A stretch of 37,949 nucleotides of DNA from a virus. Position numbers and translations under genes: made by a program. The notes beneath the pieces are model-generated. The model did no database searches, was not told the DNA's origin, and was given only the letters and a program-made list of their open reading frames with translations. The stretch lies in IMG/VR virus record IMGVR_UViG_3300035180_001355, positions 1 to 37,949 of that record; one strand, given 5' to 3'. Shown one piece after another: positions 1-37,949 of this stretch (its first letter is position 1; every line of letters begins with the position of its first letter).

Positions 1-107
1 GAGGCGGGTTACCTCGCCTCATTTCACTGTACGGATTTCCTGCGTCAGGGCGAAACTACACCAACAGTTTACCAGGACCCGATTACCCATCTCGTCATGC
101 TCCGACC
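1..107. repeat. Terminal direct repeat (circular-map overlap), left copy
   Basis: Bases 1-107 are identical to bases 37843-37949. The tail gene beginning at 37798 reads in frame through the right copy and on into base 108 and beyond, so the repeat is most simply the overlap of a circular assembly. A circular map fits a phage with circularly permuted DNA. A true short terminal repeat lying inside a gene is possible but less likely. The non-redundant genome is 37,842 bp. Confidence 0.9.
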
Positions 108-2256
108 CAACTACGACACGACGGGCTCATCGTCGGACACCCTGCCGCTTTCGTCCTATAGCTACCAGTCCGAGTACTGGCGGGGCTCCTACGATTCGCA
201 CGGGCGCCTGTCGCTCTCGCCCATACTGCCCGCAAACCACGACCCGACGCTCATCGAGCTACTGGTAGACATTGCCAGATACTTCATATTGGGCAGCCTC
301 CCGCAGAACGACACGGTCCTCTGGGCGATCCATACGAGAGAGACGCTCCGGGCAGACGAGGGTTGGACGTTCTATTGGAAGCCGATCTCGGATGAGTACC
401 AGCGCAAAGAAGATTGGTTCTACCTGCAATGGGACAACATCGGGATACATATCGGGCAGGCGGGCAGGTGCCGCGTGCTCCTCTATGACCGGAGTGACAT
501 GACCAAGACCCCGACGCTCGTCGAGGAGTTCAGCTACGGGCGACCCGAAGACCTCGTTGAGCACGGGATCATTTCGTTCATCCCGGTGCCCGGAGTTGGG
601 CTCTTGTTCCACACGAAGCGGGTTGCACCGGGAGCCCCGGCACGTGCAGCGCGCGCTGAGCTATGGACGACGAAGGGACACCTAATCCGCTTGCCGACGA
701 CGTTCGACGCGGCGGGGGTGCCTCACATCACGTACGAAAGCGCCGTCCACATCGCGCTCAACCCCTGGGCGTTAGCGAGGGTAGCCGTTGGGCGAGTGAG
801 CTATGGCACGAGCGGCGTCTACGTCGACCAGCCGCGCGACCTCGGCATACCCGTCCCGACGCAGCCCGTTACGATCACGCCGTACTACATTAAGCCCCCG
901 GGCACGAGCGTCTCAGCCGCGGCCAACAACGTCGACGGCACGCCCTACGATCCCGGCAGTCACCGCTATCGGGCGCAACTGACCCTCACGACGACGAACA
1001 ACTGGCTGACGCCGTTCGTTACCGGCTACACGGCCTACAAACCCTCCGTCCAGACCGCGCGGAACACGACGCCGATCGTTCTGGCAAACGTGAGCGACGA
1101 CGGCACAGCGGATCGCCTCCTGCATCTCGAATGGTCACAGGACGAGCGGGACCGGTTCGAGGGGCGGGCAGTCACACTCCTGCAGACCCCAGCGGCGCGA
1201 CGCATTGCCGAGCGGGCCGACACCGTGTTCAAACTGGAGCAGAGCGCAGATAATCAGACGTGGAGCACATTGTTTGGCGGCATTACGCGCAAACCGACGC
1301 TGAAACCATTCGGCGGCGCGGGGCCGTGGGCCTACATCGCCGAGTGGACCCTGCAGGATATCTGGAGCCGGTTCGAGGAGGTACGCGTCCTGTGGGCACC
1401 GCGACAGGACAATATGGCGGTTGGCGATGCCATCAACCAGATACTGGCGACGGTGGGTTTCGCCCCCATCTCGCCTGTGCCGGACGCCGTGAACGCCGTC
1501 ACGCTTCCGAAGATTGCGACTCCGGATTTGTCGTGGCAGTTCGCGCCGCGAGAGGGTGACAGTCTGGAGCAGATGCTGGAGACGCTCCTCCTGTTCCTGC
1601 GGGCGCAGTTCGTGGACTGGAAGATGCCGTACAACTGGGACACGGGGCAATGGTCCATCGTTCAGCGGTCGCGCGACGTCTCGGCGTTCTGGACGCTCGA
1701 CCCGCGTCCCGGCACTGCGAACGCGAACAACCGCGTGTGGCAGTACGGCGACGACACGACCCTGCGCCCGGAACCGCCGGAGGGCACGACGCTCCTGCTC
1801 ATTGGGCGGGCGACGGCTATGCCCGTCACGAACACGCCCGGGGTTTCAACGGGCAGCTCGACGACGATCGCCATCACGTCCAAACTCCAGAACCCGGCGG
1901 CAGGCGACCCGGCGAGCCTCGACTATGCCGGGCGGAACATCCCGGTCATGATCCCCATGTACCCGATCGACGATCAGAAACAGTTGGACGTCATGGCCAG
2001 ACGCCTGTTTGACATGATCATGCATCGAATGCTTGTGGGCACAATCTCGATACCGATCTACCAGCCCCTGCTCACGCCGGGCACGCCCGTCAAACTGCTC
2101 GACACGACCGGCACGCCGCTCAGCGTCGATGCGCCGAACGGCAAATCGAGCGAGGCAGATATCCTCTGGATCAAACGGCGGACAGTAACCATCGACCAGA
2201 ACAACGCCGAGACGGAAGTGCTAGAGCTGAACTCGATCTGGGAGGCGTTGCAATGA
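1..2256 (+). CDS. Large tail-tip / baseplate hub-like protein (3' part; starts at 37798 across the circular join)
   Basis: The frame is open from base 1. On the circular map it begins at GTG 37798, giving about 766 residues in all; an ATG at 97 would cut off the N-terminus. The protein follows the tape measure, the usual place of distal tail and hub proteins. Two stretches look hub-like: the middle segment with GDAINQILATVGF and GDSLEQMLETLLLF, and the C-terminal segment with LTPGTPVKLLD. I infer a tail-associated hub protein that connects tube to tip; no catalytic motif is visible. Its stop overlaps the next start (ATGA at 2253), suggesting coupled translation. The exact family is not recognised. 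Confidence 0.8.
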   Translation, partial: EAGYLASFHCTDFLRQGETTPTVYQDPITHLVMLRPNYDTTGSSSDTLPLSSYSYQSEYWRGSYDSHGRLSLSPILPANHDPTLIELLVDIARYFILGSLPQNDTVLWAIHTRETLRADEGWTFYWKPISDEYQRKEDWFYLQWDNIGIHIGQAGRCRVLLYDRSDMTKTPTLVEEFSYGRPEDLVEHGIISFIPVPGVGLLFHTKRVAPGAPARAARAELWTTKGHLIRLPTTFDAAGVPHITYESAVHIALNPWALARVAVGRVSYGTSGVYVDQPRDLGIPVPTQPVTITPYYIKPPGTSVSAAANNVDGTPYDPGSHRYRAQLTLTTTNNWLTPFVTGYTAYKPSVQTARNTTPIVLANVSDDGTADRLLHLEWSQDERDRFEGRAVTLLQTPAARRIAERADTVFKLEQSADNQTWSTLFGGITRKPTLKPFGGAGPWAYIAEWTLQDIWSRFEEVRVLWAPRQDNMAVGDAINQILATVGFAPISPVPDAVNAVTLPKIATPDLSWQFAPREGDSLEQMLETLLLFLRAQFVDWKMPYNWDTGQWSIVQRSRDVSAFWTLDPRPGTANANNRVWQYGDDTTLRPEPPEGTTLLLIGRATAMPVTNTPGVSTGSSTTIAITSKLQNPAAGDPASLDYAGRNIPVMIPMYPIDDQKQLDVMARRLFDMIMHRMLVGTISIPIYQPLLTPGTPVKLLDTTGTPLSVDAPNGKSSEADILWIKRRTVTIDQNNAETEVLELNSIWEALQ

Positions 2257-2498
2257 TCGCTTCAGCAGCGGCACGGCGGGCAATGCGACGGGCGAACCAG
2301 CGAATCATGGAGCGCGCGGCGGGCCGCCTGCCGTCGGTCATTCATACAGCAGCGGACCAAGTGTTTGAGCGCCAAGCCAGCGGTCTGTCGAGCCTCACCG
2401 TCATTCCGGACACGTCAAACCTACAAGACCCCGCGACTGGTGCGTTCTACTTCCTCGCCGGATATAGCGCGGTCGGTGGACCGGATATAGTGAAATGA
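2253..2498 (+). CDS. Small hypothetical tail-region protein (81 aa)
   Basis: The 81-residue protein has a basic, Ala/Arg-rich N-terminal helix (residues 1-30) and a polar C-terminal half. Its ATG overlaps the preceding stop, and its stop overlaps the start of the 997-residue protein, so it is locked between two tail genes in a coupled chain. That spacing is the best evidence that it is real. Size and place would fit a tail assembly factor or small tip subunit, but no family is recognised. Confidence 0.7.
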   Translation: MIASAAARRAMRRANQRIMERAAGRLPSVIHTAADQVFERQASGLSSLTVIPDTSNLQDPATGAFYFLAGYSAVGGPDIVK

Positions 2499-5488
2499 TC
2501 CTACGAACGGGCCGGACGCGGACGCTAACCCTGCGCGGGGCGATCACGAGCAGCGTTGAGTGGCACACGGTGTTCATGAACGGCACCCTCATCCCCACGT
2601 GGAGCTATCCGGAGATCTATGCTCAGGCTCCGTGGGGCGCATGGGTGAGCCTGTCTGGCTACGTCGTGAACCAGTTTCCGCCCGGGCAAGCGAACCTAAC
2701 GCTGGAGGCCGGGTACGGCGCTGGGAGCAACACGCGGACCATTTCGACCGCGTTCGGCATGGAAGAGGTCATTCCTATCAAAGACCCGATCCTGTTCACG
2801 GTGCCGGTCGAGGAATGCGTCGAGATCACGCGTGAGATATGGGACGACATCACCAACCGGCCCATCCCGGTGTCCGAATGCGCCGACCCAACGCTTCTGA
2901 CGCGCGATAAGTACGTCGGGCACCCGCTTTACAAGCTCAGGTTGTTTGAGCGTATGGTCGTAGGCGGGCAGATGACGACGAGCGTCACCGCGAACGGTAC
3001 GACGGTTACCTACTCCGTTCCAGTGACAACCGCGGACGAGGTCGATTACAGTGTCTATGTGACGCAGGACCTCACGGCAGAGGCCCGCACGGCCTCAACG
3101 TCGATCACCTGGACGCTAGAGGGCGGTGGCAGCACGGTACCGGCTTATCTGCCAAACTACTCCTACTCAGATAGCTATTGCACTGCCTCCGCCTCAGCGG
3201 GCGCGACAACCGTGAACCTGCTCCAGTCAACGAACGTTCATCTGCAGGTTGACGTCGGATACTATCGTTCCTACTCGATCACCGGGGCGCTCAAGGCGTA
3301 CGATGTCGCCTATCCCGGTTCGGTAGCAATACTGATAGACGAGGATAACCAGCACCTTGGCAAGCGATCGCTCGTCGCGGATGGGTGGAGCAACTCGGGC
3401 AAACAGATTTTCCACGGAACGATCGTCGGGAACCGGGACGGCGTTCAAATGCCGACCGTAGGCATGGAGGACACCCGTTGCGCCCTATTCGCCGCGTTGT
3501 CGGAGGGACCGGTGGACGGTGACGCCTACACTCTCTCCGCGCTCGGCGAGGACGTTGACGACCTCTATGTGAGGTTCAGGTGCTGGCCGACGTTCAGCGC
3601 AGTCACTGCGAATAACTTCATATTTACCTTCGATAACTGCTCAACACTCACTCCCGGGGGCAACCTGGCTGGCCAGTGGACTGGGATCGGCGGCGCGGCC
3701 CTCGCCATCGAGAACGCGCAGATCAGGATTGACACGGCTGCGAGCGGGGCGCAGGGCATTCGCAGGACGTTCACGAACCGTTGGGCGAACCTCTCGCAGG
3801 GCATCATGGAGCTCGTCATGACGGGCCCCGCAGGCCCGGGCATAACCGTCACGCTCTATTCGCCGACTGGCGCGACGAAAACGTGGACACACGATTGGAT
3901 GGGCAGGCCGATCGACCTCAGCCTCGGCTACCCGATCCCCGACCTGTGCAACCCGGACAGTGCGACGGCGGCGGTCGACACCTGGGACACCCGTTGGCCG
4001 CTGCCAACCGTTGACTCCGACTACTCCGGCGTCACGAGCTGCAACCAACTAGAGATCACTGGCCTGCAGAACTCGCAAACGTACCATCTCATCAATCTGG
4101 AGGTCGCCTGGGCGAGCAGGACGAACGTCACCTGCATGGCGTCTCGCGCGAACTGGGTGCTCGAACAGGCGGCGCAGATCAGCGAAGGCGTCACGAGCCA
4201 GACCTACATCGTACGCGGCATTCTTGGCATGTCGGACGGCAGGCAGTCGTTCGAAGATGGGCACGCCCGGCTGATCGCCGTTACGTCGTCGGCAGGCACA
4301 GACTACGAAATGTACGAGGTGCCGATCAGCACGCTTCTGTCCACGACCGGTAACGCGCAACTGGAGCCGTGGCCGCCCTATCCGGGCTGGACTATGACGG
4401 GCACGATCGTGAGCGATCCGGCAGACGGAGGACTGCTTAGCGACTGGCTCAATACGAACCGGTACCTGGGTTGGCTTCGCGGCGGCGGGTGGGCCTACAT
4501 CCCCGGCACGGGCTGGGTGGCCGGAACCGACATCCCCGCGGGCGCGCCATCCCAGACGGCTGACCTCTATGCTCAAGTCTGCGTCGACCGGATCGACTGG
4601 TATCCTGGCTGCGGCGACGCGTTCTCGTTCAGCTCGACAAACACGGGAGCGTATGGCGACACGATCTACCTCGCTGCGGCAGCAGTCCTTCGTGGTGGCG
4701 GGCATGGGCTCGTCTACGGTGGCGACCCGCGCGTACCCGTCAATGCACAGACAGTGACGAACACGGACACGGTCACGAATGACAGCGCAGGGACAGGCAC
4801 GAGCAACACGATCGGCTGGTGGGAGAGCGGCACCCCGTTCGGACGGGGCGAGCGGTCCATCAAAACCGCGGCAGGGGCGCAGTTCGCCTACACGACCTGG
4901 CACAATCGCAAGCGACAGCGGGTTGTTCTCTCGGTGGCGACGCCTACCGCCTATCGCTGCGTCGAGTACGACCATCCGAGGAACTGGCTCCATGCGTCGG
5001 ACGCGAAGAAGGTCAAAACGGCTCACGCATGGGACTTCGCAGCCCTAATGCGGAGCACTGACTACCCGTACACGTGGATGAGATTGCGCGCGAACCCGCA
5101 TAACGGATCACTGCTCATGCTGGGGATCACCCCGGCAACTGCGCCGCCCTACACGTACCATGTCTGCTATGGAAAGGACGGCGGCCTTACCACTCAGGAG
5201 CTATTTAGCATGACAGCAAACTCGGCATTGATCGAGCATGACCTCGCTCGTGGCCTGTGGGTGCTCTTCTACGAGACCGGCGGGGCGATACAGCGGCGGA
5301 CTTGTAGCGACGCGTCGGATATGAGCTCATGGACGACGGCGACGGCCCTGGCGATCTCGGGCACGCTCCTGGACTGTGCCTACGACCGCCGGTATGCGCG
5401 CATGGCGCTCGTTACGACATCGGGTAGCGTGACCAAGGTGCTCTCGTCGAGCGACAGCGGCGAAACCTGGACGGAAAGGCTGGTGTGA
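2495..5488 (+). CDS. Large tail protein with Asp-box-like C-terminus (997 aa)
   Basis: This is the longest complete gene. The sequence is rich in Thr, Ser, Gly and Trp, as in beta-rich virion proteins. Near the C-terminus SSDSGETWTE matches the Asp-box pattern (S-x-D-x-G-x-T-W) of beta-propeller (BNR) repeats, and KDGGLTT earlier is a weaker match, so residues from about 790 may form a propeller-like domain. Asp boxes occur in many carbohydrate-binding virion proteins. I infer a tail-tip or fibre component that contacts the host surface. It starts four bases inside the preceding gene. The N-terminal two thirds are not recognised. Confidence 0.8.
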   Translation: MILRTGRTRTLTLRGAITSSVEWHTVFMNGTLIPTWSYPEIYAQAPWGAWVSLSGYVVNQFPPGQANLTLEAGYGAGSNTRTISTAFGMEEVIPIKDPILFTVPVEECVEITREIWDDITNRPIPVSECADPTLLTRDKYVGHPLYKLRLFERMVVGGQMTTSVTANGTTVTYSVPVTTADEVDYSVYVTQDLTAEARTASTSITWTLEGGGSTVPAYLPNYSYSDSYCTASASAGATTVNLLQSTNVHLQVDVGYYRSYSITGALKAYDVAYPGSVAILIDEDNQHLGKRSLVADGWSNSGKQIFHGTIVGNRDGVQMPTVGMEDTRCALFAALSEGPVDGDAYTLSALGEDVDDLYVRFRCWPTFSAVTANNFIFTFDNCSTLTPGGNLAGQWTGIGGAALAIENAQIRIDTAASGAQGIRRTFTNRWANLSQGIMELVMTGPAGPGITVTLYSPTGATKTWTHDWMGRPIDLSLGYPIPDLCNPDSATAAVDTWDTRWPLPTVDSDYSGVTSCNQLEITGLQNSQTYHLINLEVAWASRTNVTCMASRANWVLEQAAQISEGVTSQTYIVRGILGMSDGRQSFEDGHARLIAVTSSAGTDYEMYEVPISTLLSTTGNAQLEPWPPYPGWTMTGTIVSDPADGGLLSDWLNTNRYLGWLRGGGWAYIPGTGWVAGTDIPAGAPSQTADLYAQVCVDRIDWYPGCGDAFSFSSTNTGAYGDTIYLAAAAVLRGGGHGLVYGGDPRVPVNAQTVTNTDTVTNDSAGTGTSNTIGWWESGTPFGRGERSIKTAAGAQFAYTTWHNRKRQRVVLSVATPTAYRCVEYDHPRNWLHASDAKKVKTAHAWDFAALMRSTDYPYTWMRLRANPHNGSLLMLGITPATAPPYTYHVCYGKDGGLTTQELFSMTANSALIEHDLARGLWVLFYETGGAIQRRTCSDASDMSSWTTATALAISGTLLDCAYDRRYARMALVTTSGSVTKVLSSSDSGETWTERLV

Positions 5489-5491
5489 GAG

Positions 5492-6244
5492 ATGGCGATC
5501 ACAACGCTCAGCGGCACTCTGCCGACCTCAGTGACTGCAGCAGGCGTGAGGAACTACTCGACGGGCGACGCGGTTTCAGCGGCGGGACTGCAGGCGGATC
5601 TTGGCGACGCGTACGCCCCGGCCATGTACTGCCTCCCGGCGGGCGTGGTGCTCGGGTTCGCCTGTACGCCCTCTGGTCTCGGCGTAACGATCCCTGCGGG
5701 ATCTGTCTGGTACGCGCGGCAGGTCTGGCTCGTGACTACGGATACCGTGGTAACGGTGCCGGACAACGCGACGACCTACCTCTGGGGTTGCTCGGACGGC
5801 GTGATCAGACAGACGTCAACGACCACTCCGCCGACAGGCTACTCGGCATACACGGCGGCGATTGTCGCGCAGGTCTCGGCCTCGGGCGGAAACGCGACCG
5901 TTGCGGCCTACAAACAATGGGCGATGGGCAGTTCGATTGTTCCGGTCCCGGGCGGCCTCACGTCGATCACCGGGACCCTTCCGGACGCGGATTACACGGT
6001 ACTCCCGGCGCAGTATGCGGGCGAGGTCATTCTGGTGGCGCACACGGGCTGGACATCGACGCACAATCTGCTCATGCCGCTCGCCGCGGGTATGCTCCGC
6101 TGGATCGTCAACACGTGCGGGCAGTCGATCGTCGTCAAAGGCGCGACGGGCACCGGCCCGACGATCGCGAACAGTCGGGCGGCCTGTGTCGTCTGTGATG
6201 GAACGAACTGGCTTCGCCTTACCGCGGATTCGGTCTTGACATAG
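5492..6244 (+). CDS. Tail fibre / tip structural protein (250 aa)
   Basis: The 250-residue protein is low in charge and rich in Thr, Ala, Gly and Val. Its N-terminal region (SAAGLQADLGDAYAP, then PAGVVLGFACTPSG) resembles segments of other phage tip and fibre proteins. It begins three bases after the 997-residue gene. A competing frame on the same strand (5485-6198) is Arg/Gly-rich, as expected of a shadow. The end of this gene carries the -35 box of the next promoter, so the late structural transcript and the lysis transcript overlap here. Structural role inferred from composition and place; no enzyme motif. Confidence 0.75.
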   Translation: MAITTLSGTLPTSVTAAGVRNYSTGDAVSAAGLQADLGDAYAPAMYCLPAGVVLGFACTPSGLGVTIPAGSVWYARQVWLVTTDTVVTVPDNATTYLWGCSDGVIRQTSTTTPPTGYSAYTAAIVAQVSASGGNATVAAYKQWAMGSSIVPVPGGLTSITGTLPDADYTVLPAQYAGEVILVAHTGWTSTHNLLMPLAAGMLRWIVNTCGQSIVVKGATGTGPTIANSRAACVVCDGTNWLRLTADSVLT

Positions 6245-6265
6245 ACGCGCGCAAAGGCGTACAAT
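6236..6265 (+). promoter_or_regulatory. Sigma-70-type promoter for the lysis/adhesion operon
   Basis: TTGACA at 6236-6241 and TACAAT at 6260-6265 are separated by 18 bases. The -35 box lies inside the last codons of the preceding gene. A leader of about 150 nt follows before the ATG at 6422. Spacing and downstream leader closely match the promoter at 23807. Confidence 0.8.
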
Positions 6266-6286
6266 GACCGCAACAGCATACAGGCA

Positions 6287-6338
6287 GGCTTTGCGAAGCC
6301 CGTTTCCGGCTCAGACGATCCGGGGCGGGCTTCCGTCG
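6287..6338 (+). promoter_or_regulatory. Structured leader element, copy A (nut/put- or attenuator-like)
   Basis: The transcript from the 6236 promoter begins with GGCTTTGCGAAGCC (6287-6300), a 5-bp stem with a TGCG loop. After 25 nt comes CGGGCTTC (6326-6333), which is fully complementary to GAAGCCCG at 6295-6302, the right half of the first hairpin plus two bases. The two pairings exclude each other. The 14-nt hairpin and the sequence GGGCTTC-N-GTCG recur, with almost the same spacing, in the leader at 23859. The rest of the gap to 6421 has no gene. I infer transcription control by antitermination or attenuation; this is untested. Confidence 0.6.
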
Positions 6339-6421
6339 CCTGTGATACCCGCCGTGAGCGCACCGGCGCTTGGACCTGACAGCGCGAACGTCCAGAACTC
6401 CCGCGACGGGGGAGGCGCAGG

Positions 6422-6769
6422 ATGACCATTGGAGGAATGTGTCCATTGGCAGATAGGCAACTTTGCGACCAGGTGGTAACGCTCGGCAAGGCGGTGCCGG
6501 GCCTCATCGAGACGCTCAACGCAAACGGCGTGATGCTGGCGCGGATCGAGGAGAAGGTCAGTTCACTCCCAGAGATCGCGCGTGGGCAGCACGAGGCGGC
6601 GCAGCGTTTAGCCGCGCTAGAGGAGCACCTGCGCGCGGCCGAGGCGCGCATCAGCTCGCTGGAGAAACAACAGGATGACTCGCGCCGGTTCCTGATCTCC
6701 GCCATGTTCGCCGCCGTTCTCGGGTTCGTGACGGGGATAATCGGTTTGGCACTGCACGGTAATCGTTAG
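6422..6769 (+). CDS. Coiled-coil plus C-terminal TM protein, XhlA-like (115 aa)
   Basis: Residues about 25-87 are heptad-rich (LEEHLRAAEARISSLEKQQ), and residues 88-111 form one strong membrane segment (FLISAMFAAVLGFVTGIIGL). This coiled-coil-then-anchor layout is that of XhlA-like proteins, which help holins and endolysins at the membrane in several Gram-positive phages. The gene is the first of the transcript that carries the endolysin. ATG 6422 has GGGGAGG just upstream. A role in lysis is inferred from layout and neighbours; a membrane-anchored tail or exclusion protein cannot be excluded. Confidence 0.7.
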   Translation: MTIGGMCPLADRQLCDQVVTLGKAVPGLIETLNANGVMLARIEEKVSSLPEIARGQHEAAQRLAALEEHLRAAEARISSLEKQQDDSRRFLISAMFAAVLGFVTGIIGLALHGNR

Positions 6770-6791
6770 ATCGCAACAGGAGGCAAACACG

Positions 6792-7223
6792 ATGGGCACT
6801 ACTCAGCTCGACATCACTCAGCTCGCGGCGAAGGTCGATCAGTTGATCAAACAGCTTGCGGCTATTGCACCGCGGCACTGGAAGGGGAACTGCCCGCCCG
6901 ACGCGCATCATTTCGATGCCGGGAGCATTCAGGCCGACGCGTCGGCGGACGTGGCCGCGAAGACCGTGACCCTCCGTTTCCGGTTCACCGACGGAGGGGC
7001 CCCGCACGAGGTAGGGGCGACTATGCGATGGGATCAGATCGGCATTCGAGGCGGCGCGGACGTCGTGACCGTTGACGGTGTGCAGCTCTCTGGCGCAGAT
7101 TGCGTGATCGGGCACCGAGAGGGGCTGGAGGGTCTGCACTGGTATGCGCGCATCGTCTGCGAGTTCCGTGGCAATCTCCCGACCGGCGCGCCGGTGCATT
7201 ACCGGTTTGACGGAGACCTCTAA
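6792..7223 (+). CDS. Hypothetical protein in lysis block (143 aa)
   Basis: The 143-residue protein starts with a short amphipathic helix (about residues 5-25, QLAAKVDQLIKQLAAI), followed by a beta-rich region with alternating hydrophobic residues (VAAKTVTLRFRFTDGG, VHYRFDGDL). Its ATG has AGGAGG at 8-nt spacing, and its TAA overlaps the ATG of the endolysin gene. No signal peptide, membrane segment or catalytic motif is seen. It could be a small virion or lysis accessory protein. Family not recognised. Confidence 0.65.
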   Translation: MGTTQLDITQLAAKVDQLIKQLAAIAPRHWKGNCPPDAHHFDAGSIQADASADVAAKTVTLRFRFTDGGAPHEVGATMRWDQIGIRGGADVVTVDGVQLSGADCVIGHREGLEGLHWYARIVCEFRGNLPTGAPVHYRFDGDL

Positions 7224-7723
7224 TGCCAGACCTTCCATGCTTTTGGCGGGGTGCTAGGGCATTCAAACCGGGGCGCACAGGTTCGATTAGCGCGATCATT
7301 CTGCATTCGTCCGATGGGCACGAGCAGGGTGACCTCGAAACGCTCACCGGGCCGGAAGTGTCGTCGCACTACTACGTGACGCGCGCGGGCAAGCTTTACC
7401 GGCTCGTTCTGGATCGAGACACTGCGTTTCACGTCGGGAAGGCGGACAAGCCGGAGCACAGCAATGGCCGAACGCTCGGGATCGAGCAGGAGCACATCGA
7501 CGGGCAGGACGATTGGCCTGACGCCCAGCTCACGACCGTCGCGCGCCTCGTCTGTGCGTTGCGGGAGCAGTACGGGCATTTGCCTGTTCTTTCACACGCC
7601 GCGGTGGCCGTACCGCCTGGTCGCAAGGTCGACCCTCAGGGGTACCCGTGGGACAAGCTCAGCGAGGCAGTGGCGGCGGAGGCAGGTCAACGGTGGAAGC
7701 TCCTGCCTAAACAGGGAGGGTAG
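7223..7723 (+). CDS. Endolysin, N-acetylmuramoyl-L-alanine amidase (Amidase_2)
   Basis: The 166-residue single-domain enzyme would cut the amide bond between N-acetylmuramic acid and L-alanine in peptidoglycan. Visible Amidase_2 features: zinc-ligand His28 in IILHSSDG, SSHYYVTRAGKLYRLV with Tyr50/51 near the active site, GIEQEH at 86-91, and His125 followed by GRKVDPQG, where Lys135 and Asp137 sit at the places of the catalytic Lys and third zinc ligand of T7-type lysozymes. There is no cell-wall-binding domain and no signal peptide, so export needs a holin. The gene touches the preceding one, and a holin-like gene begins two bases downstream. Confidence 0.93.
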   Translation: MPDLPCFWRGARAFKPGRTGSISAIILHSSDGHEQGDLETLTGPEVSSHYYVTRAGKLYRLVLDRDTAFHVGKADKPEHSNGRTLGIEQEHIDGQDDWPDAQLTTVARLVCALREQYGHLPVLSHAAVAVPPGRKVDPQGYPWDKLSEAVAAEAGQRWKLLPKQGG

Positions 7724-7725
7724 AA

Positions 7726-7899
7726 ATGATCGCGAAAGTGGCAATACTCACAATCTGCTACGGTGTCCTGGCCGCGGGCGCGACGTGGGCCGTAACGCCA
7801 AACTGGAAGACTGCCCTCTGGGGCGGCATTGTAGGGGCCGTGACGTACCTCAAGGGCAAACTCGAAGAGCAGCCGGGTTCTCCCGGCAAGGAGGTCTAG
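7726..7899 (+). CDS. Holin-like small membrane protein (57 aa)
   Basis: This short gene encodes 57 residues beginning MIAKVAILTICYGVLAAG. A membrane segment covers residues 5-24, a second weaker hydrophobic stretch covers 28-43 (ALWGGIVGAVTYL), and the tail is charged (KGKLEEQ...GKEV). ATG 7726 has GGGAGGG about 7 nt upstream, and its TAG abuts the next ATG at 7900. Size, topology and position directly after the endolysin gene fit a class II-type holin that lets the amidase reach the wall. No sequence family is recognised, so the function rests on context. Confidence 0.75.
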   Translation: MIAKVAILTICYGVLAAGATWAVTPNWKTALWGGIVGAVTYLKGKLEEQPGSPGKEV

Positions 7900-8211
7900 A
7901 TGGCCGCGACAGACGTACAGATGCAGGAATACTGCGACCAGCGCATTCGCGTTCGAGCCGAACAGATTCGCGCGCTACTGGCCGCAATGCAGGACGACAA
8001 GGCCGCGATCGACGACGTCTATGCCCGCGCGAGTGACGCTAACTCGCCCTGGGCAGACGCGCGCACAGATGGGCCGCCGCATCTGCTGGTGAGCAGTGAC
8101 ATATTGTCTTACAATACGTTCATCATGGACCTGATCGCAGCGATACAGAACGACGCGCAGTGGCCTGTGGTGTACAAAGCATGCGTGAGGCCGGTCGGAT
8201 TCGGAACCTAG
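7900..8211 (+). CDS. Hypothetical phage protein (103 aa)
   Basis: The protein is mostly helical: RIRVRAEQIRALLAAMQDDK, then AIDDVYARA and a DGPPHLL turn, and ends with SYNTFIMDLIAAIQND. Similar small proteins with this pattern occur near fibre genes of other phages, as far as I recall, but no function is known to me. It starts immediately after the holin-like stop, within the same transcript. The helical composition could suit a chaperone or small virion part. Confidence 0.7.
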   Translation: MAATDVQMQEYCDQRIRVRAEQIRALLAAMQDDKAAIDDVYARASDANSPWADARTDGPPHLLVSSDILSYNTFIMDLIAAIQNDAQWPVVYKACVRPVGFGT

Positions 8212-8216
8212 TCGAG

Positions 8217-8459
8217 ATGGAAGCCGAGGCCCCGCGGGTACCTCCAGAGCCGCCGGACGGATGGCCGAATGCGGAGCCCACGTATGCGCCCGGTGACAAG
8301 GTGGTCGTAGCGCGCGGCGGCGTCTACTACGGCGGCGAGGTTGTTCCGATGGAACCGTATTGGTCAGACAGGACCGCGCGGCGATGGTTGCGCGTGCGTC
8401 TAGATGATGGGCAACGATTGCGAGTTCGGCGAGCAGAGATCGTTCAGAGGACAGAATAG
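8217..8459 (+). CDS. Small hypothetical protein with SH3-like core (80 aa)
   Basis: A Pro-rich N-terminus (APRVPPEPPDGWP) leads into YAPGDKVVVARGGVYYGGEVV and a basic C-terminus with WLRVRLDDGQRLRVRRAEIV. The GDKV...GGEV pattern is typical of small five-stranded SH3/KOW-like barrels. I chose ATG 8217, five bases after the preceding stop; an earlier in-frame ATG at 8181 would overlap the upstream gene. The stop abuts the tailspike ATG (8460). Function unknown. Confidence 0.6.
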   Translation: MEAEAPRVPPEPPDGWPNAEPTYAPGDKVVVARGGVYYGGEVVPMEPYWSDRTARRWLRVRLDDGQRLRVRRAEIVQRTE

Positions 8460-10190
8460 ATGGCATTGCCTGGTAGTAGCGTTTTAGAGGTGCACCCTAC
8501 CGGGTCGAATAGCAACGGAGGGGGCTTCTCCATCGACCGCACAATGGCGACCGACGGCGTGGTCACGGGCGCGAACACTGCTGCTCCAGTGTTTTCATCC
8601 GCCTCCTACTCGTTTCAGGCGAGTGACGTCGGTGCGTGGCTATTCATCTCAGCGGGCACGAATACCGTCAAGGGCTGGTACAAGATCGCGTCTGTCTCGT
8701 CGGGAGCTGCAACACTCGACGCCGCAACCGGGCACGCCGTACTGTTCGCTGGAGTTCTAAGCACCGCGGTCGGCTGCGGGACTGCCGCGTCCCTATCCAG
8801 CGTTACATGGACGGTGGACTACTCGCAGGGCGACACGGGTATCGCGCTCTCCTCTCTCGCGACGGTCAGCCCGTGGACGACGATTACGTGTTCTGCCGCG
8901 GCGAAGGCCTGGGTCGGAAACTTCATACACTTAGACGCCGTGGGCAGTTTCACGTCCGGCTGGTACTGCATAGCGTCGGTGACGGCGGGGACCTCATTCG
9001 TGGTCGACCGCGCCTGTGCTACGGCGGATTCGAGCGGGGGAACGGGGACGCTGGGTGGCGCGCTCGCAACACCGGGCCAAGCGGCTACCGTCGTCACGGC
9101 CGCGGCGTGGCGCGTATTCATAACCGGGGCGTACACAGTTTCGGCGACCACGTCGTTTTCTTCCTATAACACAAACATCATAGGATATGGCACTATTCGA
9201 GGGGATGGTGTACGCGCTACGCTGAATGCCGGAGCTGCGTCCATCACGCTTCTGCTGATGACCTCTGCCAACTATTCAACCATAACGCACATGATGATGA
9301 ATGGCAATGGTTATGGATCGATCACTGGATGCAATGGAACATATCTGCATATCGCCGACTGCGTTGCTATCTCCTGTGCAACTGGGATAAGCGGAGTGGC
9401 AGCCTATAGATGCCGAGCCGAGACATGTACAACCGGCTTCTGGACCAACGCGATCCGCTGCATCGCCTATAACTGCATATACGGATTTGGAGGTTCAAGC
9501 GGTGCGGAGCACATAGATTGCGTTGCTATCGGCGGGACAATCGGGTTTTATACTAACGCGTGGGGTTGGCTGTATCGCTGCATAGCGTATGGCCAGTCCA
9601 GCGATGGGTTCGGTTCAAACAATTCTAATCAGCGCTGCGTCGGATGCATAGCTGCCGGCTGCGGAGGCGTAGGGTTCGCGCAGTCCTATAACTATGATGC
9701 CTCGCTGCAATACATAAACTGCTTTGCCTATGCCTGCACGGGAGGTTCGGTACCCTCTGGTACCGTCATGTATGGGGGCTCAACGGTCACGACTCTCTCC
9801 GCGTCCCCGTTTATCGACGCGCCGAACGGGAACTTTGGCCTCAATAACGATCCCAACGGCGGCGCGCTCTGTCGGGCCGCGCTGACTGATCAGTTCCTCA
9901 GCCTGCCGAACACCTACCCCTACTCTGACGCGGGCGCGGTCCAGCACCCAGACCCGGCCGTAGTGTTCCCTGCCTCGGGCTCCATCTACGCGGGCAAGAT
10001 TGGCACGATCGACGGCGTCACGAAAGTCACGGGTACCCTGCATGCGTCGAACATCTCTGGCCCAGATGCCGCGAATGGCGGGGAGAACCTCTCCGCGTCG
10101 ATCCTCGGCTCGGGGCACGTCGTGGACGACGTCACGGGAAGCCTCACCGGCGGCGGCATGGGCGGCATATTCGAAACGATTGTGAGGTAG
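8460..10190 (+). CDS. Tailspike-like right-handed beta-helix protein (576 aa)
   Basis: N-terminal residues 45-90 and 133-185 are two copies of a domain with the pattern VGAWLFI..GT...GWYKIASV..G.A.LD. Residues 301-425 hold about seven beta-helix rungs, each opening with C-[VIF]-A-x and often closing with GF: positions 301, 318, 334, 354, 374, 396 and 421. Such helices form trimeric tailspikes that bind or cleave surface polysaccharide. I cannot identify catalytic acids. The C-terminus (430-576) is Gly/Ser-rich and ends GGGMGGIFETIV. The rung-coding DNA (about 9140-9780) is richer in A/T and uses ATA and AGA codons unlike the flanks, suggesting separate acquisition. Confidence 0.85.
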   Translation: MALPGSSVLEVHPTGSNSNGGGFSIDRTMATDGVVTGANTAAPVFSSASYSFQASDVGAWLFISAGTNTVKGWYKIASVSSGAATLDAATGHAVLFAGVLSTAVGCGTAASLSSVTWTVDYSQGDTGIALSSLATVSPWTTITCSAAAKAWVGNFIHLDAVGSFTSGWYCIASVTAGTSFVVDRACATADSSGGTGTLGGALATPGQAATVVTAAAWRVFITGAYTVSATTSFSSYNTNIIGYGTIRGDGVRATLNAGAASITLLLMTSANYSTITHMMMNGNGYGSITGCNGTYLHIADCVAISCATGISGVAAYRCRAETCTTGFWTNAIRCIAYNCIYGFGGSSGAEHIDCVAIGGTIGFYTNAWGWLYRCIAYGQSSDGFGSNNSNQRCVGCIAAGCGGVGFAQSYNYDASLQYINCFAYACTGGSVPSGTVMYGGSTVTTLSASPFIDAPNGNFGLNNDPNGGALCRAALTDQFLSLPNTYPYSDAGAVQHPDPAVVFPASGSIYAGKIGTIDGVTKVTGTLHASNISGPDAANGGENLSASILGSGHVVDDVTGSLTGGGMGGIFETIVR

Positions 10191-10193
10191 GCT

Positions 10194-10967
10194 ATGTACC
10201 TCGGCTCATGGGCGATTGACGACGTTCTGACGTTCAGCGTGAATACGCACTCGTTCTCAACGGGCGTCGCCACGAACGCCGACAGCGTTCCTACTTATCG
10301 CGTTTACGAGGACAACACGCAGACGCCGATCCTGACTGGGTCGATGAGTGCGTTCGACCCTGGCAATGCCGTCGGCCAGTATGTCGCGCAGATAACGTTG
10401 AGCGCTGCGAGCGGTTTCGAGGTCGGGAAGACCTACACGATCCGCATCTCCGCGACCGTCGGCGGGGTAACCGGGGCCTGCGTCCGGACGTTTCAGATGG
10501 GCGCGAAGGTGAACACGACGCTGATAGCCGGTACGGCGCAGACCGCGCGCGACATTGGGAACGCTCTCCCCGCGGCGGCTCCTGACGCGAGCGGGGGGCT
10601 GCCCACGACCACCACGCTCAACAGCCGCACGCTCCCGACTGCGAGCTACGCCCTGCAGTCCAGCCTCGATGCTCATCTGCCGATGGCGGTCAAGCGCAAT
10701 CAGTCGCTCCCGGCGTTCACGTTCGTCATGCTCGACTCGGCGGACCACGTCACGCCCAAGGCCGGCCTGACGGTCACCGCGCGGCGCAAGCTCGACGGCG
10801 GCGCGTGGGGCGCTTGCACGAACCCCGTAACGTTCGACGCCACGGCTCCAGTCCCTACCTACATGATCGACCTGGCCGCGGCGGACCTCAACGGCGCAGT
10901 TGTGACGCTCTCGTTCACCGCGATCGGGGCCGATCCACTGCAGATCATGATCCTGACGCAGGCATAG
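10194..10967 (+). CDS. Ig-like phage structural protein (257 aa)
   Basis: The protein opens MYLGSWAIDDVLTFSVNTH, an N-terminus seen in other phage proteins with beta-sandwich (Ig-like) domains. Residues 1-100 look like one sandwich ending in the GKTYTIRISATVGGV...R strands. A Thr/Ala-rich linker covers about 105-160, and a second beta-rich domain runs to the C-terminus (TVTARRKLDGGAWG, VVTLSFTAIG). It starts three bases after the tailspike stop. I infer an accessory fibre or decoration protein. No enzymatic motif. Confidence 0.75.
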   Translation: MYLGSWAIDDVLTFSVNTHSFSTGVATNADSVPTYRVYEDNTQTPILTGSMSAFDPGNAVGQYVAQITLSAASGFEVGKTYTIRISATVGGVTGACVRTFQMGAKVNTTLIAGTAQTARDIGNALPAAAPDASGGLPTTTTLNSRTLPTASYALQSSLDAHLPMAVKRNQSLPAFTFVMLDSADHVTPKAGLTVTARRKLDGGAWGACTNPVTFDATAPVPTYMIDLAAADLNGAVVTLSFTAIGADPLQIMILTQA

Positions 10968-10971
10968 GGCC

Positions 10972-11160
10972 ATGATACTGACCTGGGTAAGGCGTGGGCA
11001 GGCATACATTGACACGGGGCTGGGGCGCGTCGTCTATGGCACTGAGGGCTCCATCATTGTGCCCAAGACGCCGATCCCGGTAGTCTCGCGCACGAGCCGA
11101 GACGTCATCCGTTCCAGCACGTCCGCGAGCGTGAAGTCGGGCACCGTACGCATTGAGTAG
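10972..11160 (+). CDS. Small hypothetical protein (62 aa)
   Basis: Only 62 residues: the first half (MILTWVRRGQAYIDTGLGR) has a beta-strand pattern, and the second half is rich in Ser, Thr and Arg. ATG 10972 lies four bases after the preceding stop, and a GGAGGGG site follows the stop for the next gene, so it sits inside a tight run of structural genes. No family recognised. Confidence 0.6.
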   Translation: MILTWVRRGQAYIDTGLGRVVYGTEGSIIVPKTPIPVVSRTSRDVIRSSTSASVKSGTVRIE

Positions 11161-11173
11161 GGAGGGGTAGAAC

Positions 11174-11503
11174 GTGGACCGCTACGAGTACGAGCAGGGG
11201 ACTGTCGCGATCATCGGGTTCACCGTCCAAACGACCGCCGGAAACACGCTCCAGATCACGGATGCACCTATATGGGCGCTGACGAGCCGAGACGGTTCCA
11301 GCGCGGCCTCTGGCATCTGCACGAGCTACGACGTCGCCGCGAAACAGACACCGACCGCCTACGTGGCCATCGACACGACGGCGATCCCGGCGGGGCAGTA
11401 CGACCTAACGGCGACCATCCATCTGCTCGGCTCCGACAACCTGGCGCGAACCGAGACTCCGACCTGCCGCGTGCAGATATCCGATCGTCCGCCGTGGCCG
11501 TAG
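11174..11503 (+). CDS. Beta-sandwich structural protein (109 aa)
   Basis: A GTG start at 11174 follows GGAGGGG by about 8 nt. The 109 residues show alternating beta strands (VAIIGFTVQTTAGNTLQITD, then PAGQYDLTATIHLLGSD), as in small phage Ig-like or neck-fibre proteins. It is the last plus-strand gene before a hairpin at 11538 and the converging minus-strand operon, so it closes the lysis/adhesion transcript. Virion role inferred from neighbours. Confidence 0.7.
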   Translation: MDRYEYEQGTVAIIGFTVQTTAGNTLQITDAPIWALTSRDGSSAASGICTSYDVAAKQTPTAYVAIDTTAIPAGQYDLTATIHLLGSDNLARTETPTCRVQISDRPPWP

Positions 11504-11537
11504 GGCTGGGCGTGGGGACGCCATTGAGCGGCGGAGG

Positions 11538-11569
11538 AGGCCCCGGCGGCTTGAGGGCTACCGGGGCCT
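11538..11569. terminator. Hairpin between converging transcripts
   Basis: AGGCCCCGG (11538-11546) pairs perfectly with CCGGGGCCT (11561-11569) over a 14-nt loop. It lies 34 bases after the last plus-strand gene and 9 bases beyond the end of the minus-strand operon, so it could end both transcripts. There is no strong U-run. Confidence 0.6.
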
Positions 11570-11578
11570 TCGAAACCA

Positions 11579-11995
11579 TCAGCGGTTGACGCACTTCCTG
11601 ATGAACTGGCTCATGGTCAGACACTCCTCCTCCGCGCGCCTGCGAATGTGCGCAAGCTCTGCCTCCGACAGGCGGAACCGAATCACGCGGTCACGAGGCT
11701 CCTGAATGTCGACGATCCCCAGCACCTCGGCGAACTCCTCAAGCGCGTTATCGTGCCTACCCTCCTCCAGTAACTGCCGGGCGCGCGCCGGAGTGATCGG
11801 TATGATGCGCCCCCCAGCGAACTCCGTCTGCTGGCCTCCTTCACCCGAAAGGAACCATCTACCGCCGTTGGGGGCATAGTATAGTGTCGCAAGCCAGCCG
11901 GCCTCCTGATCCAGCGGGTTGTGGTAGACCGGCGCAACCGGTATCGCGTGCCGGGTATCGTAGGTCACGCCATCGATCGTTTGCCGCATTGCCAT
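11579..11995 (-). CDS. YDT/RWFL-type domain fused to a ribbon-helix-helix domain (138 aa)
   Basis: Residues 1-95 hold TIDGVTYDT, a WFLSGEGG motif at 47-54 and PARARQLLEE, a domain also seen in widespread small hypothetical proteins of mobile elements. Residues 102-138 (VIRFRLSEAELAHIRRRAEE...SQFIRKCV) form a ribbon-helix-helix DNA-binding unit of the CopG/MobC kind. The N-terminal domain is a paralogue of the next gene upstream in the operon, which lacks the RHH part. The start at 11995 has GGGAG at 7-nt spacing. It is the last gene of the minus-strand operon. A DNA-binding regulator is likely; its target is not known, though the operon promoters carry a palindrome. Confidence 0.75.
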   Translation of the reverse strand: MAMRQTIDGVTYDTRHAIPVAPVYHNPLDQEAGWLATLYYAPNGGRWFLSGEGGQQTEFAGGRIIPITPARARQLLEEGRHDNALEEFAEVLGIVDIQEPRDRVIRFRLSEAELAHIRRRAEEECLTMSQFIRKCVNR

Positions 11996-12007
11996 CTAGT
12001 TTCTCCC

Positions 12008-12346
12008 TCAGACCGCGACCGGGAGATCATCAGCATCCACGACGCCCAACTCCGTGGCGTAGGCTTCGAGCGCGCACTGGCATTCGTCGTCGCCATGTTC
12101 GAGGATTTCCCGGACACGCGCTGGCGACAGGGGAACCAGGCCGGAACCGCTAGTGGACACATTGCCCACGGTCTTCCCGAACATGCTCAGCGGTCCGCCA
12201 TCGCCAACGAGGAACCATCGCCGTGAGCGTGGAGTCACGTAAAGTTGCCCGCGGTACCGGGAGTGGGGGTCGGTGCCTCCGGACACCCGAGCCACCGCGA
12301 TAGCGCGCATCGTATCGTACCGAACTCCGTCAATCACTGCCTTCAT
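12008..12346 (-). CDS. YDT/RWFL-type domain protein, no RHH (112 aa)
   Basis: It shares IDGV-x-YDT, AI-x-VA, RWFLVGDGG and PARVREILE with the N-terminal part of the neighbouring RHH protein, but ends after that domain. The pair therefore arose by tandem duplication with gain or loss of the DNA-binding tail. Two starts are possible: 12352, only one base from GGAGGAG, and 12346 with 7-nt spacing; I prefer 12346. It lies 12 bases before the RHH gene in the same operon. The function of this domain is not known to me. It could pair with its sibling, for example as a heteromeric co-regulator. Confidence 0.7.
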   Translation of the reverse strand: MKAVIDGVRYDTMRAIAVARVSGGTDPHSRYRGQLYVTPRSRRWFLVGDGGPLSMFGKTVGNVSTSGSGLVPLSPARVREILEHGDDECQCALEAYATELGVVDADDLPVAV

Positions 12347-12370
12347 TGCCATTCTCCTCCTGTGTGTGAG

Positions 12371-12394
12371 TGGGGCGTGAACTGGGCCGCCCCA
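12371..12394 (-). terminator. Weak hairpin after the 225-aa gene
   Basis: TGGGGC (12371-12376) pairs with GCCCCA (12389-12394) across a 12-nt loop, directly downstream (minus strand) of the gene ending at 12405. No U-run follows. It may slow or partly end transcription inside the operon. Confidence 0.35.
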
Positions 12395-12404
12395 TCGCCA
12401 GTGT

Positions 12405-13082
12405 CTAGTATTGCTCAGTGATCTTGATCGCGGCCCCCGAGCAGCAGCGGACAGTCACGCTATCCGCGATCCGGACGAGGTCGTACAGCATGTCCCCGGT
12501 CAACTCCGCGTCCGGCCAAACGGTAACTGCGGCATACCGCAGATCACCATTGACATCGAGCGTATCGCCCTTGTGTAGGTCCAATGCCCAGCCCCGGACC
12601 AGCCCCGGGAACAGTGGCCGCGCGCCCCCCAGCGCGTCCCAGGCGTGGAACCATGCCACAACATGCCGGGTATCCCATGCCGTGTCCATCGCGCTGCTTT
12701 CAACCTCCCTGTCGCCCTCGACAATGGAATATGCCTGCGTCCCGTTTGGGCGCGTCACAGTGACGAAATACCGAGTGAACGCGTCGTCCGGGCCCCGCGA
12801 GACGTCGATCACAGTCCGCCCGGTCAATGTCCGGTGGGAGACATGGTACCGGCCTCCAATGAAACCAATGGTCGGCCCGGTGATCCCCTTACCCATCGCG
12901 CCCTCCGGGGTAGCCTCCTCGATCTCTTCCAGCGTGGGGCGCGGGTCGTCAGCGTCCCAGAACGCCTCGCCCTGGGGAACGACGGTCGACCTCGCCCAAC
13001 CATGCTCGTATGCACGAGCGATGCGAAGCGCCGCGTTAGCGAGGTCGATCGGCATCGACTGCCAGATTTGCTCAGTGTTCAT
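12405..13082 (-). CDS. MNxEQIW-type accessory protein (225 aa)
   Basis: The N-terminus MNTEQIWQSMP and the motif HVVAWFHAWDALGGARPLFPGLV match MNAEQIWESFP and HHVEAWRRACEAIGSSSVPFPGRV of the gene at 13563, so the two are paralogues. This one is longer, with a middle insertion (GPTIGFIGGRYHVSH) and an extra C-terminal domain (ELTGDMLYDLVRIADSVTV). GGAGGAG precedes the ATG. No membrane segment or known catalytic motif is seen. The long plus-strand reading frame opposite it is a shadow. Function unknown. Confidence 0.7.
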   Translation of the reverse strand: MNTEQIWQSMPIDLANAALRIARAYEHGWARSTVVPQGEAFWDADDPRPTLEEIEEATPEGAMGKGITGPTIGFIGGRYHVSHRTLTGRTVIDVSRGPDDAFTRYFVTVTRPNGTQAYSIVEGDREVESSAMDTAWDTRHVVAWFHAWDALGGARPLFPGLVRGWALDLHKGDTLDVNGDLRYAAVTVWPDAELTGDMLYDLVRIADSVTVRCCSGAAIKITEQY

Positions 13083-13147
13083 CTCGTTTCTCCTCCGCTG
13101 CGTCCCGGGTCGGTGACGGCTTACGCGGGCTGGGTTTGCCTCATCAG

Positions 13148-13190
13148 CACGGGGGGAACCACCTCCCCGTGGACCGGCCCGGAGGCCGGT
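13148..13190 (-). terminator. Two adjacent hairpins after the 69-aa gene
   Basis: CACGGGG (13148-13154) pairs with CCCCGTG (13165-13171), and ACCGGCC (13173-13179) pairs with GGCCGGT (13184-13190) over a 4-nt loop. They lie just beyond the stop of the minus-strand gene ending at 13200. Neither has a clear U-run on the minus strand. They may be a weak terminator or an RNA-stability element. Confidence 0.45.
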
Positions 13191-13199
13191 TTCGGCAGG

Positions 13200-13409
13200 T
13201 TAGACGTTGAACTCCTGGACCGCAGCCTCCAGAGCGTCGTAGAACCGCTGGCCGTACCGGCCATTGGGATGCGCCTTGCAGTAGTCGACCCCGTGCCACA
13301 TGACGGGAACGACGAACTGATCGACGATCTCGCCGTCGCGGCGGATGGTGACGCGGCACCCGCGGATCATGTTCCGGCCGTTTCCGTTGGTCTGGGTGAT
13401 GGTGATCAT
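13200..13409 (-). CDS. Small hypothetical protein (69 aa)
   Basis: The 69-residue protein begins MITITQTNGNGRNMIRGCRV and continues as a beta-rich N-terminal half, then YCKAHPNGRYGQRFYDALEAAV with a C-terminal helix. The ATG has GGAGAG upstream, and a strong minus-strand promoter at 13474-13502 lies about 65 bases before it, with no gene between. It therefore heads its own transcript and may be strongly expressed. No family recognised. Confidence 0.7.
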   Translation of the reverse strand: MITITQTNGNGRNMIRGCRVTIRRDGEIVDQFVVPVMWHGVDYCKAHPNGRYGQRFYDALEAAVQEFNV

Positions 13410-13473
13410 TGTTCTCTCCGGTTCCGTGCGCCCCTTGATGGGTGGCGGCTTATCGGTTCCTCACTACACCTAT

Positions 13474-13502
13474 ACTATACCACGCCGTACCTACACTGTC
13501 AA
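13474..13502 (-). promoter_or_regulatory. Minus-strand promoter with palindromic -10 region
   Basis: On the minus strand TTGACA (13497-13502) and TATAGT (13474-13479) have 17-nt spacing. The sequence CGTGGTATAGTATA around the -10 box is identical to the promoter at 14007-14035. The -10 overlaps a near-palindrome GTATA-G-TATAG. It drives the 69-residue gene and probably the three genes beyond. Confidence 0.8.
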
Positions 13503-13519
13503 CCCCTGTCCAGATGCCT

Positions 13520-13551
13520 TGGGCCGGGAGAGGACCGCTCTGCCCGGCCCA
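13520..13551 (-). terminator. Strong hairpin after the 126-aa gene
   Basis: TGGGCCGGG (13520-13528) pairs with CCCGGCCCA (13543-13551), and the loop itself holds an AGAG/CTCT stem (13529-13532 with 13538-13541). It lies just beyond the stop of the minus-strand gene ending at 13563 and just before the next minus-strand promoter, a sensible place to separate two transcripts. Confidence 0.6.
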
Positions 13552-13562
13552 TCGCCTCTGCG

Positions 13563-13943
13563 CTAGGGGACGCGCCCCGGGAATGGAACGGAGGAAGACC
13601 CGATCGCCTCGCATGCGCGCCGCCACGCCTCGACGTGGTGCTCTCCCCACGGGGCGACCTGTGCATGGCAATCAGTCAGTCCATCGCGCTCGGAGAACGT
13701 AGCCTGCGCGACAGCCCCATCGAAGCAGCGCACCGTGACCACGTACCGCAGCCCCCGCTCAGGGGTCCATCGCAGAACGATTGCTGAAATCCCGTTCTTG
13801 GCGCGGCAGGACCAGCAGTACTCACCGCAGGACATGAATGCTCTGCCAGCGATGGAGCCCGGCAGGCCGTACTCGTCCGCAATCCGTGTGGCCGCAAACT
13901 GCATTCTCGCCGGGAACGATTCCCAGATCTGCTCAGCGTTCAT
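13563..13943 (-). CDS. MNxEQIW-type accessory protein, short form (126 aa)
   Basis: A paralogue of the 225-residue protein at 12405, sharing MNAEQIWESFP at the start and HHVEAWRRACEAIG...PFPGRV at the end. It has extra cysteines (SCGEYCWSCRAK, about residues 38-49) that could bind metal. GGAG lies 7 nt before the ATG, and a near-consensus promoter stands about 65 bases upstream. It is the first gene of the minus-strand block next to the repressor region, so it could be expressed when the plus-strand early operon is off. Function unknown. Confidence 0.7.
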   Translation of the reverse strand: MNAEQIWESFPARMQFAATRIADEYGLPGSIAGRAFMSCGEYCWSCRAKNGISAIVLRWTPERGLRYVVTVRCFDGAVAQATFSERDGLTDCHAQVAPWGEHHVEAWRRACEAIGSSSVPFPGRVP

Positions 13944-14006
13944 CGTTCTACTCCGTCCCTGCGTCCCCCGCGGGGTAACGACTTACGGGTTTGTTCTTAC
14001 GTGTAT

Positions 14007-14035
14007 ACTATACCACGTTGTGGGTACGCTGTCAA
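14007..14035 (-). promoter_or_regulatory. Minus-strand promoter, paired with 13474
   Basis: On the minus strand TTGACA (14030-14035) and TATAGT (14007-14012) are 17 nt apart. The -10 box is covered by a perfect 11-bp palindrome GTATA-C-TATAC (14003-14013), which would suit a repressor. It drives the 126-residue gene. The 14036-14153 stretch between this promoter and the divergent one holds A-runs and T-runs (14046-14065, 14133-14140) but no gene. Confidence 0.8.
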
Positions 14036-14153
14036 TAGGGAGCGGCAAAAATCCCAAGTTTTTTTCGGCACCGCTAGAGCGCATAGGGCGTCGTTTACGC
14101 TCAGGAAACCGGGCAGGCGTTGGCCACGTCCAGAAAAAAACTGTCGGAACCTA

Positions 14154-14182
14154 TTGACAACTGCGCGTCGGCGCAGTATCAT
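14154..14182 (+). promoter_or_regulatory. Early promoter with an operator-like palindrome in the spacer
   Basis: TTGACA (14154-14159) and TATCAT (14177-14182) have 17-nt spacing. The spacer is almost filled by a perfect dyad CTGCGC-gtcg-GCGCAG (14161-14176). A protein bound there would block polymerase. The next gene encodes a Cro/CI-like protein, so self-repression is likely. Confidence 0.8.
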
Positions 14183-14202
14183 AGGCGCGGAGGTGATGAA
14201 CC

Positions 14203-14439
14203 ATGACGGGACGGGAGCTAAGGGCGATGCGGAGGACCCTGGAGGTGACGCAGGCCGAGCTCTGCCGACGCGCAAGCATTCGATGGTCGCTCCTGTCGGC
14301 GATTGAGAGGGAGGCGGTCGTTCCGGAGAGACCTTCCTGCGACGAACTCGCGCGAATGTGCAAGGAGATCGCACTGGACAAACTGGGCAGGACACTCGCC
14401 AAGATCGACGAGCAGGAGGCAGTCGCTGCTGCTCAATGA
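14203..14439 (+). CDS. Cro/CI-like helix-turn-helix regulator (78 aa)
   Basis: Residues 4-45 form an XRE-type helix-turn-helix: LRAMRRTLEVTQAELCRRAS, then WSLLSAIERE. There is no peptidase or oligomerisation domain, so the protein is Cro-sized. GGAGG lies 9 nt before the ATG, and the promoter 20 bases upstream carries a 16-bp palindrome, its likely operator. Divergent minus-strand promoters lie 120 bases away, so it could switch between the accessory minus operon and the plus-strand early operon. The rest of the operon follows directly. Whether the phage is temperate is not clear, since no complete integrase is seen. Confidence 0.85.
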   Translation: MTGRELRAMRRTLEVTQAELCRRASIRWSLLSAIEREAVVPERPSCDELARMCKEIALDKLGRTLAKIDEQEAVAAAQ

Positions 14440-14491
14440 AAGGAGGGCCAGCCCGGATCGAGCCGAGCGAGCCCTGGAGGAGATGAAACGG

Positions 14492-14926
14492 ATGGACAAA
14501 CACAGTGTACCACAACTCTACAGATGCGTCAGCTGCGGGTTCGAAACGGCGTTTGAGCCAGATGGTATCTGCTACAACTGCCACCTCATTGCAGAGGCCG
14601 ACGCCGCCGGAGCGACGCCGGAGCAGATCGCCCGAAATGCCGAACTGCTGGGCGGCGGCCCGACCTGCGCGATATGCAATGGCAAGGGCGTTGACCGCGC
14701 GTGGGGCGACCCGGTTCCCTGCCCGAACTGCCGCCCGGAGGAATGGCGGACATTCAACGCGTTGACCACGCGGCCCCGTCGCCCTAACGAGATGAGACTC
14801 CTCGATAACCTGGACCCCGAGGCGCGCAGGCTGGCGCGGGATCAGGCCGAGAAGCTGGGCGTGAGTGTCGCGGAGGCCGTGCTTCTGGCCCTGCGCGAGG
14901 CCGCGGAGCGGGAGGGATTGGTATGA
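14492..14926 (+). CDS. Double zinc-ribbon protein with antitoxin-like C-terminus (144 aa)
   Basis: Two zinc-binding units are visible: C12/C15 with C27/C30 (RCVSCGFE...CYNC) and C59/C62 with C77/C80 (CAICNGKG...CPNC, the latter like DnaJ-type CxxCxGxG modules). The last 40 residues (LDPEARRLARDQAEKLG, then SVAEAVLLALREAAE) resemble the short DNA-binding tail of VapB/Rv0623-type antitoxins. I chose ATG 14492, 9 nt after GGAGGAG, over ATG 14483. The stop overlaps the next start. A DNA- or RNA-binding early regulator is a fair guess; no toxin partner is seen. Confidence 0.7.
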   Translation: MDKHSVPQLYRCVSCGFETAFEPDGICYNCHLIAEADAAGATPEQIARNAELLGGGPTCAICNGKGVDRAWGDPVPCPNCRPEEWRTFNALTTRPRRPNEMRLLDNLDPEARRLARDQAEKLGVSVAEAVLLALREAAEREGLV

Positions 14927-15156
14927 GCGCTCCAGGTAACGCGTGGCTGCCCGAGCCGCCGCGCGAGGTGCAATGCCCGCTGCGGGCCGAAGTGCCGGGC
15001 AAACTGTGCCGCCACGTCGAGACGTTCCCGGACCTCGGCTTCTACGAGTATCGCTGCACGCACTGCCGCCGGGGCGTGCATGTTCTCACTCCAGCAGATG
15101 CCATGCGGCTGCATACGATCGCCGAGCTGCACGCACGAGAGAAAGGAGAGCGATAA
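14923..15156 (+). CDS. Zinc-binding small protein, paralogue 1 (77 aa)
   Basis: The pattern WLP-x-PP-x-x-VQCP...PGKLC-x-H...YEYRC-x-x-C gives Cys18, Cys29, His31, Cys45 and Cys48 as likely zinc ligands. The C-terminus is a helix (PADAMRLHTIAELHAREKG). It starts inside the preceding stop. The next gene repeats the same domain, so this is a tandem duplication. Role unknown; such small zinc proteins in early operons often act on host machinery, but nothing here shows that. Confidence 0.7.
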   Translation: MSAPGNAWLPEPPREVQCPLRAEVPGKLCRHVETFPDLGFYEYRCTHCRRGVHVLTPADAMRLHTIAELHAREKGER

Positions 15157-15161
15157 CGACA

Positions 15162-15623
15162 ATGGTCGATACCAGATGGCTCCCACAGCCGCCGCAGGTG
15201 GTGCAGTGCCCGGAACAAACGGACGAACCGGGAAAGCTGTGCCATTTCTTTGAAGCGAATACTATACTCGGATGTTACGAATACCGTTGCGAACATCATG
15301 TCCTCACCGAGTTACATCTAATCGCCCCGGAAGAGGCCGAGCGATTGCAATCTATCGCGGAAGCACACGGGCAGGAGGAATGCGCGCCGATATCGCAGGT
15401 GAGCGATCTAACTCCGATCTGGACGCTGCGGGATCAGCTGCTCGACATGAAGCACGATCTAGACGAACACTTCAAGCGGTGCGCGGAGCACTATGCGAGT
15501 CGGAAGGGCAAGGGCCGTCGGTATGCGCAGCGGACGTATAGGGAGATGTTGACGGTGGACTCCGCGAGGGCCAACGTGACAGCGGCGGCGAGATACCTGT
15601 CCTGGATGGTCGACGATGACTGA
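15162..15623 (+). CDS. Zinc-binding protein, paralogue 2 with helical extension (153 aa)
   Basis: Residues 5-70 repeat the preceding protein (WLPQPPQVVQCP, then PGKLC, and LGCYEYRCEHH), though the last zinc ligand is changed from Cys-x-x-Cys to Cys-x-His-His. Residues 80-153 are an added helical, basic domain (DMKHDLDEHFKRCAEHYASR...). The ATG at 15162 follows AAAGGAG by 13 nt, a long spacing. The stop overlaps the exonuclease start by 8 bases, so this gene may be translationally tied to the recombination pair. Function unknown. Confidence 0.65.
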   Translation: MVDTRWLPQPPQVVQCPEQTDEPGKLCHFFEANTILGCYEYRCEHHVLTELHLIAPEEAERLQSIAEAHGQEECAPISQVSDLTPIWTLRDQLLDMKHDLDEHFKRCAEHYASRKGKGRRYAQRTYREMLTVDSARANVTAAARYLSWMVDDD

Positions 15624-16554
15624 CGAACAACGCGCTGACTGGCTGCGCGAGCGCCGCACCTACCTGGGCGCGACCGACGTCGTGGCGATAATGGGCGCAA
15701 GCCCTTGGAAGACGCCTTTGGCGGTTTACCTCGAAAAGACGGGCGAGATCGAGCCTGAACCGCCAAACGCGCAAATGCTGCGCGGCCTGCGGATGGAGCC
15801 GTACGTCGCCCGCATCTACACGGACGAGACGGGAGAGGTCCTGCGCAGGGCATCGTTCTGCCGTTGGCCGGAGCCGGCCCGGTTCATTGCCGCCTCGCCC
15901 GACTACGAGCGCATTCGCGACCATCGACTGGTCGAGATCAAGACCCATTCGCCGTATCTCGCGAACGAGTACGGCCCGTCTGGCAGTGACGTTATCCCGC
16001 TCCATGAGCGGCTACAGGTCGTCTGGCAGATGCACGTAACCGGGCGCATGGACGGCGCGGACCTGATCGCGTTGTTCGGCGTCGACGACGTTCGCATCTA
16101 CGAGATCGAATACGACATTCCCGTTGCCCGTCAGATGGAAGCTGCCGCCATCGAGTTCTGGGACTACAACATCCGGCGCAGGGTGGCGCCTGATCCGACG
16201 GAGAACGACGGGAAACTGCTGGAGAGATTCTACCCGTGGAGCGTGGGGCCGGCGATCGACGCCGATGACAAGCTGGAGGAGATCGTCGCCCGGCTAGAGG
16301 CTGCGCGGGCCGCGCGAGAGGGCGCCGAGCAGGCCGAGGAGGAGTGTATCGCCCGTCTCAAGATCGCGATGGGCTTTTCCAAGGCCCTGCGAACCTCTCG
16401 CGGGGTATTCACATGGAGGAACCGCAAGGGCGCGCCGGACTGGAAGGCGATTGCATTGGAGCTGAACCCGAGCGAGGAGCTCATCAACAAGCACACGCCG
16501 GAGCATGGCCCGAGAGTGTTTCTGACGCCATTCAAAACAGAGAGGAGACGATGA
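15616..16554 (+). CDS. YqaJ-type viral recombinase / 5'-3' exonuclease (312 aa)
   Basis: A lambda-exonuclease-like (PD-(D/E)XK) enzyme. Signature parts: YLGATDVVAIMG (17-27), RGLRMEPYVARIY with Glu61, AASPDY with Asp96, LVEIKTH with Glu107 and Lys109, and ERLQVVWQMHVTG with the gln-rich helix at 131-143. It would resect DNA ends to leave 3' overhangs for the annealing protein encoded next, the usual exonuclease-annealase pairing for phage recombination. The C-terminal region after about 215 is a helical extension. The stop overlaps the recT start. Acts in the cytoplasm on phage DNA. Confidence 0.92.
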   Translation: MTDEQRADWLRERRTYLGATDVVAIMGASPWKTPLAVYLEKTGEIEPEPPNAQMLRGLRMEPYVARIYTDETGEVLRRASFCRWPEPARFIAASPDYERIRDHRLVEIKTHSPYLANEYGPSGSDVIPLHERLQVVWQMHVTGRMDGADLIALFGVDDVRIYEIEYDIPVARQMEAAAIEFWDYNIRRRVAPDPTENDGKLLERFYPWSVGPAIDADDKLEEIVARLEAARAAREGAEQAEEECIARLKIAMGFSKALRTSRGVFTWRNRKGAPDWKAIALELNPSEELINKHTPEHGPRVFLTPFKTERRR

Positions 16555-17360
16555 TGACGACGACGAACACGGCAGTAGCGACAGTAAACGTCAACAAGCC
16601 GGTCGGGAACGACCTGCGGACCCTCGCGCAGTATCTGGAGGCGCGCAAGGCCGACATTGCGCAGGCTGCGGCCCGGCACGTCTCTGCTGACCGCCTGGCG
16701 CGGGTCGTGCTCAACTGCGTGGCCCGGACGCCGGCCCTGCGCAACTGCACGATGGTCTCGATCTACCGCTCGGCGATGATGGCCGCCGAGCTGGGCCTGG
16801 ACCCGGGGAGCGCGTTGGGCGAGTGCTACCTGCTGCCCTACAAGGATCAATGCCAGCTGCTGGTCGGCTTCAGGGGCCTGATCACCCTCGCGCGGCGGAG
16901 CGGAGAGGTGGAGACGGTCCAAGCGTGGGTCGTCTACGAGGGGGATGATTTCGAGGTCAAGCTGGGAACGCGCCCCGAGATCGTCCACAACCCGCGCTAC
17001 GACGGCGACCGCGACCCGTCCAAGGTGCGCTATGTCTACGCCGTGGCCAAACTGCGCGGCACCGAAACGCCGATGTTCGACGTGATGACGCGCGCCGAGG
17101 TCGAGGCGGTTCGTCGGCGGAGCAAGTCGGGCGCGGCGGGACCCTGGGAGACGGACTGGGCCGAGATGGCCCGCAAGACGGTAGTCCGCCGCCTGGCTAA
17201 GTATCTCCCGATGTCCGTAGAGATGGCCAAGGCGGTCTCGCTCGACTCCGGCGATGGCGAGACCTACGCGCCGGCGGTGCTGGAGGGCGACGTCGATCCT
17301 GCGACGGGCGAGGTGATCGATGCCGCGCCGGAGGCTAACGGCAAGGAGGCCGCGCGATGA
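16551..17360 (+). CDS. recT: RecT-family single-strand annealing protein (269 aa)
   Basis: Typical RecT core: LNCVARTPALRNCTMVSIYR, then AAELGLDPGSALGECYLLPY and CQLLVGFRGLITLARRSG, followed by VYEGDDFEV and the acidic-basic region KTVVRRLAKYLPMS. Such proteins coat resected single strands and anneal complementary DNA. It starts inside the exonuclease gene (ATGATG at 16551/16554; the second has the better 6-nt spacing from AGGAG). The first 20 residues are Thr/Val-rich and probably disordered. The stop overlaps the start of a small membrane protein. Confidence 0.93.
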   Translation: MMTTTNTAVATVNVNKPVGNDLRTLAQYLEARKADIAQAAARHVSADRLARVVLNCVARTPALRNCTMVSIYRSAMMAAELGLDPGSALGECYLLPYKDQCQLLVGFRGLITLARRSGEVETVQAWVVYEGDDFEVKLGTRPEIVHNPRYDGDRDPSKVRYVYAVAKLRGTETPMFDVMTRAEVEAVRRRSKSGAAGPWETDWAEMARKTVVRRLAKYLPMSVEMAKAVSLDSGDGETYAPAVLEGDVDPATGEVIDAAPEANGKEAAR

Positions 17361-17560
17361 CTGATCGGTATCGCGTCGCAGGTCTTTACATGCGAGCGCT
17401 GTGCGCCTGCGTGGGGATGATCTGCCTCGCCTGGGTGCTGACCGCGTTCGCGCGCAAGGCCGACGCCGGCCCGCAGGTCGTGACGGTGACCGTGACGCGC
17501 CCGCAGGACGTTGCGCCGACGGTCAAACAACTCTTGCCGCCGCTTGAGGTGGCGAGATAA
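17357..17560 (+). CDS. Small membrane protein (67 aa)
   Basis: One membrane segment spans residues 13-32 (ALCACVGMICLAWVLTAF), with a short basic N-terminus and a 30-residue polar tail. ATG 17357 overlaps the recT stop (ATGA). A Cys-containing N-terminal helix followed by AGPQVVTVTVT could also be read as an exported or anchored peptide. Position in the early operon suggests a host-interaction or superinfection role, but no family is recognised. Confidence 0.6.
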   Translation: MTDRYRVAGLYMRALCACVGMICLAWVLTAFARKADAGPQVVTVTVTRPQDVAPTVKQLLPPLEVAR

Positions 17561-17625
17561 CAGACTGCGAACGGACTCGCGGGGAGAGGAGGGACAGAAA
17601 CCGACCATCCTAGAGCAGTAGGCAG

Positions 17626-17668
17626 CCGGCGCGGGGCCATCATGGGGCTAGTGAGACACCCGCGCCGG
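17626..17668 (+). terminator. 10-bp GC hairpin after the recombination operon
   Basis: CCGGCGCGGG (17626-17635) pairs perfectly with CCCGCGCCGG (17659-17668) around a 23-nt loop, in the 187-nt gap after the small membrane gene. There is no U-run. It may be a terminator or attenuator between the recombination genes and the duplicated small genes. No convincing gene is seen in the gap. Confidence 0.5.
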
Positions 17669-17747
17669 GGACGAGGACAAACCGCCCATATGCCGATGTA
17701 CCAACCGACCTCGACGGGGCATTGTGAGGCGTGAGCAGGAGGAGGGG

Positions 17748-17972
17748 ATGATGGAATCAGACTGGAAGGAGCCAGAGGACGTTCTGCCGCCGGAGGGCAG
17801 GTTCGTCTTGGCGACGGTAGAGATCGTGGAGGGCGTGCGTTTCAATGAGGTCGTATTCATGCTCAATGGAGAATGGTATCTGGCCGATGGCCGCCGCGTC
17901 GATATGCCGTTGCTGGCATGGACCGAACGACCCAAGCCGTGGCAAGGTACGAAACGAGGAGCGCGATCATGA
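17748..17972 (+). CDS. DUF551-like small protein, copy 1 (74 aa)
   Basis: The 74 residues follow the DUF551 pattern: W-x-x-P-x-D-x-LP, a glycine and LATVE strand, GEWYLADG, and a closing LLAWTERPKPW. Members of this family are common in phages and have no proven role. Two more copies lie nearby: the C-terminus of the serine recombinase at 18806 and the gene at 19473. AGGAGGAGGGG precedes the ATG ATG start. The stop overlaps the next ATG. Confidence 0.75.
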   Translation: MMESDWKEPEDVLPPEGRFVLATVEIVEGVRFNEVVFMLNGEWYLADGRRVDMPLLAWTERPKPWQGTKRGARS

Positions 17973-18388
17973 AGCCCGGCGATCTCGTAGTTCACACGCG
18001 CCTGGGCCTGCGCGGCAGGGTCGTGGCAGTCCGCACGGAGCCGCGCGTTGCAGACACGATCACAATGCGCACCGAGGACGCGACGATGGTGACCGTTGGG
18101 ATGCCCTGGCGCGGAGAGTGGGACGTCTGGGCCGACGAGCTGGATCCCGCTGATCCTGCCATGTGGGACATCGAGAGCACTCCGACGATGGCGCGCATTG
18201 GGAGCACCGTGAAGCACGTCGCTACCGGCCTGCTGGGACGCGTTACCGGCGCGATGCGGACGACGCGCAGGATCGGCGAGAGGGACCTGCCGTTTGAAAC
18301 GCTCGCGGTGCAACTCCTACCAAACCAGACGACGCTCTGGTGGACGGACGAGGTTGAGGTGCAGGACAAAACGGGAGGCGGAGCATGA
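17969..18388 (+). CDS. Tandem KOW/SH3-like repeat protein, copy 1 (139 aa)
   Basis: Two similar halves are visible. Residues 1-60 carry MKPGDLVVHTRLGLRGRVVAV and end MPWRGEWDVWADEL. Residues 75-135 carry GSTVKHVATGLLGRVTGAM and end TTLWWTDEVEV. The G-D/S-x-V...G-x-x-GRV pattern is that of small KOW/SH3-like barrels. The next gene is a paralogue with the same two halves. Starts at ATG 17969, 7 nt after AGGAG, and is coupled on both sides by ATGA overlaps. Possibly RNA- or protein-binding; no direct evidence. Confidence 0.7.
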   Translation: MKPGDLVVHTRLGLRGRVVAVRTEPRVADTITMRTEDATMVTVGMPWRGEWDVWADELDPADPAMWDIESTPTMARIGSTVKHVATGLLGRVTGAMRTTRRIGERDLPFETLAVQLLPNQTTLWWTDEVEVQDKTGGGA

Positions 18389-18780
18389 AAGCGGGTGATA
18401 TGGTGGTCTGCGGGCCGGACTGCGTTCGAGCGCGCGTCGTGCGGGTGAGCAGCGCGCCGCGCAGGAGCAGCGATGACGAACTGATCCCGCGCCCCGCGAC
18501 CATCGTGACATGCGAGATGCCGTGGGGCGCGCACCGCTCGTACTGGGCGGATGATCTGGAGTTAGTTGAGCCCGCTCCTCCCGGCACGGACGATGTGACA
18601 GGCGGGACCGGGGTAGGTGACGTCGTCCGGCATAGGTCGACCGGACTGCGTGGCCGGATTGAGTCCGTTACGCTCAGGCCGCGACAGGTTGGCAGGGAAA
18701 CGGAGGAGTATCGGGTGTTCGTCGTCGCGCTCGAACCCGGCCAGCAGGCGATCTGGTGGGACAGCGAGATCGACGCATAG
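18385..18780 (+). CDS. Tandem KOW/SH3-like repeat protein, copy 2 (131 aa)
   Basis: A paralogue of the preceding gene: MKAGDMVVCGPDCVRARVVRV with MPWGAHRSYWADDLEL in the first half, and GDVVRHRSTGLRGRIESV with QQAIWWDSEIDA in the second. The two genes together hold four copies of the barrel, so an internal duplication was followed by gene duplication. ATGA overlap with its sibling suggests fixed-ratio production. Function unknown. Confidence 0.7.
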   Translation: MKAGDMVVCGPDCVRARVVRVSSAPRRSSDDELIPRPATIVTCEMPWGAHRSYWADDLELVEPAPPGTDDVTGGTGVGDVVRHRSTGLRGRIESVTLRPRQVGRETEEYRVFVVALEPGQQAIWWDSEIDA

Positions 18781-18805
18781 GACGGAGGGACGGGAGACGC
18801 GGAGG

Positions 18806-19483
18806 ATGGCGCGAAGACCGAAGGCGAGTGAACCGGTTCCGGTGACCGAGGCGATTGCATACCTGCGCGTTTCGACCGCCAAGCAGGCCGCCAGCGGCCT
18901 TGGCCTCGAAGCGCAAAGGACGCGCATTGAGGCCCATTGCAAGGGGCGGGGTTGGAAGTTGGTCGAGACATTCACCGACGCAGGCGTGTCGGCGAAGACT
19001 TTGGACAGGCCGGCCCTGGCCGCCGCGATTGCAGCTCTGCGCCCCGGCCGTGCGCTCGTGGCTTTGGGGCTGGACCGTCTGACGCGCACCGCCAGCGACT
19101 TGGACGACCTGATCGCCCGCGTTCAGGCTACCGGCGGCGAATGGGCCACGGTTGAGGGAAACTGCGATACATCGACTGCAATGGGCCGCTGCATAATGCG
19201 GTTGATGGCGGGGATCGACGAGATGGAGCGTGAGATGATCGCTGAATGCGGAGACCGCGGCCTGCCCGAGCTAGTCTGGCACCCCTGCAGTGAATGCTTG
19301 CCAGAGACCCGTGGGCGCGTGCTGGTGACCATTGAGCGCCGCGGCCAACGGTTCACGGCGGTGGCGGCGTACATCAGTGAGCAATGGTACCTCGACGGAT
19401 TCGAGCCTCTGACCGCGCGCGTGCTGGCATGGGCGGAGCAGCCGGAGCCGTGGGACGGAGAGGCGGGGGAGCATGATGCCTGA
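18806..19483 (+). CDS. Serine recombinase catalytic domain fused to a DUF551-like domain (225 aa)
   Basis: Residues 14-147 are a resolvase/invertase catalytic domain with its active-site set: AIAYLRVSTAKQ (Ser23), LEAQRTRIEAH, LDRLTR (Arg91, Arg94) and the MEREMIAE start of helix E. In normal family members a helix-turn-helix or recombinase/zinc domain follows. Here the chain turns at residues 148-155 into LPELVWHPCSECLPE...VLAWAEQPEPWDGEA, a DUF551-like domain nearly the same as the next gene (MPELTWNRSADRLPD...PWDGEA). No DNA-binding domain remains. ATG 18806 has GGGAG at 9 nt. It may be a defunct integrase remnant or a regulatory chimera. Confidence 0.85.
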   Translation: MARRPKASEPVPVTEAIAYLRVSTAKQAASGLGLEAQRTRIEAHCKGRGWKLVETFTDAGVSAKTLDRPALAAAIAALRPGRALVALGLDRLTRTASDLDDLIARVQATGGEWATVEGNCDTSTAMGRCIMRLMAGIDEMEREMIAECGDRGLPELVWHPCSECLPETRGRVLVTIERRGQRFTAVAAYISEQWYLDGFEPLTARVLAWAEQPEPWDGEAGEHDA

Positions 19484-19685
19484 ACTGACATGGAACAGGA
19501 GTGCAGATCGGTTACCGGATAACCCGGGAATGAAACTCGTGACCGTTCACGGCAAGCGGTCGGGCCGGTTCGTGATTCACGCGGCCTACATCGACGGGTT
19601 CTGGTACAGCGATAGTTTCGAGCCTTTCGAGCTCCCGATCATTGCGTGGGCGGATTGGCCCAAGCCATGGGATGGCGAGGCGTAG
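19473..19685 (+). CDS. DUF551-like small protein, copy 3 (70 aa)
   Basis: The 70 residues run MMPELTWNRSADRLPD, LVTVHGKRSGRF, AAYIDGFWYSDSFEP, then IIAWADWPKPWDGEA. Alignment with the recombinase C-terminus begins at PEL, right after the start Met, so the fused copy looks like a duplicate of this gene joined at its start codon. It overlaps the recombinase stop by 11 bases; ATG 19476 is an alternative start. Last gene before the primase promoter. Function unknown. Confidence 0.7.
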   Translation: MMPELTWNRSADRLPDNPGMKLVTVHGKRSGRFVIHAAYIDGFWYSDSFEPFELPIIAWADWPKPWDGEA

Positions 19686-19692
19686 ATCGGCA

Positions 19693-19721
19693 TTGACATT
19701 CGGCCCGCCATGCGTTACAAT
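19693..19721 (+). promoter_or_regulatory. Promoter for the primase-helicase transcript
   Basis: TTGACA (19693-19698) and TACAAT (19716-19721) are 17 nt apart, directly after the DUF551-like gene. The start of transcription near 19729 would give a leader of about 160 nt before the ATG at 19887. Confidence 0.8.
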
Positions 19722-19772
19722 GTGATCGACAACAAGAGGCGTTGGCAGCGCTAGGACACACAGGATTGCTGG

Positions 19773-19849
19773 CCCTAGAGAGGGCCTGGATTCGCCGACC
19801 TCGACCTGTGCGGGGACTGCCAACCAGGCGTACCAGGTTCTCTCTAGGG
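19773..19849 (+). promoter_or_regulatory. Long structured leader upstream of the primase gene
   Basis: Bases 19773-19789 and 19833-19849 form a continuous 17-bp stem: CCCTAGAGAG with CTCTCTAGGG, two G-U pairs, then CCTGG with CCAGG. The 43-nt cap contains CGCC/GGCG able to pair further. A U-rich stretch (about 19853-19874) and the Shine-Dalgarno follow. The shape fits a transcription attenuator or a replication-control RNA. No gene is seen in 19686-19886. Confidence 0.6.
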
Positions 19850-19886
19850 TCAGTTTGTTTGTCTGTTTGTTTTCAGGGAGGGAGAA

Positions 19887-22085
19887 ATGCCTTCGGTAGT
19901 TCAGGTGGACCGCATTCGCGATGCTCTCCGTTGTGACCGGCCCGGGTGTTCCTGTCGTTCTCCTCACGGATCCGTCCATTGCCCGGCGCACGACGACGGA
20001 TCGCCTAGCTTGAGCGTCACTGAACGCAATGGCACGATCCTCGTCCATTGCCATGCAGGCTGCTCACAGGAGGCGGTGGTGGCCGCGCTCAAGGCGCGCG
20101 GCCTATGGCCGGAGAAACCGGCGGAGCGGCCCAGCACGAACGGACACAAACCGCCCCAGCACGACTACGGCCATGACGTTCCCCCGCAGATCGTCTACGA
20201 CTACACCGACGCCCACGGGCAGCTCCTCTACCAGGTCCTCCGATACCCTCCACTCCCCAACGGCAAGAAGGTGTTCAAGCAACGCCGCCCCGCAGCGAAC
20301 GGCGGATGGCTTTGGAACCTGACTGGCGTGGAGCGCGTCCCCTACCGCCTGGCAGAGGTCGTGGCGCGGGCGCGCGAGGGTAAAAGCGTACTGATTGCCG
20401 AGGGCGAGAAGGACGTCGACAACCTGAGACGCCTTGGGTGCGTGGCCACGTGCAACTCGGGCGGCGCCGGCAAGTGGCTGGACGAGTATTCTCAATACCT
20501 GCGTGGTGCGTCCGTGATCATCCTGCCCGACAACGACGAGACGGGCGAGGAGCACGCGCAGGAGGTCGCGCGATCTTTGTACGGCGTGGCGCGGATGGTA
20601 CGCGTCGTGCACCTGCCGAACCTATTGCCCAAGGGGGACGTGTCGGACTGGATCGAGGCAGGTGGCACCCTTGCCGAGCTCGTTCGACTGGCTAAGGAAT
20701 CGCCTGCATGGATACCGGTACAGACGGAGGAATCCGAGGTACGCCGGGCGACAGACACGGGCAATGCCGAACGCCTCGCGGCATGGCACGGGCATGAGCT
20801 ACGGTACTCCTACGACCGGCAGGCATGGTACGTCTGGACCGGGACCCATTGGGAGCAGGATGACGCGCGGGTCCAGCAGATCGCGAAAGCGACAGTTATG
20901 GCCATTCATGATGAGGTGTCGGCTTGCAAGACCAAGGCGGAACGCGAGGAGCTGTCCAAACACGCCATTTCCTCGGAATCGAACGCGAAACGTAGCGCGA
21001 TGCTGGTCCTTGCGCAGTCCGAGCCGGGGATACCGGTTCGGATGCGAGATTTCGACACCGACCCATGGCTCCTGAACTGCGCCAATGGCGTGGTGGACCT
21101 GCGTACGGGTGAACTGCTGACTCACAAGCCGGAGCGGCTCCTGACGCGCCTTTGTGGGGTCGAGTACGACCCGTGCGAGGAGTGCCCGTACTGGGAACAG
21201 TTCCTCGCGACGATCATTCCCGACGCCGAGACCCGCGCCTACGTCCAACGCGCCGTCGGCTACTCATTGACGGGGCTGACGGACGAGCGCGTGATGTTCA
21301 TCCTGCACGGCACGGGCCGTAATGGTAAGTCGACGTTCATCGAAACTATCGCCAAACTAGTCGGGACCTACGCGGTCCGTACGCCGACGTCGACGCTGAT
21401 GATCAAACAGCAGGGCGCGATTCCCAACGACATTGCCCGCCTCGCGGGGGCTCGGTACGTTTACGCCTCGGAGGCGGATGATGGTCAACGTCTCGCCGAG
21501 AGCATGGTAAAGAGCCTGACAGGCGGCGACACGATCTCCGCCCGGTTTCTACATGGCGAGTGGTTCGATTTCAAGCCGGTTTTCAAGATCTGGCTGGCGA
21601 CGAATCACAAACCGAGGGTCCGCGGCACCGACCAGGCTATCTGGGACCGCCTGCCGTTGATCCCGTTCACCGTGCGCATCCCGGACGACGCGTTGATTCC
21701 CCGGCGCGAGATCGACCGGCGATTCGAGGTCGAGGCGCGCGGCATCCTGTCGTGGGCGGTCGAGGGGTGCCTGCGCTGGCAGCGGGAGGGACTCGGCGCA
21801 CCGCCGCAGGTCCGCGAGGCTACGTGCGCCTACCGTGAGGACATGGACGCGCTCAAAGACTTTCTCGACGACCGATGTGTGATCTCGGGCGAGTATACCT
21901 GCGGCTCGACGGAGCTCTACACGGCGTACGCCGAATGGGCCCGCGTCTGTGGAGAACGCGCGATGACCCACAGGGAGTTCAGCCGCCGTATCGGCGAGCG
22001 CGGTTTCTCATCCATGAGAGGAATGCGCGGCATGCGGTGGCATGGGATCGGATTGCTTGACAGGGATAATCCGGGGCTTATGTAG
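19887..22085 (+). CDS. Primase-helicase: zinc finger, TOPRIM and SF3 (D5-like) helicase (732 aa)
   Basis: Three parts are visible. A CHC2-like zinc region covers residues 16-60 (Cys21, Cys23, HCPAHDD, HCHAGC). A TOPRIM primase core covers about 165-245 (LIAEGEKD with Glu172, then IILPDNDETG with Asp215 and Asp217). A D5-type superfamily 3 helicase follows, with Walker A GTGRNGKST at 475-483, SEADDGQ, and sensor motif ATNHKPRVRGTD. The enzyme would unwind DNA and make primers at the phage fork. It has its own promoter and leader, and its stop codon lies in the left arm of a large AT-rich inverted repeat, the likely origin. SD GGGAGGGAG. Confidence 0.93.
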   Translation: MPSVVQVDRIRDALRCDRPGCSCRSPHGSVHCPAHDDGSPSLSVTERNGTILVHCHAGCSQEAVVAALKARGLWPEKPAERPSTNGHKPPQHDYGHDVPPQIVYDYTDAHGQLLYQVLRYPPLPNGKKVFKQRRPAANGGWLWNLTGVERVPYRLAEVVARAREGKSVLIAEGEKDVDNLRRLGCVATCNSGGAGKWLDEYSQYLRGASVIILPDNDETGEEHAQEVARSLYGVARMVRVVHLPNLLPKGDVSDWIEAGGTLAELVRLAKESPAWIPVQTEESEVRRATDTGNAERLAAWHGHELRYSYDRQAWYVWTGTHWEQDDARVQQIAKATVMAIHDEVSACKTKAEREELSKHAISSESNAKRSAMLVLAQSEPGIPVRMRDFDTDPWLLNCANGVVDLRTGELLTHKPERLLTRLCGVEYDPCEECPYWEQFLATIIPDAETRAYVQRAVGYSLTGLTDERVMFILHGTGRNGKSTFIETIAKLVGTYAVRTPTSTLMIKQQGAIPNDIARLAGARYVYASEADDGQRLAESMVKSLTGGDTISARFLHGEWFDFKPVFKIWLATNHKPRVRGTDQAIWDRLPLIPFTVRIPDDALIPRREIDRRFEVEARGILSWAVEGCLRWQREGLGAPPQVREATCAYREDMDALKDFLDDRCVISGEYTCGSTELYTAYAEWARVCGERAMTHREFSRRIGERGFSSMRGMRGMRWHGIGLLDRDNPGLM

Positions 22086-22183
22086 CATGTAGGATGTATG
22101 TACCTTTTTTTGGGTTTTTCTCTATATGAGTCAGAGCTCAAAAAAAAGGCAAAAATAGGTACATGCTTCATACATGCTACATA
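22079..22183. repeat. AT-rich 105-bp inverted repeat, candidate replication origin
   Basis: The arms 22079-22105 and 22157-22183 match at 23 of 27 positions when one is inverted. The pairing continues inward through T-runs (22105-22119) and A-runs (22140-22155). The left arm carries ATGTA repeated at 7-nt steps (ATGTAGC, ATGTAGG, ATGTATG), like short iterons. This is by far the most AT-rich stretch near the primase gene, whose stop codon is inside the left arm. Origin or double-strand-origin function is inferred; a bidirectional terminator is the main alternative. Confidence 0.6.
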
Positions 22184-22217
22184 GTGCATTTGAGATCAGC
22201 TAGCGGTGATAATGGCC

Positions 22218-22305
22218 TTCGAGAGGCTTTCGGGGATTCGAGGCATGGCAGAACCTTAAGAAATCCTAAGGATTCGAGAATAGCGCGTGTCACAAATCAT
22301 TCGAG
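22218..22305. repeat. Four spaced TTCGAG sites beside the inverted repeat
   Basis: TTCGAG occurs at 22218, 22237, 22273 and 22300; three of the four read ATTCGAG. CCTTA/TAAGG (22254-22272) could form a small stem between them. The block fills the gap between the inverted repeat and the next gene. It could be a protein-binding array for initiation or control; chance is possible for a 6-mer. Confidence 0.35.
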
Positions 22306-22315
22306 GTAGGTAACG

Positions 22316-22528
22316 ATGATAATCACCTTCAAGGCCCATTGCCGCGTTTCGGGAGACGTTGACCCATTCAAGGTCGCGATACGCATCATGGAGCACATTC
22401 CGCCTGTGATCTACTCGGGCGAGGCGGAGGACTGGGAGGCGTGGGTGCAGAACGTCGAGATCGTGAGCGTCGAGAATGACGCAGGGGCCGAGGTCGGAGG
22501 CGTGGCTTCAAGCGCGAACGCCCTATAA
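22316..22528 (+). CDS. Small hypothetical protein (70 aa)
   Basis: The 70-residue protein has a beta-helix-beta look: MIITFKAHCRVSG, then a helix (VDPFKVAIRIMEHI), then WVQNVEIVSVEND. ATG 22316 is preceded by AGGTAGG at about 6 nt. It is the first gene after the candidate origin. A TATAAT at its very end (22524-22529) lacks a good -35 partner, so I do not call a promoter. Function unknown. Confidence 0.6.
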   Translation: MIITFKAHCRVSGDVDPFKVAIRIMEHIPPVIYSGEAEDWEAWVQNVEIVSVENDAGAEVGGVASSANAL

Positions 22529-22646
22529 TCGCGCTACGTGACACGGAGAGAGGAGATAGGGCCAAAGGGTAATATTGCACGGGGAAGGCGGTTGGCGACG
22601 CTCTGCGGGCATTGTGGAGCGATTCTGCAAGAGGAGGAGAGGAAGG

Positions 22647-23048
22647 ATGAAGGCGTTCCGGACATGCAAGACGAACGACGAGATCAGGGCGCTGATGGGC
22701 AACCCTCGGAGCGTGCGCATTCTGCAGCGGACGGATTCGGGGTTCGCGGCGCAGAAACGCATTCTCATGGGCATGACGCCGGAGGTGCTGGGGCTCATCG
22801 TCTCGTGGGGGAGCAACTGGGACCACGTGAGCGTGAGTCTCCGAGACCGGCCCCCGACGTGGCTGGAGATGGAGGTCGTGCGGAACGCGATCTGGGATCC
22901 GCATGAAACGGTCCTGCAGTATCACCCGTCTCACAATCAGGCGCGAATCAACCCGTACTGCCTGCACCTGTGGCGACCGCAGGACGGCCCATTGCCATTG
23001 CCGAACTACGAGGCATACGGGCTCGTCCTGATGGAGGAGGCGAAATGA
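22647..23048 (+). CDS. Phage protein of the DUF7694-like kind (133 aa)
   Basis: Recognisable motifs are WDHVSVSLRDRPPTWLEMEVV, ETVLQYHP, and NPYCLHLWRPQ...PLP, the pattern I recall for DUF7694 phage proteins, which have no known activity. Conserved His, Trp and Cys residues suggest a small ligand- or nucleic-acid-binding fold. ATG 22647 has GGAGGAGAGGAAGG just upstream. The 118 nt before it holds no convincing gene. The stop overlaps the nuclease start (ATGA). Confidence 0.75.
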   Translation: MKAFRTCKTNDEIRALMGNPRSVRILQRTDSGFAAQKRILMGMTPEVLGLIVSWGSNWDHVSVSLRDRPPTWLEMEVVRNAIWDPHETVLQYHPSHNQARINPYCLHLWRPQDGPLPLPNYEAYGLVLMEEAK

Positions 23049-23536
23049 GCGCCGGCGCGCCGACATGTTGCGGTACCGAGATGCGGCCATTGCGATTGCC
23101 GACGGCGGCGCGGACCCGCGTCGGCTGGGTCTGTCTCGCCTGCGGTCGCAAGGCGTCGGACGAACCGGCGTTGATGCGCAGCGGAAGGGCCCGGAGAACG
23201 AACCCGGAGGCCGCCGTGGTGTCGGCGACGAAGCAAGCGTTGGGCTATGCTGGGTTCGACTGCCTGCGCGTCGGGCAACACCGGGCGGACCTGTCGGGAT
23301 CAGACCCCGGCATGGTCGATCTGCCCGTTCACGTAGTCGGGCCCCTTTGGTGTTTCGTCGAGCTAAAGGCTCCTGGCAAGGCAAAACCGAGCGGCTGCAC
23401 GCCTGAACAGAGGCGGATGCTGTCGTTGGGACATATCGTAGTGTCCGACGACCCGGAGCGCGTCGTGAGGATCGCCCGGCGGCTACGCGAGCTGCTGGAG
23501 CCGATCAAGGCGGAGATCGAGGAGGCGATGAGATGA
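23045..23536 (+). CDS. VRR-NUC-type nuclease with N-terminal zinc ribbon (163 aa)
   Basis: An N-terminal zinc unit (Cys8/Cys9 and C30-LA-C33) precedes a PD-(D/E)XK domain: NPEAAVVSATKQAL with Glu55, GMVDL with Asp92, FVELKAPGKAKPS with Glu106 and Lys108, TPEQRRML with Gln122, then VVSDDPERVV. This is the order of VRR-NUC enzymes, often found in phage replication blocks and thought to act on branched DNA. The ATG overlaps the preceding stop. The extra zinc part is less usual and may direct DNA binding. Confidence 0.8.
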   Translation: MSAGAPTCCGTEMRPLRLPTAARTRVGWVCLACGRKASDEPALMRSGRARRTNPEAAVVSATKQALGYAGFDCLRVGQHRADLSGSDPGMVDLPVHVVGPLWCFVELKAPGKAKPSGCTPEQRRMLSLGHIVVSDDPERVVRIARRLRELLEPIKAEIEEAMR

Positions 23537-23574
23537 ACACCGGGACGGTCGCCTATATCGAGGCTAGCTGAGGA

Positions 23575-23838
23575 GTGCACCGCTGCCCGCTCCTCGTCTG
23601 CCCGGCCTGCGGTCGCCCGCTGATCGAGCGGGAGGGTAACGGCATGCTGGCGGTGCACGTCCATGATGAGCGGGAGGACCCGTACACGGGCGTCAGGACG
23701 GGCCGCTGCCCGGACGGACGTTGCAATCAGTACGTCCGCTGGGACCACAGGATGCTCGTCTGCGCCGTCATTTCGCAAATGCGTCTGATGGATTTGCAGA
23801 TAGTGCTTGACAAACGCGGCAGGGTTCGCGTAGAATAG
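23575..23838 (+). CDS. Zinc-binding small protein, start uncertain (87 aa from GTG)
   Basis: The frame from GTG 23575 gives HRCPLLVCPACGRPL and a second pair in RCPDGRCN, so a zinc ribbon is likely. GTG has no properly spaced Shine-Dalgarno, since GAGGAG overlaps it. In the same frame, ATG 23533 has GGAGG at a good distance and overlaps the nuclease stop, but an in-frame TGA at 23569 ends it after 12 residues. Either the gene was broken by a nonsense change, or the 12-residue peptide couples translation to GTG, or the TGA is read through. The end of the gene contains the late promoter. Confidence 0.6.
   Translation: MHRCPLLVCPACGRPLIEREGNGMLAVHVHDEREDPYTGVRTGRCPDGRCNQYVRWDHRMLVCAVISQMRLMDLQIVLDKRGRVRVE
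23807..23836 (+). promoter_or_regulatory. Promoter for the packaging/head/tail operon
   Basis: TTGACA (23807-23812) and TAGAAT (23831-23836) are 18 nt apart, the same spacing as the 6236 promoter. The -35 lies in the last codons of the preceding gene, again as at 6236. It would feed the long late transcript beginning with the ParB-like gene. Confidence 0.8.
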
Positions 23839-23858
23839 CACGACAATCAAACATTGGC

Positions 23859-23909
23859 GGCTTTGCGAAGCCTCGCCGAGGGCCGACGCCCCCGGAGGGG
23901 CTTCTGTCG
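23859..23909 (+). promoter_or_regulatory. Structured leader element, copy B (nut/put- or attenuator-like)
   Basis: GGCTTTGCGAAGCC (23859-23872) is identical to the hairpin at 6287. After 24 nt, GGGGCTTC-T-GTCG (23897-23909) follows, whose GGCTTC can pair with GAAGCC of the hairpin. A third option is GCCCC-cgga-GGGGC (about 23888-23901), followed by TTCTGTCGTTTCT, which looks like a terminator. Switching between these folds would control entry into the late operon. Inferred from sequence only. Confidence 0.6.
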
Positions 23910-23927
23910 TTTCTGGGTAGGGAGACT

Positions 23928-24497
23928 ATGCCGACGATTGCTGATCTCAAGCTGGACAAACGGAATGCGCGCAAACGCGGCCCGCGGGCGGAGGGGATGC
24001 TGGTCGCCTCGCTGCAGGAGGTGGGCGCGGCGCGGTCGATTGTGATCGACGAGGCCAATCGCGTGCTGGCAGGCAATGGAACTGTCGCCGCCGCCGCAGA
24101 GGCTGGTATCGAGCGCGTCAAGGTCGTGGACGCCGACGGCGAGACGATCGTCGCGGTGCGCCGGAGCGGCCTGAGCGAGAAGCAAAAGGCGCGTCTGGCA
24201 CTGCTCGACAACCGCACCGCTGAACTCGCCGAATGGGACGCGGAGATGCTCGCCTCGCTGGCGGAGGATGGCGTAGAGCTAGACGATCTGTGGAGCGCGG
24301 ACGAGCTAGGGGCGATGTTGGCGCAGTTTGACCCGGATTCGCTCGTCGACCGGTTTGAAGCGAAATCGGACGTGGAGGGTGTGACGGTGACGTTTACGTT
24401 CACGGGCGAGGACGTGGATATCGTCAAAGAGGCGCTGGAAAGGCGGCCAAGGCCGGAGTGGCAGGCCGAGCTCCTGAGGTTGTTCCAAGATGCCTAG
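23928..24497 (+). CDS. ParB/sulfiredoxin-like nuclease-fold protein (189 aa)
   Basis: Residues 1-80 follow the ParB N-terminal fold (DLKLDKRNARKRG, SLQEVGAARSIVID, VLAGNGTVAAAAEAGIERVKVV). Residues 80-110 carry LALLDNRTAELAEWD, a stretch typical of the phage ParB-like proteins that are joined to or encoded beside DNA methylases. In this family the GxR/GNGT loop binds nucleotide in some members. Here the partner is a radical SAM enzyme, whose start overlaps this gene's end by 8 bases. First gene of the late transcript, just ahead of the terminase. A role in DNA marking or packaging is inferred. Confidence 0.85.
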   Translation: MPTIADLKLDKRNARKRGPRAEGMLVASLQEVGAARSIVIDEANRVLAGNGTVAAAAEAGIERVKVVDADGETIVAVRRSGLSEKQKARLALLDNRTAELAEWDAEMLASLAEDGVELDDLWSADELGAMLAQFDPDSLVDRFEAKSDVEGVTVTFTFTGEDVDIVKEALERRPRPEWQAELLRLFQDA

Positions 24498-25500
24498 CTG
24501 CGGCAGTCAGGCATGGCTCTGTGATCTCCCGGTCAGGTTTGACACCTACCGCGAATGCTCGCACGGGTGCGCATATTGTTTCGCGCAGCGAAAAGCCAGA
24601 CCTGGGCAGACGGGGGAAACGGTAAAGGCGCTGGAACATTGGATCGAAGGCCGGCATGGTAAAGACGCGCAATGGTGCGACTGGAATATCCCGCTGCATT
24701 GGGGCGGGTTCTCTGATCCGTTCCAACCATGCGAGGCGGCAGAGAAGCGGAGCCTCGCCTGTCTGGAACTCCTCGCGAGGACGCAGTACCCGGTCGTGAT
24801 CAGCACCAAGGGCCGTCTGGTGGCGGAACGGCCTTGGATCGACCTCATTGAGAAAGCAAATGTCGTCGTGCAGATATCGGCGGTTTGTTCCAAATACGAC
24901 CGGATTGAGCCGGGCGCGCCGACATGGGTGGAACGCGTTGAAATGATGCGCAAGCTCGCGGCCCGAGGCAAGCGGGTCGTCATTCGCGCCCAGCCATACG
25001 CGCTGGGACTGAGGCTGGACGTGATCAGCGCCATTGACGCCTACGCGGATGCTGGAGTATACGGGATAATCGTTGAGGGAATGAAGCGGAGTTCGAAGCG
25101 CCCTGGATTGGTCAAGGTTATGGGTGACTGGTGCTTCCCGCTCGAACCCCTGCGCGCGGATTTCGCCGCCATTCGCGATGCCGCACGCGCTCGCGGCTTA
25201 CGGTTCTATGTGGGAGAGAACCGCTTGCGCAGGATGGGCGACAGCCTCACATGCTGCGGGATAGATGGGCTGGAAGGGTTCGCTCCGAACGTCGCAAACC
25301 TGAATCATAGTGGACCCTCGGAAAGACCGGAATACACTCCGGCGATGCTGAGACCTGGAACGGGGGGTCCGTTTCGCAGTATAGGTCAGAGAACCCTTTT
25401 TGGAAAGCATATATGCGAGGGCTCATTCGCGGATGCGATGGAGCGCATGAGGCGCTGCAGGCCGGCCCTGGAGGCGTTGGGTTATCGGGTCGCAGAGTAG
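24490..25500 (+). CDS. Radical SAM enzyme of unknown substrate (336 aa)
   Basis: YRECSHGCAYCFAQRK holds the Cys23-x3-Cys27-x2-Cys30 triad that binds the [4Fe-4S] cluster and SAM. Further parts fit the radical SAM barrel: HWGGFSDPFQP (after the cluster), VVISTKGRLV, and VVVQISAVCSKYDRIEPG with RVEMMRKLAARGKRVVIRAQP, as in spore-photoproduct-lyase-like members. Cysteines near the C-terminus (LTCCGIDG, HICEGS, RRCRP) could hold a second cluster. Encoded between a ParB-like protein and the terminase. It may modify or repair DNA before packaging; the substrate cannot be told from sequence. Confidence 0.85.
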   Translation: MPSCGSQAWLCDLPVRFDTYRECSHGCAYCFAQRKARPGQTGETVKALEHWIEGRHGKDAQWCDWNIPLHWGGFSDPFQPCEAAEKRSLACLELLARTQYPVVISTKGRLVAERPWIDLIEKANVVVQISAVCSKYDRIEPGAPTWVERVEMMRKLAARGKRVVIRAQPYALGLRLDVISAIDAYADAGVYGIIVEGMKRSSKRPGLVKVMGDWCFPLEPLRADFAAIRDAARARGLRFYVGENRLRRMGDSLTCCGIDGLEGFAPNVANLNHSGPSERPEYTPAMLRPGTGGPFRSIGQRTLFGKHICEGSFADAMERMRRCRPALEALGYRVAE

Positions 25501-25511
25501 GTGATGCAAAG

Positions 25512-25934
25512 ATGGCAGTCGAACCGGATGTAACGACAGAAAAGGGCGAACGACGTTGGTGGGGCCGGTTCTTTCAAGCCCTCGCCGAGACCGGCATAGT
25601 GACGCAGGCGGCGCACGCGGCAGGGATCAACCGACTGACGGCCTACCGGCACCGCGCGAGCAACCCGGAGTTTGCGAAACGCTGGGAAGAGGCCGAACAG
25701 CGCGGTATCGACATGCTGGAGGACGTGGCACGCAAGCGCGCGATGCAGTCTTCCGATACCCTGCTGATCTTCCTGCTCAAGCACAAGCGCCCGAACGTCT
25801 ACAACCCGCCCGTTCGATCACAGGTGGAGATGGATGTCGCTGCCCTATCCGACGACGAGCTTCGACAGCGTATCGCGGAGCTTGAGGGAACAGTACTATC
25901 TACGGCTGCTGGCAAAGAGACTGTCGGCGAGTGA
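25512..25934 (+). CDS. Terminase small subunit (140 aa)
   Basis: An N-terminal helix-turn-helix (FQALAETGIVTQAAHAAGIN, then RLTAYRHRASNPEFAKRWEE) is followed by a helical core (GIDMLEDVARKRAMQ) and LLIFLLKHKRPNVY, the usual ending of this family before the oligomerisation tail. It recognises phage DNA and hands it to the large subunit. ATG 25512 has only a weak Shine-Dalgarno (AGGTGA). Its last 101 bases overlap the large-subunit gene in another frame, an unusually long overlap. Confidence 0.85.
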   Translation: MAVEPDVTTEKGERRWWGRFFQALAETGIVTQAAHAAGINRLTAYRHRASNPEFAKRWEEAEQRGIDMLEDVARKRAMQSSDTLLIFLLKHKRPNVYNPPVRSQVEMDVAALSDDELRQRIAELEGTVLSTAAGKETVGE

Positions 25935-27258
25935 TGCAAGCTACGCCGACTGGCTGCTGCAGACGTACCCACACGGCTGGTACCTGCCGCGGCACATTCG
26001 GCGGGTGGCGCGCGACGTCGACGATGTTCTGCAGGGCCGGTGCGACCGCTACGCCGTCAGGATGCCGCCGAGGCACGGGAAAACCGAGAACGTCACAGTC
26101 AGGTTGGCGGTGCGGATGCTGGAGCTGGACCCTGCCGCGAATGTGCTGATCTCGGGTTACAACGAGCGGTTCGCGCGGCGGCTGGGGCGCAAGGCGCGGA
26201 ACCTCGCACAGGGCCGGATTGCGATTGCGCAGGACAGCACGGCGGCGGATGAGTGGCACACGACGGCGGGCGGCGCGATGATGACCCGCGGTATGGGAAG
26301 CCCGCCGACGGGTACTGGGTTCCGGCTGATCGTGATCGACGACCCGATCCGGAGCCGGGAGGATGCCGAGAGCGACGTCAAACGCGAGGCGGCGTGGGAC
26401 CACTACACGGACGACCTGCTGACGCGGTTGGACCCGGGCGGCTCGATTGTGATCGTGATGACGCCATGGCATGAGGACGGGCTGGACGCGCGGGCGATTG
26501 CGAGCGAGCCGGACAGGTGGCGGGTGCTGAGCCTGCCGGCCCTCGCGAAGGCGGACGATCCGCTGGGCCGCGCGCCGGGCGAGGCGTTGTGGCCGGAGCG
26601 GTATGATCGTGATGCGTTGCTACGTATCAAGGCCGTTATGGACCAGAACGATGGCGAGCGCAGTTACGAAGCGCTTTACCAGCAGAACCCTCAACCGAGA
26701 GAGGGTTCGATCTTCAAGCCGGACCGAGTTCGAATCGTGGACGATCCGCCGGCGGCTCCTACTGCTCTCTGCCGAGCGTGGGACTTCGCGGCGACTGCAG
26801 GCGGAGGCGACTACACGGTGGGGGTGCTGATGTGTCGGGCAGCGGACGGGTCGTTCGGCGTGCTCGACGTCGTTCGCGGGCGCTGGGCACCGGATGAGCG
26901 AGACGCACAGATGCGGCGGGTCGCGGAGGTCGACGGGCGCGCGGCGCTGATCCGCATTCCGCAGGACCCCGGACAGGCTGGCAAGGACCAGGTTCTGCGC
27001 ATGGCGCGAATGCTGGCGGGATGCAACATGCGGTCGGCTCCCGTGACCGGCGCGAAGGAGGTCAGGGCCTCCGGGTTCGCCTCGCAAGTCAACGCGGGGA
27101 ACGTCTGGGCGATTCGAGGCGCGTGGAACCACGCGTACCTGTCGGAGTTGCGCTCCTTTAGGGAGGGCTGCTTGCGCGATGACCAGGTAGACGCCAGCGC
27201 GGACGCATTCGCTGAGTTGGCCGGGGCGCGCCGGATGCGCGTACTGGGGGATGACTGA
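25834..27258 (+). CDS. Terminase large subunit, ATPase-nuclease (474 aa)
   Basis: The N-terminal ATPase has Walker A PPRHGKTE (78-85), Walker B LIVIDD (165-170) and the coupling motif MTPWHEDG (209-216). The C-terminal nuclease has CRAWDFAAT with GGDYTVG (about 312-328) and the closing DDQVDASADAF acids. It pumps DNA into the prohead and cuts concatemers. Permuted ends and a circular map would fit headful cutting. The start at 25834 (GGAG at 4 nt) lies well inside the small-subunit gene; no later Met before Walker A exists, and TTG 25882 is the only alternative. Confidence 0.95.
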   Translation: MSLPYPTTSFDSVSRSLREQYYLRLLAKRLSASDASYADWLLQTYPHGWYLPRHIRRVARDVDDVLQGRCDRYAVRMPPRHGKTENVTVRLAVRMLELDPAANVLISGYNERFARRLGRKARNLAQGRIAIAQDSTAADEWHTTAGGAMMTRGMGSPPTGTGFRLIVIDDPIRSREDAESDVKREAAWDHYTDDLLTRLDPGGSIVIVMTPWHEDGLDARAIASEPDRWRVLSLPALAKADDPLGRAPGEALWPERYDRDALLRIKAVMDQNDGERSYEALYQQNPQPREGSIFKPDRVRIVDDPPAAPTALCRAWDFAATAGGGDYTVGVLMCRAADGSFGVLDVVRGRWAPDERDAQMRRVAEVDGRAALIRIPQDPGQAGKDQVLRMARMLAGCNMRSAPVTGAKEVRASGFASQVNAGNVWAIRGAWNHAYLSELRSFREGCLRDDQVDASADAFAELAGARRMRVLGDD

Positions 27259-27378
27259 ATGCAGGCCCCGATCCTATGGGCAATGGTGCAGTTTGCAGGC
27301 GGTCTCGTCGTGATCGGCGCGGCCTGCCTGCTCATGCTCATTGCCGCGATCTGGCTACGCGGGTGGATAGGTCGATGA
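27259..27378 (+). CDS. 39-residue membrane protein between terminase and portal
   Basis: A very short gene: ATG 27259 directly follows the terminase stop, and its TGA overlaps the portal ATG (ATGA at 27375). It encodes MQAPILWAMVQFAGG, then a hydrophobic stretch to about residue 32 (VVIGAACLLMLIAAIWL), and a basic end (RGWIGR). The two tight junctions argue that it is translated. One membrane pass, charged C-terminus. Role unknown; a membrane anchor for packaging or an accessory lysis peptide are guesses. Confidence 0.6.
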   Translation: MQAPILWAMVQFAGGLVVIGAACLLMLIAAIWLRGWIGR

Positions 27379-28796
27379 GTGTGCGCGACACATTGCGAGC
27401 CGGACTGAAGGCTTTCCGCTGGTCGGGGATCGGCGGGCAGGACCAGGCGTCGTACAACGTGAGGCGGCGGCAGAATCTCCTCTATTGGAACCTGCCTGGC
27501 ACGCAGTTGGACTACGTCCAAAAGGCGGGCGATCTCTGGAAGAATAGCATTGTCGGCATATGCCTCAACTGGTGGATGCTCTCATTTCCCGAGGCGCGGT
27601 GTATGCCGCAGCGGATGAACCCGGATGGCGAGACGGTCGAATGGCTCCCGATGCACCCGCTGGCGCAGCTCCTGCAGCGTCCTGCGCCGCGGTGGGGCGG
27701 GCGCAGGCTTTGGAAGGCGACCGTCTTGTCCTATTTGTGTGACGGGAACGCTTACTGGCTCAAGGTGCGCGCGAACAATGGCCGCCCGGTCGAGTTGCGA
27801 TGGGTGCCACATTTCCAAATGGAACCGCGGTGGCCGTCGGATGGGTCGGCGGAAGTGACGCACTACGAGCAGTACGTCGATGGGTCGTGGATCAAGCATC
27901 CGATCGAGGACGTCGTGCATTTCCGCTTTGGCGTCGATCCCGACTGCGTACGGAAAGGCCTATCGCCGCTCAAGCAGCAGCTGCGGCAGGTGTTTAGCGA
28001 CAATGAGTATTCGACGGTGATCTCGGCGCTCATTGAGAACTTCATGATGACGCCGTTCGTGATCGGGCCAAGGGAAAGCAGCATCTCAGGCCTCGATGAC
28101 GACGAAGCGGCGAGGTTCACGCGGGCCCTCCGCGCGCGGACGACGGGGGACAGGCGCGGCGAGCCGATCTTCATGACGGAGCCGTTCACGATCGAGAAAC
28201 TCGGGTTCTCGCCGGACCAGATGAGCGTACAGGTCCTCAACAACCAGTGGACGAGTCGCACTTGCGCGGCGCTCATGCTGGACCCGATGGTACTCGGCCT
28301 GCCGAGCGACACGAACACACACTACGATAACCGTGAGCAGGCGGAGCGGGGCGGCTGGTACAACGGTATCCTGCCGGTTATGGCCGAGCTCTCGGAGGAC
28401 CTCGACCTGCAGCTATTGCCAGACTTCGAGCGTGACCCGAGTGTGCGTATGTGGTTCGACACGAGGAATGTGCGCGCCCTTCAGCCGGATGAGGATGCGC
28501 GGATGAAACGCCTTGTGCTTGCCGCGGGTGGGCCGGTGATGACGCCGAACGAGGCGCGGTTGCATGTCGACCTCGACCCGTTGCCGGACGGCGACGAACT
28601 GCGCTCGAAGGGGCCGGACCTCTCGCAGTTTGCCGGAGGCGTCCCAGACGCGGCGGATGCGGCGGGTCGGAGCAAGGCGGCCAAGACGCTTGACGGGGCA
28701 GGTGATGCATCAGATGATCAGCCTGCGGGCGAGCCGGTGGACTGGGCCGAGCGGGTGATTCGCGAGATTGAGGCGCTCGATGCGGTCGGAGCGTAG
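27375..28796 (+). CDS. Portal protein, HK97/SPP1 superfamily (473 aa)
   Basis: Typical portal parts: NSIVGICLNWWMLSFPE, HPLAQLLQRPAP (clip/stem approach), YLCDGNAYWLKVRANNGRPVELRWV, then VVHFRFGVDPDCVRKGLSPL and the stem-helix region, with DPMVLGLPS...NREQAERGG near 310-335. Twelve copies would form the ring through which DNA passes. I chose ATG 27375; an upstream in-frame Met would lie inside the membrane-protein gene. The C-terminal 60 residues are acidic and Ala/Asp-rich. The next gene starts within its last codons. Confidence 0.93.
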   Translation: MSVRDTLRAGLKAFRWSGIGGQDQASYNVRRRQNLLYWNLPGTQLDYVQKAGDLWKNSIVGICLNWWMLSFPEARCMPQRMNPDGETVEWLPMHPLAQLLQRPAPRWGGRRLWKATVLSYLCDGNAYWLKVRANNGRPVELRWVPHFQMEPRWPSDGSAEVTHYEQYVDGSWIKHPIEDVVHFRFGVDPDCVRKGLSPLKQQLRQVFSDNEYSTVISALIENFMMTPFVIGPRESSISGLDDDEAARFTRALRARTTGDRRGEPIFMTEPFTIEKLGFSPDQMSVQVLNNQWTSRTCAALMLDPMVLGLPSDTNTHYDNREQAERGGWYNGILPVMAELSEDLDLQLLPDFERDPSVRMWFDTRNVRALQPDEDARMKRLVLAAGGPVMTPNEARLHVDLDPLPDGDELRSKGPDLSQFAGGVPDAADAAGRSKAAKTLDGAGDASDDQPAGEPVDWAERVIREIEALDAVGA

Positions 28797-29826
28797 GGCC
28801 GCGCGCGACTGGACGCCGGAGGAGTACCGCGCGTTGCTCGTGGCGGCCAGGCGCAGGCAGTTGGTATTGACGCGAGATAATCTGCGCCGGCTGATGGGCA
28901 CGTACGACGCCGCGGCCCGCGAGATCGCGCTTCAGATAGAGGTGCTGGGCGAGGGACTGTTCACAGACGAGCAGATGATCAACAATGCGCGCCTGCAGGA
29001 GCTACTCGCCGGGATCGACCAGCGACTGAAGGACCTGTCGAGCGACTACACTGATCTACTCGATGCCGGGATGCTGGAGCTGGCGCAGGCGGCGGCGGAT
29101 AGGGCGCAGCAGGTGGCGGAGATGGTCTGGAGCCGGGACGTCGACCCGGAGCTCATTGCCGAGATGGATCGGACGTGGAAACTGAGCGACGGAGCGTCGG
29201 TTACGGTACGGTTCGGGAGACTTGCGCAACAGACGGTGGAGGGCCTTGCGGCTCGGTACTACTCGGATGGGATTGCATTGAGCACGAGGCTACACAATCT
29301 GACGGACCTCGGCTACAAGGCGGTCGAAAACTCTATCCTGCAGAGCGTATCGGAGCAGTTGAGCGCAGCGCAGACCGCGGACCGGGTGCACGACGCGTTG
29401 ACGGGAGCAGGTGAGGACTCTCCGTGGTGGGTGGCGATGCGTATCGCGCGGACCGAGCTCATTCAGGCGCACAGGGCGACGACGAACGTTGCCGCAGTGG
29501 ACAGACAGACGGGCGAGCTGAAACCTTACCTGTTGGGGATAGGTTGGGCGTTGTCGGCAGGGCACCCGAAGCCTGACATATGCGACGTCTATGCGGCGCA
29601 CGACAGCGGGCTCGGCCCGGGGGTCTACCGACCCGATGACGTCCCGATCAGTCACCCGAATTGTATCTGCTCGACGTACCAGGTGCTGAAGGCCGCGCCG
29701 AACCTCTATCCGCCGCGGATGGAACCGCAGGTCGACGAGGTGCCGACGACGCAGCTAGACTACTACGCGCGGCAGGGCGACGGCCCGGCGAGCGCCGCGT
29801 TGGACGCACGACCGGCGGAGGAGTAG
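28780..29826 (+). CDS. Head morphogenesis protein, Mu gpF / SPP1 gp7-like (348 aa)
   Basis: The N-terminal half is helical (RDNLRRLMGTYDAAAREIAL...). The C-terminal region holds the family signature: ARTELIQAHRATT, then GHPKPDICD and ISHPNCICSTYQV. Such minor head proteins join the procapsid near the portal. I chose ATG 28780, 6 nt after GAGG, over a TTG 12 bases earlier. It overlaps the portal end by 17 bases. The tail (DEVPTTQLDYYARQ...) is polar. Confidence 0.88.
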   Translation: MRSERRAARDWTPEEYRALLVAARRRQLVLTRDNLRRLMGTYDAAAREIALQIEVLGEGLFTDEQMINNARLQELLAGIDQRLKDLSSDYTDLLDAGMLELAQAAADRAQQVAEMVWSRDVDPELIAEMDRTWKLSDGASVTVRFGRLAQQTVEGLAARYYSDGIALSTRLHNLTDLGYKAVENSILQSVSEQLSAAQTADRVHDALTGAGEDSPWWVAMRIARTELIQAHRATTNVAAVDRQTGELKPYLLGIGWALSAGHPKPDICDVYAAHDSGLGPGVYRPDDVPISHPNCICSTYQVLKAAPNLYPPRMEPQVDEVPTTQLDYYARQGDGPASAALDARPAEE

Positions 29827-29849
29827 GGGCCGGGGCTGGGAGGTGCAGG

Positions 29850-30650
29850 ATGAAACCACTGCCGGTGAGCAAGCTCTACGTCCTGAAGGACGTGCAGATC
29901 GACGACAACCAGATCGCGGGGGCCGCGGCGGTCATGGGCAACATGGACCGCCAGGGCGACGTGCTCTATCCGGGATGCTGGAAGGGCGCATTGAAGGACT
30001 TCCGGGCCTCGGGGTTCGTGGCAGTCGGGCACGACTGGAGCAGTCTGCCGGTGGCCATGCCCGTGGAGGCGGCGGAGCGCGGCGGCGAGCTCCTCTGCAA
30101 GGCGGAGTTCCACTCGACGCCGGAGGGGCAGGCAGCGCGGCAGGTCTGCGCGGAACGAATGCAGCGGGGCCTATCCGTTGGCCTTTCCGTGGGATTCATG
30201 CCAGATTACGATAGCGGCGTGCATTATTTTGAGAATGGCAAGGCGCTGCTTGATCACGCCGAGCAGTCCGGCGCGCCGATGGACCTGTTCGATGCCGCCG
30301 GTATCGCCCGGTGCAAGGGGCAGTGTCGGGGGATCAGCAAGATCGCCGAGTTCTACGAGTTCAGCATCGTTCCCGTCCCGGCCAACCCGAAAGCGGTGGC
30401 CTCGGCGGTCAAGAGCATTGAGACGGTCCGCGAGTTCGAGGAGTTCTTGCGGGATGCAGGGTTCTCCCGGAAACAGGCGGTCGCCATAGCATTACATGGG
30501 TACCCGCAGCGAGATGCTAGCGAGGATAACGACCCGGACGACACTGATGCAGCCGCTCTCGCCCTTGCGCGTGAGCAACGACTTCGCGATCTCGTTCGGC
30601 GCGGCAGGATCGCGCTGGCAGTCGCGCGAGGAGCTTACCTAGATGACTAA
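29850..30650 (+). CDS. HK97-type prohead protease (266 aa)
   Basis: The protease core covers residues about 8-180: GNMDRQGDVLYPG, VGHDWSSLPVA with catalytic His61, and RGLSVGLSVGF with the Ser at 109 or 113 as nucleophile, then ISKIAEFYEFSIVPVPANP, the usual domain end. It cleaves the capsid delta domain and itself during head maturation. The C-terminal 80 residues, with a helix and acidic DASEDNDPDD, could act as a scaffold. ATG 29850 has GGAGG at 6 nt. It overlaps the capsid gene by 8 bases. Confidence 0.92.
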   Translation: MKPLPVSKLYVLKDVQIDDNQIAGAAAVMGNMDRQGDVLYPGCWKGALKDFRASGFVAVGHDWSSLPVAMPVEAAERGGELLCKAEFHSTPEGQAARQVCAERMQRGLSVGLSVGFMPDYDSGVHYFENGKALLDHAEQSGAPMDLFDAAGIARCKGQCRGISKIAEFYEFSIVPVPANPKAVASAVKSIETVREFEEFLRDAGFSRKQAVAIALHGYPQRDASEDNDPDDTDAAALALAREQRLRDLVRRGRIALAVARGAYLDD

Positions 30651-31953
30651 CAAAGCGACGATTGACGCATTGACGGAGCGCTATAATCGCGCCCTCGCGG
30701 GGGTGCAGGAGCTTCAGGCCAAGCACGCCGGGAAGCCAGAGACGTTCACGCCGGATGAGGAGGCCGAGTTCGACAAGCGGATGGCCGACTGCGACAGCCT
30801 CATCAAGCAGATCGAGAGGCTGCGCAAGGCGGATGAGCTGGAGGCATGGGGCCAGAAGGTGCCTGAGGCCGCACAGCCTGTGATCGGGAGCGCGCGGCCC
30901 GAGGAGAAGGCAGACAAGCCGGCGGTCGCGAAGGAGCTGAAACTTGCCTTGTTCCGGCAGCAGGCACTCGGCACCGGCTACGACGGATCGGCGGCCCAGC
31001 AGGTGGACGCGAAACTGCTGAACAGCCCGGAGGCCAAGGCGTACCAGGCCGACGTACCGGCGGGTGGCGGGTTCGCGATTCTGCCGCAGGAGATGATCCA
31101 AGACTTCCTCCTGCTCATGAAGAACCTCATGTTCGTTCGGCAGCTGGCCACAGTCTACGAGGTGCCGACAGCCGACAGCCTCGGCGTTCCCGCGCTCGAC
31201 ACCGACCCGTCGGCTACCGACTGGACGGTGGAACTCGGCACCGGCAATGAGGAGACGACCGCGAGCCTCGGCAAGAGAGAATGGAGACCGCATCCGCTGG
31301 CCAAACTGCTCAAGCTCTCGCGGACCCTCATCCGCAAGGTGCCCAACTTCGAGACGGTATTGGTCGACCGTCTGGCCTACATGGTCGCGCTGACCGAGGA
31401 GAACGCGTTCCTGAACGGGAGCGGCGCGAACCAGCCGCTCGGGGTGATGACACCGTCCGCGCAGGGCATTCCGACGACCCGCGACGTCACCGCCGCGGCA
31501 CAGACTACGATTGCTGGCGATGACATCATGAACACCTTCTACAACTTGAAGGCGCAGTATCGCCAGCGGTCGAGTTGGATCATTAGCCGTCCGGTTGTCG
31601 CAGCAGTTCGCAAGCTGAAGGACGCGAATAGCCAGTACATCTGGCAGCCGGGTCTCATCGGGGCCTCGTTCGTGGCGCAGGGCACCGTCCTGACCGGCGG
31701 GACGCCCGACACGCTGATGGGCCGCCCGATCTACGAATCGGAGCTCATGCCGAGCACGATCGCAGCGAACCAGTACGTGGCGATTCTCGGCGACTTCAGC
31801 AAATATTGGATCGCAGACGCCCTGACGATGACCCTGCAGGTGCTCTACGAGCTCTATGCGGCCACGAATCAGATTGGCTACGTGTTCAGGAAAGAGACGG
31901 ACGGCCTGCCGGTTCTCGGCGAGGCGTTCTCCCGGCTCATCATGCATTCGTAG
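30643..31953 (+). CDS. Major capsid protein, HK97 fold (436 aa)
   Basis: Residues 1-100 are a charged coiled coil (ALTERYNRALAGVQELQAKH, then EEAEFDKRMADCDSLIKQIER), the delta/scaffold domain removed by the protease. The mature part begins near 105-135 and shows GGGFAILPQEM, NLMFVRQLATVYEVPT, EENAFLNGSGANQPLG (E-loop/P-domain marks) and GRPIYESELMP with ILGDFSKYWIAD. It forms the icosahedral shell. The next gene is a likely decoration protein. A 515-residue reading frame on the other strand is only a shadow. Confidence 0.95.
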   Translation: MTNKATIDALTERYNRALAGVQELQAKHAGKPETFTPDEEAEFDKRMADCDSLIKQIERLRKADELEAWGQKVPEAAQPVIGSARPEEKADKPAVAKELKLALFRQQALGTGYDGSAAQQVDAKLLNSPEAKAYQADVPAGGGFAILPQEMIQDFLLLMKNLMFVRQLATVYEVPTADSLGVPALDTDPSATDWTVELGTGNEETTASLGKREWRPHPLAKLLKLSRTLIRKVPNFETVLVDRLAYMVALTEENAFLNGSGANQPLGVMTPSAQGIPTTRDVTAAAQTTIAGDDIMNTFYNLKAQYRQRSSWIISRPVVAAVRKLKDANSQYIWQPGLIGASFVAQGTVLTGGTPDTLMGRPIYESELMPSTIAANQYVAILGDFSKYWIADALTMTLQVLYELYAATNQIGYVFRKETDGLPVLGEAFSRLIMHS

Positions 31954-31963
31954 TGCGACTGAC

Positions 31964-31994
31964 GCGGGGCCGTAGGCAGGACACGCGGCCCCGC
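31964..31994 (+). terminator. Hairpin after the capsid gene
   Basis: GCGGGGCCG (31964-31972) pairs with CGGCCCCGC (31986-31994) over a 13-nt loop, 11 bases after the capsid stop. A small second hairpin, CCCGCC with GGCGGG, follows before the next ribosome site. No U-run, so it is more likely a partial terminator or an RNA-stability element that sets capsid output. Confidence 0.5.
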
Positions 31995-32048
31995 CTCCGA
32001 CCGGTTCAAACGACAGACCCGCCATGCAGGCGGGGGAGGGATAGATCA

Positions 32049-32432
32049 ATGAGCTTGCGAGCAATCAGCCAGCAACTGGTGACGGCACCCCTGATCGGCC
32101 CGAAGGCCATCGTCGCCACGACGAACGGCACGGCGCTGGACTTGGCCGCCGCGGATACGGACATGGTCGTGTTCAACCCAGGCGTGTGGACGGATGGCAC
32201 GTATACGCTGAAACTACAGGACTCGCCGGATAACGTCACATGGAATGACGTAACTCCCGCGAACCAGGTGGGCACATTGGCAACGATCAGCAGCTCGGCC
32301 ACTGCGGTCCTGCAGCAGGTGAGCTACATCGGGCCGGCCCGCTACCTGCGCCCGGTGGTGACCGCCTCCGGCGCTACGACCGGGGTCCTGCTGGACGTGT
32401 TCGCCGTCGTGAAGCGCAAGAAGCAGCCGTAA
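32049..32432 (+). CDS. Probable capsid decoration protein (127 aa)
   Basis: The 127-residue protein is beta-rich, with VVFNPGVWTDGTYTLKLQDS, PDNVTWNDV and GPARYLRPVV, as in head-fibre or decoration proteins. It ends in a basic KRKKQP. ATG 32049 has GGGAGGG at 8 nt. Isolated between two GC hairpins, so its mRNA could be independently stable and abundant, as expected of a many-copy head protein. Decoration role inferred from place and composition. Confidence 0.7.
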   Translation: MSLRAISQQLVTAPLIGPKAIVATTNGTALDLAAADTDMVVFNPGVWTDGTYTLKLQDSPDNVTWNDVTPANQVGTLATISSSATAVLQQVSYIGPARYLRPVVTASGATTGVLLDVFAVVKRKKQP

Positions 32433-32440
32433 GGCGATAA

Positions 32441-32481
32441 CGCCGGGGCCTCTTCGCGGTGAGGTCTGAGGGGCCCCGGCG
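32441..32481 (+). terminator. Hairpin after the decoration gene
   Basis: CGCCGGGGCC (32441-32450) is perfectly complementary to GGCCCCGGCG (32472-32481), with a 21-nt loop. It begins 8 bases after the stop. As with the capsid hairpin, a U-run is missing. It probably tunes the levels of capsid and decoration mRNAs against the low-copy connector genes beyond. Confidence 0.55.
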
Positions 32482-32502
32482 CAACCCGACAGGGAGCGTG
32501 GA

Positions 32503-32715
32503 ATGGCACGCGTTGGCGACATTGTGAGCGTAACCGGCAAGGTCATTGAGATCAGGTGGGGTGGCGAGGACGACGAGGACTACGAGGCGACCCTGCAGCT
32601 CGACGACACGCGGACGGTGACGGTGCCGGAGAGGTTCGCGCGGGTGCAGGTGGCGGCGAAGGCGATCTGGCCGGGCGAGAACAAGATGGTCAAGGGCCCG
32701 GCAGAGGACAAATGA
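32503..32715 (+). CDS. Small SH3-like hypothetical protein (70 aa)
   Basis: The 70 residues open with VGDIVSVTGKVIEIRWGG, followed by YEATLQLDDTRTVTVPERF, a small beta-barrel pattern. ATG 32503 has AGGGAG about 9 nt upstream. It sits between the decoration gene and the connector, one base before the latter's start. A minor head protein or connector helper is possible; family not recognised. Confidence 0.65.
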   Translation: MARVGDIVSVTGKVIEIRWGGEDDEDYEATLQLDDTRTVTVPERFARVQVAAKAIWPGENKMVKGPAEDK

Positions 32716-32716
32716 G

Positions 32717-33412
32717 ATGCAGACCGCGTTACCTACTGGCGTCGATCTGAGCAGGTTCATCGAGGGCGCAGGCCTCACGATCCCGAACGGGTATCTCGAC
32801 CTCGACGGCGCGGTTTACTCGGCAATCGAGGAGTGGGAGGAGCGGACGGGGTATGTGCCCTTCTTCACGCCTGCAACCGATCCGCCGGCGACGCGATACT
32901 ACTCGCCCGGCAGTATCACAATCGCGCCGAATGACCAACCGGTGCTGGAGCTCGACGCGGGCCTCACAACCATTCAGACATTCCTCGTCGGGGTGACGCC
33001 AGCCGATCCCGGCAGGGCGTTGACGTATGGCACCGACTACATCCTGTGCCCAGCGAACGCGCCAGCCAAACAGAAACCGTTCACCTACATCACGTTCATT
33101 AGTCCGTTCGCCATGTTCGGTAACGTCGGGCCTATGTACCCGAACAGCATTCAGATCACAGGTCGATGGGGCTACTGGACCTCGGTACCCGAGGCGGCCT
33201 GGCGGGCGATCCTCTGCGGTGCGGCGGCCCGGCTGGCTCCCCAACTGAGCCTCGCGATCCGGGACGGCGTGGCGCGGTGGACTGAGGGCGACGTCTCGAA
33301 CGACTACGGCAGCGGAGGGTATCTGCAGTCACAGGTTAGCAGTTGGCGCGAGGAGTTTGACAGGCAGTCTGGGTTCGGCGGCAGGTTCCATAGACTGAGG
33401 GCGGTAGTGTGA
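32717..33412 (+). CDS. Head-tail connector / adaptor protein, gp6-like (231 aa)
   Basis: Features fit HK97 gp6-type adaptors: an N-terminal helix pair (YLDLDGAVYSAIEEWEERTG), a middle beta region (RYYSPGSITIAPNDQPVLEL), ITGRWGYWTSVPEAAWRAIL, and a C-terminal helix (QSQVSSWREEFDRQSG). Such proteins form the ring that closes the portal toward the tail. It starts just after the preceding gene, and its TGA overlaps the GTG of the next. Confidence 0.8.
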   Translation: MQTALPTGVDLSRFIEGAGLTIPNGYLDLDGAVYSAIEEWEERTGYVPFFTPATDPPATRYYSPGSITIAPNDQPVLELDAGLTTIQTFLVGVTPADPGRALTYGTDYILCPANAPAKQKPFTYITFISPFAMFGNVGPMYPNSIQITGRWGYWTSVPEAAWRAILCGAAARLAPQLSLAIRDGVARWTEGDVSNDYGSGGYLQSQVSSWREEFDRQSGFGGRFHRLRAVV

Positions 33413-33750
33413 GCGATCCCGGGCGAACGACGTTCGACCTCATGTTCAACACCGTCACGCAGGACGCGACGGGCGGGCCGGTGGACAACTGGGCGACGGT
33501 GCAGAGCGGGCTCGTTGGCTACCTGCGCAACCCGAACCCAAGGCCGCTCCGGTTCTACGACAGCGGGTTTCACATTCATGCTCGGATACCGAAGGTGGCA
33601 GTGTTCTACAGGCGCGAGACAACGCCGCCGAGCATCGACGCCGACTACGAGCGATACCGGCTGGTCGATGAGACGGGCGACCTTTACCGGGTGATTGACT
33701 GCAACGAATACGCGGCGACTGTGCAGCTGAGCGTGGAGCGGGTGCTATGA
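33409..33750 (+). CDS. Head closure / head-tail joining protein (113 aa)
   Basis: GTG 33409 overlaps the connector stop. The 113 residues form a beta-rich domain (DLMFNTVTQDATGG, VAVFYRRETTPP, YRLVDETGDLYRVID), the layout of SPP1 gp16-type stopper proteins. It would plug the connector and present the site for the tail. The next gene overlaps by four bases, as usual for this ordered set. Confidence 0.78.
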   Translation: MSDPGRTTFDLMFNTVTQDATGGPVDNWATVQSGLVGYLRNPNPRPLRFYDSGFHIHARIPKVAVFYRRETTPPSIDADYERYRLVDETGDLYRVIDCNEYAATVQLSVERVL

Positions 33751-34118
33751 GCGTACGGGGGCTGGAGGAACTGCTCGCGAACATCGAGGCCAAGAAGCGC
33801 CGTCTCCTGCAGGCGAAGGCCGACGCCGCGCAGGAGATCGCCGCCTATCTGGAGACCTACGCGAAGGCGAACCATAGGTGGGGCAACCCGTATAGCGAGG
33901 GCTACACGCCGACCGGGATGCTGGAGGCCTCCATCCACGGCGAGGTCGTCGATGCGTCGGAGGAGCTCATCACGATCTGCCTGCATGCCGACATGCCATA
34001 CGCCGCGCCGCTTGAGCTGGCCTCGAAGTTTCACGGGAAATATGCCTGGATGAGAGCCGCGGTCGAGAACAACCAGCAGACAATCGTTGACATTCTGCGG
34101 AGGCACCTGGAGCAATGA
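33747..34118 (+). CDS. HK97 gp10-like neck/tail protein (123 aa)
   Basis: The N-terminal helix (LLANIEAKKRRLLQAKADAAQ) leads into LETYAKANHRWGNP, TGMLEASIHG and a C-terminal AWMRAAVENNQQTIVDILR helix. Together with MPYAAPLELAS these are the marks of the gp10/HK97 neck family. It acts at the head-tail joint. ATGA overlaps on both sides keep it in the connector run. Confidence 0.82.
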   Translation: MSVRGLEELLANIEAKKRRLLQAKADAAQEIAAYLETYAKANHRWGNPYSEGYTPTGMLEASIHGEVVDASEELITICLHADMPYAAPLELASKFHGKYAWMRAAVENNQQTIVDILRRHLEQ

Positions 34119-34534
34119 GTCCGACTGCCGAGGTGGACGCCTGGCTCTATTCGACGCTCACGGGCGACGTCATGCTCATGGCCATGGTGCAGGGCGTCTG
34201 GAGCATGAAGGCCATCCCGGAGGCGCCTGCTCCGATGGTCGTCTACGCGCCGGAGGGACTGCCGAAGGCGATGCGCGCGATTGACGATGGGCTGGCAATG
34301 ATCGAGATGCGCTACAGGGTAACGGTGATTGGCGAGGGAGGGGGCACGGCGGCCCTGCAGCCTATCATGGACCGCGTGCACACATTGCTCAACAAGCAGA
34401 CGGTGATCGGGACCGGCTACAGGTTGAACGTAGCCACAGACAGTGTGTTCGAGCAGTCGGACGTCCTGCTCGGCACGACGCGACATTCGGAGTTGGGCGC
34501 GATCTACCGGGTCAGGTACCGCCCGGTCGGGTGA
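34115..34534 (+). CDS. Tail terminator / completion protein (139 aa)
   Basis: The pattern VDAWLYSTLTGDVML, APMVVYAPEGL, MIEMRYRVTVIGEGGG, then IMDRVHTLLNK fits the DUF3168-like tail terminators that cap the tail tube and set its length. Position between the gp10-like protein and the tail-tube protein is the standard one. Its stop is 10 bases before the next start. Confidence 0.78.
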   Translation: MSPTAEVDAWLYSTLTGDVMLMAMVQGVWSMKAIPEAPAPMVVYAPEGLPKAMRAIDDGLAMIEMRYRVTVIGEGGGTAALQPIMDRVHTLLNKQTVIGTGYRLNVATDSVFEQSDVLLGTTRHSELGAIYRVRYRPVG

Positions 34535-34544
34535 GGAGGTCATC

Positions 34545-34976
34545 ATGGCATACAGATTGATCGGGCAGGACTGCCTTGTAGCGACGAGCCTCGGCGGTGT
34601 CGTCAATGGGCAACCCGTCAGTTTCAATGCAGCGCAGTCGCAGAAATGGCTTGCGAAGTCGATCGAGCTCGATGAATCGGCGATCGACGGAGACGTCACG
34701 AGCCTGGGTGACGGCCTGGAGAAATCGCGGTACAAGCGAAGCGCGGCGACCGTGAGGCTCAAACTGCAGGTCAGTGATAGCGGGCCGCAGTTCGCCTCAT
34801 GCGCCGGGCTGGCCATTCGGGTCGACGTGCAGGAGGTCAGTTCGATGGTGCAGCACCGCGTTTACGTCGGAATGATCCTGCGGTCGAATGAGACCATTGA
34901 GGACGGCGAGACGATCGAGACCATCGAAGTCAAGATGGGCATTGAGGGCTGGGTTTACACGGGGGTCTACTGGTGA
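34545..34976 (+). CDS. Major tail tube protein (143 aa)
   Basis: The 143-residue protein has GGVVNGQPVSFNAAQSQKWL, ELDESAIDGDVTSLGDG and repeated beta strands (RVYVGMILRSNETIEDGET), the tube-protein fold by composition. Position after the tail terminator and before the chaperone pair makes the call firm. GAGGAGG lies 5 nt before ATG 34545. It would form stacked hexamers around the tape measure. Confidence 0.82.
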   Translation: MAYRLIGQDCLVATSLGGVVNGQPVSFNAAQSQKWLAKSIELDESAIDGDVTSLGDGLEKSRYKRSAATVRLKLQVSDSGPQFASCAGLAIRVDVQEVSSMVQHRVYVGMILRSNETIEDGETIETIEVKMGIEGWVYTGVYW

Positions 34977-35383
34977 TGAGTGACACAATGATGGCTACGA
35001 CTACCGGCCTGGGCGCGCTCCTGCAGTCCACGCAGCCGGACACGCTGGCAACCTGTTCCGTCGATCTCTCGGAGTTTTTCGACGGCCAGCCGGCGGTATT
35101 CGCGTTTCAGGAGCCGGACGTACCGCGGCTCGCGGCGGTGCAGGAGGACGCCAAACGCCTGCGCCGCGCCTACCCGCAAATGCCGAAGGGCGGGTGCATG
35201 GAAGTTGCATTGCTCGCACTGACGTTCACTGGGGATTCGTCTCCATTGACGGCGGGCGACCTGTTCATGCGGCTCGCGCTGGCTAAGCCCCGGGCCTACC
35301 TGCGGCTCCGGCAGGCGTGGAGCGAGGCGTTCCCGTTCCTGGCAGGTGACGAGGCCGTGCTGGACGAACGGGTAAACAGCTGA
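34976..35383 (+). CDS. Tail assembly chaperone, short form (gpG-like, 135 aa)
   Basis: ATG 34976 overlaps the tail-tube stop by one base (GTG 34973 is an alternative). The sequence has LSEFFDGQPAVFAFQEPDVP and LLALTFTGDSSPLTAG, then LRLRQAWSEAFPF, like small alpha/beta chaperones that coat the tape measure. The reading frame directly behind continues in the -1 frame to 35520, so a longer fusion form is expected, as with lambda gpG/gpGT. Confidence 0.75.
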   Translation: MSDTMMATTTGLGALLQSTQPDTLATCSVDLSEFFDGQPAVFAFQEPDVPRLAAVQEDAKRLRRAYPQMPKGGCMEVALLALTFTGDSSPLTAGDLFMRLALAKPRAYLRLRQAWSEAFPFLAGDEAVLDERVNS

Positions 35384-35520
35384 GGCACAGTACCGACGGG
35401 GCCTGGACGATACTGTGCCTACGATACCTGCATCGCCTGCCGTGCGAGTTGCGGGGCATTCCGGCCCGAGAGTTGATCACGCTCGCCGCCGTGGCGCGGA
35501 TCGAGCAACCGGACGAGTGA
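35350..35520 (+). CDS. Probable -1 frameshift extension of the tail chaperone (gpT-like)
   Basis: In the -1 frame an open stretch runs from 35350 to the TGA at 35518-35520, with no ATG start. After the zero-frame stop (35381) it encodes HSTDGAWTILCLRYLHRLPC, then ELRGIPARELITLAAVARIE, a helical pattern typical of T extensions. The shift must occur in the 31-nt overlap 35350-35380. No classic slippery heptamer is seen; GGGTAAAC at 35370-35377 is the nearest A-containing site. Otherwise 35384-35524 would be an unexplained gap just before the tape measure. Confidence 0.6.
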   Translation, partial: RGRAGRTGKQLRHSTDGAWTILCLRYLHRLPCELRGIPARELITLAAVARIEQPDE

Positions 35521-35524
35521 GAAC

Positions 35525-37075
35525 ATGGCCGACGAGCAACTAGGGCGACTGCTCATCAACGTGGCGATACAAGACGAGGGCACGAGCAAGGCTCTCGACG
35601 ACGTAGCGCAGGCCGCCGGGCGCGTGAAGAAAACGGCGGACCCTGCTACGCAGTCAACGAAGGACTTCTCGGCGTCGATCATGTCGATCAAACTGCCTGC
35701 CGTGCAGGCGGTAGGCGTCGTCAACACGCTCGCATCGAGTATCGGCATGCTCGGCGCGGCGGCAGCGTCGTTCGCCGGTGTCCGCCTCGCGGCCCAGTAC
35801 GAGCGCATCGAGATCGGGTTCAAGTCCATCCTCGGCTCGGCGCAAGCGGCCCACAAGATCATGCGTGAGTTGAGGCAGATGGGGCAGGAGACGCCGTACC
35901 GCACCGAGGCGCTCATCGGCTATGCGCGGGGCCTCGCGGCGGTCACTCACGATGGCGACAAGGCGGTGGCGACCCTGCGGACGCTGGCAGCCGTCGGTTC
36001 AGCGCAGGGCTGGGGCGAGGCAGACGTCGGGGACGTGGCGCGGACGCTCGCTTCGCTCGGCTCATCGTTCCGCCCGGCTGGGCAGGACACGATCATGTCG
36101 CTCGCCGCGAAGGGCATTGACATTGCTCGGGTGGCGAAGGCGGCAGGATTGGGGGATTTCGGTACCGACCAGCTCGCCAGCGCACGCGCGGCGCAGGCAA
36201 TAGGTGCGTATCAAGGTCCGAGGGCGATGGAACTGCTCATCAGGGGCATGGAGAAAATCTACCCGGCAACGATGAGCTTCCTGGGGGCGATACAGAACCT
36301 CGGCGAGTCGCTGGCGCAGATCATGCTCCCGACGGGGCAAATGCTGATACCCGTGCTCGGCGCGATCGCGCGCGCGGTGACATGGGCAGCGCAGCGCCTC
36401 CGGGACCTCAACGAGTATCTCGGGGGAACGGCCGGTTTCGCCGTCATTGTTGGCGGTCTCGTGAGGTTCGGCCCGGCACTCATTGCGAGTCTGCAAGGCG
36501 CATTCGTTGGCATCATGCGTCTCACTACGGCCTTGCAGGCATTGGCCGCGAGTTCGACCGCAGCAGCCGCTACAACCGGGACTGCAGCGGCGACGACTGG
36601 CACGGCAGCAGCGGGCGCGACGCTCGGTTGGGGCGGGATGAACGCTCTCAAGGGAGCGCTCGGAGGAGGCCTGAGAGGCATGCTCATGGGGATACTTCGA
36701 GCGATACTGCCGATTGGCATGGCATTAGGCGGCGCGGCTCTCGCCTCCGACAAACCGGGGGCAGGTTACAGCGCGTTGAACATCATCGGTCGCGGGATAG
36801 AAGGCGCCGGCTTCGGCCTCCTGAGCAGAAACTGGATTGCGACGGCGATTGGCGCTCTTGCAGGCATCGGCTATGGCATCTGGGAGAACTACCAGCCCAA
36901 ACCGGAGGACGACGCGGCGAAACAAACGGCGGAGAATACCAAACGGACCGCTGACGCCATGGAACAGCTACGAATGCAGGTCATCGGCGGGGGCATTCGG
37001 ACGCGTCGGGGGGCATCGGACATCGAGGCACAGATCAATCTAAGCAGGGCAATGGCTACCCTATCGGGAGTCTAG
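35525..37075 (+). CDS. Tape measure protein (516 aa)
   Basis: The helix-rich protein begins LGRLLINVAIQDEGTSKALDD and has an early region GFKSILGSAQAAHKIMREL with TPYRTEALIGYARGL, typical of tape measures. Hydrophobic stretches occur near 260-330 and 370-460, and an Ala/Thr repeat (TTGTAAATTGTAA, about 352-365) lies between. At roughly 0.15 nm per residue, 516 residues imply a short tail of about 75 nm. It acts inside the tail tube and is ejected with the DNA. Confidence 0.88.
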   Translation: MADEQLGRLLINVAIQDEGTSKALDDVAQAAGRVKKTADPATQSTKDFSASIMSIKLPAVQAVGVVNTLASSIGMLGAAAASFAGVRLAAQYERIEIGFKSILGSAQAAHKIMRELRQMGQETPYRTEALIGYARGLAAVTHDGDKAVATLRTLAAVGSAQGWGEADVGDVARTLASLGSSFRPAGQDTIMSLAAKGIDIARVAKAAGLGDFGTDQLASARAAQAIGAYQGPRAMELLIRGMEKIYPATMSFLGAIQNLGESLAQIMLPTGQMLIPVLGAIARAVTWAAQRLRDLNEYLGGTAGFAVIVGGLVRFGPALIASLQGAFVGIMRLTTALQALAASSTAAAATTGTAAATTGTAAAGATLGWGGMNALKGALGGGLRGMLMGILRAILPIGMALGGAALASDKPGAGYSALNIIGRGIEGAGFGLLSRNWIATAIGALAGIGYGIWENYQPKPEDDAAKQTAENTKRTADAMEQLRMQVIGGGIRTRRGASDIEAQINLSRAMATLSGV

Positions 37076-37085
37076 GAGGGATACA

Positions 37086-37604
37086 ATGGCTATTCAGAGC
37101 GTTACCTACCGTGGCAAACTGGACGTGGTCGAGGTGCCGAGTGGCGCGGCCATCGCGCCGACCTCGGTCGTGAACCACACGTTGTTCTCGGGCGGCGTTA
37201 CCGTCGGGCGCGACGACGTCTACGGGCCGACCACGACGCCGGCCTGCAATGCCGTGGCCGATTTCCAGCAGGCCCTTTCGTCTGGGGCAGCGACGATCGA
37301 CCTGACTGCCCTGCCGTCATTCGGCGGCGCGACGCAGTCCTTCAACGGGAAGAAGGTTGTCGCGGCTAAGTTCCGCAATCCATCAACGAACGCGAACGCA
37401 ATCACCATCGCGCAGGGCGGGTCCAACCCCTACGGCCTGTTTGGGTCGACATTCTCGATCACCCTGCAGCCCGGGCAGGAGATTCTCTTCGGCCCGCAGG
37501 CAGCGATCACTGCGTCGACGCCCGCAGTGAGTTCGACGGTGAAGACCATCGCCCTCACGGGCACGGGCAGCCAGGCGCTCGACGTTCTACTGGTCGCCGG
37601 CTAG
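37086..37604 (+). CDS. Hypothetical tail protein (172 aa)
   Basis: The 172-residue beta-rich protein (AIQSVTYRGKLDVVEVPSG, TIDLTALPSFGGATQSFNG, TFSITLQPGQEIL) has low charge and many Thr/Ala/Gly. It follows the tape measure by 10 bases, after AGGAGGG. Placement suits a distal tail or tube-tip component. Its stop and that of the minus-strand gene behind it share the four bases CTAG (37601-37604). Confidence 0.7.
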   Translation: MAIQSVTYRGKLDVVEVPSGAAIAPTSVVNHTLFSGGVTVGRDDVYGPTTTPACNAVADFQQALSSGAATIDLTALPSFGGATQSFNGKKVVAAKFRNPSTNANAITIAQGGSNPYGLFGSTFSITLQPGQEILFGPQAAITASTPAVSSTVKTIALTGTGSQALDVLLVAG

Positions 37605-37786
37605 GGTCCCTGAGGCGGGTCGGTGTGGTCACGGTTGAGGCGTCGAATGTACGAGCCTACGATCACGCCGACCGCCGTGGTGAGCATGGACTGCCGGTTG
37701 AATACGTTGAGCACGATCAGCATCACCCAGAACGCCGCGAGAATGTTCATGTCGATGAGCAGGTCGGCAGCAGTGTAACGTGGCAT
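37601..37786 (-). CDS. Small membrane protein on the opposite strand (61 aa)
   Basis: The only minus-strand gene within the late operon. ATG (37784-37786) has AGGAGG 5 nt upstream. The 61 residues have hydrophobic stretches at 14-29 (ILAAFWVMLIVLNVF) and 34-46 (MLTTAVGVIVGSYI), then a charged end, so one or two membrane passes. It lies between two tail genes, stop-to-stop with one and start-to-start (11 bases apart) with the other. It could be a holin-like or exclusion protein made at a different time from the tail. Its promoter would have to lie within the gene to its right. Confidence 0.65.
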   Translation of the reverse strand: MPRYTAADLLIDMNILAAFWVMLIVLNVFNRQSMLTTAVGVIVGSYIRRLNRDHTDPPQGP

Positions 37787-37797
37787 AGGAGCCTCCT
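37787..37797. promoter_or_regulatory. Palindromic Shine-Dalgarno shared by two divergent genes
   Basis: AGGAG-c-CTCCT fills the 11 bases between two divergent start codons. On the plus strand AGGAG (37787-37791) is 6 nt before GTG 37798. On the minus strand AGGAGG (37792-37797) is 5 nt before the ATG ending at 37786. One palindrome thus serves both starts. Confidence 0.75.
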
Positions 37798-37949
37798 GTG
37801 TACTGGCGATTGACGCTAGACCAACCGTACGTCTGGCCCACTGAGGCGGGTTACCTCGCCTCATTTCACTGTACGGATTTCCTGCGTCAGGGCGAAACTA
37901 CACCAACAGTTTACCAGGACCCGATTACCCATCTCGTCATGCTCCGACC
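37798..37949 (+). CDS. 5' part of the large tail-tip / hub-like protein (continues at base 1)
   Basis: GTG 37798, with AGGAG at 6 nt, opens MYWRLTLDQPYVWPTEAG and reads unbroken to the end of the window. On the circular map it continues from base 108 to 2256, giving about 766 residues. The first 51 residues lie here, and 35 of them are repeated at bases 1-107. See the entry starting at base 1 for the protein as a whole. Confidence 0.82.
   Translation, partial: MYWRLTLDQPYVWPTEAGYLASFHCTDFLRQGETTPTVYQDPITHLVMLR
37843..37949. repeat. Terminal direct repeat (circular-map overlap), right copy
   Basis: Identical to bases 1-107. It lies within the coding region that begins at 37798. Confidence 0.9.

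Follow-up and report, generated by a model that had tools for sequence, protein, structure and literature searches.

Each of the two late promoters of the phage studied here is followed by a copy of the same structured RNA element of 56 to 64 nt, which appears to represent a new leader RNA family with a putative regulatory role and, judging from its sequence and placement, most likely controls the behavior of RNA polymerase or of the newly made transcript. The stretch of DNA that we analyzed (hereafter the window) comprises 37,949 nt, i.e., positions 1 to 37,949 of IMG/VR virus record IMGVR_UViG_3300035180_001355 on one strand, and originates from a virus of bacteria with two late gene blocks. 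Its ends carry an identical terminal repeat of 107 nt (1 to 107 and 37843 to 37949), and the record is therefore circular or circularly permuted with a length of ca. 37.84 kb.

Late unit 1 is a lysis unit of ca. 5 kb that starts with a holin/XhlA-like gene (6422 to 6769 (+), ATG at 6422; a weak match) and encodes an Amidase_2 endolysin downstream of it (7223 to 7723 (+)). Late unit 2 is the structural unit and begins with genes for a ParB-like protein, a radical-SAM-like ORF, and the small and large terminase subunits (23928 to 27258 (+)), followed by portal, head, neck, and tail/tape-measure genes; on the circular map, it extends over ca. 20 kb via 97 to 6244 up to promoter 1. Elsewhere, a serine recombinase gene (Resolvase; 18617 to 19483 (+)) is located downstream of RecE/RecT genes in what is possibly an integrase or recombination module, and no prophage was found in a portal scan of bacterial genomes.

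A shared element downstream of both late promoters

The two predicted late promoters are sigma-70-like with 11 of 12 consensus bases each, TTGACA-18-TACAAT for late unit 1 (6236 to 6265 (+)) and TTGACA-18-TAGAAT for late unit 2 (23807 to 23836 (+)). The 18-nt spacer emphasized by the initial annotation is indeed present in both, but it is not a conserved trait, with copy 1 having 17 nt in all relatives. Similarly, the -35 box lies inside the end of the preceding gene in both cases as described (ORF 5492 to 6244 for promoter 1 and ORF 23575 to 23838 for promoter 2), but at copy 2 the same is true for the -10 box (stop codon TAG at 23836 to 23838).

As proposed from the sequence initially, both promoters are followed by the same hairpin sequence, GGCTTTGCGAAGCC, at 6287 to 6300 and 23859 to 23872, which are its only exact copies in the window and begin 21 nt (copy 1) and 22 nt (copy 2) after the -10 box. 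A second block, GGGCTTC-N-GTCG, is found at 6327 to 6338 and 23898 to 23909 with 11 of 12 positions matching between the copies, and its separation from the hairpin is 26 nt in copy 1 and 25 nt in copy 2 rather than the 24 to 25 nt given previously. When 500,000 pairs of window segments were drawn at random, only 5 had a shared run of at least 14 nt at matched offset, so that the shared element is not a product of chance even before the second block is counted. No copy is present at the other strong promoters at 14154 (+), 19693 (+), 14035 (-), and 13502 (-).

Several observations tie the element to the start of transcription and not to translation. Its distance from the -10 box is 20 to 22 nt across all copies, and its basal stem begins an estimated 7 to 13 nt downstream of the predicted transcription start, but its distance from the start codon varies from 19 to ca. 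83 nt. Copy 1 lies ca. 80 to 83 nt ahead of the start codon of the holin-like gene, a spacing that shifts in relatives, and copy 2 lies 18 to 19 nt ahead of that of the ParB gene in the window and ca. 40 nt ahead of a start codon in relatives without this gene. Copy 2 is thus retained where the ParB gene behind the element is lost. Specifically, the ParB-like gene (23928 to 24497 (+)) is not directly behind the element in six relatives (L005, L009, L013, L017, L026, and L035), which have another reading frame at this position.

Predicted folding of the leader RNA

Each copy folds as a single composite hairpin composed of a basal stem P1, an asymmetric internal loop, and a stem P2, and both copies match the covariance model (copy 1, 6280 to 6343 (+), -37.4 kcal/mol; copy 2, 23856 to 23911 (+), -32.5 kcal/mol). 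The earlier view of a structured, repeated RNA element linked to both late promoters is supported. P1 consists of ACAGGC[A]GGC/GUCGCCUGU in copy 1 and of GGCGGC/GUCGUU in copy 2, and the internal loop places UUUGC opposite one nucleotide (in copy 1, 6290 to 6294 (+) opposite the single nucleotide 6334). P2 starts with GAAGCC/GGCUUC in both copies and has 16 bp in copy 1 (6295 to 6333 (+)) and 15 bp in copy 2 (23867 to 23904 (+)). The second block can thus pair with the right half of the hairpin as anticipated, but the pairing extends well beyond this segment into the full 15 to 16 bp of P2 plus the basal stem. None of 200 dinucleotide shuffles were as stable as copy 1 (z -4.9); for copy 2, this applied to 8 of 200 shuffles (z -1.9 for the entire fold and -2.9 for P2 alone).

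The distal part of P2 differs in sequence between the copies, including a G-C/C-G exchange adjoining the core, yet it is paired in both, and this is the main argument for a site that acts as RNA rather than as DNA. With the core kept fixed, the distal pairing is significant in copy 1 (p = 0.006 against genomic segments and p = 0.036 against dinucleotide shuffles) as well as in copy 2 (p = 0.001 and p = 0.014, respectively).

The initial annotation also suggested mutually exclusive stems, and an early and a long hairpin can indeed fold in both copies. The early form, GGCUU-UGCG-AAGCC (6287 to 6300 (+) in copy 1 and 23859 to 23872 (+) in copy 2), makes the whole fold 7.6 kcal/mol (copy 1) or 5.4 kcal/mol (copy 2) weaker than the long form. 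This hairpin, GGCUUUGCGAAGCC, is predicted to form first on the growing chain and competes with the long hairpin for the same segments; the long composite hairpin is the ground state and the 14-nt hairpin its weaker, earlier alternative. Because GGCUU occurs in both the 5' and the 3' block, AAGCC can pair with either of them and GUC takes the other, and the predicted pairings amount to a two-state arrangement irrespective of whether it is used. A U-tract after P2 is absent from both copies, and the combination of a G+C stem with a U-tract that defines an intrinsic attenuator is therefore not seen. We also considered and discarded a possible sigma-dependent pause as at putL, signaled by a -10-like motif immediately upstream of the element; this motif is present in the window copies and, by eye, missing in several relatives.

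Other RNA features of the window are found outside of the late leaders. A type II hammerhead ribozyme (13130 to 13197 (-), 54.5 bits) is located ca. 50 nt before the start of the leftward ORF 13082 to 12405, and hammerhead ribozymes between leftward genes are also present in relatives L013 (one) and L003 (two). In the same region, a pair of strong promoters that resemble each other in sequence face leftward, and GTAAGYCGYYACC is shared by three leaders on that strand (14035 to 13941, 13502 to 13409, and 13124 to 13082 (-)) ahead of the start codon. Allowing up to one mismatch, this motif has four matches, including one away from these leaders at 19360, compared to 0.18 expected by chance. The ribozyme may provide a downstream gene with a leader of the type that other genes obtain from a promoter. 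Furthermore, the leader of the primase gene (19728 to 19886 (+)) is nearly invariant in seven relatives and has a predicted fold of -69 kcal/mol (z -3.7) with a stem of ca. 22 bp; a local hairpin, GGCCCUAGAGAGGGCC, competes with this stem, and a U-rich tail follows the fold in the window and two relatives.

Conservation within one group of phages

A pattern scan, a terminase scan, and the covariance model all place the element in a single group of phages with 83% to 98% identical terminases, and every record of this group that covers a site carries it. Both copies are present in four genomes (the window, G001, G002, and G003), and copy 2 is found in ca. 15 contigs. One of these genomes, G003, exceeds a single genome length and apparently holds copy 1 twice in two variants. 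The UUUGC loop is unchanged in all 11 distinct aligned sequences from both copies and in one additional row for copy 1 (L159). Changes within the copies affect the apical loop, a 1x1 mismatch, or the single 3' loop nucleotide or otherwise preserve pairing; the few pair-breaking changes occur in P1 only, and the fold is compatible with every copy except for these isolated P1 mismatches. None of the 12 core pairs shows a two-sided change, and formal covariation of the core is nil. The search with a covariance model that the initial annotation had called for thus found the expected recurrence in the close group but only limited covariation, because all relatives are close and the sequences are few.

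Divergence values show that the element is maintained, as it diverges 4- to 6-fold less than 4-fold-degenerate sites (17% to 19%). Copy 2 diverges by 2.9% compared to 17.3% at 4-fold-degenerate sites of the upstream gene, and copy 1 diverges by ca. 5% in a hand count on the alignment (ca. 0.05, used in place of the automated value of 0.089, which is affected by edge misalignment). Behind the element, the remainder of leader 1 (6345 to 6421 (+), ending before the ATG at 6422) shows a pairwise difference of 2.3% compared to 19.3% at 4-fold-degenerate sites of the downstream gene. Together with the initial codons of the holin-like gene, this remainder (6345 to 6450 (+)) is conserved at least as strongly as the element and may contain a second signal.

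Beyond this group, the covariance model gave no credible match across ca. 80 distant terminase relatives. The best distant candidate, L134 (E 0.06), was rejected because its palindromic sequence gives a match on the opposite strand as well. Outside the group, viral contigs and bacterial genomes scanned with relaxed patterns yielded only matches without fold or promoter, some of which are dispersed Bacteroidota-type repeats, and the distant loci have no convincing promoter-leader pair of similar kind. Rfam contains no ribozyme or other described family that matches at the element.

Possible functions and comparison with known systems

We tentatively favor, at somewhat below even probability, a cis-acting element of the nascent RNA that acts on transcription of the ca. 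20-kb and ca. 5-kb late units, either by itself in the manner of put or by means of a protein. The local hairpin GGCUUUGCGAAGCC would form first as the RNA leaves the polymerase and would be displaced in favor of the long hairpin once the 3' arm GGGCUUC appears. The internal loop displayed in this way might then be bound by the transcription machinery, i.e., by host RNA polymerase directly as with HK022 put or by a protein of the host or the phage that rides with the polymerase as with LoaP or lambda N/Q, and the polymerase would become processive over the structural and the lysis unit. This explanation is favored by the identical core at both late promoters and its absence from other strong promoters, by the presence of the element in all records of the group that cover a site, its constant distance from the -10 box, the distal P2 pairing, and its low divergence with an unchanged UUUGC loop. 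It is disfavored by a fold unlike that of put, by the folding of copy 2 being unexceptional for its composition (z -1.9), and by the thin covariation. No terminator-like site was recognized in the stretches scanned near both leaders; alongside the ca. 20-kb length of late unit 2 this speaks for the nascent-RNA explanation, but it also means that no early terminator to be overridden was found there.

A protein partner was sought among known families. Profile searches of the phage found no NusG protein (PF02357, a profile that matched in 10 controls) and no member of the Antiterm and Phage_antitermQ families (PF03589 and PF06530), in line with the earlier observation that no Q-type gene is recognizable, and the lack of an antiterminator among the tested families counts against the nascent-RNA explanation; the profile of a third Q-type family, PF06323, matched none of its own controls. 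By position, the candidate for a late regulator and partner of the element is a Cys-rich, zinc-ribbon-like protein of 87 amino acids encoded immediately upstream of promoter 2 and element copy 2 (23575 to 23838 (+)), just as the lambda Q gene is located directly before the late promoter. Its AlphaFold model is of low confidence (pLDDT 68), and a fold search with this model gave no significant match. The ORF is found in all contigs with copy 2, which proves nothing given their linkage.

Next in probability, though doubtful, is an RNase III processing site or 5' stabilizer at which cutting or protection of the helices around the asymmetric loop sets the lifetime and 5' end of both late mRNAs. 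In its gross architecture the element resembles the R1.1 hairpin of phage T7 with two helices around an asymmetric internal loop, and such a site would tolerate any distance from the start codon, matching the observed variation. However, it needs neither a fixed promoter distance, which T7 RNase III sites are not known to have, nor an invariant internal-loop sequence; the 7 to 12 unpaired nucleotides expected before P1 are not ideal for a 5' protector; and covariance model R1 had no match in the T7 stretch searched.

We consider it unlikely that the early and long hairpins constitute an attenuator or a ligand- or protein-operated switch that decides whether the late transcript continues. GGCUU, AAGCC, GGCUUC, and GUC allow two alternative pairings, with both states folding in both copies 5 to 8 kcal/mol apart, and the long fold does not require that the 5' block and the 3' block both contain GGCUU (a recurrence with a chance, estimated roughly by hand, of 0.1% to 1%). 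Against an attenuator stand the missing U-tract after P2 in either copy, the lack of a terminator-like site nearby, and the mere 18 nt between element and start codon at copy 2. A DNA operator from which a regulator represses or activates both late promoters at ca. +15 is improbable, since a perfect 5-bp dyad (GGCTT-N4-AAGCC) that is equally spaced from the two promoters and occurs nowhere else would suit it but leaves the second conserved block GGGCTTC-N-GTCG and the distal P2 pairing with its differing sequence unexplained. Just as improbable is a binding site for an RNA-binding protein that acts on translation or late-mRNA fate, for which a conserved internal loop within a helix is a common shape and copy 2 lies immediately before the ribosome-binding site, but copy 1 is ca. 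80 nt from its start codon at a distance that changes in relatives.

The nascent-RNA explanation invites comparison with three known systems. With lambda Q/qut, our phage shares a long late operon and a strong late promoter that immediately follows the final gene of the early region, but the Antiterm and Phage_antitermQ families are absent here. Moreover, lambda Q works via promoter DNA, and the Q system is not known to include a shared leader RNA. In the LoaP system, two long operons have nearly identical small hairpins in their leaders, and the dfn hairpin is of the UNCG type (PMC12691694). The leader hairpin common to two operons is a likeness. The alternative hairpin of our element has a UGCG loop and is identical in both copies, but it is the less stable fold here. 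Differences are that the phage has no NusG-family protein (a host-encoded one is possible) and that no leader terminator was found.

The put elements of phage HK022 (putL and putR) are two promoter-linked, structured copies per genome of ca. 70 nt each, with putL just after its promoter (PMC9378689). They resemble our element in being two promoter-linked copies near the transcript start, in size (56 to 64 nt here), and in that no dedicated protein was found here among the families tested. In contrast, put serves early genes and is formed by two stem-loops that meet at an unpaired base, in a V-shaped arrangement that includes an RNA triplex, whereas our element lies at late promoters and folds as a single composite hairpin. 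HK022 has no match to model R1. By the tests made, the element is thus a member of neither the put nor the Q system. RNA elements that alter their own polymerase are rare, and the late promoters of phages are the site of neither put nor the LoaP hairpin. Our phage, which has no recognized Q gene and naturally carries the element twice with the same conserved internal loop, is an easily testable case that could explain how the very long late operons of such phages are fully transcribed. The put RNA suppresses pausing and termination via the zinc-binding domain of beta' without any phage protein. The boldest form of our proposal, which we regard as rather unlikely, is an antiterminator RNA with a new fold that works without a protein and governs late gene expression in both late units simultaneously. 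If true, it would be a second class of phage RNA besides put that acts directly on polymerase, and it would do so at late promoters.
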